From assembly GCF_023516455.1 (NCBI RefSeq), contig NZ_JAMGBA010000003.1, positions 62,001 to 126,000 on the forward strand: DNA of 64,000 nt, in the 5' to 3' direction. The notes under the pieces were generated by a model. It was not told the DNA's origin, searched no databases, and was given only the letters and a program-made list of their open reading frames with translations. Shown one piece after another: positions 1-64,000 of the stretch; positions within the stretch are counted from its first letter, which is position 1, and each line of letters opens with the position of its first letter. Position numbers and translations under genes: made by a program. Origin of the DNA: Sphingomonas caseinilytica (GTDB lineage Bacteria > Pseudomonadota > Alphaproteobacteria > Sphingomonadales > Sphingomonadaceae).

Positions 1-329
<329 letters not shown>

Positions 330-376
330 CTAGCGATTTCACCGGGCTCCGGCTACCGCACGAGATGCGACGGTCC

Positions 377-1135
377 TCAAACCAGCGATGCTAGCGGCTT
401 GTCGCTGAAGCAATCCGCCCTCCGTACAGGCCAGTCGAGCTGGCCCGCCCCGCGGGGTGGCATCTGCTCGACTATCCGAAGCCAGCGAAAGCCATGCCGC
501 CCTTCAATGAGTTGCGCTGTCACGCAGGGACCATGTTCCAGAGGTGGAACACGGCTCTCGCCCTCAAGATCGCCTCCATCCGCCCTTTGATGGCGAAACA
601 CGGGCTTGTGCCTCCTGAACATCGTTCGTTTCGATCCGGCGACATAGGGGATAACCCGCTCAGCCTTGCCAACCGACGCGCCGGACATCGAATCCCGGGC
701 GGCATATACATACCCCAATGAAATGGCCGCCGTCGCAACAAGCAGGAACGCGAGCATGAACGCCCGACCCGCAACGAATTGACGCGACCTCGCTACGAAT
801 TGCCAGAAGCCGATTCCGGCGACCAGAATGCCCCAAAAGAGCAACACAGCGCTTGGATCCGAGGCAACTTCGCCGGGCGCCCCCACTTCGCTCGCAAACC
901 ACGCCACGACCAGCATCAGCGGCGAGACGATCAGAAAGCCCGCATTCTTGACGACCCCGCGAAGCTCGTCCGGAACAACAAAGGAAATCGGCTGCTTCTT
1001 CCTTAGCTGCGCATAGTCTGCCGTTCGGCCGAATTCGCCAGCTCGATGAGTGAATGCGCCTCGCCGCATCGATTTATCGAAGGGATCCGTCCCGCGAGAC
1101 GAAGGTACGCGATCTGACACCAGGCCCCCAATCAT
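377..1135 (-). CDS. Hypothetical membrane protein with three predicted TM segments
   Basis: The protein has 252 residues and I do not recognise a family. It has a basic, soluble N-terminus of about 60 residues and three hydrophobic stretches (around VVKNAGFLIVSPLMLVVAWF, AVLLFWGILVAGIGFWQFV and FMLAFLLVATAAISLGYVYA). A basic, Cys- and Trp-containing C-terminal half follows, which would be outside the cytoplasm if the third segment spans outwards. It lies in the queA-tgt direction, 59 bp upstream of tgt, so it could be co-transcribed with tgt. The start is uncertain: no good ribosome binding site is visible, and an internal Met at residue 23 is an alternative. Confidence 0.6.
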   Translation of the reverse strand: MIGGLVSDRVPSSRGTDPFDKSMRRGAFTHRAGEFGRTADYAQLRKKQPISFVVPDELRGVVKNAGFLIVSPLMLVVAWFASEVGAPGEVASDPSAVLLFWGILVAGIGFWQFVARSRQFVAGRAFMLAFLLVATAAISLGYVYAARDSMSGASVGKAERVIPYVAGSKRTMFRRHKPVFRHQRADGGDLEGESRVPPLEHGPCVTAQLIEGRHGFRWLRIVEQMPPRGAGQLDWPVRRADCFSDKPLASLV

Positions 1136-1202
1136 TCGGCCCGCCCATCAAACGCTATGTAGCGCTTCGTGACAAGTCGCGCGCGACCTGTATGGAACGA
1201 GC

Positions 1203-1958
1203 ATGATCGAACCCTGGGTCTATGCCGCGCTGACCGCTGTTGCGGTTCTCACCGGCTTCATCGACGCCATCGCCGGTGGCGGCGGCCTGATCATGATGCC
1301 GGCGCTGCTGTCGGCGGGTGTGCCGCCCATCAATGCGCTTGCCACCAACAAGCTTCAGTCGATGTTCGGAACCGCAACCGCCTATTCGAACTACTTTCGC
1401 AAGGGCCTCGTCGACTGGCGTGCCAATATCCTCACCGTCGTCCTCGTGTTCATCGGAGCCAGCGTCGGCGTGATTGTCGTCCAAAGCATCGATACCCGGT
1501 CCCTCTCCCTGATCATCCCGCTCTTGCTGGTCGGCGTTGCCGCCTATGTCCTTATCAGCCCGCGGATGAGCGACGAAGACGCGCACCAGCGGATCAGCGG
1601 CAAGGCTTATGCCCCGGTCGGTGCCGCGATAGGGGCCTATGACGGCTTCTTCGGTCCGGGCACCGGCAGCTTCTTTACCGCCTCGCTGGTCGGCCTTCGC
1701 GGACTTGGCCTGACCCGGGCGACGGCTCTGACAAAGTTGTTCAACCTCACCAGCAACATCGCTTCGGTCCTGTTCTTCGCCATCGGCGGCAAGATGTTCT
1801 GGCTGTTGGGTCTCTGCATGGCCGCTGGCGCAATGGTCGGCGGCTGGATCGGCAGCCATACGGCGATGCGTTTCGGTGCCAGGCTGATCAGGCCGCTGCT
1901 CGTTCTCCTGTCGCTGGGCCTCACGACGCGATTGCTATGGACCTATTTTTCGGCCTGA
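1203..1958 (+). CDS. TSUP-family (TauE/SafE) membrane transporter
   Basis: This is a 251-residue inner-membrane protein of the TSUP/DUF81 family, whose members export sulfite, sulfoacetate and other anions. The typical N-terminal signature is present: GFIDAIAGGGGLIMMPALL followed by NALATNKLQSMFGT. The second half repeats the pattern (GFFGPGTGSFFTASLVGL, ATALTKLFNLTSN). About eight hydrophobic segments fit the family topology. It is followed after 34 bp by a sulfotransferase on the same strand. The pair could be linked through sulfur chemistry, but that is inference from position only and the substrate cannot be read from sequence. Confidence 0.88.
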   Translation: MIEPWVYAALTAVAVLTGFIDAIAGGGGLIMMPALLSAGVPPINALATNKLQSMFGTATAYSNYFRKGLVDWRANILTVVLVFIGASVGVIVVQSIDTRSLSLIIPLLLVGVAAYVLISPRMSDEDAHQRISGKAYAPVGAAIGAYDGFFGPGTGSFFTASLVGLRGLGLTRATALTKLFNLTSNIASVLFFAIGGKMFWLLGLCMAAGAMVGGWIGSHTAMRFGARLIRPLLVLLSLGLTTRLLWTYFSA

Positions 1959-1992
1959 CTCCCGCCGCATTCTGTTCATAGGTGCGTGGCTC

Positions 1993-3009
1993 ATGGACAA
2001 GCCGCTCAACCATCAGTCGCATTTCGCCTTCATCGTCGGTGCGCCGCGCTGCGGGACGACGACATTGGCGGGCTTCCTGCAGCAGCACCCCGATGTTTGC
2101 TTCTCCATCGTGAAGGAGCCCCACTTCTTCTCGCACGACGAGGTGGCGGCTTTACCGGAGGACAAGCTGGAGCGGACTGTCACAGAGGAATATTGGCAGC
2201 GCTTCTTCGGGCATTGCGAAGGCGATCCGAAGCTCTACGCCGAAGGCTCGGTGACCTATCTCTACGCGGCGGACCGGATGGCGCCAATCCTGAAGCTGTG
2301 GCCGAACGCCAAATTCGTCATCGCCCTGCGCGATCCGGTTGCCATGTTGCCCTCGCTTCATGCTCGTTTGCTGGTAACCGGCGACGAGACCATTCGCGAC
2401 TTTCCTGCGGCATGGGCCAAGATCGGCGAACGCGCCAAGGGCAAGTCTATTCCCAAAAGTGCGATCGACCCCCGATGGCTTCGCTATGATTGGGCAGGAC
2501 AGCTCGGTGAGAATGTCGCACGATTCATCAATGCGGTGGGCCGCGAGCGATGCCACATCGTTCTCTTCGACGATCTTTCGAGCGACCCCGAAGGAACGTA
2601 CCGCAATCTTTGCGGCTTTCTTGGCCTCGAGCCTTGGGCGGCCACGAATTTCAAGCCGCAGCGCATCAATAAATCAATCCGGATCGGATGGCTGCAGCGC
2701 TTCCTGAAGCGCCCGCCGAAGGCAGTTCGCAGCGCACTCGCCGGCGAGAAATTTCACAAGCGCGAGAAGAAGGTCGGGTCGGGCGAAAGCAAGGCGCTTG
2801 CGACGATCTTTCGCGTTCGCAAGCGCTTGCTCGACTGGAACAAGATCCCTGCCAAGCGGCAGCCCCTCGATCCCGCCGTTCGCCAGCAGATCATCGACAG
2901 CTTGCGCGATGACGTGATCCTGCTTTCGAGGACGATCGACCGGGATCTCAGCCACTGGCTGGGCGGAATTCCCGAAGCGAAACCCGAGAAGGCAGGGCGC
3001 CGCGCCTAG
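1993..3009 (+). CDS. PAPS-dependent sulfotransferase family protein
   Basis: This is a 338-residue cytoplasmic sulfotransferase-domain protein that would transfer sulfate from PAPS to an unknown acceptor. The 5'-phosphosulfate-binding loop is near the N-terminus ([17 protein letters not shown]). The segment [18 protein letters not shown] corresponds to the 3'-phosphate-binding strand with the conserved Arg-Asp-Pro. The fold continues with a DDL segment and a basic C-terminus. The stop codon overlaps that of the convergent queA gene: both stops are formed by the palindrome CTAG at 3006-3009. The acceptor, which could be a surface glycan or lipid, cannot be inferred. Confidence 0.85.
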
Positions 3010-4034
3010 GCGGGGAGCAGCAACGAACTATCCCCATAGCTGTAGAAGCGGTAGCCCTGTTCGATCGCGTGCGCATAGGCTGACTTCATGACGTCGAGCC
3101 CCATCAGGGCACTGACCAGCATGAACAGGGTGGACTTCGGCAGGTGGAAATTGGTCATCAGGCCGTCCACCGCCTTGAACCGATAACCGGGCGTGATGAA
3201 GATGGCGGTATCGCCGTCGAATGGCTGGATCCGCCCATCGTCGCCGGCCGCGCTTTCGATCAACCGAAGCGAAGTGGTTCCCACCGCGATCAGCCGCCCG
3301 CCTGACTGCTTTGCCTGATTGAGCCGCTCGGCGGTTTCCTGGTCGATCCGCCCCCACTCGCTGTGCATCTTGTGGTCGGTGGTATTCTCCGACTTCACCG
3401 GCAGGAACGTGCCCGCGCCGACATGCAGGGTCAGCATCTCGCGCTTGACGCCGCGCTCATCGAGGGCAGCAATCAGCCGATCGGTGAAATGCAGGGCTGC
3501 TGTCGGCGCGGCAACGGCGCCGGCCTCGCGAGCGAACATTGTCTGATAGTCGGTTTGATCGGAATGATCGGTTCCCCGCTTGCTGGCGATATAAGGCGGG
3601 AGCGGCATCTGCCCGGCCCGTTCAAGCAGTAGCTCGACAGGTTCCTCACCATGAAAATGGAGGAGGATCGCGCCCTCCGGATCCCGCGCAACTGCGCTGG
3701 CCCTCACCCCTTCGCCGAATTCGATGACGTCGCCATCGCGGACCCGCTTGGCGTTCCGAACGAATGCCCACCATTCCCGAAGCCCCTCGCGCTTGTGCAA
3801 GGTTGCGCCGATCCGCGCCTCGCCACGCATTCCTTCCAGCTGCGCCGGAATGACGCGGGTGTCATTGAACACCAGCACGTCGCCGGACCGGAGTATCGAC
3901 GGTAGGTCGAGCACCGTCCGATCGGACAGTTTGGCCTCGTCGACCAGCAGCATCCGCGCGGAATCGCGCGGCCGTGCCGGGCGAAGTGCAATGCGTTCGG
4001 GCGGAAGGTCGAAGTCGAATAGGTCGACGCGCAT
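3006..4034 (-). CDS. queA: tRNA preQ1(34) S-adenosylmethionine ribosyltransferase-isomerase
   Basis: QueA transfers and isomerises the ribosyl group of SAM onto preQ1-modified tRNA to give epoxyqueuosine. The 342-residue length is normal. Recognisable blocks are the N-terminal [49 protein letters not shown] and [17 protein letters not shown], ending in YSYGDSSLL. The start ATG overlaps the stop of the upstream ppi gene by one base (TAATG), suggesting translational coupling. It is the last gene of the minus-strand xseB-ispA-coaD-ppi-queA string and converges on the sulfotransferase. Confidence 0.97.
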
Positions 4035-4849
4035 TACTGGGGAGTCGCGGCCTCTTCTTGCGGCGGCGTTTCAGCGGCAGGCTCCGCCGGTGCCTGTTCC
4101 GTAGGTGCGGGAGCTGGCTGTGCCTGCTCTGCCGGCGGCGCTGCCTGCTCTGGGGCTGCCGGCGCGGTTTCCGCAGGAGCGGCCGGGGGACCGGACGGTG
4201 CGGACTGGGGCTGCGCGGCAGCCGTGGATTCAGCAGGCGCAGGCGCTGCGGCAGTCACGACGGGCGGTGCCGGAAGCGGGCCACCGATTGTCGCGCGAAC
4301 GATCTTGGTCGGCGCTTGGGGCGGTTCGCCCACGGCGATTCCGTCAACCGCACCCATGCCCTCAATTACGCGGCCGAAGGCGCTATATTTGTGATCCAGC
4401 ACGAAGCGCGGGGCCAGCATGATGAAGAATTGGCTGTTGGCACTGTTGACGTCCTCGGCCCGCGCCATCGACGCGACGCCGCGCACATGCGGGAAATCGC
4501 CGAACTCAGCCGGCACGTCGGGGAGCCGCGAGCCGCCTTCACCGGTACCCATAGGATCGCCGCCCTGGGCCATGAACCCCGGGATCACGCGGTGGAAGAC
4601 CAGGCCATCGTAGAAGCCGGCCACGGTCAGCTGCTGGATCCGATAGACGTGCTGCGGTGCGATATCGGGGCGAAGCTGGATGACCACCTTGCCGCCGTTC
4701 GAAAGTTCCAGCGTCCAGCGATTGGCAGGGTCGGCCGCGACCTCGGCTGGCGCAACCATCGAGACGGGCGGCTTTACGGGTTCCGGAGCGGGCTTTGCCG
4801 CAATCATCGCAAAAGCGAGAAAAGGCAACGCAACCAAACGCTTATTCAT
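4034..4849 (-). CDS. Exported cyclophilin-type peptidyl-prolyl isomerase
   Basis: This is a cyclophilin-fold prolyl isomerase that should act in the periplasm. I start it at the internal Met giving [18 protein letters not shown], a plausible signal peptide; an upstream ATG would add MGVSK. The catalytic core shows [20 protein letters not shown] and [12 protein letters not shown], matching the Arg, Phe and Gln active-site region of cyclophilins. The last about 85 residues are a low-complexity Ala/Pro/Glu/Gln tail not needed for catalysis. It sits between coaD (62 bp upstream) and queA (one-base overlap) in the same transcription unit. Confidence 0.92.
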
Positions 4850-4911
4850 CTTCGAAACTCCCACCCCCTGGATCGCTTCCGACTATCGCGGCAGCGCCGT
4901 CGACTCCAGTG

Positions 4912-5400
4912 CTATTTCAATTTTTTCGCGACATCGGCCGCCACGGCCGGGGTAACGAACTTGTTGATCGCCCCGCCATAGCGCGCGATTTCTTTCACCA
5001 GCCTTGACGCGATCGGCTGTAGCGAGACGTCCGCCATCAGGAAGACCGTTTCGATCCGGTCGTTCAGCTGCTGGTTCATGCCGGCCATCTGATACTCATA
5101 TTCGAAGTCCGCGACGGCACGCAGGCCGCGAAGGATCAACGTCGCGCCTTCACGTTCCGCGAAATCCATCAGCAGGGAATCGAACTCGACGACGCTGACA
5201 CCCGGAACGTCGGCGACTTCGCGGCGAACCATTTCCATTCGCTCGGCGACCGTGAACATCGGTTCCTTCGACGGATTGGTCGTGACACCGATCACCAGCC
5301 GATCGACTAGGTGAGCGCCGCGCCGGATGATGTCGAGGTGGCCGAGCGTGATCGGGTCGAACGTTCCCGGATAGACGCCGATGCGCTGCTTCGAAGCCAT
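4912..5400 (-). CDS. coaD: Phosphopantetheine adenylyltransferase
   Basis: CoaD makes dephospho-CoA from ATP and 4'-phosphopantetheine, the fourth step of CoA synthesis. The 162 residues begin MASKQRIGVYPGTFDPITLG with the nucleotidyltransferase signature TFDPITLGH. They also contain the family segments LILRGLRAVADFEYEYQMA and SRLVKEIARYGG. The start ATG shares one base with the stop of ispA (TGATG). A much longer reading frame extends upstream, but it runs through ispA in another frame and is not supported. Confidence 0.97.
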   Translation of the reverse strand: MASKQRIGVYPGTFDPITLGHLDIIRRGAHLVDRLVIGVTTNPSKEPMFTVAERMEMVRREVADVPGVSVVEFDSLLMDFAEREGATLILRGLRAVADFEYEYQMAGMNQQLNDRIETVFLMADVSLQPIASRLVKEIARYGGAINKFVTPAVAADVAKKLK

Positions 5401-6311
5401 CAACGGTCCCTTTCCTCTACGTAGCGGGCAACAGCGCGAAGCAGGTCCGCTTCCTCGCCATGATGTTCCAGATGCTCGATCGCCTGTCCAATCAGGATCG
5501 AACATTGTTGCCGGGCGCGATCCTCGCCAAGCAAGGATACGAATGTCGCCTTTCCGGCATGTGCGTCCTTGCGCAGCCGCTTGCCGGCCACCGCTTCGTC
5601 GCCGGCATGGTCGAGCAGGTCGTCGGCAATCTGGAACGCCAGCCCGATGTCGCGTGCGAAGCCGCGATAGGGCGTGCGCGCTTCGGGCGGCAGGCGCCCC
5701 ATGATGCACGCCGCCTCGACAGCGAACTCGATCAAGGCGCCGGTCTTCAGCTGCTGAAGGCGGGTGATCGATCCCATGTCCAGCACTTGGCCCTCCGCGA
5801 CTAGGTCGAGCATTTGCCCCCCGGCCATGCCGTTCGGACCCGATGCGCGGGCCATTTCCAGCACGAGCTCGGCGCGGACGAACGGATCCTCATGGGTCGC
5901 GGTGTCCGCGATGATCTCAAACGCCAGGTCATGGAAACAGTCGCCGGCAAGCACCGCCGTCGACTCATCGAAAGCCCGGTGCACGGTCGGTTTGCCGCGA
6001 CGCAGGTCGTCGTCATCCATGCAAGGCAGATCGTCATGGATCAGCGAATAGACGTGGATTGCCTCGATCGCTGCCCCGGCGCGAATCACCCGGTCTTCCG
6101 CAATGCCGAACAATCGGCCGGTGGCCACGGTCAGGAGCGGGCGAAGCCGCTTTCCCCCGCCCAGCCCGGCATGGCGCATGGCCTCGAACAGCCGGTCGCG
6201 CCCGTCTCCCGATCCGGCCAGGTAGCTTGAGAAAATGGATTCGACTTTGACGGCAATGCGATTGGCTTCGGCCTGAAGCTCGGCGTCGGTCACGCCACGC
6301 TCAAGCAGCAT
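5400..6311 (-). CDS. ispA: Farnesyl/geranyl diphosphate synthase (polyprenyl synthetase)
   Basis: This is a short-chain trans-prenyl diphosphate synthase condensing IPP with DMAPP and GPP, feeding quinone, carotenoid or hopanoid synthesis. The first Asp-rich motif is DDLPCMDDDD and the second is QIADDLLDHAGD. GGGKRLRPLL and the RRGKPTVH segment are also typical. I start at MLLERGVTDAELQ, which overlaps the end of xseB by 11 bp; the upstream extension runs inside xseB. The xseB-ispA order is the usual bacterial arrangement. In many alphaproteobacteria dxs follows, but here coaD does. Confidence 0.94.
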   Translation of the reverse strand: MLLERGVTDAELQAEANRIAVKVESIFSSYLAGSGDGRDRLFEAMRHAGLGGGKRLRPLLTVATGRLFGIAEDRVIRAGAAIEAIHVYSLIHDDLPCMDDDDLRRGKPTVHRAFDESTAVLAGDCFHDLAFEIIADTATHEDPFVRAELVLEMARASGPNGMAGGQMLDLVAEGQVLDMGSITRLQQLKTGALIEFAVEAACIMGRLPPEARTPYRGFARDIGLAFQIADDLLDHAGDEAVAGKRLRKDAHAGKATFVSLLGEDRARQQCSILIGQAIEHLEHHGEEADLLRAVARYVEERDR

Positions 6312-6543
6312 TGAAGGGGCTCGTGCCCTTTGGTTGGCCGTCCGGGCCCAGAGCAATCTGCTCGATGCGGGCCTGTGCCGCCTTCAGACGCGCTTCGCAG
6401 TGACGCTTCAGCCGGTCTCCCCGCTGATAGAGCTCAATCGACTCGTCGAGCGGAGCCTGGCCCTGCTCAAGGCTTCGGACGATCTGCTCCAGCTCGGCAA
6501 GCGCCGCCTCGAAGCTCATTTGCTCAATGTCACCCTGATCCAT
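6301..6543 (-). CDS. xseB: Exodeoxyribonuclease VII small subunit
   Basis: This 80-residue small subunit of exonuclease VII degrades single-stranded DNA together with XseA, which is not in this window. The signature SFEAALAELEQIVRSLEQGQ is followed by LDESIELYQRGDRLKRHCE, the helical core of the family. It is the first gene of the minus-strand string and its 3' end overlaps the ispA start by 11 bp. A TrcR-like gene lies 32 bp upstream on the same strand and may share its promoter. Confidence 0.95.
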   Translation of the reverse strand: MDQGDIEQMSFEAALAELEQIVRSLEQGQAPLDESIELYQRGDRLKRHCEARLKAAQARIEQIALGPDGQPKGTSPFNAA

Positions 6544-6575
6544 TGCCTAGCTTCTGGGCCTTGGGCTTCGCCAAA

Positions 6576-7280
6576 TCAACGCTTGAAGGGATCCTTGATG
6601 CCCGGAACGATTTCGTCCGATTCCGCTGCACCTTCCAGGTCCACGTCGGCTGCTGCCAGCGCGGCTTCGGCTTCGCGGGCATGCGCTTCGCGTTCGGCGC
6701 GCAGCTGTACAATCAGCGCGTCACGATCGCTGGCCAGCCGCTCGTCGGTCGGCGCGACTGTTCCGGCGGCCTTCTGGGCCTTGGCTACGGCCGCATCCAG
6801 TTCGCGCTGCGACGTCAGGCCCAGGGTCACGGGGTCCTTCGGCTGGATATTGGCCATGTTCCAGTGGGTCCGCTCACGGATCGCGGCGATCGTCGTGCGC
6901 GTCGTGCCGATCAGCTTGGAAATCTGGCCGTCCGACACTTCCGGATGGTTGCGGATGATCCAGGCGATGCCGTCCGGCTTGTCCTGCCGCTTCGAAACCG
7001 GCGTGTAGCGCGGCCCCTTCGTGCGCGTGACCGGGTCCGGCGCCTTGTGCATTTGCAGCACATAGTCCTGGTCGGCCTGGCCCTTTTCGATTTCCTCGTG
7101 CGTCAGTTCGCCCGAACGGATCGGATCGCGGCCCGTCAATTTGGTTGCAGCCGTATCGTCGGCAATCGCCTGCACCTCGAGCACGTGCAGCCCGCAGAAA
7201 TCGGCGATCTGCGAGAAGCTGAGCGAGGTGTTGTCGACCAGCCAGGCGGCGGTCGCATGCGGCATGAGCGGCTGGGCCAT
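6576..7280 (-). CDS. trcR: DUF1013 cell-cycle transcriptional regulator (TrcR-like)
   Basis: This 234-residue protein belongs to the alphaproteobacterial DUF1013 family, which includes the cell-cycle regulator TrcR. It has two helix-turn-helix-like stretches (LSFSQIADFCGLHVLEVQAI and VSDGQISKLIGTTRTTIAAI) with a conserved stretch KPDGIAWIIRNHPE between them. A charged, Ala-rich C-terminal helix carries variable sequence. I start at MAQPLMPHATAAWLVDN because this is where family conservation begins; the frame stays open 11 codons upstream. It precedes xseB on the same strand. Direct targets cannot be told from this sequence. Confidence 0.85.
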   Translation of the reverse strand: MAQPLMPHATAAWLVDNTSLSFSQIADFCGLHVLEVQAIADDTAATKLTGRDPIRSGELTHEEIEKGQADQDYVLQMHKAPDPVTRTKGPRYTPVSKRQDKPDGIAWIIRNHPEVSDGQISKLIGTTRTTIAAIRERTHWNMANIQPKDPVTLGLTSQRELDAAVAKAQKAAGTVAPTDERLASDRDALIVQLRAEREAHAREAEAALAAADVDLEGAAESDEIVPGIKDPFKR

Positions 7281-7293
7281 CTTCGTCTCCACA

Positions 7294-7326
7294 AACAATA
7301 AGGGCCGCCCCACCGAAGGAGCGGCC
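7294..7326 (-). terminator. Possible terminator between GST gene and trcR
   Basis: On the minus strand GGCCGC and GCGGCC can pair around a short GC loop (arms 7321-7326 and 7303-7308), followed by CTTATTGTTT. It lies after the GST gene and before trcR. The T-tract is interrupted, so termination may be weak. Confidence 0.35.
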
Positions 7327-7386
7327 AGTCATTGGGAGCGCATCTAATCGCGACAGCCGATCAGGGCAAGCAGAGTCTGAGGAATG

Positions 7387-8004
7387 TCAGTCCTCTAGCC
7401 CGACATGCCCGTCCATCGTCATGATCCGCTCCATCCAGCGGATGATCTCCGGATAGGCTTCAAGGTCGAAATCGGCCTCGTCGGCGACATGGGTGTAGGC
7501 GAACAGGCAGATGTCGGCGACGCTGAACTGGTCGGCAACGAACCATTTCCGGTCCTTGAGGTGGTTGTCCATCAGGTCCAACGCGTGGAGCCCATTCTCA
7601 CGCTTGCCCGTGATCTGCATCCGCTGAGCATCGTTCAATGCCTCGATTCCAATGAAACGAAGCCAGAAGCGGAGCGTGGCGATGTTGGGTTCGTGATTAT
7701 ACTGCTCCCAGAACATCCAGCGGAGCATGTCGGCCTGGTCGAAATGCCCGTCCGGGATCAGCTTCGAACCATTAGCCAGGAAAAAGCAGATCGCATTGCT
7801 TTCGGTAAGGAAGCGGTTCCCGTCCTGCAGCACGGGAATCCGGCCGTTGGCATTGATATTGGAGAGGAATTCCGGCGTTCGCGTCTCGCCATGCATGATG
7901 TCGTAGTTGCGGCGCTCAAGCTTGATCCCGACATGGGCCGCGGTCAGGCGGATTTTGTAGCAGTTCCCCGACCGCGCATCTTCGTGAAGGATCAGCCCGC
8001 TCAT
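7387..8004 (-). CDS. Glutathione S-transferase family protein
   Basis: This is a 205-residue cytosolic GST-fold protein. The N-terminal thioredoxin-like domain shows LILHEDARSGNCYKIRLTAA, the cis-Pro segment NGRIPVLQDG and the glutathione-contacting ESNAICFFLA. The C-terminal helical domain includes FSVADICLFAYTHVADEA, the N-capping box region of GSTs. The start ATG overlaps the stop of the upstream quinone oxidoreductase (ATGA), so the two are probably translated together. That pairing suggests handling of electrophiles or quinones, but the substrate is unknown. Confidence 0.92.
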   Translation of the reverse strand: MSGLILHEDARSGNCYKIRLTAAHVGIKLERRNYDIMHGETRTPEFLSNINANGRIPVLQDGNRFLTESNAICFFLANGSKLIPDGHFDQADMLRWMFWEQYNHEPNIATLRFWLRFIGIEALNDAQRMQITGKRENGLHALDLMDNHLKDRKWFVADQFSVADICLFAYTHVADEADFDLEAYPEIIRWMERIMTMDGHVGLED

Positions 8005-9005
8005 TGCCCCATTGTTAGCACGATCTTGCCGATATGGTCACCCGCTTCCATCCGCGCGTGCGCTTCAGCCGCCTGCTCCATCGGAAAACTCCGGTCCATG
8101 ACCGGCTTCAATCGATTGCTTTCGACATATGGCCATACGGTTTGCGCGATTTCATCGCGGACCATCGTCTTGAAGCCGATTTCGCGGGCGCGAAGCGTTG
8201 AGCCGGTGAGGGTCAGGCGCCGGCGCATCATGTCAGGAATGGTAATCTCCGCCGTCGCTCCGCGCTGGAACGCGATTGAAATGTGCCGTCCATCATCCGC
8301 AAGACATTGGAGATTTCTCGGCAGATAGTCGCCTCCGACCATGTCGACCACCACGGCGACCCCCGCGCCTTCCGTCCAGCGCTGGACCGCGTCGACGAAA
8401 TCGGTTGTCGCGTAATTGATCGCATGTGCCGCACCCAGTTCGATGGCCGCGGCGCATTTCTCGTCTGATCCGCAGGTTACGATGACCTCCAGTCCGAATA
8501 GACTGCCCAGCTTGATCGCCATGGTTCCAATCCCGCTGGTCCCGCCATGGACGAGCACCGTTTCGCCTTCGGCCGCGAAGCCTCGTTCGAACAGGTTGAC
8601 CCAGACGGTGAACAGCGTTTCCGGGATTGCCGCCGCCTCGGTCAGCCGGAGTACTTCCGGGACCGGAAGACAGGTTCCGGCAGGCGCGACACAATATTCG
8701 GCATATCCGCCGCCCGCGACCAACGCGCAGACTTTCGAGCCGATCAGGTGCGTCGAGCCCTGCCCCGCCGCGACCACGGTTCCGGCGATCTCTAGACCGG
8801 GTATGTCGCTTGCGCCGGGCGGAGGCGGATAAAGACCCCTGCGCTGAAGCACGTCGGGCCGGTTTACCCCGGCCGCGGCAACCTTGACCAACAGCTCGCC
8901 CTTGCCGGGCTTGGGTGTCGGACGCGACGCCAAACGCAGCTGCTCGGGCCCGCCTGGTCCAGCAATTTCTACAACGCGCATTACGTCCGGGATAATTTCG
9001 CTCAT
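8001..9005 (-). CDS. NAD(P)H-quinone oxidoreductase (PIG3/zeta-crystallin type)
   Basis: This is a zinc-independent medium-chain dehydrogenase/reductase of 334 residues. The N-terminal GroES-like part contains GVNRPDVLQRRGLYPPPPGA and DIPGLEIAGTVVAAG. The Rossmann part has VHGGTSGIGTMAIKLG and VTCGSDEKCAAAIELGA, typical of NADPH-binding quinone reductases. I start at MSEIIPDVMRVVEI. The frame is open nine codons further, into the divergent promoter region shared with the DUF1192 gene. It overlaps the downstream GST by 4 bp and likely forms a two-gene detoxification operon. Confidence 0.92.
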   Translation of the reverse strand: MSEIIPDVMRVVEIAGPGGPEQLRLASRPTPKPGKGELLVKVAAAGVNRPDVLQRRGLYPPPPGASDIPGLEIAGTVVAAGQGSTHLIGSKVCALVAGGGYAEYCVAPAGTCLPVPEVLRLTEAAAIPETLFTVWVNLFERGFAAEGETVLVHGGTSGIGTMAIKLGSLFGLEVIVTCGSDEKCAAAIELGAAHAINYATTDFVDAVQRWTEGAGVAVVVDMVGGDYLPRNLQCLADDGRHISIAFQRGATAEITIPDMMRRRLTLTGSTLRAREIGFKTMVRDEIAQTVWPYVESNRLKPVMDRSFPMEQAAEAHARMEAGDHIGKIVLTMGQ

Positions 9006-9073
9006 CGACGCTCCCTGTACAGTCGGGCGCAAGCTTATTGACTTGGGTCAATCATCGGTCAACGATTCCGAAC

Positions 9074-9271
9074 ATGGACGAGGAAGACTTCTTTTCCAGC
9101 CGCCCGCAGGACCCTTTGACCCAGGTGGTGAAGCAGGATCTAGGGCCGCTTTCGCAGGACGAGCTTCAGGTTCGTATCGAGACGTTGAAGGGCGAAATCG
9201 CTCGCGTCGAAGCCCACATGGCCGCAGCCTCGGCCCATCGCTCGGCTGCCGACGAGCTATTCAAGAAGTAG
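9074..9271 (+). CDS. DUF1192 family small protein
   Basis: This 65-residue protein matches the alphaproteobacterial DUF1192 pattern: an acidic N-terminus, DPLTQVVKQDLGPLSQDEL, then a heptad-like helix (RIETLKGEIARVEAHMAAAS) and a short charged end. The family function is unknown. I use the internal ATG giving MDEEDFF because conservation begins there. It is divergent from the quinone oxidoreductase and precedes clpA by 165 bp. I see no clpS in that gap, although clpS often precedes clpA. Confidence 0.8.
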   Translation: MDEEDFFSSRPQDPLTQVVKQDLGPLSQDELQVRIETLKGEIARVEAHMAAASAHRSAADELFKK

Positions 9272-9436
9272 CAAGCCGCCCTCAGGGACGCCGACGGGCT
9301 TCAGCTGTGGCCTTCCCACCACGCGCGCGACGAACCGATCACCTCCCCATCTCTTTGCCCCTTGATTGACTCGGCGAAGGGGCCAACATTGATGGTCGAG
9401 CCCGCCGGCTCCCCGGTGGGCATGGAGTGACCGTGA

Positions 9437-11779
9437 ATGCCCAGTTTCGCCCGCGAACTTGAAACAACCCTGCATAATGCCCTCGGCGAGGCATCGAAGC
9501 GCCGCCACGAATATGCGACGCTGGAGCACCTGCTGATCGCGCTCATCGACGATAATCACGCCAGCCAGGTGATGACCGCCTGCGGCGTCAATCGCGACGA
9601 TCTCAAGGCGACGGTAAAGCAATATCTCGACAGCGAGCTCGGGGCCCTGGTCGCGGACAGCGCGACCGACCCGACTCCGACAAGCGGTTTCCAGCGCGTC
9701 GTTCAGCGCGCCATTCTCCACGTGCAATCGTCGGGACGCGATGAGGTCACTGGTGCCAATGTGCTGGTTGCCCTGTTCAGCGAGCGCGAAAGCTATGCCG
9801 TCTACTTCCTGCAACAGCAGGACATGAGCCGCCTCGATGCGGTGACCTACATCAGCCACGGAGTTGGCAAGGGCGAGGTGGCGTCCGAGCCTTCAGCGCC
9901 CCAAGGCACCGAAGAGAAGACCGAGAGCAAGAGCGACAAGAAGGAAAGCGCGCTCCAACAGTTCACGGTCAACCTCAACGACAAGGCACGATCGGGCAAG
10001 GTCGATCCGCTAATCGGCCGAATGCCGGAAGTGGACCGGACGGTTCAGATCCTCTGCCGCCGCTCCAAGAACAACCCGCTCTACGTCGGCGATCCCGGCG
10101 TGGGAAAAACCGCGATCGCCGAAGGCCTCGCCCGCAAGATCATCGAAGGCGACGTGCCCGATGTCCTCAAGGAAGCGGTTATCTATGCGCTCGACATGGG
10201 CGCGCTGCTGGCCGGCACCCGCTATCGCGGCGACTTCGAGGAACGGCTGAAATCGGTCGTTACCGAGCTCGAAAAGATGCCCAATGCGATCCTGTTCATC
10301 GACGAAATCCACACGGTGATCGGCGCAGGTGCGACCAGCGGCGGAGCGATGGACGCCTCCAACCTGCTGAAGCCGGCGCTTTCCTCGGGCGCGATCCGCT
10401 GCATTGGCTCGACCACCTATAAGGAATTCCGCAACCACTTCGAAAAGGACCGCGCCTTGCTGCGCCGGTTCCAGAAGATCGACGTCAACGAACCGACGGT
10501 CGAGGACACGATCAAGATCATCGCCGGCCTCCGCTCCTCGTTCGAGCAGCATCACGGCGTCCGTTACACGCCCGATGCGATCAAGAGCGCCGTCGAACTT
10601 AGCGCGCGCTACATCCATGACCGCAAGCTTCCCGACAAAGCGATCGACGTGATCGACGAGGTCGGCGCGATGCAGATGCTGGTGCCGCCCAGCCGCCGCA
10701 AGAAGACCATCACCGTCAAGGAAATCGAGGCGGTGGTGGCGACAATGGCCCGGATTCCGCCGAAGTCAGTCTCGACCGACGACAAGCGGGTTCTCGAGAC
10801 GCTGGAAGCGGATCTGAAGCGCGTCGTGTTTGGCCAGGATATGGCGATCGAGAAGCTCGCTAGCGCCATTAAGCTCAGCCGCGCAGGCCTGCGCGATCCC
10901 GACAAGCCGATCGGCAACTACCTCTTCTCCGGCCCGACCGGTGTCGGCAAGACCGAGGTCGCGCGTCAGCTCGCCTCGATCATGGGCATTCCGCTCCAGC
11001 GGTTCGACATGTCCGAATATATGGAGCGCCACTCGGTCAGCCGCCTGATCGGCGCGCCTCCGGGATATGTCGGCTACGATCAGGGCGGCCTGTTGACCGA
11101 CGCCGTCGACCAGCATCCGCATTCGGTCCTGCTGCTCGACGAGATCGAGAAGGCCCACCCGGACCTGTTCAACATCCTTCTGCAGGTGATGGACAACGGG
11201 AAGCTCACCGATCACCACGGCAAGACCGTCGATTTCCGCAACACCATCCTCATCATGACCACCAATGCCGGCGCTGCCGACATGGCGCGTGAGAGCATCG
11301 GCTTCGGCGCGATGTCCCGCGAGGATGCGCAGGAGGATGCGGTCAAGAAGATGTTTACGCCGGAATTCCGCAACCGGCTCGATGCGGTCGTGCCGTTCGC
11401 CTACCTGCCGCCAGCGGTGGTGGCTCGCGTCGTGGACAAGTTCGTACTCCAGCTGGAGCTGCAGCTTGCCGACCGCAATGTCCACATTGAGCTGGACGAC
11501 GAGGCGCGCGAATGGCTCACCACACGCGGCTACGACAAGCTCTACGGAGCCCGTCCGATGCAGCGACTGGTGCAGGAGAAGATCAAGCAGCCGCTGGCGG
11601 AGGAATTGCTTTTCGGCAAGCTGGTCGACGGCGGCGAAGTCAAGGTCCACATCAAGGACGGCCAACCCGCCTTCGAGATCACGCCGGCCCCGCCAAAGGC
11701 GCCAAAGGGCAAGCCCGCAGCTGCGCCCAAGGCGAAGGCCAAGCGCAAGACAGGCGGAAAGGCGACGGCTGCCGAATAA
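9437..11779 (+). CDS. clpA: ATP-dependent Clp protease ATP-binding subunit ClpA
   Basis: ClpA is the AAA+ unfoldase that feeds substrates to ClpP, including N-degron substrates delivered by ClpS. The 780-residue protein has the N-domain ([20 protein letters not shown]) and a first AAA module with Walker [16 protein letters not shown] and [12 protein letters not shown]. The second AAA module has [15 protein letters not shown] and [16 protein letters not shown]-terminal domain follows. The last about 40 residues are a Lys/Ala/Pro-rich extension beyond the normal end. The linker before the first AAA module is highly charged. The gene stands alone, without clpS next to it. Confidence 0.96.
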
Positions 11780-12096
11780 TCGCCAAGTCGGCCGGCAAAA
11801 GCTGAATCGGCCCGGCCGGGCCCAGGATCGATCTGAGCAGCGGCCAACGAACTCACCGGTTCGGCTGCATTTAGCCTCATCACGCCAGCAGAGGCCAGAG
11901 TTGGGCGGCCGTTGACGCCTGCCAGCGTCGCCGGCGTTGCCCGCCGCACAACTCGCCGCTGCGCAGCGGGCGTCTAAAGCTGCTAAACGCACTTGCCGAT
12001 GGAGCTTCGCCCAACTCTTCGCCTTTGAGATATTCGCGAGGATCATGTCGCCACGCTCCACGCGTGCCGGCAGCCGCTGAAGAATGTGTGCGACGG
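11780..12096. other. Intergenic stretch between clpA and the autotransporter
   Basis: I see no convincing gene here. It contains a GC palindrome (GGCCCGGCCGGGCC, about 11810-11823) just after clpA. Reading frames across it on either strand lack ribosome binding sites and recognisable sequence. Composition becomes more AT-rich towards 12100. Confidence 0.4.
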
Positions 12097-12125
12097 CCGG
12101 AAAAATCGGGGTTTTCCCCTATTTT
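12097..12125 (+). terminator. Rho-independent terminator-like hairpin upstream of the autotransporter
   Basis: GGAAAA (12097-12102) pairs with TTTTCC (12110-12115) around a G-rich loop, and ATTTTTTTG follows. It would close any transcript running from clpA and insulates the autotransporter promoter, which must lie in the AT-rich 12126-12250 stretch. Confidence 0.55.
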
Positions 12126-12270
12126 TTGATTCAATACTTTTCAGGAGTTGCTAATTTAAATCAGCAAGTCCAAAAATGGCACATTCCGGGGCCACGATTG
12201 TGTCCGGAGGCTTCCGGATTTTTGCGCCGCATCTTCTCGGGTGATGCGCGAGAACAGGGAGTAACAGGGA

Positions 12271-15200
12271 ATGACCGTATCTTTCCGAACGCGCCTCTTG
12301 AGCGGCGCAGCCCTCACACTTGGTTTGACGATGGTCGCGGCCTCGCCGGCGGCGGCCTCGTGCACCGCGACGCCGGCGGCGACGCCTGTCACGGGCACGA
12401 TTGTCTGCGGTACCACGAACACCACCGATACGACCTATGCCGGCGTCAGCCCGGATACGGATCGTCAGTGGAACGTCGATACGGCGGCGGGTAATGTCAC
12501 CACCACGGTCAGCACCGGCGCGGTTGTTGACGGCTTCGGCATGGCGGTCACGAATACAGGTGCAGGCGGCAATACGCTGAGCTTCGTCAATGACGGATCG
12601 GTGCAGATCAATACGGGCAACACTGCCACTGCCGGCGGCAACGCAGCCGTTGACCTGTCGGCGGTCGGCGCGACCAATATCACCTATTCCGGCGCAGGTT
12701 CGATCACCAACCTGTCGACAACGGGTGCGGGCCTGTCACTCGATACGGCCGGGACCGGCAATCTGACGGCCACCGTCGGCGGCAATATTTCCATTGCCAC
12801 CGCTGGCAGCTACGGCATTCTGGCCGTGAATTCAGGTACTGCCGGCAACGTCTCGGTTACGACGGCGACCGGAACCACCATTCGTTCGGCCGGAGGCGGC
12901 ATTGGCGCTGGCGTTACCGGAGGCGGGTCGGGCTCGACCACAATCACGAATAACGCGGCGATCGGCAGCCCCACGGCCACGCCCAACACCCTCGTGATCG
13001 GCATTACCGGCACGACCAATGGTACGGGCACGCTTACTGTCGTCAACAATGGGGCGATTGGCAGCGCAACGGACCGGCTGACCAACAGCGGCATCCAGGT
13101 CACCCAGAATAATGCGGCAAATAGCTCGGCGGTCAGCCTGACCGGTAGCGGAGCCGTTTTCTCCGCATTGAACGGCATTACGGCCGTAAACGTTGGAACC
13201 GGCACGACAACCGTCAACTATACGGGCGCCGTCAACTCCACCGGCGCCAATGGCGTTGCCGTTACCGGCGGGACCGGCGCGACGTCCGTGACCCTCGGCA
13301 ACGTGACTTCCGCGACCGACGCCGTCACCGTTACGTCGACGGGCGTACAGGCCATCACGCTTAACGGCGTGACCACGGGCACGGCCGGTTCGGGCCTTGT
13401 CTCGACCACCAGCGCGGCTGACCCGGTGCTTCCGGCTACGACGCCGTTGGCCCGGTCGATCACGATCGGCACGACCGGTAACGTCACGGGCGCGACGCAG
13501 GCCATCCTGCTCAACGGGACGGCTACGACGACTCTCGTCAACAACGGCACGATCGGCGCCTTGCCAACAGGCCTGGCGATCAACGATGCCGGTGGCGGCG
13601 CTTCCAGCATTACCAACGCCGGCACCATCAACGGCCGGATGACGCTTGGCGGCGGCGACGATACGCTGACCAACAACGGCACGATGAACCTCAACGGAGC
13701 GCTCGACTTTGGCGCGGGTGCCGACCGGTTCGTCAACTCGACGACAGGTATCCTGAACATACTTGGAAACAGCTCGTTCGTTGGCCTTGAAAACCTCGGA
13801 ACGGGGACGACTCAAGCCAATAACGGCCGCATCAACATGGCCAGCGGCGTAACGCTGACCGGTCCGGCGGTGATCTTCACCAACGCCGGCACGATCGACA
13901 CGGCCGGCCCTGCGACGTTGGCGGGCTTCACGGCCGTCATCAACTCGGGCACGATCGACCTGGCTCCGGGCGCCTTCACGGTTCCCGCCGGTTCCTTCGC
14001 CAACACGGGCACGATCCGTGCGGATGAGGGCGCATCGAGCATCACGGGGCAGACCAGCTTCGGCAACAGCGGCGCAATCCGCCTAGACGATGGCGCCTCG
14101 GACGATGTCTTGACGATTGTCGGGCCTTATGTCGGTTCGGGCACTCCGTCACTTACGATCGACTATAGCGGCGTACTGGGCGATCGGCTGGTGACCGGCG
14201 CGATCAGCGGCACGGCAACTACGGTCAATGTCCTGGCGACGTCCGACATCATCTTCAATCCAGGCGGTGTACTGGTTGTCGATGGCACGGCGTCAACCGC
14301 CGGTGCGTTCACCCTTGGCACCACCAATCTCGGCCTGTTCGACTTCAACCTGACCCAGGTTGGCGCGGATTACTTCCTCGCCTCGACGCCGAATATTGCG
14401 GCGGTTGAAGTGGTGCGGCTTGGCGATCTAGCACGGGGGCTGTGGTATCAGTCGGCTGATATCTACAGCAACTATGCCGCCCTTCGCCGGACCGACCTTG
14501 GGGTCGAACGGACGAGCAACTGGGGCTTCTGGGGCCAGGTCTACTATAGCCAGGACAAGCTCGATGACGAAGATATCACCGTCTTCGACACCGACTATGA
14601 AATCGACCGGCTCAAAACCACCCACACTGGCATCCAGTTTGGCGTCGATTACCTGGTCAGCCCAAACTTCGTGGTCGGCCTCACCGCCGGCTGGGAGAAG
14701 TCCAAAGCCAATATCAGCAATTCGTCATCGGACTTTGATGCCGACGGCTGGAACATTGGCCTATACGGCATGTTCGGCGGAGCCATGGGCTTCTACGGCG
14801 ACTTGCTCGTCAAGTGGGATACCGCGAAGGCCGACTTCGACAATGAGCTGTTCTTCGATGTCGACGAGCCTCGCCTGAAGAGCTTCGGCTTCCAGGGCCA
14901 GTTCGGGTATCGCTTCGGCGGATCGACGGTCTTCGACATCGGCGCAGGGATTGCGTTCGTGAACTCGAAGATCGACGACTTCGAAGTCGATGAGGTCGGT
15001 CTTGTCGGGTTCGACTTCGACAAGGTGAAGAGCACTCGCGGCAACCTTGGTGCCCGGGCGACCTTCGGGTCCGGCATGTGGGCGCCGTTTGTCGACGCCA
15101 GGGTCTTCCACGACTTCAGCGACGGGCCGTCGTTCGACCTGTTCGGTGGATCGTCCGTGGCCGAGGTCGAGGGTGACGGACCCGGCACCTGGTTCCGACT

Positions 15201-15477
15201 GGAAGCCGGCGTCGGCGCCGTCAACAGCTCAGGACCGCTTCTGGCCGTTTGGGGTGACTTCGGCGATCTCAAGGGCTGGGGCGTGAAGGCCGGATGGCGA
15301 TTTGGTGGCGAACCGGTGGTTGAGGCTCCTCCGCCTCCGCCTCCTCCTCCGCCGCCGCCGCCGCCGGCAACACAGACCTGCCCGGACGGATCGGTGATCC
15401 TGGCGACGGATACTTGCCCGCCGCCGCCTCCCCCGCCGCCGCCGCCGCCGCCGCCGCCGGAGCCGGAACGCGGCTAG
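12271..15477 (+). CDS. Autotransporter outer-membrane protein with proline-rich C-terminal tail
   Basis: This 1068-residue secreted protein starts with a signal peptide (about residues 1-29, RTRLLSGAALTLGLTMVAAS, cleavage near AAA-SC). A long Thr/Asn/Gly-rich passenger with repeated short strands such as NNGTIG and NAGTI suggests a beta-helix. The last third is an autotransporter beta-domain, starting around residue 730 with LARGLWYQSADIYSNYAALR. It shows alternating aromatic strands and ends in WGVKAGWRF. Unusually, about 60 residues follow the terminal Phe: two polyproline runs flanking ATQTCPDGSVILATDTCP, ending EPERG. The tail recurs in the barrel protein at 44062-44868. The role of the passenger is unknown. 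Confidence 0.9.
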   Translation: MTVSFRTRLLSGAALTLGLTMVAASPAAASCTATPAATPVTGTIVCGTTNTTDTTYAGVSPDTDRQWNVDTAAGNVTTTVSTGAVVDGFGMAVTNTGAGGNTLSFVNDGSVQINTGNTATAGGNAAVDLSAVGATNITYSGAGSITNLSTTGAGLSLDTAGTGNLTATVGGNISIATAGSYGILAVNSGTAGNVSVTTATGTTIRSAGGGIGAGVTGGGSGSTTITNNAAIGSPTATPNTLVIGITGTTNGTGTLTVVNNGAIGSATDRLTNSGIQVTQNNAANSSAVSLTGSGAVFSALNGITAVNVGTGTTTVNYTGAVNSTGANGVAVTGGTGATSVTLGNVTSATDAVTVTSTGVQAITLNGVTTGTAGSGLVSTTSAADPVLPATTPLARSITIGTTGNVTGATQAILLNGTATTTLVNNGTIGALPTGLAINDAGGGASSITNAGTINGRMTLGGGDDTLTNNGTMNLNGALDFGAGADRFVNSTTGILNILGNSSFVGLENLGTGTTQANNGRINMASGVTLTGPAVIFTNAGTIDTAGPATLAGFTAVINSGTIDLAPGAFTVPAGSFANTGTIRADEGASSITGQTSFGNSGAIRLDDGASDDVLTIVGPYVGSGTPSLTIDYSGVLGDRLVTGAISGTATTVNVLATSDIIFNPGGVLVVDGTASTAGAFTLGTTNLGLFDFNLTQVGADYFLASTPNIAAVEVVRLGDLARGLWYQSADIYSNYAALRRTDLGVERTSNWGFWGQVYYSQDKLDDEDITVFDTDYEIDRLKTTHTGIQFGVDYLVSPNFVVGLTAGWEKSKANISNSSSDFDADGWNIGLYGMFGGAMGFYGDLLVKWDTAKADFDNELFFDVDEPRLKSFGFQGQFGYRFGGSTVFDIGAGIAFVNSKIDDFEVDEVGLVGFDFDKVKSTRGNLGARATFGSGMWAPFVDARVFHDFSDGPSFDLFGGSSVAEVEGDGPGTWFRLEAGVGAVNSSGPLLAVWGDFGDLKGWGVKAGWRFGGEPVVEAPPPPPPPPPPPPPATQTCPDGSVILATDTCPPPPPPPPPPPPPPEPERG

Positions 15478-15512
15478 GGCAGACGCAATTCGGTCCCAGC
15501 GCCGATACGCGC

Positions 15513-15556
15513 ATGAAATTGGCGGCCCCTCCTATGGGTGGGGCCGTCAATTTCAT
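15513..15556 (+). terminator. Long GC-rich hairpin after the autotransporter
   Basis: Arms 15513-15529 and 15540-15556 pair over 17 bp with one G-T wobble, with a 10-nt loop. No clear T-tract follows, so it may act as a transcript-end stabiliser or Rho-assisted terminator rather than a classical intrinsic one. Confidence 0.45.
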
Positions 15557-15629
15557 GTGCAGCTTCTGAAATGACCGTTTATGGATTTCGCGAGAGCCCC
15601 ATGCGATGAAGACTTGAAGGGGGCTTTCC

Positions 15630-16058
15630 ATGACCGACGACCTTGCCGCCGCGAACGTCAATCGATCCTATCAGCTGGCCGCGTCCTGCATCGCGATCTT
15701 CACCTTCCTGCTTTTCTTCCTCTACCCGAAGTTCCTCAGCGGCGAAGTCAATGCATGGCTGTTCCAGGCCGCACTGATCGTGATGGGCGTAGCGACTTTC
15801 TCCTTCGCATTTGCCTCATTTCATTATTACGGCGTGTCGCTGGGCGGCCGCATCGACGACGCCACCCGATCGCAATATGCCCGCCGCGCTGACCGTTTCT
15901 GGCTTCTCGGCTGTATCTTTCTCTTCCTGACGCCGTGCGTGGTGCTGTTCACGGTCGGCCTGCTTGCCGTTGCGTCCGCCTGGTTCGCGCTTTGGCTGCT
16001 CTACCTGCTGTTCGCGTTCCGTATCTTCCCCCGCATCCAGGCCGGGAGGACGGACTGA
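15630..16058 (+). CDS. Hypothetical four-TM membrane protein
   Basis: This 142-residue protein has four hydrophobic segments (LAASCIAIFTFLLFFLYP, WLFQAALIVMGVATFSFAFA, FWLLGCIFLFLTPCVVLFTV, FALWLLYLLFAFRIFP). A short polar loop containing GRIDDATRSQYARRADR lies between the second and third. I do not recognise a family with assigned function. A GGGGG stretch lies close before the start. It lies after the autotransporter hairpin and converges on the DUF899 gene with an 11-bp gap. Confidence 0.75.
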   Translation: MTDDLAAANVNRSYQLAASCIAIFTFLLFFLYPKFLSGEVNAWLFQAALIVMGVATFSFAFASFHYYGVSLGGRIDDATRSQYARRADRFWLLGCIFLFLTPCVVLFTVGLLAVASAWFALWLLYLLFAFRIFPRIQAGRTD

Positions 16059-16068
16059 ATCTGGCGAG

Positions 16069-16854
16069 CTACAGGCTATCGCGAAACGCCGCCTCTCCGG
16101 CATCCGACACTTCGACCCACTTCTTGTCGGGAACCGCGCCCTCGACATAGCTATCGTGCCACTTCCACCATTTGTAGGTTGGGGTCTGCGGATAGCCCTC
16201 CGGCGAATTTTCCCATTCCTCCTGGCGGCCGAGCGGTGTGATATCGAGGTAATTCCACGTCCCGCCCATCTGCTCGTCGCCGCGGCTGTTGACGAAATAG
16301 GTGCGGTAGATGCGGCTTCCGTCGCGGATAAAGACGTTGTGGCCGTGCCATTCGTCGACGCCGAAGTCCTTGTCGAAACCATCCGTGACCGTGAACCAGG
16401 GAATATGCCCCCAGCCCATCCGCGCCTGCAGCCGGGCGATGTCGGCCTGCGGCGCACGCGAGACGAAGACCAGGGTCGTGTCGCGCGCATTGAGATGCGC
16501 GAGATGGGCAACCTGGTCGGCAACCATGGAACAACCCGGGCAGGCGTGGTCGGGCCAGCCGAAGACCCCGTCCTCATGGAAGGCGCGGTAGACGATCAGC
16601 TGCCGACGCCCCCCGAACAGGTCCAGCAGGCTGGCCTTTCCTTCGGGCCCGTCGAACGCATAATCCTTCTCGACCGCCAGCCAGGGCATCCGCCGCCGTT
16701 CCGCCGCCAGCGCATCGCGGGCGCGTGTTGCCGCCTTTTCCTTCACCAGCAGCTGCTGCCACGCCTCGTCCCACTCCGCGCGACTAACGACCGGCGGATG
16801 TGAATCGGGTAACTCGGAACGCGTCTCGGTCTGTTGGTCACTCACCGTCTTCAT
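16069..16854 (-). CDS. DUF899 thioredoxin-like family protein
   Basis: This 261-residue protein matches the DUF899 family, which has a thioredoxin-like fold and no firm biochemical role. Seen here are the leader SHPPVVSRAEWDEAWQQLLV, MPWLAVEKDYAFDGPEG, the Cys region WPDHACPGCSMVADQVAHLA, and the Trp-rich end TPTYKWWKWHDSY. The CPGC element resembles a thioredoxin CxxC. It is the last gene of the ArsR operon, and its start overlaps the 3' end of the 41-residue peptide gene. Families of this type often sit with ArsR and SRPBCC genes, as here. Confidence 0.88.
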   Translation of the reverse strand: MKTVSDQQTETRSELPDSHPPVVSRAEWDEAWQQLLVKEKAATRARDALAAERRRMPWLAVEKDYAFDGPEGKASLLDLFGGRRQLIVYRAFHEDGVFGWPDHACPGCSMVADQVAHLAHLNARDTTLVFVSRAPQADIARLQARMGWGHIPWFTVTDGFDKDFGVDEWHGHNVFIRDGSRIYRTYFVNSRGDEQMGGTWNYLDITPLGRQEEWENSPEGYPQTPTYKWWKWHDSYVEGAVPDKKWVEVSDAGEAAFRDSL

Positions 16855-16963
16855 CCTTCTGTTTGCGGCGCTTCAACGCCAGGATCAGCCCGGCAATCGC
16901 GCCGCCGCCGTTTCCAGTGCCGAGTGCAATCCAGCCCATCGTCGAAAGGCACATCGGGCACAT
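16838..16963 (-). CDS. 41-residue membrane peptide starting MCPMC
   Basis: This short gene encodes an N-terminal CPMC motif (MCPMCLSTMGWIALGTG), one Gly/Ala/Leu-rich hydrophobic segment (GGGAIAGLILAL) and a basic then acidic tail (KRRKQKDEDGE). It begins 3 bp after the SRPBCC stop and its last codons overlap the DUF899 start by 17 bp, so it is embedded in the operon. The tight fit and the sensible membrane topology support it as real. Similar small CPxC-membrane peptides occur in other alphaproteobacteria as far as I recall. Function unknown. Confidence 0.65.
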   Translation of the reverse strand: MCPMCLSTMGWIALGTGNGGGAIAGLILALKRRKQKDEDGE

Positions 16964-16966
16964 GGC

Positions 16967-17515
16967 TCAGGCCCCGAAATCGGCGGGCAGGCGCTCGCCA
17001 TATTCGCCGCGAAGCTCCTGCCAGCGCGGCCAGAAAGGCTTGGGCTCCCGTTCGAATGCCAGATTTTCCAGCACGTCGAGGTGCGCATGCCACCCGGCCG
17101 AATGCCCGATGAGCGCGGACCGGGTCTGGAAGCCGGCATGGGTCACGGTCAGCAGGACGCCTTCGCCGATCGGCTCAAGCTCGAAGGTGACGTTGCCGGT
17201 GTTGCTCCACGTAATGACCAGCTTTCGCGGTTCGTCGACCTCAACCACCTCGCTCGTCATGCTATGTTCCTCGGGAATATCGTCGGGCCGGCCGCCCGTC
17301 CTGACGGTGGCGAGCTCATCGTTGCGCCAGGTGAGCTCGAACGGAGCGCCCTCGACCAGTTCGATGTCGCCTGAGGCCATCCACAATTTGCGAAGCTCGC
17401 TGTCGACCAAATAGGCCCAGACCCGCTCGATCGGCCCTGGAAGCAAGCGCTGGATCTTCAGCGTATCGGGTCCGATCAGCGCGCCATAAGTGTCGATCTG
17501 CGTCAGCTCGCTCAT
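16967..17515 (-). CDS. SRPBCC (AHSA1-like/START) domain protein
   Basis: This 182-residue protein belongs to the SRPBCC superfamily, close to Activator-of-Hsp90-like (AHSA1) proteins. The start MSELTQIDTYGALIGPDTLK leads into LPGPIERVWAYLVDSELRKLW, the typical first helix region. ITWSNTGNVTFELEPIGEGV and the C-terminal helix GWHAHLDVLENLAFE complete the fold. The start overlaps the ArsR stop (ATGA). Genes of this family are commonly coupled to ArsR regulators. It presumably binds a hydrophobic ligand, which is not known. Confidence 0.9.
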   Translation of the reverse strand: MSELTQIDTYGALIGPDTLKIQRLLPGPIERVWAYLVDSELRKLWMASGDIELVEGAPFELTWRNDELATVRTGGRPDDIPEEHSMTSEVVEVDEPRKLVITWSNTGNVTFELEPIGEGVLLTVTHAGFQTRSALIGHSAGWHAHLDVLENLAFEREPKPFWPRWQELRGEYGERLPADFGA

Positions 17516-17874
17516 TTCTTGCCTCCTTCGGTGGGGTTCGCCTGGCGCCCATCGTCCTGGCGGAGCAGCCGCTCGAGCTTGTCGAGGCGCTGGGACCAGA
17601 AGACAGCGTAGCGGGTCATCCATTCAAGCATCGGCTCAAGGCCCTGCGGATTGGCACGATAGAAAACCTTACGGCCTTCGGGCCGCTCGGCGACCAACCC
17701 GGCCTGTTTCAATGTCTTGAGATGCTGCGAAACCGCGCCCTGGCTGACGCCGCTACCTTCGGTGAGGTCGCCGACGGTAATTTCCCGGGCCGCGGCGACA
17801 CGCTCGAACAGGCTACGGCGCGTCGGATCGGCCAACGCCCTAAGAACCGAGTCGAATTCTTTCGTCTCAAGCAT
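17512..17874 (-). CDS. ArsR-family winged-helix transcriptional regulator
   Basis: This is a 120-residue ArsR/SmtB-fold repressor and the first gene of the operon. LRALADPTRRSLFERVA is the characteristic first helix pair, and SGVSQGAVSQHLKTLKQAGL is the recognition helix region, followed by the wing ERPEGRKVFYRA. The Cys pairs of metal-sensing ArsR proteins are absent, so it probably responds to another signal. The ATG lies about seven bases after the predicted -10 box, so the mRNA may be leaderless. It likely represses its own promoter through the dyads at 17883-17916. Confidence 0.92.
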   Translation of the reverse strand: MLETKEFDSVLRALADPTRRSLFERVAAAREITVGDLTEGSGVSQGAVSQHLKTLKQAGLVAERPEGRKVFYRANPQGLEPMLEWMTRYAVFWSQRLDKLERLLRQDDGRQANPTEGGKK

Positions 17875-17880
17875 GCCATC

Positions 17881-17916
17881 AAATTAGTATCGGCTAATGT
17901 ATTAGTCAACGCTAAT
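17881..17916 (-). promoter_or_regulatory. ArsR operon promoter with two operator dyads
   Basis: On the minus strand a -35 box TTGACT (17904-17909) and a -10 box TAATTT (17881-17886) are 17 bp apart. Two copies of ATTAG-N6-CTAAT (17883-17898 and 17901-17916, 18 bp apart) cover both boxes. The arms of both dyads are perfect. This is the layout expected for autorepression by an ArsR dimer pair. Confidence 0.75.
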
Positions 17917-17938
17917 CTATCTGGCTGGAAGTGGGGCT

Positions 17939-18889
17939 TTACCAGAAGCGGCTGTAGGCGATTGCCGGTACGACCGACGAGGGTGAGCTAAGGCCCTTGG
18001 GACTGATCCAAACGCCGAGCAGCACACCGCTCGTATCGCTCCAGCTATATTCGACTGCCGGAGCAAAGCCGATGGAACGTCTCGCAGGAAGTGTTTGATC
18101 GATCGGCGACCCCGTGCCGTAGCGGCCCTTCAAACCGGTCTGGGCGGTGGATTCGCGGATGACGTCGAATGCCAGGACCCATTCTCGCGCCAGGCTATAT
18201 TCGACCGCGGCGATCATCGTTGTTTTCGAACCTGGCTTGGCCCGACCGCGAAATCCCGGCTGGGTGCCATAGACGCTTCGGTCCGCGACGTCGGCGCCAT
18301 GCGGAAATGACTTCAAGAAGTTGATCCTGCCGCGCAGCAGTCGGCCGTTCCTGAGCAGGAAATAGTGCTGCACATTGACCCCGACTTCCGTCGCAAAAGA
18401 GCCGGATCCGTGTCCATCCTCCCGCAAGCCGAGCTTATCATGCTTGCCGATCGGCAGCGATTCCTGGGCCACGATGGCGATCGTCGGAATCCGCTTCTCG
18501 GGCGTGAAACGAGTGAGGCGAAACTGGGTCAACAGTTTCAAGTCGCCAACGTTGAATTCGCGATTGGGCCTCCGGGTGCCAAACGCGAACTTCGGCTGGA
18601 CGCCGACGGTGAACCTCTCCGCCAGTCCATATTGATAGAAACCGCTCGATCCCGGGTAGTGATTTCCCCCCGTGATGACATCGTAGAAGTAGGGTTCCGT
18701 GTAAAAATGCCCCGTCGGAAGCGTCTCGGCATTCGATGAAAGCAGGGAACCGGTCCAGCGCGCACCTTTCATCGCCGTTCGATAGCGCTCGGCCAACTCG
18801 GCATTGGCGCCTTCAAGTTCGGACGCAGACGCAGCAACGGGCATCACACTGGCAAACGCTGCCAGTGCGCCGAACAAGGCGGACTCCAT
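17939..18889 (-). CDS. Outer-membrane transporter/porin-like beta-barrel protein
   Basis: This 316-residue protein has an N-terminal signal-like segment (ALFGALAAFASVMPVAASAS). Alternating hydrophobic/aromatic strands follow (GFYQYGLAERFTVGVQPKFA, KLLTQFRLTRF, GVNVQHYFLLRNGR, IGFAPAVEYSWSD). It ends in aromatic residues (AIAYSRFW), as beta-barrel proteins do. It resembles the MetA-pathway/phenol-degradation transporter-like family, but I cannot be sure. It lies upstream of the ArsR gene with about 20 bp between its end and the ArsR promoter, and is transcribed in the same direction. Confidence 0.65.
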   Translation of the reverse strand: MESALFGALAAFASVMPVAASASELEGANAELAERYRTAMKGARWTGSLLSSNAETLPTGHFYTEPYFYDVITGGNHYPGSSGFYQYGLAERFTVGVQPKFAFGTRRPNREFNVGDLKLLTQFRLTRFTPEKRIPTIAIVAQESLPIGKHDKLGLREDGHGSGSFATEVGVNVQHYFLLRNGRLLRGRINFLKSFPHGADVADRSVYGTQPGFRGRAKPGSKTTMIAAVEYSLAREWVLAFDVIRESTAQTGLKGRYGTGSPIDQTLPARRSIGFAPAVEYSWSDTSGVLLGVWISPKGLSSPSSVVPAIAYSRFW

Positions 18890-19009
18890 TGGATACCCCT
18901 TCAGACCTCAATTCATTGGAGCGTGCTGCTAGCCGTCGGCGGATGCCGCAGCTTCCTGAAAAGACTCGTCAAACTTGGGCTACTCAACCTTCGTAACGGC
19001 GGCCCGTGT

Positions 19010-20230
19010 CTATTGGACGGGGATCGTTGGCTTCGACTTGAACCGTGCCGCTTCCTCGGACCCGCCGGTCGCATTGCCCTCGCTGTAGCTATGCGCTCCG
19101 GCGCCGGCCAAATGCCCGCCGTCGACGATCAGATATTCGTCGCGGATAGGCCGTCCTTCGAAGAAGCATTCCAATATTTCGCGGGTACCCGCGGCGTAAC
19201 GCGCCTGCGCCGACAGCGTAGAACCGGAAATATGCGGAGTCATTCCGTGGTTCGGCATGTTGCGCCAAGGATGGTCGCGCGGCGCCGGCTGCGGGAACCA
19301 GACGTCGCCCGCATATCCTGCGAGCTGCCCGCTTTCGAGCGCATCCGCGACGGCGTTGCGATCGGCGATCTTCCCGCGCGCCGTATTCACCAGATAGGCG
19401 CCGCGCTTCATTCGCGCGATCATCGCCGCGTCGAACAAATTCTCCGTCTCAGGATGCAGCGGACAGTTGATCGTCACCACGTCGCAATGCGGAACCATGT
19501 CGGCCGCGCTCTCATGCCACGTCAGCCCAAGTTCCTGCTCGACCTCGGCAGGCAACCGGTGCCGGTCCGTGTAGTGCAGATGCACGTCGAACGGCTTCAA
19601 TCGGCGCAACACGGCAGAGCCGATGCGCCCGGCCGCAACCGTACCGACATGCATTCCCTCGATATCGTAGGACCGCGCCGCGCAATCGGCGATGTTCCAG
19701 CCGCCGGCCTTCACCAGGTCCCACGACTGCAGATAGTTCCGCGCAAGGCCCAGGATCATCATCACCACATGCTCGGCAACGCTGATCGAATTGCAGTAGG
19801 TTACCTCGGCGACCGTGATCCCGCGATCGATCGCCGCCTGCAGGTCGACATGGTCCGATCCGATGCCCGCGGTGATCGCGAGCTTGAGGTTCTGCGCCTT
19901 GGCGATGCGCTCGGCGGTCAGATAGGCCGGCCAGAAAGGCTGCGAGATGACGACATCGGCGTCGACCAGCTCGCGCTCAAAATCCGAGTTCGGACCGTCC
20001 TTGTCTTCTGTGACAACCAGCTGGTGGCCGGCATCCTCCAGGAACTTGCGAAGCCCCAATTCTCCCCCGACGCTGCCCAGCAGCTGTCCGGGCTGGAAGT
20101 CGATCGCATGCGGTGTCGGCAAGGTCTGGCCGTCGGGATAGCGGTCGATATGCGGCAGATTGTCGCGCGGATAGCGGGTTGGATAGCCGTCGATCGGATC
20201 GTCGTAGAGGACGCATAGGACCTTCGCCAT
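19010..20230 (-). CDS. NAD-dependent formate dehydrogenase
   Basis: This is a 406-residue D-2-hydroxyacid-dehydrogenase-family enzyme oxidising formate to CO2 with NAD+. Features of the formate-specific branch are visible: the N-terminal MAKVLCVLYDDPIDGYP, the substrate segment ISQPFWPAYLT and TAGIGSDHVDLQAA. The Rossmann motif is GTVAAGRIGSAVLRRL, the catalytic Arg is in NTARGKIADR, and the His pair segment is PHISGSTLSAQARYAAGTRE. The enzyme is soluble, metal-free and stands alone without accessory subunits. It is divergent from the S9 peptidase gene. It may supply NADH or detoxify formate. Confidence 0.95.
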   Translation of the reverse strand: MAKVLCVLYDDPIDGYPTRYPRDNLPHIDRYPDGQTLPTPHAIDFQPGQLLGSVGGELGLRKFLEDAGHQLVVTEDKDGPNSDFERELVDADVVISQPFWPAYLTAERIAKAQNLKLAITAGIGSDHVDLQAAIDRGITVAEVTYCNSISVAEHVVMMILGLARNYLQSWDLVKAGGWNIADCAARSYDIEGMHVGTVAAGRIGSAVLRRLKPFDVHLHYTDRHRLPAEVEQELGLTWHESAADMVPHCDVVTINCPLHPETENLFDAAMIARMKRGAYLVNTARGKIADRNAVADALESGQLAGYAGDVWFPQPAPRDHPWRNMPNHGMTPHISGSTLSAQARYAAGTREILECFFEGRPIRDEYLIVDGGHLAGAGAHSYSEGNATGGSEEAARFKSKPTIPVQ

Positions 20231-20408
20231 GAAATGCCTCTCCCTTCATCTGGGTGCGCATACTCGCGGCCATTTCCCGCCGCCTCGGCGAACCGCCACT
20301 TAGCACGAACGGCGCACCAAGCCATGATCCAATCCAGTTGCAGAACGGGACTTGTGCGATCCGTCATTTCTGCTTTGTTGCGGCGCAATTGTTCGGGAGG
20401 GATATTCG

Positions 20409-22487
20409 ATGAAGCATTGGCGAGTAGCGCTGGCCGTCCTGGCGCTGGGAACTACTACCGCGGTGATCGCCGCGCCTTCGGATGCGCCCAATCCCATCTT
20501 CACCGGTGCGGACCTGTTCAACCTCTCTGCGGCCTCCGATCCGCAGATCAGCCCCGATGGCCGTTCGATCGCCTATGTCCGCCGCTCAAACGATGTGATG
20601 ACCGACCGGGCTCGCTCGACCATCTGGCTGATCGATGTCGCGACCGGCGACGAGCGCCCGCTGGTTACCGGCACCGGAAGCCACTCCAGCCCGCGCTGGT
20701 CGCCCGACGGCAAGCGATTGGCCTATGTGTCGACGGCCGAAGGAGGCGCGTCGCAGCTCTATGTCCGCTGGATGGACAGCGGCCAGACCGCCCGAATTAC
20801 CGGCCTCGCCGATAGCCCACAGGGCATCGCCTGGTCGCCTGACGGGCAGCGCATCGCCTACCTCATGAACGTGCCGGACGACGGTCCCAAGCTAGGTTCC
20901 GCCCCGGCCAAGCCCGAGGGCGCCGAATGGGCAAAGCCGCTCGAAGTGATCGACAAGGCCACCTACCGCGTCGATGGCGGCGGCTATCTGAAGCCGGGCT
21001 TCGACCATATCTTCGTCGTCGACGCGCTGGGCGGAGCGCCCCGCCAGCTGACCTTCGGCGCCTATCATGACGGCAATCCCGAATGGACCGCCGATGGTCG
21101 CGGGATCCTGTTCAGCGCTGTTCGCAAGGCCGATTGGGAGATGATTGCCAACGATAGCGAAGTCTATCGCCTTGAAGTCGCCAGCGGTGCCGTGACGGCG
21201 CTAACCGATCGTCGCGGCCCCGATGCCGCACCGGTGGCGTCTCCCGACGGCCGCCTGATCGCCTATGTCGGCTATGACGATCACAAGAAGGGCTTCGAAC
21301 AGTCCGACCTCTATGTGATGAATTCGGACGGAAGTGCCCCGCGTAAGGTCGCAGCGGGCCTTGACCGGTCGATCGACCAGATGGAATGGGCGGCGGACGG
21401 CCGCTCGATCATCGCTTCCTACGAGGAAGAGGGCTCGGTCACCGTTTCGCGCATCGGCCTCAACGGCAGCGTTTCGCCGATCGTCCGCAATGTCGGCGGC
21501 GGCTCGCTCGATCGGCCCTATGCTGGCGGCAGCTTCAGCGTGTCGCGCGGCGGCACTCTCGCCTACACGACCGATAGCGCAACCCGCCCGGCCGACGTGT
21601 CGGTTTCATCGGGCGGCAAGGCCCGCCAGCTGACCCGCCTCAACGACCTCAGCCTGTCGGGCAAGTCGATGGCGCAGGTCCGCACGCTCGACGTCACCGC
21701 GCCCGACGGATCGCGCGTTCCATCCTGGATACTACTCCCGCCCGGCTATCGCGACGGCACCCGCGTGCCTGTGGTCCTCGAAATCCACGGCGGGCCTTAC
21801 GCCTCCTACGGCCCGCACTTCTCGACCGATTACCAGCTCTACGCGGCGTCGGGTTACGCTGTGCTCTACACCAACCCGCGCGGCTCCACGGGCTACGGCC
21901 AGGCCTTCGCCGACGGCATCGAGAAGACCTACCCCGACAGCAACACGGCCGATCTGCTCGCCGCCGTCGACGCGGCAGTGGCAAGCGGCATCGCCGATCC
22001 GGAAAATCTGTTCGTGACGGGCGGTTCGGGCGGCGGCGTCCTCACCGCCTGGCTGGTCGGCAAGACCGATCGGTTCAAGGCGGCGGCTTCGCAAAAGCCG
22101 GTCATCAACTGGACCAGCATGGCGCTCACCGCCGACGGCATCCAGTTCTTCGGCCCCTATTGGATGGGCGGCCTGCCGTGGGAAAACCAGTCGTCCTACT
22201 GGGCCCGCTCGCCGCTCAGCCTGATCGGCAACGTCAAGACACCGACCCTGGTCGTGGTCGGCGCGGAGGATTACCGCACGCCCGTCAGCGAGTCTGAGCA
22301 GCTCTATTCGGCGCTGAAGCTGAAGGGCGTTCCGACGATGCTGGTGAAGGTCCCGAACGCCAGCCACGGCGGCATCGCGGCCCGCCCGTCGCAGTCGGCG
22401 GCCAAGGCGTCCGCCATCATCGCCTGGTTCGACAAATATCGGAAGCAGGCAGGCGCCGCGGAAACTACGGCTTCCTCGGGCAATTGA
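20409..22487 (+). CDS. Exported S9-family prolyl oligopeptidase-like peptidase
   Basis: This 692-residue serine peptidase has a signal peptide (KHWRVALAVLALGTTTAVIA-A). The N-terminal half is a beta-propeller with WD-like repeats (SPDGRSIAYV, SPDGKRLAYVS, SPDGQRIAYL). The C-terminal alpha/beta hydrolase domain has the nucleophile in VTGGSGGGVLTAWLVG, the Asp in VVVGAEDYRTPVSESEQ and the His in VPNASHGGI. The oxyanion region is EIHGGPYASYGPHF. I choose the ATG after the GGAGGG ribosome binding site at about 20396-20401, which yields the signal peptide. Such enzymes degrade oligopeptides in the periplasm. Confidence 0.95.
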   Translation: MKHWRVALAVLALGTTTAVIAAPSDAPNPIFTGADLFNLSAASDPQISPDGRSIAYVRRSNDVMTDRARSTIWLIDVATGDERPLVTGTGSHSSPRWSPDGKRLAYVSTAEGGASQLYVRWMDSGQTARITGLADSPQGIAWSPDGQRIAYLMNVPDDGPKLGSAPAKPEGAEWAKPLEVIDKATYRVDGGGYLKPGFDHIFVVDALGGAPRQLTFGAYHDGNPEWTADGRGILFSAVRKADWEMIANDSEVYRLEVASGAVTALTDRRGPDAAPVASPDGRLIAYVGYDDHKKGFEQSDLYVMNSDGSAPRKVAAGLDRSIDQMEWAADGRSIIASYEEEGSVTVSRIGLNGSVSPIVRNVGGGSLDRPYAGGSFSVSRGGTLAYTTDSATRPADVSVSSGGKARQLTRLNDLSLSGKSMAQVRTLDVTAPDGSRVPSWILLPPGYRDGTRVPVVLEIHGGPYASYGPHFSTDYQLYAASGYAVLYTNPRGSTGYGQAFADGIEKTYPDSNTADLLAAVDAAVASGIADPENLFVTGGSGGGVLTAWLVGKTDRFKAAASQKPVINWTSMALTADGIQFFGPYWMGGLPWENQSSYWARSPLSLIGNVKTPTLVVVGAEDYRTPVSESEQLYSALKLKGVPTMLVKVPNASHGGIAARPSQSAAKASAIIAWFDKYRKQAGAAETTASSGN

Positions 22488-22530
22488 TCCGCGGGTTTCG
22501 GACAAGGACCAATGCGGGATAAGTGACCCT

Positions 22531-23187
22531 ATGCGAGTCGAAGGCGACTATAAGAAGGACGGTTACGCGACCATCAGGGGGCTGGTCCCCCCGGAGGTCG
22601 CGTCGAACCTGTTCAAGCAGCTGCAGGTCGACTTGGCCAATTCAGGAAAGTCGTTCGAGACCTTCGCCAAGCTGCACGACCTGTCGAAGCATCAGACATC
22701 GGACATTTCGGGTCACTTCTACCGGCCGCTGACCACCTTCCTGTGGGGCCTGACGCCGATCATCAGCGAGATCACGGGGGCGGATCTCCTGCCCAGCTAT
22801 GACTTTTTCCGCATCTATCAGAAGGACGATATCTGCCGCGTCCATGCGGACCGCCCGTCATGCGAGCACAGCGTGTCGCTAACGCTCGCCTACAGCGACG
22901 GCGTGACCTGGCCGCTTGAGGTCGGGTCCGAACGGATCACGACCGTTGATCCTTGCGTCGAAAGCTTCGGCGACGAGCCTTATTCGTCGATCGAGATGCA
23001 GCCAGGCGACGCCGTCCTCTATCGCGGTATCGAACTGCGCCACGGGCGAACGATGCCCAATCCCAACCGCTGGTCCGCCCACCTCTTCCTCTTCTGGGTG
23101 GAACGCGACGGCGAATTCATGCAGCACGCCTTCGACGAGGAACGCCTCCGGTCGGAACTGAAACGCGTCGTCAATCTGGACGTCTGA
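22531..23187 (+). CDS. 2-oxoglutarate/Fe(II)-dependent oxygenase-like protein
   Basis: This 218-residue protein looks like a small 2OG-Fe(II) dioxygenase. It has an N-terminal DGYATIRGLVPPEVASNLF, as in phytanoyl-CoA/prolyl hydroxylase-like proteins. A first metal pair may be in RVHADRPSCEHS (His-x-Asp), and a second His with a 2OG-binding Arg may lie in ELRHGRTMPNPNRWSAHLFL. MQPGDAVLYRG is the usual strand before the distal His. The substrate is unknown. It follows the S9 peptidase by 43 bp on the same strand. Confidence 0.65.
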   Translation: MRVEGDYKKDGYATIRGLVPPEVASNLFKQLQVDLANSGKSFETFAKLHDLSKHQTSDISGHFYRPLTTFLWGLTPIISEITGADLLPSYDFFRIYQKDDICRVHADRPSCEHSVSLTLAYSDGVTWPLEVGSERITTVDPCVESFGDEPYSSIEMQPGDAVLYRGIELRHGRTMPNPNRWSAHLFLFWVERDGEFMQHAFDEERLRSELKRVVNLDV

Positions 23188-23338
23188 GGAACGCCCGCCC
23201 CGCTAGGCAGTTCTCGCTGCGTCGGAGGGGTTACCACGTGGCGGCGGCTCCGTTCGACGAACGGCGGTTGCGTGGCTTGACGCGCGGCAATTCGCGCGAC
23301 CAAGTTCCGCGCAATTCCACCATGTCAGGAGTCGCACT

Positions 23339-25045
<1,707 letters not shown>

Positions 25046-25067
25046 TCGCAGGCTGAAGAGATAATGA

Positions 25068-25107
25068 CTGTGCCTGTCTCTCGGGGGCGGGCACAGACGT
25101 TCTCTTT
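25068..25107 (+). terminator. Probable terminator after the M28 peptidase gene
   Basis: CTGTGCC (25068-25074) pairs with GGCACAG (25090-25096) around a 15-nt loop and is followed by ACGTTCTCTTT. The 7-bp stem and broken T-tract make it plausible but not strong. Confidence 0.45.
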
Positions 25108-25149
25108 ATGTTCTCATTGTGCTAGGGCGGAGTCGGAAAGGACGGAGCG

Positions 25150-25776
25150 ATGAGCGAGATCATTTTCTACCACAATCCGATGAGCCGGGGTCAGATCATC
25201 CGCTGGATGCTGGAAGAGGTCGGCGCGCCCTATGACACGGAAATCCTCGATTATGCCTCGTCGATGAAGGACGAGAGCTATCGCGCGATCAATCCGATGA
25301 TGAAGGTCCCGGCGATCAGCCACAACGGCAAGATCGTGACGGAGTGCGCGGCAATCTGCGCCTATCTGGCCGATGTCTTCCCCGAAGCCGGGTTGGGTCC
25401 GCGCGAGAATGAGAAGGCCGACTATTACCGCTGGCTGTTCTTCGCCGCCGGTCCGCTGGAGCAGGCCGTGACCAACAAGGCGGTCGGGTTCGAACCCAGC
25501 GCCGAACGCGAACGTATGTTCGGCTACGGTAACTACGACCTCGCCGTGAACACGCTCGCCGATCATCTGGCCGGCCGCGACTATGTCTGCGGCTCCCGTT
25601 TCACCGCCGCCGACGTTTATGTCGGAAGCGCCGTCCTGTGGGGCGTCCAGTTCGGCACCATGCCGAAACTCGACAGCTTCGTCGCCTATGCCGACCGGAT
25701 CGGCCAGCGCGAGGCCTACAAGCGCGGCAAGGATGAGGATAATCAGCTGATCGCGGAGATGCAGGCCGCGGGATGA
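25150..25776 (+). CDS. Glutathione S-transferase family protein
   Basis: This 208-residue GST has the N-terminal thioredoxin-like domain IIFYHNPMSRGQIIRWMLEE, with Ser in the usual catalytic region. The cis-Pro segment is MMKVPAISHNG and the glutathione-binding segment is TECAAICAYLADVFP. The C-terminal domain contains GSRFTAADVYVGSAVLWG. It differs clearly from the GST at 7387-8004. It is followed immediately by a dispersed palindromic repeat and then a dienelactone hydrolase gene. The substrate is unknown. Confidence 0.93.
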   Translation: MSEIIFYHNPMSRGQIIRWMLEEVGAPYDTEILDYASSMKDESYRAINPMMKVPAISHNGKIVTECAAICAYLADVFPEAGLGPRENEKADYYRWLFFAAGPLEQAVTNKAVGFEPSAERERMFGYGNYDLAVNTLADHLAGRDYVCGSRFTAADVYVGSAVLWGVQFGTMPKLDSFVAYADRIGQREAYKRGKDEDNQLIAEMQAAG

Positions 25777-25783
25777 TTCAATC

Positions 25784-25859
25784 CGTCATTGCGAGGAGCG
25801 TAGCGACGCGGCAATCCATGAAACGGAAGCTGGATTGCTTCGCTACGCTCGCAATGACG
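25784..25859. repeat. Dispersed palindromic repeat, copy A
   Basis: The element begins CGTCATTGCGAGGAGCG and ends CGCTCGCAATGACG, so its ends are inverted copies able to fold into a long imperfect hairpin. A related copy is at 47174-47247. It sits between the GST stop and the ribosome binding site of the dienelactone hydrolase gene and may act as a terminator or mRNA stabiliser. Confidence 0.85.
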
Positions 25860-25873
25860 ACCGGGAGGTGGTG

Positions 25874-26743
25874 ATGGACCCTAAGGCACTTCAACAAGCA
25901 ATCGAGCTCTACGATCGATTTACCCACGAAGGCATGGACCGGCGCGACTTCTTCGGCCGGATGACCCTGATCGCCGGAAGCACGGCGGCGGCAACCAGCC
26001 TGATCGCGGCAATTGCCGCCTCTCCTGCAGCGGCAGTAATCGTGCCCGCTGATGATCCCCGGCTGACCACCCGGATGATGACGTTCGAAAATCCGGCAGG
26101 TTACAAGGCCTATGTCGCCGAGCCGCGCACGCGATCGTTGAAGGCGACGGTCCTGGTCGTCCATGAGAACCGCGGCCTCAATGAACACACTCGCGACGTT
26201 GCGCGCAGGTTCGCCCTCGAAGGTTTCCGCGCCGTTGCCGTCGATTTCCTGTCGCTGGCGGGCGGTACGCCTACCAATAATGACGACGCCGCTCGCGAGG
26301 CAATCGGCAAGCTCGACCTCGGCAAGACCACTACCGATGCGGTGACGATGCTGACCGAGCTGGCCAAATCCAGCCGCGCCGGCAAGGTCGGCGCGGTCGG
26401 CTTCTGCTGGGGCGGCGCGTTCGTCAATCGCCTGGCGGTCGCCGCCGGCGACAAGCTCGACGCCGGTGTCGTCTATTACGGCCCAGCCCCCGATCCGTCG
26501 GAGGCGGCCAAGGTGCAGGCGCCCTTGCTGATCCACCATGCCGGGCTGGATGCCCGGGTCGCGGCCACCCTCTTCCCCTGGGTCGACGCCCTCCGTGCAG
26601 CCAAGAAGCCGGTCACCTACCAAGGCTATGACGGCGCCAACCACGCCTTCAACAACGACACCTCGGCGGAACGCTACAACAAGGAAGCAGCCGACCTCGC
26701 CTGGGGCCGAACCGTCCGCTTCTTCAAGCGCTATTTGGGCTAG
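25874..26743 (+). CDS. Dienelactone hydrolase family protein with Tat-like leader
   Basis: This 289-residue alpha/beta hydrolase has the dienelactone-hydrolase arrangement: Glu in VVHENRGLNEHTRD, nucleophile Cys in VGFCWGGAFVN, Asp in HHAGLDARV and His in YDGANHAFNND. The N-terminus carries DRRDFFGRMTLIAGSTAAAT, a twin-arginine-like signal, so the protein may be exported folded. The start follows a GGGAGGTG ribosome binding site; a longer frame running through the repeat is not used. Its end overlaps the convergent TetR gene by 20 bp. The natural substrate is uncertain. Confidence 0.92.
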   Translation: MDPKALQQAIELYDRFTHEGMDRRDFFGRMTLIAGSTAAATSLIAAIAASPAAAVIVPADDPRLTTRMMTFENPAGYKAYVAEPRTRSLKATVLVVHENRGLNEHTRDVARRFALEGFRAVAVDFLSLAGGTPTNNDDAAREAIGKLDLGKTTTDAVTMLTELAKSSRAGKVGAVGFCWGGAFVNRLAVAAGDKLDAGVVYYGPAPDPSEAAKVQAPLLIHHAGLDARVAATLFPWVDALRAAKKPVTYQGYDGANHAFNNDTSAERYNKEAADLAWGRTVRFFKRYLG

Positions 26744-27320
26744 TCTCGCGACTATCCATTCCGGCGATCAGAATGTCGACCATGCGACGGGCGGCTCCGA
26801 CCCAATTGGATGATGGACTGGCCGTCGCAACGCCATAAAGCGCACGCAGCAGGTCGAGGGATTCAACGCCGGGATCTGGCATCGCTCCTACGGCGATCGG
26901 ATTATCCATCAATATGTCGAGCGCGGTCAGCAGCTGGGCCGTTGCATCGGCCTTGGATTCTCCCGCAGTTGCTTTCACCGCATCGCCGAGCACGATATTG
27001 TCGGCCAGGTGGTCAACGAATAGCAGCAGCCAAGCTCTGAGTGCCTCCAACGGCGTCTTGGTCGCGGCCAACAACTCCGCTTCCTGGCAAAGCCTTGCAA
27101 TCTCACCCCGGTAAACTTCGACCAATAGCCCGTCCCGCGTCGGGAAATGCCGGTAAAGCGTACCGATTCCCACGCCGGCCGTGCGCGCCACTTCTTCCAT
27201 GCTCACGAGCCCCCCCTGCGCGGTGAATGCGGCGCGAGCCGCGTTCAGCAGCTTCTGCCGGTTTCGCTCTGCGTCGGCGCGTGGCTTTCGGGCTTTCTCG
27301 GGGCCCAAATCGGCCGGCAT
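26724..27320 (-). CDS. TetR-family transcriptional regulator
   Basis: This is a 198-residue repressor. The N-terminal helix-turn-helix spans RQKLLNAARAAFTAQGGLVS and VARTAGVGIGTLYRHFPTRD, the standard TetR signature. The C-terminal ligand domain (GEIARLCQEAELLAATKTPL onwards) resembles that of the SCO-type TetR regulators. It is divergent from the SDR gene, and two GGAGG/CCTCC dyads lie between them, so the SDR is the obvious target. Its 3' end overlaps the dienelactone hydrolase gene by 20 bp. Confidence 0.93.
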   Translation of the reverse strand: MPADLGPEKARKPRADAERNRQKLLNAARAAFTAQGGLVSMEEVARTAGVGIGTLYRHFPTRDGLLVEVYRGEIARLCQEAELLAATKTPLEALRAWLLLFVDHLADNIVLGDAVKATAGESKADATAQLLTALDILMDNPIAVGAMPDPGVESLDLLRALYGVATASPSSNWVGAARRMVDILIAGMDSRETSPNSA

Positions 27321-27331
27321 GAAAATACCTC

Positions 27332-27376
27332 TTGATAAACGGAGGGTCCCTCCATATTTAAACGGAGGCGTCCTCC
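27332..27376 (+). promoter_or_regulatory. SDR promoter with two TetR-type operators
   Basis: A -35 box TTGATA (27332-27337) and a -10 box TATTTA (27355-27360) are 17 bp apart. GGAGGGTCCCTCC (27341-27353) fills the spacer and GGAGGCGTCCTCC (27364-27376) covers the expected transcription start. The two dyads are related and 23 bp apart, a typical repressor layout for the divergent TetR gene. Confidence 0.75.
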
Positions 27377-27463
27377 AGTTCTAGTGATTCGCTATTTGCG
27401 CCGCAACCCCTGCCGGCGAAGTCGAGGCCGTTTGCATTCAACCGATTGCCCTTGGAGATGAAA

Positions 27464-28405
27464 ATGACGAAGCAATTTGGATCCAAATCTACCACCGACG
27501 AAGTCCTCGCCGGGATCGACCTCAGCGGAAAGCGCGCGCTGGTAACTGGCGTATCCGCCGGTCTCGGCGTCGAAACCGCCCGCGCGCTCAAAGCACATGG
27601 GGCCGATGTCGTCGGAACGGCCCGCGATCTCGCCAAGGCCGAGCGCGCCCTGCGCGAAGCCGGCGCCTGGCCGATCGAGCTGGTCGAAGTCGACCTAGCC
27701 AGCCTCGAAAGCGTTCGTGCCGGCGCTGACCGTCTCCTCGCCGATGGCCGCAATTTTGATCTCGTGATCGCGAACGCTGGCGTGATGGCCACGCCTTTCG
27801 GCCATACCGCGGACGGCTTCGAGACGCAGTTTGGAACCAATCATCTCGGTCACTTCGTACTGATCAACCGCATTGAGCCATTGATCCGCGATGGTGGACG
27901 CGTCGTGAGCCTGGCATCCGCCGGCCACCGCTTCGCGGACGTTGACTTGGACGACCCGAATTTCGAGCGCACGCCTTACGAGCCCTACGCCGCATACGGC
28001 CGCTCGAAGACGGCCAACATCCTGTTCGCGGTCGAATTCGACCGTCGTCACAAGCATCGCGGCATCCGCACCGCCGCTGTGCATCCCGGAGGCATCGACA
28101 CAGAGCTTGGCCGCCACCAGAGCATGGAGCAGATCCAGGCACTTCTGGACGCGTCTGGTCTCGACCTGTCGACTTTCGAATGGAAGACGATCCCGCAGGG
28201 AGCGGCCACCTCAGTCTGGGCGGGCATCACCGCCGATGCAGATGAGGTTGGCGGACGCTATTGCGAGAATTGTCACGTGACGTCCGACGTTACGGATGCG
28301 CAGATCAGTGCCGTATCCGAAGGTGTCCGCCCCTACGCCCTCGATCCGGAGCGAGCAAAGGCACTCTGGACCAAGAGCGAGGCGATGGTCGGCGAACGCT
28401 TCTGA
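27464..28405 (+). CDS. Short-chain dehydrogenase/reductase
   Basis: This 313-residue SDR has the cofactor motif ALVTGVSAGLGVETARAL, the NAG element in VIANAGVMATPFGH, and catalytic Ser in VVSLASAGHRF. The Tyr-Lys pair is in YAAYGRSKTANILFAVEFD. The sequence is closest in style to the retinol-dehydrogenase/WW-oxidoreductase-like SDRs. The start at 27464 follows GGAG at 27454-27457. Expression is probably controlled by the divergent TetR protein, suggesting induction by a small lipophilic substrate. The Cys-rich GGRYCENCHVTSD segment near the end is unusual but its role is unknown. Confidence 0.93.
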   Translation: MTKQFGSKSTTDEVLAGIDLSGKRALVTGVSAGLGVETARALKAHGADVVGTARDLAKAERALREAGAWPIELVEVDLASLESVRAGADRLLADGRNFDLVIANAGVMATPFGHTADGFETQFGTNHLGHFVLINRIEPLIRDGGRVVSLASAGHRFADVDLDDPNFERTPYEPYAAYGRSKTANILFAVEFDRRHKHRGIRTAAVHPGGIDTELGRHQSMEQIQALLDASGLDLSTFEWKTIPQGAATSVWAGITADADEVGGRYCENCHVTSDVTDAQISAVSEGVRPYALDPERAKALWTKSEAMVGERF

Positions 28406-28427
28406 CCCTGGCCCAGTGCAAGCAAAA

Positions 28428-28460
28428 GGGCCGGCGGATCGCTCCGCCGGCCCTCTTTCT
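28428..28460. terminator. Bidirectional rho-independent terminator
   Basis: GGGCCGGCGGA (28428-28438) pairs perfectly with TCCGCCGGCCC (28443-28453) around TCGC. TCTTTCT follows on the plus side and AAAA precedes it, giving T residues on the minus strand. It sits between the convergent SDR and Bax-inhibitor genes. Confidence 0.85.
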
Positions 28461-28483
28461 CTGCCTGCTTCAGGCCATCGCGA

Positions 28484-29218
28484 CTATTCGCGATTGCCCA
28501 TGAAGCTGAGCAGGAACTGGAACATGTTGATGAAGTCGAGATAGAGGGTCAGTGCCCCCATGATCACCGTCTTTCCCATCATGTCCGTGCCCGCGACATA
28601 GGCATACATCGACTTGATCTTCTGCGTGTCATAGGCGGTGAGGCCCGCGAAAAGCAGGACACCGATGGCGCTGATCGCCAGGTGCATCGCCGTCGACTGC
28701 AGGAAGATGTTGATGATCATCGCGACCAGCAGGCCGACGACACCCATGATCAGGAACGTGCCGAAACCGCTGAGGTCCTTCTTGGTCGTGTAGCCCCACA
28801 GGCTAAGCCCCAGGAACGAGGCCGTCACGGCAAAGAAGGTCTGTGCGATCGAGACGCCGGTGAAGACCAGGAAAATGGTCGACATCGACAGGCCCATCAG
28901 CACCGCGAAGCTCCAGAACAGCGCCTGAAGCGTCGATTCCTTCATCCGGTTCACGCCGAAGCTCATCGCGAAGACGATGGCCAGCGGCGACAGGATGATC
29001 AGCCAGCGCAGCGGCGTCGCCATGACCTGGGCGGCGAAGCCCGATCCGGCGAAGACCATTGCGACAATGCCGGTAAGCAGCACGGCCGATGCCATGTAAT
29101 TGTAAACCTTGAGCATGTAGGACCGAAGGCCCGCGTCGCGTGCAGCGCGCGGAACGCCGACCGCCACAGCCGGATCAAATCCGCCTGTCGTCGTGCGCGG
29201 GTCAAACTGGTTCTGCAT
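28484..29218 (-). CDS. Bax inhibitor-1 / YccA family membrane protein
   Basis: This is a 244-residue inner-membrane protein of the BI-1 (TMBIM) family with about seven hydrophobic segments. Typical features are LRSYMLKVYNYMASAVLLTG near the start and GFGTFLIMGVVGLLVAMIIN. The conserved end is GLTAYDTQKIKSMYAYVAG with LTLYLDFINMFQFLLSFMG. Eukaryotic and some bacterial members leak Ca2+ and modulate stress responses; YccA relatives interact with FtsH. I use the Met giving MQNQFDPRTTTGGFDP, since the extra 11 upstream codons are not family-like. It is divergent from thpR. Confidence 0.93.
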   Translation of the reverse strand: MQNQFDPRTTTGGFDPAVAVGVPRAARDAGLRSYMLKVYNYMASAVLLTGIVAMVFAGSGFAAQVMATPLRWLIILSPLAIVFAMSFGVNRMKESTLQALFWSFAVLMGLSMSTIFLVFTGVSIAQTFFAVTASFLGLSLWGYTTKKDLSGFGTFLIMGVVGLLVAMIINIFLQSTAMHLAISAIGVLLFAGLTAYDTQKIKSMYAYVAGTDMMGKTVIMGALTLYLDFINMFQFLLSFMGNRE

Positions 29219-29343
29219 TCTCTCTCCTCTTCTGGGGGGCCTCAACGACACATCCCCTCGTGGGGCGCAATATCGTGTCTTTGCCTATGCTGTTCAAGAA
29301 AAACCGCTCACGCTTCGACGAACGGTGGTCTAGCGCATGGGGA

Positions 29344-29874
29344 ATGCACCGCCTGTTCGTCGCCATCCGCCCCCCTGAAACGGTGCGGGAACAGCTTCTC
29401 GACCTGATGGAGGGCATGCCGGACATGCGCTGGCAGAGCGACGATCAGCTCCATCTGACGTTGCGTTTCATTGGCGAGGTGGAGCGCCCCGCTGCGGAGG
29501 ATCTGGCGACCGCGCTGCAACATGTGCGCTTCGATCGCATCTCCATGGCGCTGGATGGCGTCGGCAAGTTCGAAAAGCACCGCAACGGCGCGCTCTGGGC
29601 CGGCGTCACGCCAAGGGACCAGCTAAAGTCCCTTAACGCCAAGGTGGAACGAGCCTGCCAGTCGGCGGGTCTTGAGCCCGAGCGCCGCGCCTATCTGCCG
29701 CACATCACGCTCGCCCGCTGGAAAGGCAAGGCCCATCGGCTGGACGCCTGGCTCGAACGCCACGGCGGCCTGACGTCCGAACCGTGGGAGGCGGAGGAAT
29801 TCATCCTCTACGAAAGCCAGCTCGCCCGCGAAGGCGCGCATTACGAAGCAATCGAGCGGTTTCCGCTCTCCTAG
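29344..29874 (+). CDS. thpR: RNA 2',3'-cyclic phosphodiesterase
   Basis: This 176-residue 2H-phosphoesterase hydrolyses 2',3'-cyclic phosphates of RNA ends. Both HxT motifs are present: HLTLRFIGEV and HITLARWKG. The N-terminus MHRLFVAIRPPETVREQLLD is the usual family start, so I prefer ATG at 29344 over the longer frame. Its stop codon overlaps that of the convergent amidohydrolase gene at the palindrome CTAG (29871-29874), the same arrangement as at 3006-3009. Confidence 0.93.
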   Translation: MHRLFVAIRPPETVREQLLDLMEGMPDMRWQSDDQLHLTLRFIGEVERPAAEDLATALQHVRFDRISMALDGVGKFEKHRNGALWAGVTPRDQLKSLNAKVERACQSAGLEPERRAYLPHITLARWKGKAHRLDAWLERHGGLTSEPWEAEEFILYESQLAREGAHYEAIERFPLS

Positions 29875-31556
29875 CTGCAACGACCGGCGCCAGGACCTTT
29901 CACAAACCTGCCCGGCGTCGCGCCGGTGTGCTCTCCATCGCGCAGCACCGGCACGCCGTTGACCAGAACATGCACCATTCCCACCGCATATTGCTGCGGC
30001 TGGGTGAAGGTCGCGCGGTCGGAGATCCGCGCCGGATCGAAGATCGCGATGTCGGCAAAATTGCCGGTTTTCAGCGAACCGCGATCCCTGATGCCAAGGT
30101 TTGTCGCCGGAAACGACGTCAGCCGCCTAACCGCTTCTTCCAACGGAACCCGCTTCTCATCACGCACATATTTGCCCAGCAGCCGCGCGAAATTGCCGTA
30201 CGCCCGCGGATGGGTGCTCGATTTCAGGAACACGCCTTCGGACGCCATGGCCGCCGCATCGGAATCGAAGGCCATCCACGGCAAGGTCACATGCCGCGCG
30301 ACATTTTCCTCGCTCATCCCGAAATAGACGACCTGGATCCGCGTCCCGTCCTCGACGATCAGGTCGGCGATCACTTCTTCCGGCGGCTTACCGCGTGTCC
30401 GCGCCACATCTCCAAGAGTCTTGCCGGTCAGCGGCTTCAGCGCCGCCGTCTTGAAACCGACCAGGATCACCTTGTCGGGCTCCTGGACCGCCAGCTTGGT
30501 GTTCTCCGAAGCGTCGGGCTTCCGCATATCGGCCAGCGCCTTCGCCCGCTGCGCCGGATCCTTCAGCCGACCGACCCATTGTTCGATCCCGCCGGCCTGG
30601 ATCCACAGCGGCATCGCCGCGTCGAAACCGGTCGAGCTCGCCGGATAGGTGTACATGTCGGCTGTAATTCGAAGCCCCCGCGCCCGCGCAGCTTCGACCC
30701 GGGCGATGGCGGCGTCGATCTTGTGCCAATTGTCGCGGCCCGATTGCTTGAAGTGGTAGATCTCGGCCGGCGCCCCGGCCTTCTCGCTGATCTCGATCAA
30801 TTCATCGATCGCCTCGATCAACTTCGGCCCTTCGTCGCGGATGTGGCTGATGTACATTCCCCCGCAACGGCCGGCCTCGCTTGCAAGCGCGGTCAGCTCC
30901 GGCGTCTCGGCGAAATTGGCCGGCGCGTAGATCAGTGAAGAGCCGACCCCCATCGCCCCCTCGTTCATCGCCTGCCGGACAAGCGTCCGCATCCTCGAAA
31001 GCTGCTCGGGCGTGGGATCGACGTCACCCTCGCCCAGCTCATGAACTCGAACGGTCGTCGCACCGACGAAGCTGGCGACGTTTGGCGAAACACCCTTCCT
31101 CTCCAGGAAGCTCAGATATTCGCCAAGGCTGGTCCAAGCGATGTCATATTTGATGTCGCCTTGCCGCGCGGACTCATTGGCCTTCATGGTCGCATTCCAA
31201 GGGCCCATGGACTCGCCCTCGCCCATCACTTCAAGGGTCACGCCCTGGCGGATGTCGCTCTGGCCGCGCCCGTCCGCGATCAGGCTTTCGGTGCCCCAGC
31301 TCAGCATGTTGATGAAGCCCGGCGTGACGGCGAGGCCGTTGGCGTCGATCCGCTGCGTCGCCCAGCCCGGACAATGCCCGACACAGGCGATCCGATCGCC
31401 CTTGATCGCGACATCCCCGGCAAATCCCGCGGCACCGCTGCCGTCGTAGATCGTGCCGCCGCTGATGACGGTGTCGTAGGATTGCTCGCCCTGCGTCGTT
31501 GCGCAGGATGCAAGCAGGATGGAAAGGCCGGTCAGGCCGAAATAATGTCCCCTCAT
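29871..31556 (-). CDS. N-acyl-D-amino-acid deacylase-like amidohydrolase, lipoprotein
   Basis: This 561-residue protein has a lipoprotein signal (LTGLSILLASC, lipobox LASC). The amidohydrolase-superfamily body is related to D-aminoacylases (DTVISGGTIYDGSGAAGFAG, ISHIRDEGPKLIEAIDELIE, MYTYPASSTGFD). Notably, where D-aminoacylases have GFID-x-H-x-H the sequence reads PGFINMLSWGTESLIADG, without the metal-binding His pair. The other conserved His and Asp positions (ISHIRDEG, EIYHFKQSG, STHPRAYGNF) remain. It may use a different metal geometry or substrate. It probably acts on the periplasmic side of a membrane, next to several exported peptidases. Confidence 0.87.
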   Translation of the reverse strand: MRGHYFGLTGLSILLASCATTQGEQSYDTVISGGTIYDGSGAAGFAGDVAIKGDRIACVGHCPGWATQRIDANGLAVTPGFINMLSWGTESLIADGRGQSDIRQGVTLEVMGEGESMGPWNATMKANESARQGDIKYDIAWTSLGEYLSFLERKGVSPNVASFVGATTVRVHELGEGDVDPTPEQLSRMRTLVRQAMNEGAMGVGSSLIYAPANFAETPELTALASEAGRCGGMYISHIRDEGPKLIEAIDELIEISEKAGAPAEIYHFKQSGRDNWHKIDAAIARVEAARARGLRITADMYTYPASSTGFDAAMPLWIQAGGIEQWVGRLKDPAQRAKALADMRKPDASENTKLAVQEPDKVILVGFKTAALKPLTGKTLGDVARTRGKPPEEVIADLIVEDGTRIQVVYFGMSEENVARHVTLPWMAFDSDAAAMASEGVFLKSSTHPRAYGNFARLLGKYVRDEKRVPLEEAVRRLTSFPATNLGIRDRGSLKTGNFADIAIFDPARISDRATFTQPQQYAVGMVHVLVNGVPVLRDGEHTGATPGRFVKGPGAGRCS

Positions 31557-31600
31557 GGCGCGCAGGCTAGCGCGCGCCATGAGGTTCGCAAGTCATCGGA

Positions 31601-33646
31601 TTACCAGATGCGAACGCGCTTCTCCGGCGGGATGTAGAACTTCGTTCCCGGCTGGACATTGAACGCCGCATACCAGGCATCGAGGTTCCGGAGCGGACCG
31701 ATGACGCGGTAGCGCCGCGGGCTGTGCGGGTCGGATGCGACCTGCGTCTTGATCGCGTCGGGACGCTGCTCGCCGCGCCACGCCTGGGCAAATGCCAGGA
31801 AGAAGCGCTGGTCGCCGGTCAAGCCATCGATCACCGGCGAAGGCTTGCCGCCCAGCGAGATCTTGTAGGCTTCGTAAGCGACCTCAAGGCCCGACATGTC
31901 GCCGATATTCTCGCCCATGGTGAGGTCCGGGTTGATGAACACACCCGGCGCCGCCTCATAGGAAGCATATTGCTTGCCCAGCTCGTCGGTCAGCTTCTTG
32001 AACCGCTCGCCGTCGGCCGGCGTCCACCAGTCGCGGATGGCGCCGCTGGCGTCGATCTTGCGGCCCTGGTCGTCGAAGCCGTGCATGATCTCATGGCCGA
32101 TGACCGCGCCGATCGCGCCATAGTTGACCGCCGCATCCGCCTGCGGATCGAAGTAAGGCGGCTGCAGGATTCCGGCCGGGAACACGATCTTGTTTTCCAG
32201 CCCGCCGTTATAGGCATTCACCGTCGCCGGGCTCATCGCCCACTTCTTGCGATCGACCGGCTGGTTGAGATCGCTCAGCGTATAATCCCACTCGAAGGCG
32301 GAGCTGCGCTTGACGTTGCCGTAGAGGTCGTCCGCCTTCATCTCCAGCTTGGAATAGTCGCGGAACTTGTCGGGATAGCCGACCATCACGTCCATCCTGT
32401 CCAGCTTGGCGAGCGCGGCCTGCTTGGTCGCATCCTCCATCCAGCTGTTGCCCTTGATGCGGATGGCGGCTGCGGCCTTCAGGTTGGTAACCAGCTGCTC
32501 CATCATCGCCTTGGACTGCGGCGAGAAATATTGCTGGACGTAGGTCTGTCCCAGCACTTCGCCCAAACGGCCGTCGATCTGGTCGATGCCGCGGCGCCAG
32601 CGCGGCCGCAGGGTCGAGGCGCCGGTCAAGGTCTTGGTGAACTGGAACTTGTTGTCCACGAAGCGCTTCGACAGATAATCCGAAGCCTGGTTGGTCACCT
32701 TGAACCGCTGCCACAGCTTCAACGTTTCCAGCGGCGTCGCGTCATAGAGCGCTGCAAGCGCCTTCACCGCCGTATTGTCGCCGACGACGATCTTCGGCGT
32801 GCTGATCTTCAGCTCGGCAAGATAGCGGTTCCAGTCGATACCCGGCGCATAGGCGGCGAGTTCCGCAGGCGTCATCGGATTGTTGAGCTTGTCGAGGTTG
32901 CGCAAGTCCGCCTGCGTCCAGGACAGCTTGGCGATCTCCGTCTCGAACGCCAGGATCGTGTCCGCCGCTGCCGATGCGTTCGGCGTCTGGGTCAGCTCAA
33001 GCGTCCGCTGTATATAAGCGCGATAGGCGTCCCGCTGCGGCTTATACTTGTCGAGCAAATAATAGTCGCGATCGGGAAGGCCCAGGCCGCTCGTTCCGGC
33101 AAAGGCGATATTGATCGTCGGATTGGCCGGATCGGGCAGCACGCCGAGCGCGAACAGGGTCGATCCGAAGTCGGAGAAGCTGTCCACCATCTTGCTGGTG
33201 AACTGGGCCTTGGTCTTGATCGCGCTGATCTCGTCTAGGTCGGCCTTCAGCGGCGCCGCGTCGAGCTGCTCCAGCCGCGCCTCGTCCATCCAGCTTGAAT
33301 AGAGCGCGCCCAGCTGGCTGTCCTTGCTGGAGCTGGTGACGATCTTCTGGAGGCGATCCTGGTTGCGGTCGTTGACCTCGGATCCGACGCTGTTCGACGG
33401 CTTGTCGGCCGGGATTTCGGTCGCGTCCATCCAGGCGCCGCTGGCGAAGCGTTCGAAGTCGTCGCCCGGATTTGCCTTGGAGTCGCGCGAAGCAAGGTCG
33501 ACGCCCCAGCTTCCGAAGCGGACGCTGCCGTCGGTCGCGGCGGTTTCGGCATTTGCCGATGCGCTCAAGGCCAGCGGCGCCGAGGCGGCAACCAGCAACG
33601 CATTTCGGATCGCGCGCAGTCCGCGCTTACTTGATAGACTCATCAT
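31601..33646 (-). CDS. Exported M13-family (PepO/neprilysin) zinc metallopeptidase
   Basis: This 681-residue protein has a signal peptide (residues 1-33, ending SASANAE). The M13 hallmarks are present: GAVIGHEIMHGFDDQGRKID (HExxH), the third ligand in ENIGDMSGLEVAYEAY, the substrate-binding VNAYNGGLENKIVFPAGIL and the C-terminal RYRVIGPLRN. The final IW residues are also family-like. It cleaves oligopeptides in the periplasm. It is divergent from uvrA, and a 10-bp perfect inverted repeat lies just upstream. Together with the S9 and M28 enzymes it forms a peptide-degrading theme in this region. Confidence 0.95.
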   Translation of the reverse strand: MMSLSSKRGLRAIRNALLVAASAPLALSASANAETAATDGSVRFGSWGVDLASRDSKANPGDDFERFASGAWMDATEIPADKPSNSVGSEVNDRNQDRLQKIVTSSSKDSQLGALYSSWMDEARLEQLDAAPLKADLDEISAIKTKAQFTSKMVDSFSDFGSTLFALGVLPDPANPTINIAFAGTSGLGLPDRDYYLLDKYKPQRDAYRAYIQRTLELTQTPNASAAADTILAFETEIAKLSWTQADLRNLDKLNNPMTPAELAAYAPGIDWNRYLAELKISTPKIVVGDNTAVKALAALYDATPLETLKLWQRFKVTNQASDYLSKRFVDNKFQFTKTLTGASTLRPRWRRGIDQIDGRLGEVLGQTYVQQYFSPQSKAMMEQLVTNLKAAAAIRIKGNSWMEDATKQAALAKLDRMDVMVGYPDKFRDYSKLEMKADDLYGNVKRSSAFEWDYTLSDLNQPVDRKKWAMSPATVNAYNGGLENKIVFPAGILQPPYFDPQADAAVNYGAIGAVIGHEIMHGFDDQGRKIDASGAIRDWWTPADGERFKKLTDELGKQYASYEAAPGVFINPDLTMGENIGDMSGLEVAYEAYKISLGGKPSPVIDGLTGDQRFFLAFAQAWRGEQRPDAIKTQVASDPHSPRRYRVIGPLRNLDAWYAAFNVQPGTKFYIPPEKRVRIW

Positions 33647-33664
33647 ACACCCCCATGTCCTTGA

Positions 33665-33711
33665 TTAGATTCATGAAAGCCGGACATGGACGTTCGCGGT
33701 TATGAATCTAA
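33665..33711. promoter_or_regulatory. Perfect inverted repeat between M13 peptidase and uvrA
   Basis: TTAGATTCAT (33665-33674) and ATGAATCTAA (33702-33711) are perfect inverted copies separated by 27 bp. They lie in the upstream region of the M13 peptidase gene. They could be two half-sites of a looping or large-footprint regulator, or a structured leader. No regulator is identified. Confidence 0.45.
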
Positions 33712-33786
33712 CGGCCATCGACGAGCGTCCCGATCCTTTCGATGAACATGAAATTTTTGACATGGAAACCGCGCTATTGCAGCGCG

Positions 33787-33832
33787 TTGACCGCCCGCCT
33801 CGCCTTGTTTAATAATAGAACAAAGATGGAAC
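33787..33832 (+). promoter_or_regulatory. uvrA promoter with LexA (SOS) box
   Basis: TTGACC (33787-33792) and TAATAA (33810-33815) form a promoter with a 17-bp spacer. GAAC-N7-GAAC at 33818-33832 matches the alphaproteobacterial LexA operator exactly and covers the expected start of transcription, 13 bp before the uvrA ATG. This supports SOS control of uvrA. Confidence 0.85.
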
Positions 33833-33844
33833 GAAATTAGCCTT

Positions 33845-36859
<3,015 letters not shown>

Positions 36860-36906
36860 AGAGAGAAGACACCCTAAGTAGATGTCCGCATGCGGAGGTA
36901 CGGAAG

Positions 36907-37641
36907 ATGCCCAAGAAGGAAAAAAAGGGGCGTCGACCGATTCCCAACTATCCAATTTTGGAAGGACACGTTCGAGACAAGAAAAAACTGATCCCTCCAA
37001 TTTTGGGTATTCCTCAAACGACATTTATTAGCACGATCGATCTAATATTTCCTGAGATTGTCTGGGTCGGAATCCTGCTTGAGTGGTATGGGCTACGTGA
37101 GGGAATTGAAGTTATTTCTAAAATTCTCAAGAAGTTGTGGAATGCGCAAACCAATGTGAATTGGTATCGATTTTCCGAGATCGCAGCGAATGGCGACAAG
37201 CTCACCATTATTTTGAACGAGGAAGAACTCGCTAACATCTCGGTCGCGTTTGCAGCATTCAGATTGACCTATGATTGGCCAGGACTTGAATGGGCAACGT
37301 CGCACGATGAGGCTGAAGAGGCAAAACGGCGAGTGGAATTGACAGTCCGAAAATATGCCAATCGGTTCGACCAGCCATACCTTACTGTTGTCTCAACTAT
37401 CATTTATGCGATGGCAATTGCGGATAAGATGAAGTTCGCAACGGGTACGGTGCCTGACATTGAAGCCATTGTAATCGACTGGGGTTCGGACAGGGCAGAA
37501 ATGGCTGCATGCTCAGTTCGAGCCTGTTCAATGGCTTTCTTCCCGCATGATGGCTCCGAAGAAAGCGAGGATTGGTGCAAGCATTTTTGGCGCAAAAACT
37601 ACCAAACGAGCAGCTGTGAGTGGAATGAGCACGCAATATGA
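36907..37641 (+). CDS. Unknown accessory protein, partner of a DUF5677-like protein
   Basis: This 244-residue protein is not recognised. It begins with a very basic stretch (MPKKEKKGRRPIPNYP), followed by LIPPILGIPQTTFISTIDLI and hydrophobic helices around FPEIVWVGILLEWYGLREG. An acidic middle and a Cys/Trp-containing end follow. Codon use and base composition are more AT-rich than the flanking genes (many AT-ending codons), suggesting recent acquisition. It overlaps the next gene by 17 bp, so the two are likely translated together. A GGAGG ribosome binding site lies about 10 bases before the ATG. Function unknown; a two-gene cargo or defence module is only a guess. Confidence 0.65.
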   Translation: MPKKEKKGRRPIPNYPILEGHVRDKKKLIPPILGIPQTTFISTIDLIFPEIVWVGILLEWYGLREGIEVISKILKKLWNAQTNVNWYRFSEIAANGDKLTIILNEEELANISVAFAAFRLTYDWPGLEWATSHDEAEEAKRRVELTVRKYANRFDQPYLTVVSTIIYAMAIADKMKFATGTVPDIEAIVIDWGSDRAEMAACSVRACSMAFFPHDGSEESEDWCKHFWRKNYQTSSCEWNEHAI

Positions 37642-38428
37642 CGCCATAGGCCGGTTTGGGTTCCGGCTTTGCCAGAACATCTCGGACAATCTCACTGAGC
37701 GCACCGCGGATTTTCGCGGCGGAGACGGCTTTGAGACGGCGGTGAACTCAGTCCTATCGACACTCCTTGCGCGCCAGTCGGCATTGGCAATCGGACTCGC
37801 CGAAAGCCCCTTAACTTGGAGCGGGCACATTGCTCCCCTTGTTCTTCGATCCATGATCGATCTTCTTATCACGTACCGATGGATACTGCTCGACCCGCGA
37901 CAGCGATCACAAGAATACATTAGCTATGGACTTGGAACTGAAAAGCTTCTGACTGCTCACTACCAACAAAAGCTAGAAGATGGATTTGAAGGAGCAGACG
38001 TAAAGCGCATTATGGAGGCAAATATGGCTTGGATTGAGAGCCAGCAATTTCAAATGTTCATCGCAGTCAACCTAGGGTCCTGGAGTGGCTCCTCGGTCCG
38101 AAAAATGTGCGATGAAATTGGTGATCCAGATTTGTACAAATTTTCGTACACGCCGTTCAGCTCCTGCGTGCATAATATGTGGAATCACGTTGGCAAGTGG
38201 AATGCCCGCACCTGTGACAATCCTCTCCACAAACAGCATGCAGTCGGAGTAATCCGTGATGTATGGCCAATTGTCGATTTCGTCTTCAGGGCCTGCAAAT
38301 ACTTGGAATTGGTACTGGATGAATTTGACCGATATTATGAATATTCATCGAACTTGGATACGCCTATTACGGCGTTTAACGCTGCAGTGCAGGAACTAAG
38401 CGAAGAATGGGAAAAAGAAGACGACTAA
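37625..38428 (+). CDS. DUF5677-like protein
   Basis: This 267-residue mostly helical protein resembles the DUF5677 family. LLARQSALAIGLAESPLTWS, APLVLRSMIDLLITYRWILL and YKFSYTPFSSCVHNMWNHVG, with conserved Arg and His residues, are the features I rely on. DUF5677 proteins are of unknown function and often occur on variable genome patches. I start at MSTQYDAIGRFG because the longer frame lies inside the preceding gene. The gene shares the AT-rich composition of its partner. It ends about 50 bp before the convergent GNAT gene. Confidence 0.65.
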   Translation: MSTQYDAIGRFGFRLCQNISDNLTERTADFRGGDGFETAVNSVLSTLLARQSALAIGLAESPLTWSGHIAPLVLRSMIDLLITYRWILLDPRQRSQEYISYGLGTEKLLTAHYQQKLEDGFEGADVKRIMEANMAWIESQQFQMFIAVNLGSWSGSSVRKMCDEIGDPDLYKFSYTPFSSCVHNMWNHVGKWNARTCDNPLHKQHAVGVIRDVWPIVDFVFRACKYLELVLDEFDRYYEYSSNLDTPITAFNAAVQELSEEWEKEDD

Positions 38429-38476
38429 GCAAAGTTGCCACTTAGGATTGGTCTTCGCAATTAATACCTAGCGGAC

Positions 38477-39025
38477 TCAGCCAAGCTTACTAAGATCCAC
38501 GAACATAACCGGCTCGTCGCGTTCCCTATTTTCCGCTGTATCGAGCATGGTGAACCCACGCCGATCATACCACGGCACGGAGGCGCGCTTGGCATCCACC
38601 ATAACAAATCGACATCCAACATTGGGGGAAACTAGGTCTCTGGCGATGCCCAAAGCGAGATTCACAAGCGCATTACCGATGCCAGCTTCCCGAATGCGCC
38701 GATCCACTGCCAGTCGAGCAATCTTCACTGCCGGATATTGCCGATAATGGTAGGCCAGCCCGTCTTCGACCACGAGCGCATTATCACCCTCTTGAATTAC
38801 GACTTCGCCGCAAACGAGGGTGATGTAACCAATTAGCTTATCGTTGTTTGCAACGTCAAAAGCGCCGTACGTTCGGGCAAGGCTTTGACGTTCATATGCA
38901 TGTGCATGACGTTGAGCGAATGTCTTGAGCGGTGCGAAGGCCTGGTCACCTAAAGAAAGCCCGGTGAGTCTGTCACCGGGCTTTATAAGGCGAATTTCAA
39001 CCTGGGGTGCGGCCTTGGCGGCCAA
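38477..39025 (-). CDS. GNAT-family acetyltransferase, toxin-like
   Basis: This GNAT-fold protein of about 182 residues has the core VKIARLAVDRRIREAGIGNALVN, which corresponds to the acetyl-CoA-binding strand and R/Q-x-x-G-x-G/A loop. YDRRGFTMLD is the usual C-terminal Tyr segment. The size and the small basic partner gene four bases upstream recall TacT/AtaT-type tRNA-acetylating toxins, which sit behind a small antitoxin. The start appears to be TTG at 39025, without its own strong ribosome binding site, implying coupling to the upstream gene. Toxic activity is inferred from context only. Confidence 0.7.
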   Translation of the reverse strand: MAAKAAPQVEIRLIKPGDRLTGLSLGDQAFAPLKTFAQRHAHAYERQSLARTYGAFDVANNDKLIGYITLVCGEVVIQEGDNALVVEDGLAYHYRQYPAVKIARLAVDRRIREAGIGNALVNLALGIARDLVSPNVGCRFVMVDAKRASVPWYDRRGFTMLDTAENRERDEPVMFVDLSKLG

Positions 39026-39029
39026 CAGT

Positions 39030-39218
39030 CTACGCCGTCGCTCTCAGCTTGAGCTTGACCGTACCGGAAGATTGAAGCTCTCGGGCCATAACGGAGCCCT
39101 TGGCCGCACCGCTTTTAGCGGCAGCCTTTGGGCGCCCATAGGTTGCTTGCGCCCGAAACTTTTTGGCATCGGCACCGGTGAGTTCCACGCGGCCGAATGC
39201 GTTCGATTTGATGCTCAT
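39030..39218 (-). CDS. Small basic protein, candidate antitoxin of the GNAT protein
   Basis: This 62-residue protein has an N-terminal segment SIKSNAFGRVELTGADAKKF and a Lys/Ala-rich basic second half (GRPKAAAKSGAAKGSVMARE), ending VKLKLRATA. It has an excellent ribosome binding site (AAGGAGGG at 39223-39230) and is followed after four bases by the GNAT gene. It is not the usual ribbon-helix-helix/DUF1778 antitoxin. If the pair is a toxin-antitoxin module, this is a different antitoxin class. A dyad at 39237-39258 in front of it could serve autoregulation. Confidence 0.65.
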   Translation of the reverse strand: MSIKSNAFGRVELTGADAKKFRAQATYGRPKAAAKSGAAKGSVMARELQSSGTVKLKLRATA

Positions 39219-39236
39219 TCGACCCTCCTTGGTCTA

Positions 39237-39258
39237 GTACGACGTATGCGTCATGTAC
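39237..39258 (-). promoter_or_regulatory. Imperfect dyad upstream of the GNAT module
   Basis: GTACGACG-TATG-CGTC-AT-GTAC is an imperfect palindrome located 19 bp before the small basic gene, just ahead of its ribosome binding site. Position and symmetry fit an operator for autoregulation. A weak minus-strand -10 (CATATA) and -35 (TTGCGT) lie further upstream. Confidence 0.4.
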
Positions 39259-39359
39259 GGGTTATATGTGTGACAAAACCCCTGAACGCAACGTTACGGT
39301 GTTACGTTTGTACTGTTTAAATCGCCATATAGCGGGAAATTACGACGATTTCGTGGTTC

Positions 39360-39377
39360 GTTGACAACGTTGACAAC
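39360..39377. repeat. Tandem GTTGACAAC repeat
   Basis: Two direct copies of GTTGACAAC (39360-39368 and 39369-39377) stand in the non-coding stretch behind the GNAT module. They contain TTGACA, and TACAAT follows at 39396-39401, but the spacing (20 bp) is too long for a standard promoter. Confidence 0.4.
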
Positions 39378-39504
39378 AACGAGACCGCGTTTGCGTACAA
39401 TGCAGCCTCCTACACTCCCAACCTGTGGTTGCGCGTCCGCAATCACCCCACCATAATCCCCCGCGCAGCCGCCACGCACGGCTGCCGGGGCTAGTTACCC
39501 TGCA

Positions 39505-39645
39505 CTCAAACGGTGGCCCGAACGTTATCGGTCCGCACACCTCGTCTTTTTGGTCGGGGAGCCTGCGACGTATGTCCAGGGCTCTCGGGCCTAAAGGTCG
39601 TAGGGACCGGCGTGTTCCGGTTTAACTACTCCCCGATCGCCAAGG
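39505..39645 (-). promoter_or_regulatory. Structured leader resembling a yybP-ykoY (Mn2+) riboswitch, without a gene
   Basis: Read on the minus strand, this region holds GGGGAGTAG (39626-39634), ACATACGTC (39567-39575) and AAGACGAGG (39540-39548) in that order, separated by self-complementary arms such as CCGG-N6-CCGG and GGCCCGA/TCGGGCC (39585-39591 with 39515-39521). GGGGAGUAG is the most conserved part of the yybP-ykoY Mn2+ riboswitch, and the other two blocks resemble its second loop. A further GC hairpin follows at 39465-39485. No mntP- or TMEM165-like gene follows: downstream lie only a short non-coding stretch and the GNAT module. I judge the match by eye only. Confidence 0.5.
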
Positions 39646-39706
39646 ATCGTGGTGTGAAGTCGAGAGCGGGGGCGGACCGCCATCTCGGCCACCGGGGAGC
39701 GGGTTG

Positions 39707-39916
39707 GTGATCTTTCCCTTCATTGTCACCGGAATGCTGCGCTGGTCGCGCGAGCGGGATTTCTTCGTCGAGGCCGATGACGGCGGGCAATGGGCGCTCG
39801 ACCTCCCTTCCGCGCTGACGGAGAGGACCGACCGCCTGCTTCATCAGCGCGTGGCCGTCGAGGGCGGCCGCACCGGCCTTTCGACCGTCAGCGTCGATAG
39901 GATCGAAGAGCGCTGA
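39707..39916 (+). CDS. DUF5818-like small protein
   Basis: This 69-residue beta-rich protein reads FPFIVTGMLRWSRERDFFVE, then GGQWALDLPS and RVAVEGGRTGLSTVSVDRIE. The pattern resembles DUF5818 proteins of sphingomonads, which look like OB-fold-type small domains of unknown function. The start is GTG at 39707, with GGGGAG 8 bases upstream; a TTG one codon earlier is possible. It is divergent from the riboswitch-like leader. The long minus-strand frame across it is considered a shadow. Confidence 0.6.
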   Translation: MIFPFIVTGMLRWSRERDFFVEADDGGQWALDLPSALTERTDRLLHQRVAVEGGRTGLSTVSVDRIEER

Positions 39917-40000
39917 TCTAACGCCCTTATATTCCCGCCCAGCCGCAACCTTCGCACCTCCCCATCCATTGATCCCCCACACCATTTAGGAGGATCGGCG

Positions 40001-40408
40001 ATGAGCATTTTCGGCAAGATCAAGGACGCGATTTTCGGGCGTAAGGCACAGGCCCAGCCCGCTCCGCAGTCGCCGCAAGCCGCCCCTGCCGGGCAGGGTC
40101 AGGCAATGCCGCAAATCAACACGCCCAGTCCCACTCCCGACCGGATAGCCGACGTCGATGTCGACGCGGTTCTCGCCGAGGCCGCTTCGCACAAGGGCGA
40201 GCAGCTCAACTACAAGAGCTCGATCGTCGACCTGATGAAACTGCTCGACCTCGATTCCAGCCTCGACAACCGCAAGGAGTTGGCGACCGAGCTTGGCTAT
40301 ACCGGCGAAAAGGACGGCAGCGCGGAAATGAACATCTGGCTGCACAAGGCGGTGATGACGAAGCTCGAGGAGAACGGCGGCAAGGTCTCCGCCGAGCTCA
40401 GGGATTAG
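40001..40408 (+). CDS. DUF3597 domain protein
   Basis: This 135-residue protein starts MSIFGKIKDAIFGRKAQAQP, continues with a Pro/Ala/Gln linker, and has a conserved C-terminal half (VDVDAVLAEAASHKGEQLNY, SSIVDLMKLLDLDSSLDNRK). That half is the DUF3597 domain, with a folded helical bundle and unknown role. AGGAGG lies 9 bases before the ATG. It stands alone between small conserved genes. The N-terminal amphipathic segment could touch the membrane, but this is not shown. Confidence 0.88.
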   Translation: MSIFGKIKDAIFGRKAQAQPAPQSPQAAPAGQGQAMPQINTPSPTPDRIADVDVDAVLAEAASHKGEQLNYKSSIVDLMKLLDLDSSLDNRKELATELGYTGEKDGSAEMNIWLHKAVMTKLEENGGKVSAELRD

Positions 40409-40561
40409 GGCTTAAGCCACCGAGCAAAGCATGGAGATGGCGAAAGCCGGCCAGCGGGTCGCCCCGGACTTGATCCGGGGAGAACCCGACTGACGTCACG
40501 GAAGCGAAGCTGACCGAAGGGCAATTTACTTCGTGACGGCTTCCTGCGCTAAACTCGCCAA

Positions 40562-40972
40562 ATGCCCCGCACCCGTGACCTGAACTACAAGACCGGCCAT
40601 CTCTGCCGTTTCTGCGGGGAGCTGGTGCCGTGGGGCACGATCCTGCGACTGATCCGCGTCGATCCGGACACGCCCAGTTATGTGCTTCAGGAAAGCGCGG
40701 CCCACAGTGATTGCCTCCGCGGCGTGCTCCACCCGGATGTCGAGCTAAACTTCCACCGCCATTGGGAAGGCAAGTCGCCGCTGCCCGATGACGGCGGTGA
40801 CATCGATGGCAAACCCTGCGCCATGTGCGCGAAGGACATCGCCCCCGCCGACCTCGTCCGCATCCGCGTTCAGAAGCCGGTCGGCCCCGTCAAAAAACCA
40901 CTGTTCGACGAGTTCAGCTTCCCCGTTCACTTCGACTGCCTCGCCGCCGTCAGCACCTCGCGACACTTCTGA
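40562..40972 (+). CDS. Hypothetical protein with paired Cys motifs
   Basis: This 136-residue soluble protein carries two similar halves. Each has a CxxC (HLCRFCGELVPWG and KPCAMCAKDIAPAD), then a beta segment (RLIRVDPDT / VRIRVQKPV) and a closing His-x2-Cys (AHSDCL / HFDCL). This suggests two zinc-binding PARP/treble-clef-like modules. I know no function for it. It is preceded by a 150-bp non-coding stretch and stands alone on the plus strand. Confidence 0.7.
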   Translation: MPRTRDLNYKTGHLCRFCGELVPWGTILRLIRVDPDTPSYVLQESAAHSDCLRGVLHPDVELNFHRHWEGKSPLPDDGGDIDGKPCAMCAKDIAPADLVRIRVQKPVGPVKKPLFDEFSFPVHFDCLAAVSTSRHF

Positions 40973-41185
40973 CCCTCACCGCTAGCGGCAAGGCCGCAAC
41001 AGGCGTATAGGCCGGCGGACGGTCCGATCAGGGGGGACGTAAATGCGCCCGATCGCCAATGACACCTGCAGCCGGTCCGGGGGATCGGCGAAGCGGTCAT
41101 TCACGCTGCACTCCAACTTCGCCGCCGCGGGTCCATCGCCGGCGCCGCTTTAATTGGGAAATCAACAAGCAGGAAGGAAAGTGAC

Positions 41186-41581
41186 ATGCTGATGATGGGA
41201 CTTGCCCTGGCGCTGTTCGCCCAAGCTGCTCCCGCCCCTCCGGGCAACGAGCAAATCCGTGGTTCGGTCACGCTGCCGAACCTTGAGGGGGTGCCGGCCG
41301 ACGACAAGGGACAGCATCTGAAGATCGCGTCATTCACCTGGGGCAACGGCGCCACCGCGGACGCCCCGCCTGCCGAGGGCAGCGTCGTCGTGAAGGTCGA
41401 ATATCCGTGGACGGCTTGCAAGGTGGGCGCCAACTATCCCTCGCTCGCCCTCTCCGGCGGCGGCAAGCGCTACGTCGTTGAAGACGTGACCGTGTCGAAA
41501 TGCGGCAAGAAGGCCGAAAGCGCCACCTTCGACTATAAGAAGGTAACGGTCAGCGCGTGGGAACCGACGAAGAAGGAATAG
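41186..41581 (+). CDS. Exported Hcp-like paralogue, short form
   Basis: This 131-residue protein begins with a short signal peptide (MGLALALFAQAAPA). Its C-terminal half (EYPWTACKVGANYPSLALSG and VVEDVTVSKCG, then ATFDYKKVTV) is clearly related to the end of the next gene product, including both Cys residues. A strand resembling EILSYSWG appears as KIASFTWGNG. It therefore looks like a reduced Hcp-like beta-barrel domain for the periplasm or outside. GGAAG lies close before the ATG. No type VI secretion genes are nearby. Confidence 0.65.
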   Translation: MLMMGLALALFAQAAPAPPGNEQIRGSVTLPNLEGVPADDKGQHLKIASFTWGNGATADAPPAEGSVVVKVEYPWTACKVGANYPSLALSGGGKRYVVEDVTVSKCGKKAESATFDYKKVTVSAWEPTKKE

Positions 41582-41678
41582 GTCGCGGACAAGGCCAGCC
41601 CTGGCTGAACCTAGGGTCAGCGCTGGCCGTACCTTCGGAACAGGCCTATAGTTCCCTTCTAATCTTGGGGAGGACGCG

Positions 41679-42386
41679 ATGCGCCCCACGACCAGTCTGA
41701 CGATCCACGCCATTCTCGCCGCCGCGCTGGTGGCGCTCGCCGCGAGCAGCGCCGCTGCCGGCCCGGCTTATATGAAGTTCGAACCGATCAAGGGGGACAG
41801 CAACGCCAAGGAGGACCACCGCGACGAAATTGAGATACTGTCCTACTCCTGGGGTTCGTCCCAGGCCGCGGGCCGCGTGTCGAAGGTTGACGGCTTCACC
41901 GTCAAGCAGGGCGTGAAGCCGGAGCAAGGCGGCGAAAAGGGCGGCACCGAGGATATCAATATCGGCGTCGGGGAGCTTCAGGAGAATGCCGCCCGCGCCG
42001 GCAGCGGCGGCGGCCAGGGCAGCGGCAAGGTCAGCGTCCACGATATTTCGACGACAAGCGCCACGGCATCCGGCGGCGTCTCGGTTGCGGCCGGCGACAT
42101 CACCGGCGACGGGGCGTCATCCGCGTCCGGCCTCCCCACCGGTAAGCGGGCCCACAAGCCGGTCACGCTGTCCAAGCCTGCCGGCAAAGGCACGGTCTGG
42201 GTCCGCGTCGCCTCGCCCTGGTCGGGCTGCCGCGTCGGCGATCGCTATCCCTCCCTCACCCTTGCGGACGGCGCAAAATCGCACGTCCTTCACGACGTCA
42301 GCGTCGCGAATTGCGGAAACGCGGCTGCGGGTGCGCCGACGGAGGAAGTCGCCTTCTATTACAACCGGATAGCGTTCAACTATTAA
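41679..42386 (+). CDS. Exported Hcp-like protein
   Basis: This 235-residue protein has a Sec signal peptide (AILAAALVALAASSAAA-G). The following YMKFEPIKGDSNAKEDH and DEIEILSYSWGSSQ match the start of the T6SS Hcp family (PF05638). The end EEVAFYYNRIAFNY matches the last Hcp strand. Between them are a Gly/Ser-rich linker and the Cys-containing segment SPWSGCRVGDRYPSLTLADG, shared with the preceding gene. True Hcp tube proteins have no signal peptide, so this is a secreted relative. An AGGA ribosome binding site precedes the ATG. It converges with the next gene at a 9-bp gap. Confidence 0.7.
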   Translation: MRPTTSLTIHAILAAALVALAASSAAAGPAYMKFEPIKGDSNAKEDHRDEIEILSYSWGSSQAAGRVSKVDGFTVKQGVKPEQGGEKGGTEDINIGVGELQENAARAGSGGGQGSGKVSVHDISTTSATASGGVSVAAGDITGDGASSASGLPTGKRAHKPVTLSKPAGKGTVWVRVASPWSGCRVGDRYPSLTLADGAKSHVLHDVSVANCGNAAAGAPTEEVAFYYNRIAFNY

Positions 42387-42395
42387 GCCCGAAGC

Positions 42396-42881
42396 TTAGA
42401 TGGTGGGGTTCGCCTTGATCGCGCCCCGCTCGATCTCCTGCGCCGTCTCCCGCAGCGATCGCCCGAACGCGAAGGTGAGCAGCCAGTCGGGCGCATAGCC
42501 GAGTTTCGCCTTCTCCGTCCCGGCGAGCTCCTCGCGTACCACCTTTCCGTCGCTTTCGACCCTTGCGATCATCAGCGTTTCCTTGCCTCCATTCTCGGGC
42601 AGGAAGCGGAGGTCGATCTGGCCCGCCTCGCGGCCATTGAATTTCACATGGATAACCATGTTCCGGCCGGGGTTTCGATCGACGCTGATGCTGTAGGGAA
42701 CCGGCGGCCCGCTCTCGAACTCCATGGTTCCGCTTTCCGGAGTATTGGCGAGGGCTTGGCTCACCGTCGAATAAACGAAGGCTGGCCGTTGGCGAACAAT
42801 CTCGCGCGTGTCGTCGGCAAAAATACTGCCCGCGACATGGGCCGCGCCAAGTAGCGCCGGACCGATCAGAAACATCTTCAC
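42396..42881 (-). CDS. Hypothetical exported or membrane-anchored protein
   Basis: This 161-residue protein has an N-terminal hydrophobic segment (FLIGPALLGAAHVAGSIFA). A soluble domain follows with RPAFVYSTVSQALANTPESG, MVIHVKFNGREAGQIDLRFL and the closing helix RSLRETAQEIERGAIKANP. It is not assigned to a family. A similar charge pattern and size occur in conserved sphingomonad hypotheticals as far as I can judge. It converges on the Hcp-like gene and lies upstream in the sodC direction with about 90 bp to the sodC end. Confidence 0.65.
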   Translation of the reverse strand: MKMFLIGPALLGAAHVAGSIFADDTREIVRQRPAFVYSTVSQALANTPESGTMEFESGPPVPYSISVDRNPGRNMVIHVKFNGREAGQIDLRFLPENGGKETLMIARVESDGKVVREELAGTEKAKLGYAPDWLLTFAFGRSLRETAQEIERGAIKANPTI

Positions 42882-42974
42882 CCGAAACTACGCATGGCGC
42901 GCCCTCTCCCACTCGGCGCCGGCACTATGACGAGCCGCGCTGAAGGAAGGGTAAATCGCGGGTGACGTTAGCGC

Positions 42975-43484
42975 CTACTGCGCCGGTGAAATCACCGCGC
43001 AGGCGATCCGGTCGCCGCTGTTGCCGCTCGGATCGGTCTTGTAGTCATCCGGCTTGGCGTGAACGACCAGCGCCGTTCCGTCGGCATCGTTGAGCGCCCC
43101 GCCCGTCGCCAGGAAGTTGATCGCCCCGCGTCCATTGGTGCTGACCGTCAAATTGGGCAAATCGCCCGCATGCTGGCCGGCGGGGTTCAGATGGCCGTGC
43201 TGCTTGCCGGCCGGGTTCCAGTGGCCGCCGGCGCTCTGGAACGCGGGCCCGTCACAGCGACCTACGGCGTGGAGATGGAGCCCATGGTCGCCAGGCGGCA
43301 GGCCCTCTACCGCGACACGGATATAGCTTCCTCTGGTCCGCGGTTCGGCCTGTACGCCGCCAACTGTCGCTCCGGCTCCGTTGACCAGCGCGATCACGGG
43401 GCCGTCGCCGGCGGGTCCAAGCTCATCGGACGTCGCGCATCCCGCGAGAAGGGCGGTTGAAACGATCAGGATCAGCTTGCGCAT
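42975..43484 (-). CDS. sodC: Cu,Zn superoxide dismutase, lipoprotein
   Basis: This 169-residue protein has a lipoprotein signal (LILIVSTALLAGC) and the Cu,Zn-SOD fold. The ligand segments are HGLHLHAVGRC, GGHWNPAGKQHGHLNPAG and VVHAKPDDY. The disulfide-type Cys pair in VGRCDGP and DRIACAVIS is also present. It would remove superoxide on the periplasmic side of a membrane. I use ATG 43484, which has GGGGAG just upstream; GTG 43490 overlaps the OmpA stop. It is downstream of the OmpA-domain gene in one transcription unit. Confidence 0.93.
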   Translation of the reverse strand: MRKLILIVSTALLAGCATSDELGPAGDGPVIALVNGAGATVGGVQAEPRTRGSYIRVAVEGLPPGDHGLHLHAVGRCDGPAFQSAGGHWNPAGKQHGHLNPAGQHAGDLPNLTVSTNGRGAINFLATGGALNDADGTALVVHAKPDDYKTDPSGNSGDRIACAVISPAQ

Positions 43485-43486
43485 GC

Positions 43487-43894
43487 TCACTCCCCAAATT
43501 CGATCACGACCCGCCGGTTCTGCACCTCGCGAACTCCGTCTTCGGTGGGGACCAGCGGCTGCTCCTCACCAAACGAGGCGACAGTGATCGCGTTCCGCGA
43601 AATTCCGCGCTTTTCCAGCTCGGATCGGACCAACTCGGCCCGGCTGAGTCCGGTCCGGCGGTTGGTCGCGACGCTGCCCGATCGGTCGGTGTGGCCGGAA
43701 AGTTTCAGGCGTAGGGCTGGGTTGGCGCGATAGGCTTCGGCGACCTTGTCGAGCGTGGCCGCATCGTCGCTGCGGATCTCGCCCTTGCCCCAGTCGAAGA
43801 AGACCATGAACGTGGAAGCCACAGGGCCCGGCGCCTGCTGCGCTACCGCTCCGGCCGTCATGAACAGCATCAAGGCCGCACCCGCGATCCGCAT
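43487..43894 (-). CDS. Stand-alone OmpA-type peptidoglycan-binding protein
   Basis: This 135-residue protein has a signal peptide (RIAGAALMLFMTAGAVA-Q) and a single OmpA C-terminal domain: FMVFFDWGKGEIRSDDAATL, LKLSGHTDRSGSVATNRRTG and LSRAELVRSELEKRGI, ending NRRVVIEFGE. The Asp and Arg residues that hold diaminopimelate are in place (HTDRSG, NRR). It has no barrel of its own. The barrel with a proline-rich linker is the next gene upstream, so the pair looks like an OmpA split in two. A terminator lies between them, which allows separate levels. Confidence 0.88.
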   Translation of the reverse strand: MRIAGAALMLFMTAGAVAQQAPGPVASTFMVFFDWGKGEIRSDDAATLDKVAEAYRANPALRLKLSGHTDRSGSVATNRRTGLSRAELVRSELEKRGISRNAITVASFGEEQPLVPTEDGVREVQNRRVVIEFGE

Positions 43895-43997
43895 CACCTG
43901 AATTTCCCTACCCTCGGCCCGCCAAGGCTTAGGCGGTGACCCCGCCCCACGCAACGCGCAAAGCAGGGTGCCAAAGGGAACCACTCCTGCGCCGCGC

Positions 43998-44034
43998 AAA
44001 AAGAAACCCCGGGAAAGCCGTAGCTCGCCCGGGG
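43998..44034 (-). terminator. Rho-independent terminator after the barrel gene
   Basis: On the minus strand CCCCGGG (44028-44034) pairs with CCCGGGG (44007-44013) and is followed by TTTCTTTTT. It closes the transcript of the gene at 44062-44868. Confidence 0.85.
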
Positions 44035-44061
44035 TAACTTTTTCTAGCCTAGCCGTTTGGC

Positions 44062-44868
<807 letters not shown>

Positions 44869-45020
44869 AGAAATATCCCCTTTCACATGCGTTCCGTATC
44901 AGAACTGCCCGAACACCTTATGAGAGGGTCGGTTGCCGTGCAAGATTACAATTCCCCGTTCTGTTGCCCAAATGCCGCACTCTGGCCGCAACCTACATAA
45001 TTTCCCGGAAATTGGCGGCT

Positions 45021-45515
45021 TCAGCCGATCAATCCGTGTGCCCTAAGGCCCTCCAAAACGGCCGCAACGGCGGCGCGGCATTGTTCGTCGACCACCGTCC
45101 CGCCGGCAGGGTCAGGGATGGCCGGCTGGCGTCCGCGCAACACATTTTGCCCGTCGATACGCACTTCCCGGCAGCGGGCAATTCCCGCTTCCCAGCCGCC
45201 CGAGCGCCACTGAAAAATCTCCCTACTGCTCTTGTCAGTGACGCTAAGTCCCTCCGTCGGCGCGATAAATCGCCATCCCCCGGCGGTGAAACAGGCAATC
45301 GAACCGCCCTCGCCCTGCCAATCTCCCAACGCCGCCTCCTCGATCAGATAGCAGTTGCCGATTTCCGGGTCCTCCGGCGGTTCGGCTTGCGGCGGGCCTT
45401 CGACGATAGGGCAAAGCAGCATCGCAATCCGCTCCAGCGCCTCATTGTGTGTCAGTTCCTTTTGGACCTGGCCGGGGGCCAGCAAGGGAATTTGAAAACG
45501 CGCGGTCTGCTCCAT
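45021..45515 (-). CDS. DUF2793 protein of the gene-transfer-agent cluster
   Basis: This 164-residue protein begins ARFQIPLLAPGQVQKELTHN and contains EIGNCYLIEEAALGDWQGEG and GGWRFIAPTEGLSV, the DUF2793 pattern. DUF2793 genes are commonly the last gene of GTA/prophage tail clusters in alphaproteobacteria and may encode fibre-associated proteins. It follows the tail-tip gene by 10 bp on the same strand. The rest of the GTA structural region is missing here, so its present use is doubtful. Confidence 0.82.
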   Translation of the reverse strand: MEQTARFQIPLLAPGQVQKELTHNEALERIAMLLCPIVEGPPQAEPPEDPEIGNCYLIEEAALGDWQGEGGSIACFTAGGWRFIAPTEGLSVTDKSSREIFQWRSGGWEAGIARCREVRIDGQNVLRGRQPAIPDPAGGTVVDEQCRAAVAAVLEGLRAHGLIG

Positions 45516-45525
45516 GTGATTCCTT

Positions 45526-47154
45526 TCAAAGGGTGATGCTGACGCCGCGCGGCCGGCTCAATGCCATTGGACCGACGGTGCGAATCTCGATTTCTATCGG
45601 CTGGCCGGCGTCGGCGTGGAGCGCTGAAGCATTGAGAATCACCTCTGGCCGGTCGCTCTCCAGTGACAGTTCGCCTTCGGGTCCGATGATGTTCACCAGA
45701 TAATGTTCGGAAAATGGGTCCGCCGGCACGCCGACCCCGTCATTCCAGGACCAGCCCTGATGACTCCTGCGAACCCAACTGATGCGGACCGACTCTCCAT
45801 CGCGTCGCGCGCGGAGGTGGCAAACCGACGGCGGCCGGATGGCTTCTCCGCTGACCATCCGCTGCGCTTCCGGCAGCGGTGCGACATCCCCGATGCCGTG
45901 CGCAACCGCCCTCAACACCGCACCTGCCGTGCCCGACGGCAGGTCGATCGCCGCCAGCGCCGTCGAATCAATCAGGCAGAATCGCTCTCCAACCCGGTGG
46001 TTCGCACCCGCCCATTCCGTGCCCCGCCGCCCGCGCAGCAGGCGCGATAGTCGGTACCGCCCATGCTCCAGCCGTTCCGCCCGGCCGAACTGAATCAGCT
46101 CATCCCCAACCATCGCCAGGTTCGCGCCGGCCGTCAGCGCGTCCTCATCGGCATTCAGAAGCAACTGGTCCGAATAGGCGAGCCGCACCGTCACGCTCGA
46201 CAAAAGATCGAGGGTCAGAGGCATCCTATGATCGAGCATCGTCGTAGCAGTGCCCAAAACCGCGCGACGTCCAAGCGCCAAACCGGGCCGCGGCTGCTGC
46301 CCCGACCAAAGTTCCACCGGCACCGGCTTCCATCGCCCCCCACTCGATGCGGCAGCGAATAGCGTCGGCCTCGCCTCCGGCAGGTCGCCCATGGCGGGAA
46401 GCTCGATCAGCGCCATCTCGCTCCGGCCAATGGGCTCGTCACGGTCGGGAACGGTTCGTCCCGGATCGGCTGGCAGACCTGCGACTTCGGCCGCACCAGC
46501 TTCCGCTTCGATGACGACCGCCATCCCGTCGATTTCCGCGCTTGTAACCACCATGGATCGCGTCGATCCGGGCAGCCGTATCTGGTCGCCGGGTTTCATC
46601 TCCATGCGCGACGGGGGCAGCCTCAGACGTACGCCGCTTGCTGCCTGCCACTTCCGTGCTAGGCGCTGCTCTGCCCATTGCTTGGCCTCGGCAGCGACAA
46701 GCACCGCCGGGATTTCGATCCGCTCTTCTACCGCGCCGCCGCCACCGCTCGAAGCCCGCATCTGGCCGGCCTGAAAGTCCCTGTCGGCGTCATGATAGAT
46801 AATGCATTGGCTAGCGGGCAGGCTTGAATCTCCCCGCCGCAGCCGTTCGACACACGGCCGATCCCTACCGTCCGCATCACACCCAAGCTCATTCGCATCC
46901 AGTTGCACCGGCTCAGACGCCGCCGCCCCGCTGAGCTTTCCGTCCCGTTCAGCAAGGGGCAGTCCATCATGCTCGACCAGCGGCCGGATAGCGTCCGCGA
47001 TTGACGAACCATGCGCCGCATAACCCACAATCGCACGGCCTTCGCCCAGCTCGATCAGCCCGCCAGTAGCGTCCGCGACCACTTCGGCCGTTGAAACCGG
47101 CGCCTCGTCGGCCTCGACCTCGAACGTCATCATGCGCCCGAATAACCATCCCAT
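45526..47154 (-). CDS. GTA tail-tip/host-specificity protein, N-terminally shortened
   Basis: This 542-residue protein corresponds to the C-terminal half of the GTA tail-tip protein. It shows WAEQRLARKWQAASGVRLRL, RMEMKPGDQIRLPG, GRYRLSRLLRGRRGTEWAGA and VGERFCLIDSTALAAIDLP, ending with RPRGVSITL. Full GTA homologues are much longer, with an N-terminal region that includes a TIM-barrel-like domain in RcGTA. That part is absent: the frame begins about 20 bp from a dispersed repeat (47174-47247). I therefore consider it the retained end of a deletion. Whether the short form is still made is unknown. Confidence 0.75.
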   Translation of the reverse strand: MGWLFGRMMTFEVEADEAPVSTAEVVADATGGLIELGEGRAIVGYAAHGSSIADAIRPLVEHDGLPLAERDGKLSGAAASEPVQLDANELGCDADGRDRPCVERLRRGDSSLPASQCIIYHDADRDFQAGQMRASSGGGGAVEERIEIPAVLVAAEAKQWAEQRLARKWQAASGVRLRLPPSRMEMKPGDQIRLPGSTRSMVVTSAEIDGMAVVIEAEAGAAEVAGLPADPGRTVPDRDEPIGRSEMALIELPAMGDLPEARPTLFAAASSGGRWKPVPVELWSGQQPRPGLALGRRAVLGTATTMLDHRMPLTLDLLSSVTVRLAYSDQLLLNADEDALTAGANLAMVGDELIQFGRAERLEHGRYRLSRLLRGRRGTEWAGANHRVGERFCLIDSTALAAIDLPSGTAGAVLRAVAHGIGDVAPLPEAQRMVSGEAIRPPSVCHLRARRDGESVRISWVRRSHQGWSWNDGVGVPADPFSEHYLVNIIGPEGELSLESDRPEVILNASALHADAGQPIEIEIRTVGPMALSRPRGVSITL

Positions 47155-47173
47155 CTGATTTCCCCGTAATAGT

Positions 47174-47247
47174 CGTCATCGCGAGGAGCGAAGCGACGTG
47201 GCGATCCAGGAAGGACTCTGGATTGCTTCGCTACGCTCGCAATGACG
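47174..47247. repeat. Dispersed palindromic repeat, copy B
   Basis: It runs from CGTCATCGCGAGGAGCG to CGCTCGCAATGACG and is a close relative of the copy at 25784-25859. It lies exactly where the GTA tail gene loses its N-terminal part, so it may mark the deletion junction. Confidence 0.85.
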
Positions 47248-47272
47248 GAGTTCGCCTAATTGGCCGCTGTCG

Positions 47273-48103
47273 TTACATCACACCCATCAACCGCGGCACC
47301 TTCTCGGCCCACCATGCGGTGTTCCAAAGCGCATGCACCACCACCGCACATGGCAGATAGGCCGCGGCGAAAATCCAGTAGGCGCGGTGCACACGCCCGT
47401 TCCTCACCACGTCCCAAACGAACATCGGCGACAGGGCCAGCAACGTATAAAGATCCACCGTGATCGGATTTCCCGGCATGGTCTGCGGCAACCACGGAAT
47501 GCGGTCGATTCCCGCCGGCAGCGGGATCGCCGTCGCCAGGATCATCATCCTTTTGTGAAGCCCGGCGTTCCCGCCCCGCGCCTTCAATCCGATGACAATG
47601 AACAGCGGGAACAACAGCCCGATCCGAAGCTGCAGCAGGGTAATATTGTTCCAGAACGCAAGCGCCTGCTCCGCACCTGCTTTCGCTTCCGGCGTCGGCG
47701 CATTCTGCGCTCCGTACCACAGCTGGTGATACATGGTCGGCACCAGCACGAACCCGACGATCACCACCACGACCGCAAGCACCATCCCGGCAACACCAAG
47801 CTGCATGTGAAGCGCCTTGCGCCCCGTCGCCATCAGCCAGCTTTGCGTGAGCAGCAGCAACAGGAACGCCCCCATCACCACCGCATGCATGTGCAGCACG
47901 ATCGGGAACGGCGGCCGCAGCCCGGCTCGCACCATCTCGATCTTCATCAGCGAGTCCGGGACGAACCCGGCCAGCACGATGGCGATGAACCATGCCGCCA
48001 TGAACACGAAGATCCATCGATCGATCGCGTGCGCGCGCGGCGTTCCAGAAAGATAATCCGGCTTCCGCTCTTCGAAGCCAACCGCCCCAGTCACAGTCGC
48101 CAT
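47273..48103 (-). CDS. Polytopic membrane protein of unknown function
   Basis: This 276-residue protein has about seven hydrophobic segments (WIFVFMAAWFIAIVLAGFVP, IVLHMHAVVMGAFLLLLLTQ, LGVAGMVLAVVVVIVGFVLV, LRIGLLFPLFIVIGLKA, DLYTLLALSPMFVWDVV, YWIFAAAYLPCAVVVHALW). Several His residues lie in or near them (VLHMHAVV, LHMQLG, LHKRMM), which could bind haem or copper, but no family is recognised. It has no relation to GTA genes. It occupies the gap between large terminase and tail-tip genes, so it was present near or moved into the deletion. Confidence 0.75.
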   Translation of the reverse strand: MATVTGAVGFEERKPDYLSGTPRAHAIDRWIFVFMAAWFIAIVLAGFVPDSLMKIEMVRAGLRPPFPIVLHMHAVVMGAFLLLLLTQSWLMATGRKALHMQLGVAGMVLAVVVVIVGFVLVPTMYHQLWYGAQNAPTPEAKAGAEQALAFWNNITLLQLRIGLLFPLFIVIGLKARGGNAGLHKRMMILATAIPLPAGIDRIPWLPQTMPGNPITVDLYTLLALSPMFVWDVVRNGRVHRAYWIFAAAYLPCAVVVHALWNTAWWAEKVPRLMGVM

Positions 48104-48162
48104 GGCAAACCCCCTGCCAATCGCCCGTCGATTGGGGACGTACCACCATTCGCATCGGCAGC

Positions 48163-49518
48163 CTACAGCATCCGCACCCGTGGAACGCCGCTCCGCGTTT
48201 CGCTCAGCTCCTTCAATGCCCAGATGCAGGCATCGGCCCGGTCGGGCGACCGGCTCGGTCCCTCATATTTTCCGCCGACCTGAAGCCCCGAAAGCTCCGC
48301 CTCCAGTTCCGGGAAACAGCCCGCCAGGAATGCCTGCCCCTTCTCGAACCGGATCGCGATCGGCTCGGCCCGTGCCGACTTGCCGCGCGTCGCATGGACC
48401 AGCTTCACTCGAAGCGCGGGATCCGCGGCGTTGAGCACGCTCTTCACCATCGCCCCGCCCTGGTTGGCCTCGGCAATGACATGGCTTGCGCTCCATTCCG
48501 CCGACGCCCGCGCAACCGCCATTGCCCACCCCTCCGGGCTGACGCCATCGACGGTCCGATCGGCCAGCACGTAAAGCTTCCCGTCCCGCCGCCCCGCCAC
48601 CACAATCCCGCAAGCATCGCCGCCCACCGAAACCGGCGGATCGACGCCGACAACGATGCGCTCAAACCCCTCTCCCTTTGAGGGAAAGGGCGACTCGCCG
48701 AAGGCGAGCGGGGTGAGGGGTTGAACCCGCGCCCCTTCCAGCAACACCCTCGGAAACAAGCTCCCCTCCGCCTCGCTCAACAGCTCTCCGTCCAGCTCCT
48801 GCCGCCCAAGCCGGGTCCCGCCATAAGTGGCCAGCATCACCTGCACGAACCTCTTCGGCAGGCAGATATTGTCCTTGGTCCGGCCATGGGTCTCGACGGT
48901 CCATTCCTGCTTTCTGATCTGTTCCAGCAGCGGCCCCGGCCGCGGCGTTGTCGTGACCAGCACCCGGGGCCGCGATCCCAGCCGCAATCCCATCTGCATG
49001 TTGTTCCAGCTTTCTTCCGCGCGACGCCATTTAGCGAGCTCATCCGCCCAGACGATGTGATGCTCCGGCCCGCGCAGCCCATCCGGATTATCGCCCGAGT
49101 AGAGCGTTGCGATGCTGCCGTTCGGCCAGGTCAGGCGATTGAGGCTCGGCTCCCATTTGACCGGCGAGCGATTGTTGCGCGCGATCGACAGAAGACCGCT
49201 CACGCCCTCGACCATCAGGTTTCGCGCCTCGTCGATCGTCGCACCGACAAGCGCGATCCGCCGAGGTCCGGCCCGGGCCAGCTTGTGGACCCATTCCGCC
49301 CCCGCCCTTGTCTTGCCGAATCCGCGCCCGGCCATCATCAGCCACACCCGCCACCCCTCGCCCGGCGGCGGCAGCTGGCTCTTGTGCGCCCACGTCTCGA
49401 ACGCCACGTCGAAGTCGAGCATGTCGCTGAACGACATGGCTTCGATGCGCTTCTCCTGTTCCTCAGGGCTCAGCGCCAGGAAACGCCGGAGTTGCGCCGG
49501 CGTAATGCCAAGGCTCAT
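48163..49518 (-). CDS. GTA/phage large terminase subunit
   Basis: This 451-residue DNA-packaging ATPase/nuclease has Walker A MMAGRGFGKTRAGAEWVHK, Walker B-like EHHIVWADELAKWRR, the motif III segment VLVTTTPRP and nuclease acidic positions in VVGVDPPVSVGGDACG and SPDRADACIWALKEL. It matches the GTA-type large terminase (RcGTA g2). An unusual stretch VQPLTPLAFGESPFPSKGEG is encoded by an inserted 58-bp palindromic repeat (48665-48722) that keeps the frame. The start overlaps the small-terminase stop (ATGA). Portal and capsid genes, which should follow, are absent. Confidence 0.9.
   Translation of the reverse strand: MSLGITPAQLRRFLALSPEEQEKRIEAMSFSDMLDFDVAFETWAHKSQLPPPGEGWRVWLMMAGRGFGKTRAGAEWVHKLARAGPRRIALVGATIDEARNLMVEGVSGLLSIARNNRSPVKWEPSLNRLTWPNGSIATLYSGDNPDGLRGPEHHIVWADELAKWRRAEESWNNMQMGLRLGSRPRVLVTTTPRPGPLLEQIRKQEWTVETHGRTKDNICLPKRFVQVMLATYGGTRLGRQELDGELLSEAEGSLFPRVLLEGARVQPLTPLAFGESPFPSKGEGFERIVVGVDPPVSVGGDACGIVVAGRRDGKLYVLADRTVDGVSPEGWAMAVARASAEWSASHVIAEANQGGAMVKSVLNAADPALRVKLVHATRGKSARAEPIAIRFEKGQAFLAGCFPELEAELSGLQVGGKYEGPSRSPDRADACIWALKELSETRSGVPRVRML
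48665..48722. repeat. 58-bp palindromic repeat inserted in frame in the large terminase gene
   Basis: The element has perfect 8-bp terminal inverted repeats (AACCCCTC / GAGGGGTT) and two internal hairpins (CCCTTTGAGGG and CTCGCCGAAGGCGAG). It resembles widespread short intergenic palindromes. Here it lies inside a coding region and adds about 19 residues without a stop or frameshift. Confidence 0.8.
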
Positions 49519-50006
49519 GGGCGTTCGTCAGCCTCGGCATCCTGGCGCCGCTTCAATCCCTCCAGCTTTTCGAGGATGCGCTCCCTGACTTCGGTCAGTT
49601 CATCCTCGCCGGGCTGATACTGCGCCGCATCGGCCGTATCCGCGTGCCGTTTCAGGAGCGCGACGGCCAGGCTCGTCGAATATTCCCGCATGATCCGGTC
49701 GCCATTCTTCGACGATCGGACCAGCTTGGGCGTGCCGATCATCGCCCGCTCCAGCAGGATCAGCTCCAGCTTCGCATAGCCTTCGCGCACCGCCTGCGCC
49801 CAACTGTTGCGGAACGCTGCGTCCGTTTGGCGCCGACGATGGGCCCAACTAGGGTGAAAACCCGCCGCCTTGGCCGATCGCAGCACATTGCATGTCTCTG
49901 CCAGCGACGCGAAGAAGATGTCGACCTGCTTCTCGGTAATGCGCTGCCAGGACGCACGGCAGCGCCTCAGCCGCGTCTTTCCCTCGACCACCTCTTTCAC
50001 CTGCAT
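49515..50006 (-). CDS. Putative GTA small terminase / DNA-binding packaging protein
   Basis: This 163-residue, basic, helical protein has a helix-turn-helix-like part (QRITEKQVDIFFASLAETCN, VLRSAKAAGFHPSWAHRRRQ), a middle with WAQAVREGYAKLELILLERA, and a long charged C-terminal helix. Position directly before the large terminase with an ATGA overlap fits the small terminase. The first HTH-like segment (NVLRSAKAAGF) recalls phage small-terminase DNA-binding domains. The IS1595-type element begins 71 bp upstream and has probably cut the gene from its original promoter. Confidence 0.72.
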   Translation of the reverse strand: MQVKEVVEGKTRLRRCRASWQRITEKQVDIFFASLAETCNVLRSAKAAGFHPSWAHRRRQTDAAFRNSWAQAVREGYAKLELILLERAMIGTPKLVRSSKNGDRIMREYSTSLAVALLKRHADTADAAQYQPGEDELTEVRERILEKLEGLKRRQDAEADERP

Positions 50007-50068
50007 TCTCCATGCAAAAAGGGCCGGAACTTGCGTCCCGGCCCCGAATCACACTTACCGACTGTTCC

Positions 50069-50076
50069 GACTTTGT
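50069..50076. repeat. Target-site duplication, left copy (GACTTTGT)
   Basis: This 8-bp sequence directly precedes the left end of the IS1595-family element and recurs exactly at 52238-52245. Eight-bp duplications are characteristic of this family. Confidence 0.9.
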
Positions 50077-50133
50077 GGCAATTATATACTTAAGAAAGCA
50101 AGGCAATGAACCAACGAACCAAAGCGGAACAGC

Positions 50134-50805
50134 CTATGGTAATGAAGGTGTTTCAGGTTCTGCGCTCTGTGGAGGCGGAGGCTGATTCAGCCACTGGCAA
50201 AATACTGGTCCGGGCTCTTCCGCACGGAGGGATGCTCTAATCCATCGGCCATCTGGCAATTCGAGAATGTGGTTGTTGAGCGCCTTGGCTAGCGACGTGA
50301 CCGAGTCCCGGATGAAATCTAAGCTGTAATCTTTGTTTCTCTTCTTCAGCACCGCTCGCAGGTGGCCAGTGTGAAGTCGGTCGCAGGAGGTTATGTAGAC
50401 TTTACCAACGAGGTCGCGGACAACCGTATTGGTAGCCCGTGGAAGCATGACATAGACCGTCTCTGGGCTTTGCTCGTAGAACTCCACCGCCTGCGGAAAC
50501 GCCTTGGGGTTGAGCTTACTCAATTCCTCCATCAAGTCTTCGGGGTTCCATTTGTCGATGAATTTCTTGGTCCGGAAATCTGGGTGTTCATTGTGCGCCA
50601 CCAGGACCGCTAAGGCGATTAGTTCAGTCGATCGGCGGAGCTGCATGTAGCAAAATTCGGCAACGAAGCTCAGTTGAATGTTATCATGCCGGTATCGTTC
50701 GACAGCTTCCTCAAGCTGGCCATTGACAGACAGCAAGCGAATTTTGGCCTCGGACATAAGTGAGGCATACCAGTCCAGAATGTCATTCTCTGGGATTTGA
50801 ACCAT
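50134..50805 (-). CDS. IS passenger gene, unknown protein
   Basis: This 223-residue helical protein has MVQIPENDILDWYASLMSEA, IQLSFVAEFCYMQLRRSTEL and LVGKVYITSCDRLHTGHLRA, with a Pro-rich acidic tail (QPPPPQSAEPETPSLP). I do not recognise a family. The N-terminal helices with conserved Arg/His recall HEPN-like bundles, but this is weak. I prefer ATG 50805, with GGTG just upstream, to GTG 50814. It ends 57 bp inside the left end of the IS element, so it is cargo of the element. Confidence 0.6.
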   Translation of the reverse strand: MVQIPENDILDWYASLMSEAKIRLLSVNGQLEEAVERYRHDNIQLSFVAEFCYMQLRRSTELIALAVLVAHNEHPDFRTKKFIDKWNPEDLMEELSKLNPKAFPQAVEFYEQSPETVYVMLPRATNTVVRDLVGKVYITSCDRLHTGHLRAVLKKRNKDYSLDFIRDSVTSLAKALNNHILELPDGRWIRASLRAEEPGPVFCQWLNQPPPPQSAEPETPSLP

Positions 50806-50929
50806 GTCAGACACCGATCAAAAGAAAGAGGACGAGGTGTTGCGGCGGATGCTGGCGACCAAGCCCGCCCCGCACAAGGCCAAGAAGGTGAGCGATGGAA
50901 AACGAGCCCAGCCAACTTCGAATGAGTGA
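50804..50929 (+). CDS. IS passenger gene, 41-residue charged peptide
   Basis: The frame encodes MSDTDQKKEDEVLRRMLATK then PAPHKAKKVSDGKRAQPTSNE. Small proteins with EVLRRML and a Pro/His/Lys stretch occur near mobile genes in alphaproteobacteria as far as I recall. The start codon shares the palindrome CATG with the start of the divergent passenger gene, so only one may be used. GGGA lies eight bases upstream. Function unknown. Confidence 0.5.
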   Translation: MSDTDQKKEDEVLRRMLATKPAPHKAKKVSDGKRAQPTSNE

Positions 50930-50936
50930 CGCCCTG

Positions 50937-51161
50937 CTAGGGGTTGTCGGTTCTCAGGTCCGGAAGAGTGGCTTTGAGCAGTTCTTTGGCGTGACCTTGA
51001 GCCTCTGGACTGAGGCTCGCTAGCGCGTACCGATAAAGGTCCGCGCCCTCCTGCTCAGTGATTGTTTTCTTGGCCGCAAGCAGTTCGATCAATCGCGCAA
51101 CCAACCTATAGGTGAATATAGCTGTTGCGCCAGGATCAGCGTTGAACGTTGGCGTGCCCAT
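50937..51161 (-). CDS. IS passenger gene, 74-residue protein
   Basis: This small protein begins MGTPTFNADPGATAIFTYRL, continues with the helix VARLIELLAAKKTITEQEGA and ends with a second helix (ASLSPEAQGHAKELLKATLP). It looks like a two-helix domain of unknown role. GGAGGG lies five bases before the chosen ATG, which is a good ribosome binding site. It lies between the transposase gene and the other passengers, within the IS boundaries, and is probably transcribed after the transposase. Confidence 0.55.
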   Translation of the reverse strand: MGTPTFNADPGATAIFTYRLVARLIELLAAKKTITEQEGADLYRYALASLSPEAQGHAKELLKATLPDLRTDNP

Positions 51162-51269
51162 ACATTCCCTCCAATACTGCGGAAGATTCGGCTGCACGAA
51201 GCTAGCGCTCACCATCATCGTGTCCAGCGCTTACGGCGCTCACCAATTACAGGCTTTGCCTTGTAGTAA

Positions 51270-52175
51270 TCAGGCTGCGAGCGGACCAATCCGCCGATAG
51301 GTCAGGCGCTTGCCAGCAATGCCCTTGAGGCACAGTTCGGAGCGCTCGAAATCGTTGTTGTTGCGAGTGTTGTAACGGAAGTCGAACTCCACCGTGTAGC
51401 GATGCAAATGCGCTGCGCTGAGATGGTGGTAGGTGCCGACAACGCCACGCTTGAAAATGGAGAAGAAGTTCTCTGCGGTGTTGCTGTGAATGCCGCCAGC
51501 CTTGGCGAACTCACCGGCACCATGAATGACGCGACCATGCTGTGCGAACTCACGGCCAATGCCCCAATAGAAACGGGCGTCATCGGTCATCAGGGTTGAG
51601 GCGCGATCAACGTTGGTAACCAGCGCAGAGCGGACGTTGCCACCGTGGATGTTGGCAATGTGGAAGGAACGGGCGCGACCGTCGCGCTCGACGAGTGAAA
51701 AGACCATCTTCTTGGGCGCTGGAGCGCGATAGGCGCGGCGGTGAGCCTTACCACCAACAAATGTCTCGTCGGCTTCCACGACCACGCCAGAGCCGCCCAG
51801 AGGCGAAGGGTTCTCGTCCTTCATGGCCTCGCGGATACGATGGCACATGAACCAGGCCGTCTTGTAGGTAACGCCAAGCATGCGTTCGATTTGCTTGGCG
51901 CTCATGCCCTTCTTGGAGGCGCAAAGCAGATGCGTAGCGAGCAGCCACTTGTGCAAGCCGATCTTGGAGCGCTCGAACACGGTGCCGACTGTGACAGTGA
52001 ACTGCTCACGGCAGTTGTTGCACTGGTACAGGCCGGGACGGTGGTGAGATCCGGAAAGCCTGGTTGCGGCAATCAGGCCGCAGTGCGGACACTCTGCACC
52101 ATCGGGCCAGCGAATAGCTTCTAGGTGCTCGCGGGCTGCATCCTCATTGGTGAAGCGGGGTGCGGTAATGTCCAT
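51270..52175 (-). CDS. IS1595-family transposase
   Basis: This 301-residue transposase has an N-terminal zinc ribbon (ECPHCGLIAATR with YQCNNCREQF), then TVGTVFERSKIGLHKWLLAT, and the catalytic core typical of ISXO2/IS1595 enzymes: VVVEADETFVGGKAHRRAY, STLMTDDARFYWGIG and GIHSNTAENFFSIFKRGVVG (DDE/N-type residues). The Tyr/His-rich end LHRYTVEFDFRYNTRN is also family-like. The full length and intact motifs suggest it is functional. GGAG lies eight bases before the ATG. Confidence 0.95.
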   Translation of the reverse strand: MDITAPRFTNEDAAREHLEAIRWPDGAECPHCGLIAATRLSGSHHRPGLYQCNNCREQFTVTVGTVFERSKIGLHKWLLATHLLCASKKGMSAKQIERMLGVTYKTAWFMCHRIREAMKDENPSPLGGSGVVVEADETFVGGKAHRRAYRAPAPKKMVFSLVERDGRARSFHIANIHGGNVRSALVTNVDRASTLMTDDARFYWGIGREFAQHGRVIHGAGEFAKAGGIHSNTAENFFSIFKRGVVGTYHHLSAAHLHRYTVEFDFRYNTRNNNDFERSELCLKGIAGKRLTYRRIGPLAA

Positions 52176-52237
52176 GGTGCGTCTCCGTTGAGAAACACCA
52201 TAGATTTCAACACTGCTTTGTCAAGTATATAATTGCC

Positions 52238-52245
52238 GACTTTGT
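52238..52245. repeat. Target-site duplication, right copy (GACTTTGT)
   Basis: This is an exact repeat of 50069-50076 directly after the right end of the IS1595-family element. Confidence 0.9.
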
Positions 52246-52296
52246 GCCAAATCAGCGTGACGATGTCAAGTGTTTTTTACCGATTTGGTTAGCCAC

Positions 52297-53637
52297 TTAA
52301 GCCAAAGGCATCCTCACCACCGCCGCAAACCCTCCGCCCTCATCGACGAATTCCAGCGTCCCCTGATGCGCCGCGACGATTGCCTCGACCAATGTCAGCC
52401 CCAGCCCGGTTCCGTGGATCGCCTCGCTTCCCGGCGCCCGGAAGAAGCGCTCGGTCAGCCGCTCCCGATGCTCGGCATCCACCCCTGGCCCGCTGTCGCG
52501 AACCGTCAGCTTCGCGGTCCGTCCCTCGACCTCCAGGTCCACACGGACGTCACCGCCCTCCGGCGCAAACTTCAGCGCATTGTCGAGCAAATTGGCGATC
52601 GCCTGGAAGATCAGGTTGCGGTCGCCCATCACGGTGCAGGGGACGACAGCCGCCCCCAGCGCATGCTTTCGCCATTCCGCTTCCGGCGCATAGAATTCGA
52701 CCGCGTCGTGGACCAGTTCGTCCAGCTGGACCGGCTTGCGGATGATCCGGTGCCGTCCGGTGTCCAGCCGCGCGATCCGCAGCAGCGCGTCGAAGATCTG
52801 CTGGAGCCGATCCGCCTCGGTCCGCGCCGCCTCGACCTGGTCCGGAGTCAGTGACGATCGGTCCAGCGCGGTCCGTAGCCGCGCCAGCGGAGTCCTCAGC
52901 TCATGCGCGATATTGTCCGACACCCGGCCGAGCGATGCGACCAGTTCCTGGTTCCGGTCGAGCATCGCATTGAGGCTCATGCCCAGCTGGTCGAAATCGT
53001 CTCCCGTCCCTTTCAGCGGCACGCGGATGCCCAAATTCCCGCCCATCACCTGGCTCGCTGTCCCGGTAACGGCTTCCAGCCGCCGTGCGATGATCCAGCT
53101 GGTCAACAGTCCGCCCAATATTCCGAACAGGAGGACGGATAGCGAGCCCCACAAGGCCGCTTCGCCCATTAGCTCCCCCCGGTCGGAAAGCACATCGACA
53201 TCCCGCCCGATGATCAGGCGGCGCCCATCGGCCAGGACAATGTCGCGCGACAGCGCCTCGTTGTCGGCCTCGTCGCCGTCGCTGTAGAGATCTGCCTCGA
53301 TGGCGACCCACTCGTTGCGATGAACATCCGGCCATGTGGGCAAATTGCCGGTCAGCAGCGTTCCATCACGGTCCAGCAACGCGTCGAACGCCCTGTTTTC
53401 CGACTCAACCTTGCGCCGTTCGATGAGCGCAGCCGTCAGCGCCTTCTCACCGCGCGCTTCATAAATCGCCAGCAGCCGGTCAGACTCCTGCCGGACCTCC
53501 GCACGCACGGCATTCATGGGGGTCCGGACGCCGAAATAATAGATACCGGCCACCAGGCTACCGGTTGCCAGGAACGTAACGGCGATCAGCGTTCCGGTCA
53601 GGCGGATCACAAGGCTGGAGGCAAGCCGCTTCGGCAT
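52297..53637 (-). CDS. Sensor histidine kinase
   Basis: This 446-residue inner-membrane kinase has an N-terminal TM segment (IRLTGTLIAVTFLATGSLVA), a periplasmic loop of about 125 residues, and a second TM segment (LWGSLSVLLFGILGGLLTSW). A HAMP domain and the HisKA motif SDNIAHELRTPLARLR follow. The ATPase domain has N-box NLLDNALKFAPEGG, G1 DSGPGVD, F-box ERFFR and G2 GTGLGLTLV. I start at MPKRLASSL, which overlaps the response regulator stop. The signal sensed is unknown. The IS element inserted shortly downstream of its 3' end, leaving the gene intact. Confidence 0.95.
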   Translation of the reverse strand: MPKRLASSLVIRLTGTLIAVTFLATGSLVAGIYYFGVRTPMNAVRAEVRQESDRLLAIYEARGEKALTAALIERRKVESENRAFDALLDRDGTLLTGNLPTWPDVHRNEWVAIEADLYSDGDEADNEALSRDIVLADGRRLIIGRDVDVLSDRGELMGEAALWGSLSVLLFGILGGLLTSWIIARRLEAVTGTASQVMGGNLGIRVPLKGTGDDFDQLGMSLNAMLDRNQELVASLGRVSDNIAHELRTPLARLRTALDRSSLTPDQVEAARTEADRLQQIFDALLRIARLDTGRHRIIRKPVQLDELVHDAVEFYAPEAEWRKHALGAAVVPCTVMGDRNLIFQAIANLLDNALKFAPEGGDVRVDLEVEGRTAKLTVRDSGPGVDAEHRERLTERFFRAPGSEAIHGTGLGLTLVEAIVAAHQGTLEFVDEGGGFAAVVRMPLA

Positions 53638-54308
53638 CAGCCTTTGACCCGATAACCGACACCGCGAACCGTCTCGATCACCTCGTTCGCCCCGTCGTCG
53701 CCCAGCTTCTGGCGAAGCCGGCTGACATGCTGGTCGACGATATTGGTCTGCGGATCGAACCGGTAATCCCACACCGCTTCCAGAAGCATGCTTCGGGTCA
53801 CCACGCGCCCGGCATTGCGAAGGAGCACTTCAAGGATCTGGAATTCGCGGCTGGTCAACCGCACTTCCTCGCCGCGCACCAGCACGTGCCGCCGAAGCAG
53901 GTCCATCTCCAATCCGTGGGCCGCCAGCCGTTCGACCTGCTTCGCCGCCGCCGGCCGTCGGCCGAGCGCCTCGACCCGCGCGATCAGCTCCTGCAGCGAA
54001 AAGGGCTTGGACAGATAATCGTCGCCGCCCTTCCTCAAGCCTTCGACGCGATCGTCGACCTCGCCCAATGCGGTCAGGATCATGACCGGCGTCGCGTTGG
54101 CCGCGGCCCGCATGGTCTGCAGAATCGTCATCCCATCGACGCCCGGCAGCATCCGGTCCAGCACGATCACATCGTGCGCCTGTTCGGCGACCGAATAGAG
54201 GCCCGCCTTGCCGTCGCGGCAAATGTCAACGACATGGCCGCTTTCGCGAAGGCCTTTCGCGACATAATCGGCCAGCGTCCGGTCGTCCTCGATCAGAAGC
54301 ACTTTCAT
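53637..54308 (-). CDS. OmpR-family response regulator
   Basis: This 223-residue regulator has the receiver domain MKVLLIEDDRTLADYVAKGL with phospho-acceptor Asp in VIVLDRMLPGVDGM and the Lys in YLSKPFSLQELIARV. The winged-helix output domain contains VRLTSREFQILEVLLRNAG and VVDQHVSRLRQKLGDD, closing with VRGVGYRVKG. Its stop shares one base with the kinase start, so they form a two-gene operon. The kinase-regulator pair resembles QseB/TctD-like systems in layout, but targets cannot be inferred. Confidence 0.96.
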   Translation of the reverse strand: MKVLLIEDDRTLADYVAKGLRESGHVVDICRDGKAGLYSVAEQAHDVIVLDRMLPGVDGMTILQTMRAAANATPVMILTALGEVDDRVEGLRKGGDDYLSKPFSLQELIARVEALGRRPAAAKQVERLAAHGLEMDLLRRHVLVRGEEVRLTSREFQILEVLLRNAGRVVTRSMLLEAVWDYRFDPQTNIVDQHVSRLRQKLGDDGANEVIETVRGVGYRVKG

Positions 54309-54432
54309 CCAGCCCCACTGATAAGGCGCGCGCCCGGAATTCCCAGCCTTCGCGGGTCCGGGCCCCCAACATTTGCAAAATCAAACAAAACTGAAAGATC
54401 GGCGCAAAATTGGCGGCCTAAATCATCGCGCC

Positions 54433-55623
54433 ATGAACATGGCCAGTCAGTTCCGGTGGCGTTCTGCCGCGCCGCGCATCCAGCTCTTCGTCAGCGATCT
54501 CACCGCGACCGGCGTGGTCCGCAACGCAATCGCCATCGCCAACGAAGCTGCTGCGTCGGGCTATGAGGTACGGCTCCTTACCTGCCGCCCCGACGGCGTC
54601 CTCCGGAACCAGATCCGCCCCGACGTCACAGTCGTCAGGCTCGTCAGGAGCGCCGAAAAAGGCCGGTCGCGCCGGTTCCAGCTCAAGCAGGCACTCCTCG
54701 AATATCGGCGGCACTGCCGCGAATGGCGGCCGGACATCATGTTTTCGGCCGGAAATCACGGCCATTTGCTAAGCACATTCGCCTGGTTCGGCCTGCCGGG
54801 GACGAAGCTTTTGAGGATCAGCAACGACCTCGATCACGGCGATCCCTCCCCAGTCGTCAGCTGGTGGCGCAGCCTCAAGTTCCGCCTGATTTCCAACCTG
54901 GCCGACCGATTGGTTTTCGTGTCGCGCGCCCTTGGCGATCATCCGCTGCTCGGACTCCATCTCGCCAGCGGCAAGGCGGCGGTCATACCCAACGGAGTCG
55001 ATGTGGAAGGCGTATGCGCCGCTTCGCACCAGCCATGCACTCATCGCTGGGCGGCGGATCGCTCCCTGCCCTTCGTCCTGGCGGTTGGCCGCCATGTGAA
55101 GCAGAAGAATCTCGGTACGCTGCTCAGGGCCTTTGCGATCGCCCGCAAAAGCCGGCCGATGCGCCTCATCATCCTCGGCGACGGCAACATGGACGAAACG
55201 GCCCGCCTTTCCGCGCTCTCGCTCGACCTCGGCATCGCCGACGACGTCGACCTTGTTCCGGCGACCGCCAACCCCTTCCCCCTGATGGCGGCCGCCGGAA
55301 CATTGGCCCTCCCTTCACTCTGGGAGGGCTCGTCGAACGTGCTGCTGGAGGCCATGGCCTGCGGCACGCCCGTCGTCGCCTCGCGCACGGCCGGCGATGC
55401 GGAACATGTTCTGGACGGCGGCAAATACGGCCTTCTCGTCGACCCCCATGAAATCGACGGGCTCGCGGCCGCTCTCGTTCGCCAGACGGGACCCGACCGG
55501 GTGCAGCCCGGCGATCGTGTGAATGCATTCTCGCGGGACAAGACGATGGCCCGCTACGTCGCCATGTTCGACGAGCTCGTCGCGAGCGCGGCCCGGCATG
55601 CGCCGATCGAACGGCTCGCCTAG
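54433..55623 (+). CDS. GT4-family glycosyltransferase
   Basis: This 396-residue glycosyltransferase has the GT-B fold. Its N-terminal domain holds IQLFVSDLTATGVVRNAIAI and its C-terminal nucleotide-sugar domain holds AVGRHVKQKNLGTLLRAFAI. The family EX7E motif lies in SLWEGSSNVLLEAMACGTPV. Before that, LIILGDGNMDETARL matches the GT4 pattern. Surface polysaccharide or glycolipid synthesis is likely, but the acceptor is unknown and no other glycan genes are adjacent. The start MNMASQFRW is preferred over a longer frame running from the divergent promoter region. Confidence 0.9.
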   Translation: MNMASQFRWRSAAPRIQLFVSDLTATGVVRNAIAIANEAAASGYEVRLLTCRPDGVLRNQIRPDVTVVRLVRSAEKGRSRRFQLKQALLEYRRHCREWRPDIMFSAGNHGHLLSTFAWFGLPGTKLLRISNDLDHGDPSPVVSWWRSLKFRLISNLADRLVFVSRALGDHPLLGLHLASGKAAVIPNGVDVEGVCAASHQPCTHRWAADRSLPFVLAVGRHVKQKNLGTLLRAFAIARKSRPMRLIILGDGNMDETARLSALSLDLGIADDVDLVPATANPFPLMAAAGTLALPSLWEGSSNVLLEAMACGTPVVASRTAGDAEHVLDGGKYGLLVDPHEIDGLAAALVRQTGPDRVQPGDRVNAFSRDKTMARYVAMFDELVASAARHAPIERLA

Positions 55624-55701
55624 CGTGCCGATTTCCGGTATCTTCGACAGTCGAGGGGTTCCGGGGGATTTGGACACCTCTCCGGTTGCTTGACCGTAGA
55701 G

Positions 55702-55735
55702 GGGTCGGACCGCCGAAAGCAGGTCCGGCCCTTTT
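55702..55735 (+). terminator. Rho-independent terminator after the glycosyltransferase
   Basis: GGGTCGGACC (55702-55711) pairs with GGTCCGGCCC (55722-55731), with one G-T pair, around GCCGAAAGCA, and TTTT follows. It ends the plus-strand transcript of the glycosyltransferase. Confidence 0.8.
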
Positions 55736-55738
55736 ATC

Positions 55739-55927
55739 TTATGCGTGACTTTGCCTGAGCTCACCGCACCGCGCGCAAAGCTCGTCTTGGGGCGGCGTGG
55801 TCGTCCGGATGGAAAAGGTGCGGGTTGGATAGTCCTCGCAAAGCGTATGGAAATGCCACCGCTTTTGGCGAACGCCCTTTAATATGCCACGGCGATACTC
55901 TGACACCGGTTTCCCCCAATGACGCAA
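55739..55927 (-). CDS. Small CxxC protein, paralogue 1
   Basis: This 62-residue protein reads MRHWGKPVSEYRRGILKGVR, then WHFHTLCEDYPTRTFSI, and ends DELCARCGELRQSHA. The pattern WG-x2-V-x2-YRRG, C-E-x-YPT and LCxRC is shared with the 70-residue product at 56281-56493, so both are likely real. The CxxC with the upstream Cys may bind zinc. No family is recognised. It is convergent with the glycosyltransferase, separated by the terminator. Confidence 0.6.
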   Translation of the reverse strand: MRHWGKPVSEYRRGILKGVRQKRWHFHTLCEDYPTRTFSIRTTTPPQDELCARCGELRQSHA

Positions 55928-56065
55928 CCGAGCAACGAGAGATTATCCGCCTCGATCATCGGGGAGTCCAGCGCAATCGGTTCAAGGCCAAACGCAACGA
56001 TTGAGGGGCCAGTTCGTTAAAGGGTCGCGGAATGACTGCCCCCCCGGTTTTCCGCTGCGTACCGG

Positions 56066-56095
56066 GCCCCCGACTGTCCCCAGCCGGGGGCTTTC
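56066..56095 (+). terminator. Terminator-like hairpin
   Basis: GCCCCCG (56066-56072) pairs with CGGGGGC (56085-56091) and TTTCG follows. The stem is perfect but the T-tract is only three long. Confidence 0.5.
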
Positions 56096-56099
56096 GCGT

Positions 56100-56266
56100 G
56101 CCCCCTAACTTTCGATAACTTTTGTCACCGGTTTCCCGCCGATACTCGTTGCGCGTCCGTTACCCTTTGGGGAGGCGTCGGCTAGGGGGTCGCGCTTCCC
56201 CTCCTTTCGGGGGGAACCAAGCGGATGGAAAGCCCTCGACTGGCCCCCGACCGTCGAGGGCTTTTC
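56100..56266 (+). ncRNA. Candidate small RNA with intrinsic terminator
   Basis: The stretch ends in a perfect 11-bp stem (AAGCCCTCGAC 56230-56240 with GTCGAGGGCTT 56253-56263) and TTTTCC. Before it is a hairpin exposing CCTCCTTTC in its loop, a Shine-Dalgarno-complementary sequence seen in some alphaproteobacterial small RNAs. No open reading frame is supported on the plus strand. No promoter was identified, so this is tentative. Confidence 0.3.
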
Positions 56267-56280
56267 CTTGCCCGCGCGGA

Positions 56281-56493
56281 TCAGCCCTGTCGGCTGAGCG
56301 TCATGCACCGACCGCACAGCAAGTCGTCGGCCGGCCTTTCCTTCTGGATGATGCAATTGCTGGTCGGATAGGACTCGCACCGCTGATCCCAGTGCCAGAA
56401 TTTGTCCCAGACCTTTTCCCTGAATCCACGGCGATAACTGGTCACCGAACGCCCCCACGTTACGCAACAAACAACTGGGCCCGAAGGTGACAC
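56281..56493 (-). CDS. Small CxxC protein, paralogue 2
   Basis: This 70-residue protein contains VTWGRSVTSYRRGFREKVWD, then FWHWDQRCESYPTSNCII and the end DDLLCGRCMTLSRQG. It aligns over most of its length with the 62-residue protein at 55739-55927. Conserved Cys, Trp and Tyr residues suggest a small zinc-binding fold. The start is uncertain because the first residues (MSPSGPVVC) lack an equivalent in the paralogue. A decayed third relative is at 59922-60008. Confidence 0.58.
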   Translation of the reverse strand: MSPSGPVVCCVTWGRSVTSYRRGFREKVWDKFWHWDQRCESYPTSNCIIQKERPADDLLCGRCMTLSRQG

Positions 56494-56663
56494 GAAATTA
56501 AACCGAAATAAACGTGGATTTTCACCGGCCTCTGCCGACCGATCGCGGGAAATGATGCGTTTGGCTAATGACCGATTTCACCCATTGGGGTCATTCATTT
56601 ACCACCCGCCGACGTGCCGGAACCGTAATGGCATTTCTGCATTCATGCGCCCGGAGGGTGCCG

Positions 56664-56834
56664 ATGAAGCATTATCGTATCAACAAGCTGGCAAAGATTG
56701 CCGGCGTCGTGGTCCAGAGGAAGGACATCTTGGCCAGGTCCGACGCGGAGGCTGTGCGGCATGCGGCGGACGACGTCGATTGCCCGATTTGCGAAGTCTT
56801 GCGGGACGGCAAGAAGGTAGGAGCGATTGTTTAG
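56664..56834 (+). CDS. Small hypothetical protein (56 residues)
   Basis: It starts MKHYRINKLAKIAGVVVQRK and continues DILARSDAEAVRHAADDVDC, ending PICEVLRDGKKVGAIV. GGAGGG lies seven bases before the ATG. The layout (a short beta-alpha-beta unit with a Cys pair in DCPICE) is typical of small conserved proteins of unknown role. A longer frame upstream lacks a ribosome binding site. It converges with the SnoaL-like gene. Confidence 0.55.
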   Translation: MKHYRINKLAKIAGVVVQRKDILARSDAEAVRHAADDVDCPICEVLRDGKKVGAIV

Positions 56835-56877
56835 CGAAGGCGACCTCGTCCTGCCCATTCCCGCCATCAGGCCGCAT

Positions 56878-57306
56878 TTACTTGTCGACGGTCGATGCGT
56901 GGAAATGCGCGATGCGCCACTCTTCGCCAATCTTGCGCAGGACGATTGAGCGACGTCCAACCGCGTCACCCCAATCGAGCCCGAAGCTTACCACTGCCAC
57001 ATCCCCAATGATCTGAACCCGCTGATCCTGTGGTGCGATGTCGAGCGACGTCGTGCCTTGTTCCTTCAGCATCTTGAAGAAGTCGTGGAACGTTGAAAGC
57101 ACCGCTTCCCTACCCTCGACCCGGGTCCTCGGATTCGATCCGCCGCCGGGGAAGAACATCGTCACGTCCGGAGCAAAGAACTCGTCGAACCGTGCTTGAT
57201 CCATGGCACTGAACGCTTCGAGAAAAGCTGCCGTCGTAAGTTCCGGAGTTTTGGTTTGCGGCGGAGCGGCGGCGGCGAGCACGAAAGCGACCCAAGGAAC
57301 AAGCAT
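56878..57306 (-). CDS. Exported SnoaL/NTF2-like (DUF4440) protein
   Basis: This 142-residue protein has an N-terminal signal-like segment (MLVPWVAFVLAAAAPPQ). The NTF2-like cone fold includes TTAAFLEAFSAMDQARFDEF, FFAPDVTMFFPGG, REAVLSTFHDFFKML and GRRSIVLRKIGEEWRIAHFH. This is the pattern of SnoaL-like/SgcJ-type proteins, which bind or convert small molecules; no catalytic assignment is possible. I use the Met giving MLVPW. It stands alone on the minus strand upstream of a short repeat motif at 57351. Confidence 0.85.
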   Translation of the reverse strand: MLVPWVAFVLAAAAPPQTKTPELTTAAFLEAFSAMDQARFDEFFAPDVTMFFPGGGSNPRTRVEGREAVLSTFHDFFKMLKEQGTTSLDIAPQDQRVQIIGDVAVVSFGLDWGDAVGRRSIVLRKIGEEWRIAHFHASTVDK

Positions 57307-57440
57307 GATGACCCCCTGCAATTGGCTTGGGAGATTAGCGCTTTATCGTCCGCTTTCCACCCGTCCGACGCGAACGGGGGATAACGCAAACGCGCGCCAC
57401 CGGAAGGCAGCGCGCGTCTCCGCGAGGAGTGGTGAAACTG

Positions 57441-57824
57441 TTAACGGCGGATCGTGATGAACGCGGCGCCGGCGGGCGTAGCGTTCAGCGCAAGGCTCGA
57501 CTTCGCCATCGCCGCTGCGATTTGCGGCCGGGCGCCGCTCCAGGCGCCGGCGGAGCAGAAGCGATAGTCGGTGGTCATCGCATTGCTGTCGAAATTGCAG
57601 ACGTTACGCACGGCCCTGCCGACCCGGCCATAAAGAGTTTTGCGATCGGCACCCGCCTGAAGGTTGAGATCGCCATAGGGGACGCGTTCGGTGTGGATTC
57701 CCGCGGACTCGCCGTAGACGACGACCGGCCGGCCGTCCTGGGCGGGCGCCTGTGTCGCGACCACAAGAGTGGCGATCGCAATCGCAGGCAAGCGCATTCC
57801 GCGGCTGGTAAACCGAGCAAACAT
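57441..57824 (-). CDS. UrcA family protein
   Basis: This 127-residue exported protein has a signal peptide (RLPAIAIATLVVATQAPA-Q), then RVPYGDLNLQAGADRKTLYG and RVGRAVRNVCNF with a second Cys in YRFCSAGAW. This is the UrcA (TIGR04433) pattern, found mostly in sphingomonads and Caulobacterales, without known function. AAGGAG lies seven bases before the chosen start (MFARFTSRG). The LytTR-type regulator gene lies 72 bp upstream on the same strand and may control it. Confidence 0.85.
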   Translation of the reverse strand: MFARFTSRGMRLPAIAIATLVVATQAPAQDGRPVVVYGESAGIHTERVPYGDLNLQAGADRKTLYGRVGRAVRNVCNFDSNAMTTDYRFCSAGAWSGARPQIAAAMAKSSLALNATPAGAAFITIRR

Positions 57825-57896
57825 TTGCCTTCTCCTTATTGCCCCCTCCGTCAGGGAGGATCGAAGGCATATCCGCAATCTCGCGGCCCGATGCAC

Positions 57897-58595
57897 TTAC
57901 TGTTCCGTGAGCACCGCCGGTTTCTCGTTGAGCGGTTCCCCCGTCGCCGAAACGGCATGAGTGGACGGCCAATCGTCGCGAAGCGACTTCAGCACTTCGC
58001 CGACATGACTTTTGGCAATCCGAAGCGCTTCGCCGCTCCTGACCACAGCATACCAGGCATGCCGCTGGTGACGCAGGCGAACGATCGCGTCGCGCCGGGC
58101 AACGGTGGATCTGTGGAGGCGGATGAATTCGTGCGGGTCCAGCTGTTCTACAAGCTTGGCCAGGCTCGAATTGATTAGCCAAGATCGATTGGCGCTGTGG
58201 GCACGAACATAGTCGCCCTCCGCGCAAAAACGTTCGATTTCGTCGCAATCGATGCGCGACCGCCCTCCGTTCCCGGTGACCCATAGATAATGGATGGGAC
58301 CTTCCTGCTCCCTGACATAGCGGCGGCAAATGAAGTTGGCCTCATGAAGCTCGACCAGCGCGGCGAATGAGGCCGCGAATTCCTCGACCCAATCCTGATA
58401 GTCGGACATGTTGGGAAGGGACACTTCGGTGATGAAATCATAGGTGCCCGACACGTCGATGGAATGGAGCGCTCGATCGTCATCGATCAGGCGCCGCTTT
58501 AGCTTTGCCACCTCGTCGGCCGGGGCACGAGAATCGAACTTGATGCAGACAATGACACGAAGGCCGAGCGAAGCGGGACCGTCAGGGTTACTCAT
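57897..58595 (-). CDS. LytTR DNA-binding regulator with an AsnC/Lrp-like N-terminal domain
   Basis: This is a 232-residue regulator. The N-terminal part (LRVIVCIKFDSRAPADEVAK, SIDVSGTYDFITEVSLPNMS, FAALVELHEANFICRRYV) has the look of the RAM ligand-binding domain of Lrp/AsnC proteins, without their helix-turn-helix. The C-terminal part is LytTR: IERFCAEGDYVRAHSANRSW, FIRLHRSTVARRDAIVRLR and GEALRIAKSHVGEVLKSL. A ligand-sensing domain attached to LytTR without receiver or membrane part is uncommon. It precedes the UrcA gene on the same strand. Confidence 0.82.
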   Translation of the reverse strand: MSNPDGPASLGLRVIVCIKFDSRAPADEVAKLKRRLIDDDRALHSIDVSGTYDFITEVSLPNMSDYQDWVEEFAASFAALVELHEANFICRRYVREQEGPIHYLWVTGNGGRSRIDCDEIERFCAEGDYVRAHSANRSWLINSSLAKLVEQLDPHEFIRLHRSTVARRDAIVRLRHQRHAWYAVVRSGEALRIAKSHVGEVLKSLRDDWPSTHAVSATGEPLNEKPAVLTEQ

Positions 58596-58723
58596 GGCCC
58601 GCCCCTTGGAATCAACCGCACGCAATTAACACAAAGATAACGCCGAGTCAGCAAATCGACCCGCATTTCTCCGGCTTCACCCCGGCCATTGCGAACATGG
58701 GCAGAGCGCAATTACAAGGCGCT

Positions 58724-59056
58724 ATGGGCGTTCAGGGAAGCTGTCATTGCGGCAAGGTACGGATCGAAGTGCCGGAGAGGCCCGAATGGGTTGCGGACTG
58801 TAACTGCTCCCTCTGCCGCCTGCTCGCATGGCGGGTCGCCTATTATCCTCCCGACGAGGTGCGCATTTCCGGCGAGACGACAGCCTATGTCTGGGGCGAC
58901 CGGATGATTGGCATCCACCACTGCCCGACTTGCGGCTGCGGCACCCATTGGCAGACCCTCGGACAAGACTTCGGCAAGATGGGCATCAACGCCCGCTTGC
59001 TCGACGATTTCGACGAAAGCGCCATCGAAGTCAGAAAATTCGACAACGCGGACTAG
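58724..59056 (+). CDS. GFA-family (glutathione-dependent formaldehyde-activating-like) protein
   Basis: This zinc-binding protein of about 110 residues has the GFA Cys pattern: GSCHCGKVRIEV, DCNCSLCRLLAW and HHCPTCGCGTHW. The core YYPPDEVRISGETTAYVWGD matches too. The family is named after a formaldehyde-glutathione enzyme, but most members have unknown activity. Two starts are possible: ATG 58697, adding nine residues, or ATG 58724, which has AAGG a few bases upstream and gives the usual short N-terminus. It is divergent from the LytTR regulator and stops 3 bp before the convergent SUKH gene. Confidence 0.88.
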   Translation: MGVQGSCHCGKVRIEVPERPEWVADCNCSLCRLLAWRVAYYPPDEVRISGETTAYVWGDRMIGIHHCPTCGCGTHWQTLGQDFGKMGINARLLDDFDESAIEVRKFDNAD

Positions 59057-59059
59057 GGG

Positions 59060-59863
59060 TCAGAGGAAAGGCCCCGGAGCTCCCAGAAGCTTTCGAGCGC
59101 CATCGTGGAAATGGTCGGACGGCGGATTCTTCAATCGGAACTCGCGCAGCACCTGCTCTCCGGGCTCCGCCTCCAGCCTGAAATTGCCGCTCTCCAGCAG
59201 GCTGGCGATCCATTCCAGGAACTTGCCAAGCGACTCCGCAAGGACAAGCTTCATATCCTCGTCGCGCCCGTACAGGATCACCTGGCCGACGCGGCCTTGC
59301 GGCCATGGGTCGAAATCGATGCCGATATGATTTCCCGACCCGTCATGCGTCAGCGGAATCCAGCGCGGATTGATGTAGGCCGGGTCGACCGCGCCTGATG
59401 GCCATCCCCCACCCCCGATCGCGTAGCGATCGCCGCCGAAGTCCGCGAGCACGCGCTCCCAGGCCTTCCATTGGTACTCAGCATATTTCAGGGGTAGCAG
59501 CGGAAGTCCGTAGAAATGACCCCAGCGGTCGTCGTTCTCGCCGTCATGCCATCGGTATAGCTGGCGATACGACCGCGGAAGCTTGATCCCCACCGTCTGT
59601 TCGAACGCGTCCAGCTGCTCGTCGCTGGCCGGTGGATTCCACACATATTCGTCCGGCGAGAGGTGCGCCGCATACCAGGCGTCGAGGCGCGCAAGCACCG
59701 GCGTGATATCTTCTTCCAGCAACGGTTTCGGCTGGCCCGGCGGCCGCTTCATGGAGCCCCCATTGCCCTTACGGCGGGAACATGCGGCAGGAACCATCCC
59801 CGCCAGCACCATCGCTCCGGCAATACTCCCGCCGATCAACAGATTACGCCTGCTACGATCCAT
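59060..59863 (-). CDS. SMI1/KNR4 (SUKH) family protein with export signal
   Basis: This 267-residue protein has an N-terminal MDRSRRNLLIGGSIAGAMVL and a Cys at AACSRRKG, resembling a twin-arginine and/or lipoprotein signal. The body is a SUKH domain: PASDEQLDAFEQTVGIKLPR, SYRQLYRWHDGEN, PLKYAEYQWKAWERV and GSGNHIGIDFDPWPQGRVGQ. SUKH proteins are usually cytoplasmic immunity or binding proteins, so an exported one is unusual. No toxin gene is adjacent. It converges with the GFA gene. Confidence 0.85.
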   Translation of the reverse strand: MDRSRRNLLIGGSIAGAMVLAGMVPAACSRRKGNGGSMKRPPGQPKPLLEEDITPVLARLDAWYAAHLSPDEYVWNPPASDEQLDAFEQTVGIKLPRSYRQLYRWHDGENDDRWGHFYGLPLLPLKYAEYQWKAWERVLADFGGDRYAIGGGGWPSGAVDPAYINPRWIPLTHDGSGNHIGIDFDPWPQGRVGQVILYGRDEDMKLVLAESLGKFLEWIASLLESGNFRLEAEPGEQVLREFRLKNPPSDHFHDGARKLLGAPGPFL

Positions 59864-59897
59864 GGCGGAGGTTCATTGCACAAAGTTACTAACGGCA

Positions 59898-59917
59898 GCT
59901 TTCGACCCATTGCGGTC
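59898..59917. repeat. Short dispersed repeat GCTTTCGACCCATTGCGGTC
   Basis: This is one of at least four related motifs in the last 7 kb, all in intergenic DNA. The others are at 57351 (GCTTTCCACCC, shorter), 60018-60034 and 62940-62960. The common core is TTC-x-ACCCATTGC. Confidence 0.6.
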
Positions 59918-59921
59918 AGAA

Positions 59922-60008
59922 CTAGGCTGAGGGCACTGCCTTGCACTGCGAACAAATTTCGTCGTCGAACGGCTTTTCGTCACGGATGACGACACAGGAT
60001 TATTCGCA
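59922..60008 (-). pseudogene. Decayed relative of the small CxxC proteins
   Basis: Read on the minus strand: Cys-Glu, a stop codon, then SCVVIRDEKPFDDEICSQCK and a stop after about seven more residues. This lines up with the ends CESYPT...DDLLCGRC and CEDYPT...DELCARC of the paralogues at 56281-56493 and 55739-55927. The upstream half is missing and replaced by a dispersed repeat motif. Confidence 0.5.
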
Positions 60009-60017
60009 GCCAATGTC

Positions 60018-60034
60018 CGCTTTCCACCCATTGC
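60018..60034. repeat. Short dispersed repeat, CGCTTTCCACCCATTGC
   Basis: This is a second clear copy of the ACCCATTGC motif, located directly beside the decayed CxxC gene. Confidence 0.6.
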
Positions 60035-60107
60035 AGCAATAACCGACCCACGGCCCGCTCGGAGACCAGCCGCGCCGATTTCCCCGGCCCGGCCTTCTTT
60101 TGCGCGG

Positions 60108-60566
60108 TCATCGCGTCCGCGAAGCCTGGGACGGCGACTGGTAAGTCGACGGCCGCTTCTGCGCCACCATCGGGAAGGTTTCACCTCCGTGGTAGGTGAC
60201 GGTTCCGCACATGAAGTCGCCCTTGGCCGAAAGCTTGCCGTCGAACAGGACATCGCCCTCGCGGGAGGCGACGACTATGCGGACGTCGTTGCCGGTCAAG
60301 CTGATCTTGCGCAGGACAACGGGTGCGGTCCTCACCGGCGCCAGCGATCCGCCATATTCGGCGCCGACGAAGCCGATCGACATCAGCCCGAAACTGGGCG
60401 TGCCCCGCGGGATCATCAGGAAATCCCAATGGCCGTGAAGGTTCGGGGCCTCGCCGCCCGCCTGAGCGGTTCCCGCGTCGCATTCGAGACCCACGGTCGC
60501 AGCCTCGCTGGGAGCCGGCTGAACGGCTGCGAATGCCAAGGCCACGATAACGATAATCCGATTCAT
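60108..60566 (-). CDS. Hypothetical exported protein
   Basis: This 152-residue protein has a signal peptide (NRIIVIVALAFAAVQPAPSEA-A). A beta-rich domain contains LHGHWDFLMIPRGTPSFGLM, APVVLRKISLTGNDVRIVVA and GDVLFDGKLSAKGDFMCGTV, with two Cys residues (LECDAG and FMCGTV). The GDFMCGTVTYHGG part resembles the closing strands of small lipocalin-like or DUF-type periplasmic domains, but no family is assigned. It is divergent from the LytTR membrane regulator that follows. Confidence 0.6.
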   Translation of the reverse strand: MNRIIVIVALAFAAVQPAPSEAATVGLECDAGTAQAGGEAPNLHGHWDFLMIPRGTPSFGLMSIGFVGAEYGGSLAPVRTAPVVLRKISLTGNDVRIVVASREGDVLFDGKLSAKGDFMCGTVTYHGGETFPMVAQKRPSTYQSPSQASRTR

Positions 60567-60681
60567 TGATTTCTCCATTTCAACACTTTGACGTTGGTGC
60601 CGGGCGGTTGCCGGGCACAGATGTCGGTCGACAATGGGGAATGTCGTGAATAGCCTCGGATAATTCGTGACCGGGGGGCCG

Positions 60682-61443
60682 ATGCAATTGGCGATGCGTG
60701 AATGGCGGCAAATGGGGAAGTGGCGCGGCCTGATCAGTGCCTTCGCCATCGGCCTGCTGCTCGGCGTGACCGGTCCGTTCGGATCGCAAACCTCCTTGAC
60801 CCCGATCGTGCGCTATTCCTTCTGGATGGTCATGGCGCTCGCCGGCTTTGGCGCCGTCGTTGCCGTCGAGCGAGTACTTCCAACAATCGCGCCCGGCAGG
60901 AAAACGGCAATGCGGTTCGTCGCGATCGCGGCGGCCTCCGCGGTGCCAATGACCTTCTTTGGGGCCTGGGCGATCGGACTGGTCCGGCCGGGCAGGACGT
61001 TCAGCCCCCTGCAACTGCTCGCGCTCTACCCATATGTCGCGCTGATCCAGCTGATCATTGCCCGCGCCATTTCGCACGACGACCAACTGCCTCAGGCTTT
61101 AACCGCGGAACAGCCACCCGCCTCTCCCGAATATCCGCGCGAGTTCGTTGCGAAGCTCCCGGTCGACCTGCGCCGCGACATCCTCGCACTCGAGGCCGAG
61201 GATCATTATCTGCGCGTCCACACGCTCCACGGATCGGCGCTGGTCCTGATGCGGCTCGCGGACGCGGCGGCGGCCATCGATCCCCGGCTGGGCCTTCGCG
61301 TGCACCGCAGCTGGTGGGTGGCCAAGGACGGCGTTCGCTCGCTGGAGAGCTCAGCCGGACGAGCGATTGCCCGGCTGGTCGACGACACGGAAGTTCCGAT
61401 CAGCAGATCAAACTTGGCGGCGGCCCGGACATTATTCGGCTGA
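60682..61443 (+). CDS. Membrane-bound LytTR-family regulator
   Basis: This 253-residue protein has four hydrophobic segments (GLISAFAIGLLLGVTGPFGS, YSFWMVMALAGFGAVVAVE, FVAIAAASAVPMTFFGAWAI, LLALYPYVALIQLIIARAI). A C-terminal LytTR DNA-binding domain follows: RRDILALEAEDHYLRVHTLH, RLGLRVHRSWWVAKDGVRSL and DDTEVPISRSNLAAARTLF. Such proteins bind DNA while anchored in the inner membrane. The signal is unknown. I use ATG 60682, preceded by GGGGGG; GTG 60667 is an alternative. It is the second LytTR regulator in 4 kb. Confidence 0.88.
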   Translation: MQLAMREWRQMGKWRGLISAFAIGLLLGVTGPFGSQTSLTPIVRYSFWMVMALAGFGAVVAVERVLPTIAPGRKTAMRFVAIAAASAVPMTFFGAWAIGLVRPGRTFSPLQLLALYPYVALIQLIIARAISHDDQLPQALTAEQPPASPEYPREFVAKLPVDLRRDILALEAEDHYLRVHTLHGSALVLMRLADAAAAIDPRLGLRVHRSWWVAKDGVRSLESSAGRAIARLVDDTEVPISRSNLAAARTLFG

Positions 61444-61460
61444 CCGTTGTAACTGCCGCA

Positions 61461-62861
61461 TCAGTCTCCGCCCAATGCCACCGCCAGGTCATGGATATGG
61501 TCAAGCCCGTCGTAGAAGCTCTTCACCGGAACCCGCTCGTCGAGGCCGTGCGCGAACATCTCCTCGGGTTTGATGAAGATGCCTGACGTGGCCCAGGTCG
61601 GAATGCCGGCCGTGCGATAGACCATTCCATCGGTACCGCCCGATTCAAGATAGGGCGTGACGGCGACCCCAGGGTAGCGCTTGTGAATGGACTGGGTAAT
61701 GGCCCGCTCGATATCCGGGCGCAGTTCCGATACCGGGCTGGCGAAGGGGGCCCCGAGAACCTTCACGCTGATCTTCGGGTCCGCGACCTGCGTGGTAAGC
61801 TTCTTCTGCACGTCGTCGATCGAAACGCCGGGGAAGATGCGGCAATTGACCGTGGCCGTTGCCTTCTGCGGCAAGGCGTTTTCCGCATGGCCGCCGCTCA
61901 GCATGGTCGCGACGCAAGTTGTGCGTGTCGTGCCGACGAATTCGGGAATGCCCGCGATCGCGTCGGCCGCCGCGCTGTCCTCAGGATTGGCGGCGAAGCG
62001 TTTCAGCATCTCGCCCGCCGGACCCGGCGTGACCTTGCCGACCGCGCCCAGATAAGAGCGCGTCAGGTCGTTCGACATGGCCGGGAAGCGATATTCGTCG
62101 ATCCGCGTCACCGCCCTGGCAATCTCGTAGATTGCATTGTCGGTGCGCGGCCGAGAGCTATGTCCGCCCTTGTTGGTCGCCGTCAGTTCGAACGTCGCGT
62201 AGGTCTTCTCGGCTCCCTGGACGAGGTAGATCATCGGCTTGCCGTCGGGCGCCAGCAGGCCGCCGCCGGCATCGGTGTTGATTGCAAATTCGGCGCCCTT
62301 CACCCACGGATGAGCCGCGACCTGGCGGGTCGTCCCGTCCGTCTCGTCCAGCCCCGTCTCCTCGTCCCCGATGAAGGCGAAGACCAGTGTCCGCTTCGGC
62401 TTCACGCCCGCCTTTTGCATGCGAAGGATGGTGGACATCAGGGCCACGACGCCGCCCTTGTTGTCGATCGTTCCGCGGCCGTAGAAATAGCCATTCTCTT
62501 CGATCAACTTATAGGGATCGCGCTTCCAGTCCTCGGGCCGCGCGTCGACCACGTCCATGTGCGCCGAAAAGAGGATTGGCTTGGCATTGCGGTAGCTGCC
62601 GGGCACGCGCACCAGCATGCCGACGGTCTCCGCCTTCGGCAGCTTGACGATGTTGTCGGCCGATATGCCGGCGTCGCGCAGCACGCCTTCGAGATAGGCG
62701 ACCATCGGCGGCACTTGCCCCTGCCCCTGAGACGTCCGGAACGTGATGACCTTTTCATAGATCTGCCGCGCCTGGACCTGGTCCGGCCGCTGCTGCGCCA
62801 GCACTGGAATGCTGGTCGTGGCGAGTGCAAGTCCGATCGCGACGCGAATGGAACGTGTCAT
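61461..62861 (-). CDS. Exported M20-family metallopeptidase
   Basis: This 466-residue di-zinc hydrolase has a signal peptide (RSIRVAIGLALATTSIPVLA-Q). The zinc ligands and catalytic residues are in LFSAHMDVVDARPEDW, GRGTIDNKGGVVALM, FIGDEETGLDETDG and AINTDAGGGLL, with the last His in FAHGLDERV. The dimerisation/lid domain includes TNKGGHSSRPRTDNAIYEIA. It is likely an exopeptidase or dipeptidase acting in the periplasm. It converges on the LytTR gene with a 17-bp gap. It belongs to the same theme as the S9, M28 and M13 enzymes. Confidence 0.93.
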   Translation of the reverse strand: MTRSIRVAIGLALATTSIPVLAQQRPDQVQARQIYEKVITFRTSQGQGQVPPMVAYLEGVLRDAGISADNIVKLPKAETVGMLVRVPGSYRNAKPILFSAHMDVVDARPEDWKRDPYKLIEENGYFYGRGTIDNKGGVVALMSTILRMQKAGVKPKRTLVFAFIGDEETGLDETDGTTRQVAAHPWVKGAEFAINTDAGGGLLAPDGKPMIYLVQGAEKTYATFELTATNKGGHSSRPRTDNAIYEIARAVTRIDEYRFPAMSNDLTRSYLGAVGKVTPGPAGEMLKRFAANPEDSAAADAIAGIPEFVGTTRTTCVATMLSGGHAENALPQKATATVNCRIFPGVSIDDVQKKLTTQVADPKISVKVLGAPFASPVSELRPDIERAITQSIHKRYPGVAVTPYLESGGTDGMVYRTAGIPTWATSGIFIKPEEMFAHGLDERVPVKSFYDGLDHIHDLAVALGGD

Positions 62862-62897
62862 GCTTTCCCCCCTGTTATCAGGCGGACGGCTTAGCAC

Positions 62898-63262
62898 AGC
62901 GCATCGCGATGTCGATTCTCGGCGGCTGTTGCTTATGCCCGCGTTCCACCCATTGCGGTCATGTGCCCCATGCCCGTCGGCACGGCAGCTTCAGCAAGGT
63001 TAAGACCAATACCCCGATTGGACTCACTAAATCCTGCCTTGGCCATCATTTGGCGTTTCCGAGAAGCCCGGAAGACGAGGCGCCCGGTATTATCGTTAGG
63101 TAACTATGCCCGGTGCTTCTCCCCATGTTAAACTGGGGGGTTCACATCAGTTCAAGTAGGGCATTCGCCAACTACAAGACATGGGGGCAACTTGGGGGAG
63201 GCGCAACAAGCCAAAACCAGCACCGTCCCGTTACCTTGGCGAAATATCGAGGAGGACGTCTG
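62898..63262. other. Non-coding region upstream of the haloperoxidase-like gene
   Basis: No gene is supported in this stretch. It holds a copy of the dispersed motif (CGTTCCACCCATTGCGGTCA, 62942-62961) and a small hairpin (CCCCATGTTAAACTGGGG near 63122-63139). A G-rich stretch lies around 63183-63202. The ribosome binding site GGAGGAC for the next gene is at 63251-63257. Confidence 0.45.
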
Positions 63263-64000
63263 ATGATGATCTCAAAAGTCGATAGCGCATTCAACTGCTT
63301 CAACTTTCCGAAAACCACAAACAATTCAGACTCTTCTCTGCGAAGAGCGCGCGTGAAGCGGCGGGGTGCCGGGATCTTGTCTATCGCCCTGCTCGCCGCC
63401 GCCTTGCATGCCAGTCCCGCTTACGCGGCGGAGAACGATGCGGTGAGCGTATGGAACGAAAGGGCCGCGGTCACGCTCGTCAACGGAAATACTGCCGCCA
63501 CGCCAGGCCTCATGTTTCCGCCTCCGGTCGCGTTCATTCATCTCGCGATCGTCCAGGCCGCGGTCTACGACGCGGTCAACGCCATCAAGGGCGGGCACTA
63601 TCCCTACCTGGAGGGACTGAAAGCGGCGACGAGCGCGTCCCAGGACGCGGCGGCTTCGACAGCGGCGCATCATGTCCTGATCGGCCTCATCACCCAGGCG
63701 CCGTTGACGACGACGCTGACCTCCCAGGTCAAGGCCGATATCAAAGCTCGCCTCGATACACAGTACGCCGCCTCGCTGGCCGAGATCCCGGCAGGCCAGG
63801 CAAAGGTCAAAGGCATTGAAGTCGGAGCTGCTGCGGCGTCGGCGATGCTGGCCAATCGTTTGAATGACGGCCGCTTCGGCGCGGCCGGCTTTCCGGTCGG
63901 GTCGGCCCCCGGTGAATGGCGCCCCATAAGTGCGGCTCCCGCGGCAAACGATCCGAATGGATGGGTGCGCAACGTGCGGCCGTTCGCTTTGCCGAGCTCG
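63263..64000 (+). CDS. Vanadium haloperoxidase / PAP2-type protein, N-terminal part (cut by window edge)
   Basis: The frame stays open to the window end, giving 246 residues. It begins with a long, basic N-region and a signal segment (GILSIALLAAALHASPAYAA). It continues SVWNERAAVTLVNGNT, PPPVAFIHLAIVQAAVYDAV and STAAHHVLIGLITQAPLTTT, the helical start of exported vanadium-dependent haloperoxidase/acid-phosphatase-like proteins. The vanadate/phosphate-binding residues lie further on, outside the window, so activity cannot be judged. The ATG follows GGAGGAC by five bases. Confidence 0.75.
   Translation, partial: MMISKVDSAFNCFNFPKTTNNSDSSLRRARVKRRGAGILSIALLAAALHASPAYAAENDAVSVWNERAAVTLVNGNTAATPGLMFPPPVAFIHLAIVQAAVYDAVNAIKGGHYPYLEGLKAATSASQDAAASTAAHHVLIGLITQAPLTTTLTSQVKADIKARLDTQYAASLAEIPAGQAKVKGIEVGAAAASAMLANRLNDGRFGAAGFPVGSAPGEWRPISAAPAANDPNGWVRNVRPFALPSS

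Follow-up and report, generated by a model that had tools for sequence, protein, structure and literature searches.

A passenger-bearing IS1595-family element and its surroundings

The window (the whole stretch of 64,000 nucleotides of Sphingomonas caseinilytica DNA that was analysed) contains a mobile element with the features listed in Table 1. An earlier note, made from the sequence alone, had described a complete element of the IS1595 family that carries extra genes and whose edges were fixed by matching inverted ends, an exact 8-bp duplication and an intact transposase, and this description was confirmed. The terminal inverted repeats (TIRs) are 24 nt long and complementary at 22 of the 24 bases (92%), identical copies of the octamer GACTTTGT flank them, and the 301-residue transposase exceeds the cut-offs of the curated models, with 102.9 bits for PF12762 (cut-off 27) and 52.8 bits for PF12760 (25.4) in Pfam, and 178.8 bits for NF033547 (75) in NCBIfam. 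Curated transposase models, TIRs and an 8-bp target duplication are all traits of the IS1595 family; transposase matches on plasmids carried the annotation "IS1595 family transposase" only, with no subgroup. Between the repeats lie genes that do not serve transposition, and relatives hold other genes at this place, as is the criterion for a tIS. IS1595-family elements with passengers form a known class under this name, with MTnSag1/tISSag10 and tISCpe8 as examples in the part of PMC5704250 available to us.

The three ORFs of 223, 41 and 74 residues that had been named as passengers all exist, but the smaller 74-residue frame is an inner start in a 93-codon ORF, and the 41-residue peptide, here called c41, turned out to be a conserved part of the element. 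The 223-residue protein lies in the exchangeable slot. In the organization that we propose, slot 1 would be the interval between the transposase and c41, and slot 2 that from the shared CATG to the far end. Searches for relatives of the 93-codon ORF in slot 1 found none.

Table 1. Features of the element in the window
Feature	Position	Strand	Basis
Whole element	50077-52237		TIRs and flanking duplication
Target-site duplication GACTTTGT, left copy	50069-50076		sequence; identical to 52238-52245
Terminal inverted repeat, cargo end	50077-50100		pairs with 52214-52237
Passenger in slot 2, 223 residues, HEPN-like predicted fold	50134-50805	-	start from relatives P0002/P0003
CATG shared by two overlapping start codons, c41 (+) and passenger (-)	50803-50806		sequence
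c41, 41-residue companion peptide gene, kept across the element family	50804-50929	+	
Slot-1 ORF, 93 codons (74 from inner ATG)	50937-51218	-	no relative detected
Transposase, IS1595-family, 301 residues	51270-52175	-	curated models
Terminal inverted repeat, transposase end	52214-52237		pairs with 50077-50100
Target-site duplication GACTTTGT, right copy	52238-52245		sequence

The earlier note had proposed looking for other genomic copies and for an empty site in related strains. The 2.78-Mb genome itself holds one match, the element described here. The empty-site check came out in favour of an insertion, in that the orthologous loci of congeneric species are uninterrupted, with the octamer diverged in those species. 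In a blastn search, the joined flanks matched 15 of 29 congeneric loci. In 11 of them the match extends 10 bases or more beyond the junction in both directions; two others touch it with three bases, and the last two cover the right side only. Eleven aligned congeneric loci (ten junction-spanning ones and L165) read through without an insert. The insertion stretch (50045-50076 and 52246-52290), which is conserved in 11 congeneric loci, lies upstream of terminase genes. Its minus strand includes a TTGACA that by eye resembles a promoter, and the element may therefore cut these genes off from their promoter. The terminase genes (small subunit, 49515-50006; large subunit, 48163-49518) belong to a remnant of a GTA-like cluster at 45021-50006 on the minus strand, which also includes an Rcc01698-like tail protein, matching the C-terminal part of the profile only, and a DUF2793 protein. 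Among the ORFs of 150 residues or more between the GTA-like genes, none resembled head genes by eye, and the middle of the cluster therefore seems deleted. Elsewhere in the window, a uvrA-like gene is followed by two plus-strand ORFs (36907-38428), which are 244 and 293 residues long.

c41, a companion gene of the element family

Loci for comparison were chosen by the resemblance of their transposase to that of the window. A relative of the transposase was found in 132 of the 396 genomes of the order; for the 223-residue protein the number was 7, with the own genome included. Of 40 loci taken from the order, 35 contain the transposase and the other five were taken for the 223-residue protein. 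A scan of genome contigs gave 573 confirmed places, 80 of which were used; by their titles these come mostly from alphaproteobacteria, with three metagenome-assembled genomes from other proteobacterial classes. Together with the window, this amounted to 118 transposase places, 110 of them distinct. Repeats with an exact 8-bp duplication were present at 80 of the distinct loci, repeats alone at 8, and neither at 22. The 80 elements with both measure 1824-3816 bp (median 2378 bp). In L043 (2653-7580), two different IS1595 elements lie head to tail with the same octamer, AAGAGGCG, bounding each; the cargo of the second includes a gene related to that of the 223-residue protein in the window. In L073 (3722-6975), a single element contains two modules of c41 plus cargo, which are 95% identical in their c41 stretches and 86% in their right ends.

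The c41 gene was matched in 87 of the 110 distinct loci at E<=0.05 and in 72 at E<=1e-5, and its strand is opposite to that of the transposase in 85 of the 87. In the genomes of the order, a profile made from 18 relatives gave 40 matches in 37 of the 396. Of the 34 matches with E<1e-8, 30 have a full transposase match no more than 1.5 kb away, and the other four (G140, G148, G354 and G062) lie near transposase remnants, which in G148 is a 17-residue stretch only (E 0.003). The six weaker matches occur in five genomes, and no transposase match was present around c41 in the three such stretches examined (L192, L193 and L196). Over 16 core codons of 18 sequences, pN/pS was 0.39 in frame, compared to 1.28-1.71 in four of the other frames and 0.48 in the one reverse frame with the same wobble position, and variation was 0.53 at third codon positions versus 0.23 at positions 1 and 2. 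Among 39 elements, c41 divergence followed transposase divergence (Mantel 0.53, p=0.001), which passenger homology hardly did (0.08, p=0.017). Judged from this comparison of sequences, c41 is shown to be a protein-coding gene that belongs to these elements. We also considered a chance ORF, which was rejected on the grounds of the recurrence near transposases and the in-frame pN/pS.

It could be argued that c41 matters as DNA or RNA, for example as a promoter, leader or recombination site, and not as a peptide. Its location directly upstream of the passenger start would fit this, as would the low ratio in one reverse frame, and a clear Shine-Dalgarno sequence was seen by eye for neither c41 nor the passenger. 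However, the higher variability of the third codon positions and the in-frame ratio speak for a peptide, and in L072 c41 lies behind the cargo genes and on their strand, which makes us consider this reading very improbable. Our best guess is that c41 regulates either transposition or the expression of the cargo. The open-licence literature that was searched held no account of it.

Cargo of the second slot and its edge

In the window, c41 and the gene for the 223-residue protein start head to head in the same CATG. The c41 start lies in a CATG at 54 of 85 loci, and in 46 of these 54 the same ATG also opens an ORF of 100 residues or more (46 of 85 overall), against an expectation of one frame in three (p=5e-15), a value somewhat favoured by our choosing, among several possible Met codons, the CATG one with the longest ORF. 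Pairs of closely related elements revealed what happens beyond this point. L050 and L083 are 94% identical by blastn over bases 1-1653 (ATG at 1650), have unrelated genes past the ATG, and match again in the last 24 bp, with different flanks. Between L087 and L088, identity is 95% as far as base 1616 (ATG at 1611), and the match resumes in the last 29 bp. These two share the duplication AAAATTTA and have flanks that are 86% and 93% identical, hence occupy one genomic site, and their passengers are only 25% identical, which indicates an in situ replacement of the cargo. With a common site and 95% identity up to the ATG, this pair rules out that the passengers came to differ by gradual divergence.

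In all six usable pair profiles, identity drops to 7-41% over the 27 bases past the ATG. The 20 bases that precede the ATG are already down to 70-75% in three of the pairs (L050/L083, L087/L088 and L089/L091), as if the first c41 codons had travelled with the cargo, and stand at 80-95% in L093/L089, L046/L086 and L040/L080, with no early drop. The global alignments of the window element with L039, of L155 with L156 and of L104 with L098 left register near the ATG and were omitted from the profiles; the comparison with L039 rests on blastn. Six pairs have transposases that are at least 90% identical, and one of these has detectably related passengers. Comparison of the elements showed that the slot-2 cargo varies as a block, which extends from the start codon to approximately 25-29 bp from the far end, also where the elements are otherwise almost identical and, for one pair, where they occupy one genomic site. 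No account of an exchange edged by a start codon was found in the open-licence literature searched.

The model of the window's 223-residue protein is a helical bundle, and its ten best structural matches are HEPN proteins (including 2hsb, 6m6u, 7ae6-7ae9 and 3o10). The family alignment has the invariant residues R23, Q55, R57, E61, A64, P104, H145 and H179 and no conserved Rx4-6H HEPN motif; an RLHTGH in the window's protein is missing from the other eight members. None of the four element proteins matched a nucleotidyltransferase (MNT) model in Pfam, NCBIfam or PADLOC. The 223-residue protein had no match in the phage or plasmid records and matches PHROG 13799, the function of which is given there as unknown. 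Foldseek alone gave no lead, nor did the literature on ISNwi1 and on HepS. Based on the model, the protein would be a HEPN-like member with an active site that is perhaps changed.

The motif R[ND]x3H marks HEPN RNases. It is present in 28 of the 46 head-to-head passengers, against a mean of 1.9 and a maximum of 8 in 500 shuffles, whereas the looser Rx4-6H, in 44 of 46 against a shuffle mean of 32.4, says little. The largest cargo ORF contains R[ND]x3H in 46 of 88 delimited elements (37 of 68 with c41 and 9 of 20 without), and at 150-300 amino acids the motif occurs in 46 of 79 largest cargo ORFs versus 8 of 131 ORFs flanking the contig-locus elements. When 20 passengers were compared with Pfam, only those of L047 (DUF4145) and L066 (GmrSD) scored above cut-off, with L043a and L076 just under it for DUF4145 and HEPN; of six further passengers none was above cut-off. 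PADLOC matched 10 of 20 proteins, which is not a rate since they were picked by hand, many for looking unlike HEPN. Both PD-Lambda-5 genes were found in each of L072, L131 and L148, PDC-S46 in L075 (without c41), part of PDC-M24B in L157, and weak NsnA matches in L066 and L123b, while the HEPN-like proteins of L076, L080, L088, L098 and L151 had no match. The cargo of L067, which does have c41, is HNH-like. Slot 1 contains recurring small genes, by eye GIY-YIG-like in a first set (L046, L067 and L111) and HTH-like in a second (L040, L050, L054, L068, L083 and L086-L088).

Interpretation and comparison with known systems

We propose, at a probability of about 55%, that these IS1595-family transposons consist of a fixed chassis and replaceable cargo that is exchanged by recombination and encodes mostly HEPN-like protective effectors. 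The chassis would comprise the ends, the transposase and c41. The exchange edge, together with the conserved c41, suggests recombination between elements, in which c41 would supply the homology at one edge of a swapped block and the terminal repeat that at the opposite edge. Most slot-2 genes would then be HEPN-like effectors acting on RNA, which may keep the element in place by guarding its host from phages or other mobile DNA. Such host protection is plausible, given that PD-Lambda-5 and many R[ND]x3H proteins are found as cargo of related elements. PD-Lambda-5 shielded E. coli from most phages tested, and 6 of the 21 systems of that study show remote HEPN similarity, according to the part of PMC9519451 that was accessible. 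A more far-reaching version, which we put forward tentatively, is a cargo-swapping platform for minimal immunity genes with c41 as a start-sharing recombination anchor and a self-fitting effector regulator; since the c41 leader would be antisense to the 5' end of the effector, each new effector would receive a fitting regulator.

The head-to-head arrangement can also be read as a toxin-antitoxin pair, with the passenger as the toxin and, as its antidote, either c41 or the c41 transcript, whose leader would be antisense to the passenger, making loss of the element costly. The head-to-head genes with a common start codon in 46 of 85 loci would agree with this. Pairs of HEPN toxin and MNT antitoxin are known, in one case also from a Tn3-family transposon in the available part of PMC7157771. 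Yet c41 accompanies cargo as unlike as HEPN-like, HNH-like and PD-Lambda-5 genes, it co-diverges with the transposase, and an MNT-like partner was not seen in the window element, so that we think a toxin-antitoxin pair unlikely. In an ordinary tIS, passengers would have been acquired independently many times, with no dedicated exchange, and the CATG would reflect selection for compact packing. Passengers of IS1595 elements are indeed already known from what PMC5704250 offered us, and exchange was deduced from few close pairs, two of them decisive among the six with transposases at least 90% identical. The break at the ATG in all six usable profiles, one pair at the same site, and the strong cargo bias to one motif argue against independent acquisition, which we regard as quite improbable.

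Should the chassis-and-cargo reading hold, this compact family combines a start-codon exchange edge, an element-borne peptide and a mostly unannotated R[ND]x3H pool beside anti-phage genes. Cargo exchange in a simple insertion sequence becomes directly testable, and the family points to candidate defence genes that were missed by the family libraries used here.

The IS1595-type transposase, inverted repeats and passenger genes are shared with the tIS described in PMC5704250, of which the part at hand describes neither c41, nor a cargo edge at a start codon, nor a bias to HEPN-like or defence genes. As far as sequence comparison goes, what is new relative to this class is c41 as a companion gene, exchangeable cargo, and biased passengers across 110 loci. 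Tn3-family toxin-antitoxin transposons likewise have small toxin-like cargo, including a HEPN/MNT pair in TnSod9, but differ in transposase family and have recognisable toxin-antitoxin pairs near the resolution site (PMC7157771, as far as available), whereas neither a resolvase nor an MNT partner was seen in the window element. In the accessible part of PMC8649781, Tn7-like transposons resemble the family in their diverse defence cargo, which includes HEPN proteins, and are large with several transposition proteins, in contrast to the 1.8-3.8 kb and single transposase here. The 223-residue protein may resemble HEPN toxins and domains in its predicted fold, but its family is without the conserved Rx4-6H and the element without an MNT gene. 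Finally, both genes of PD-Lambda-5, as described in the part of PMC9519451 available, are cargo in three related elements and are absent from the window element.
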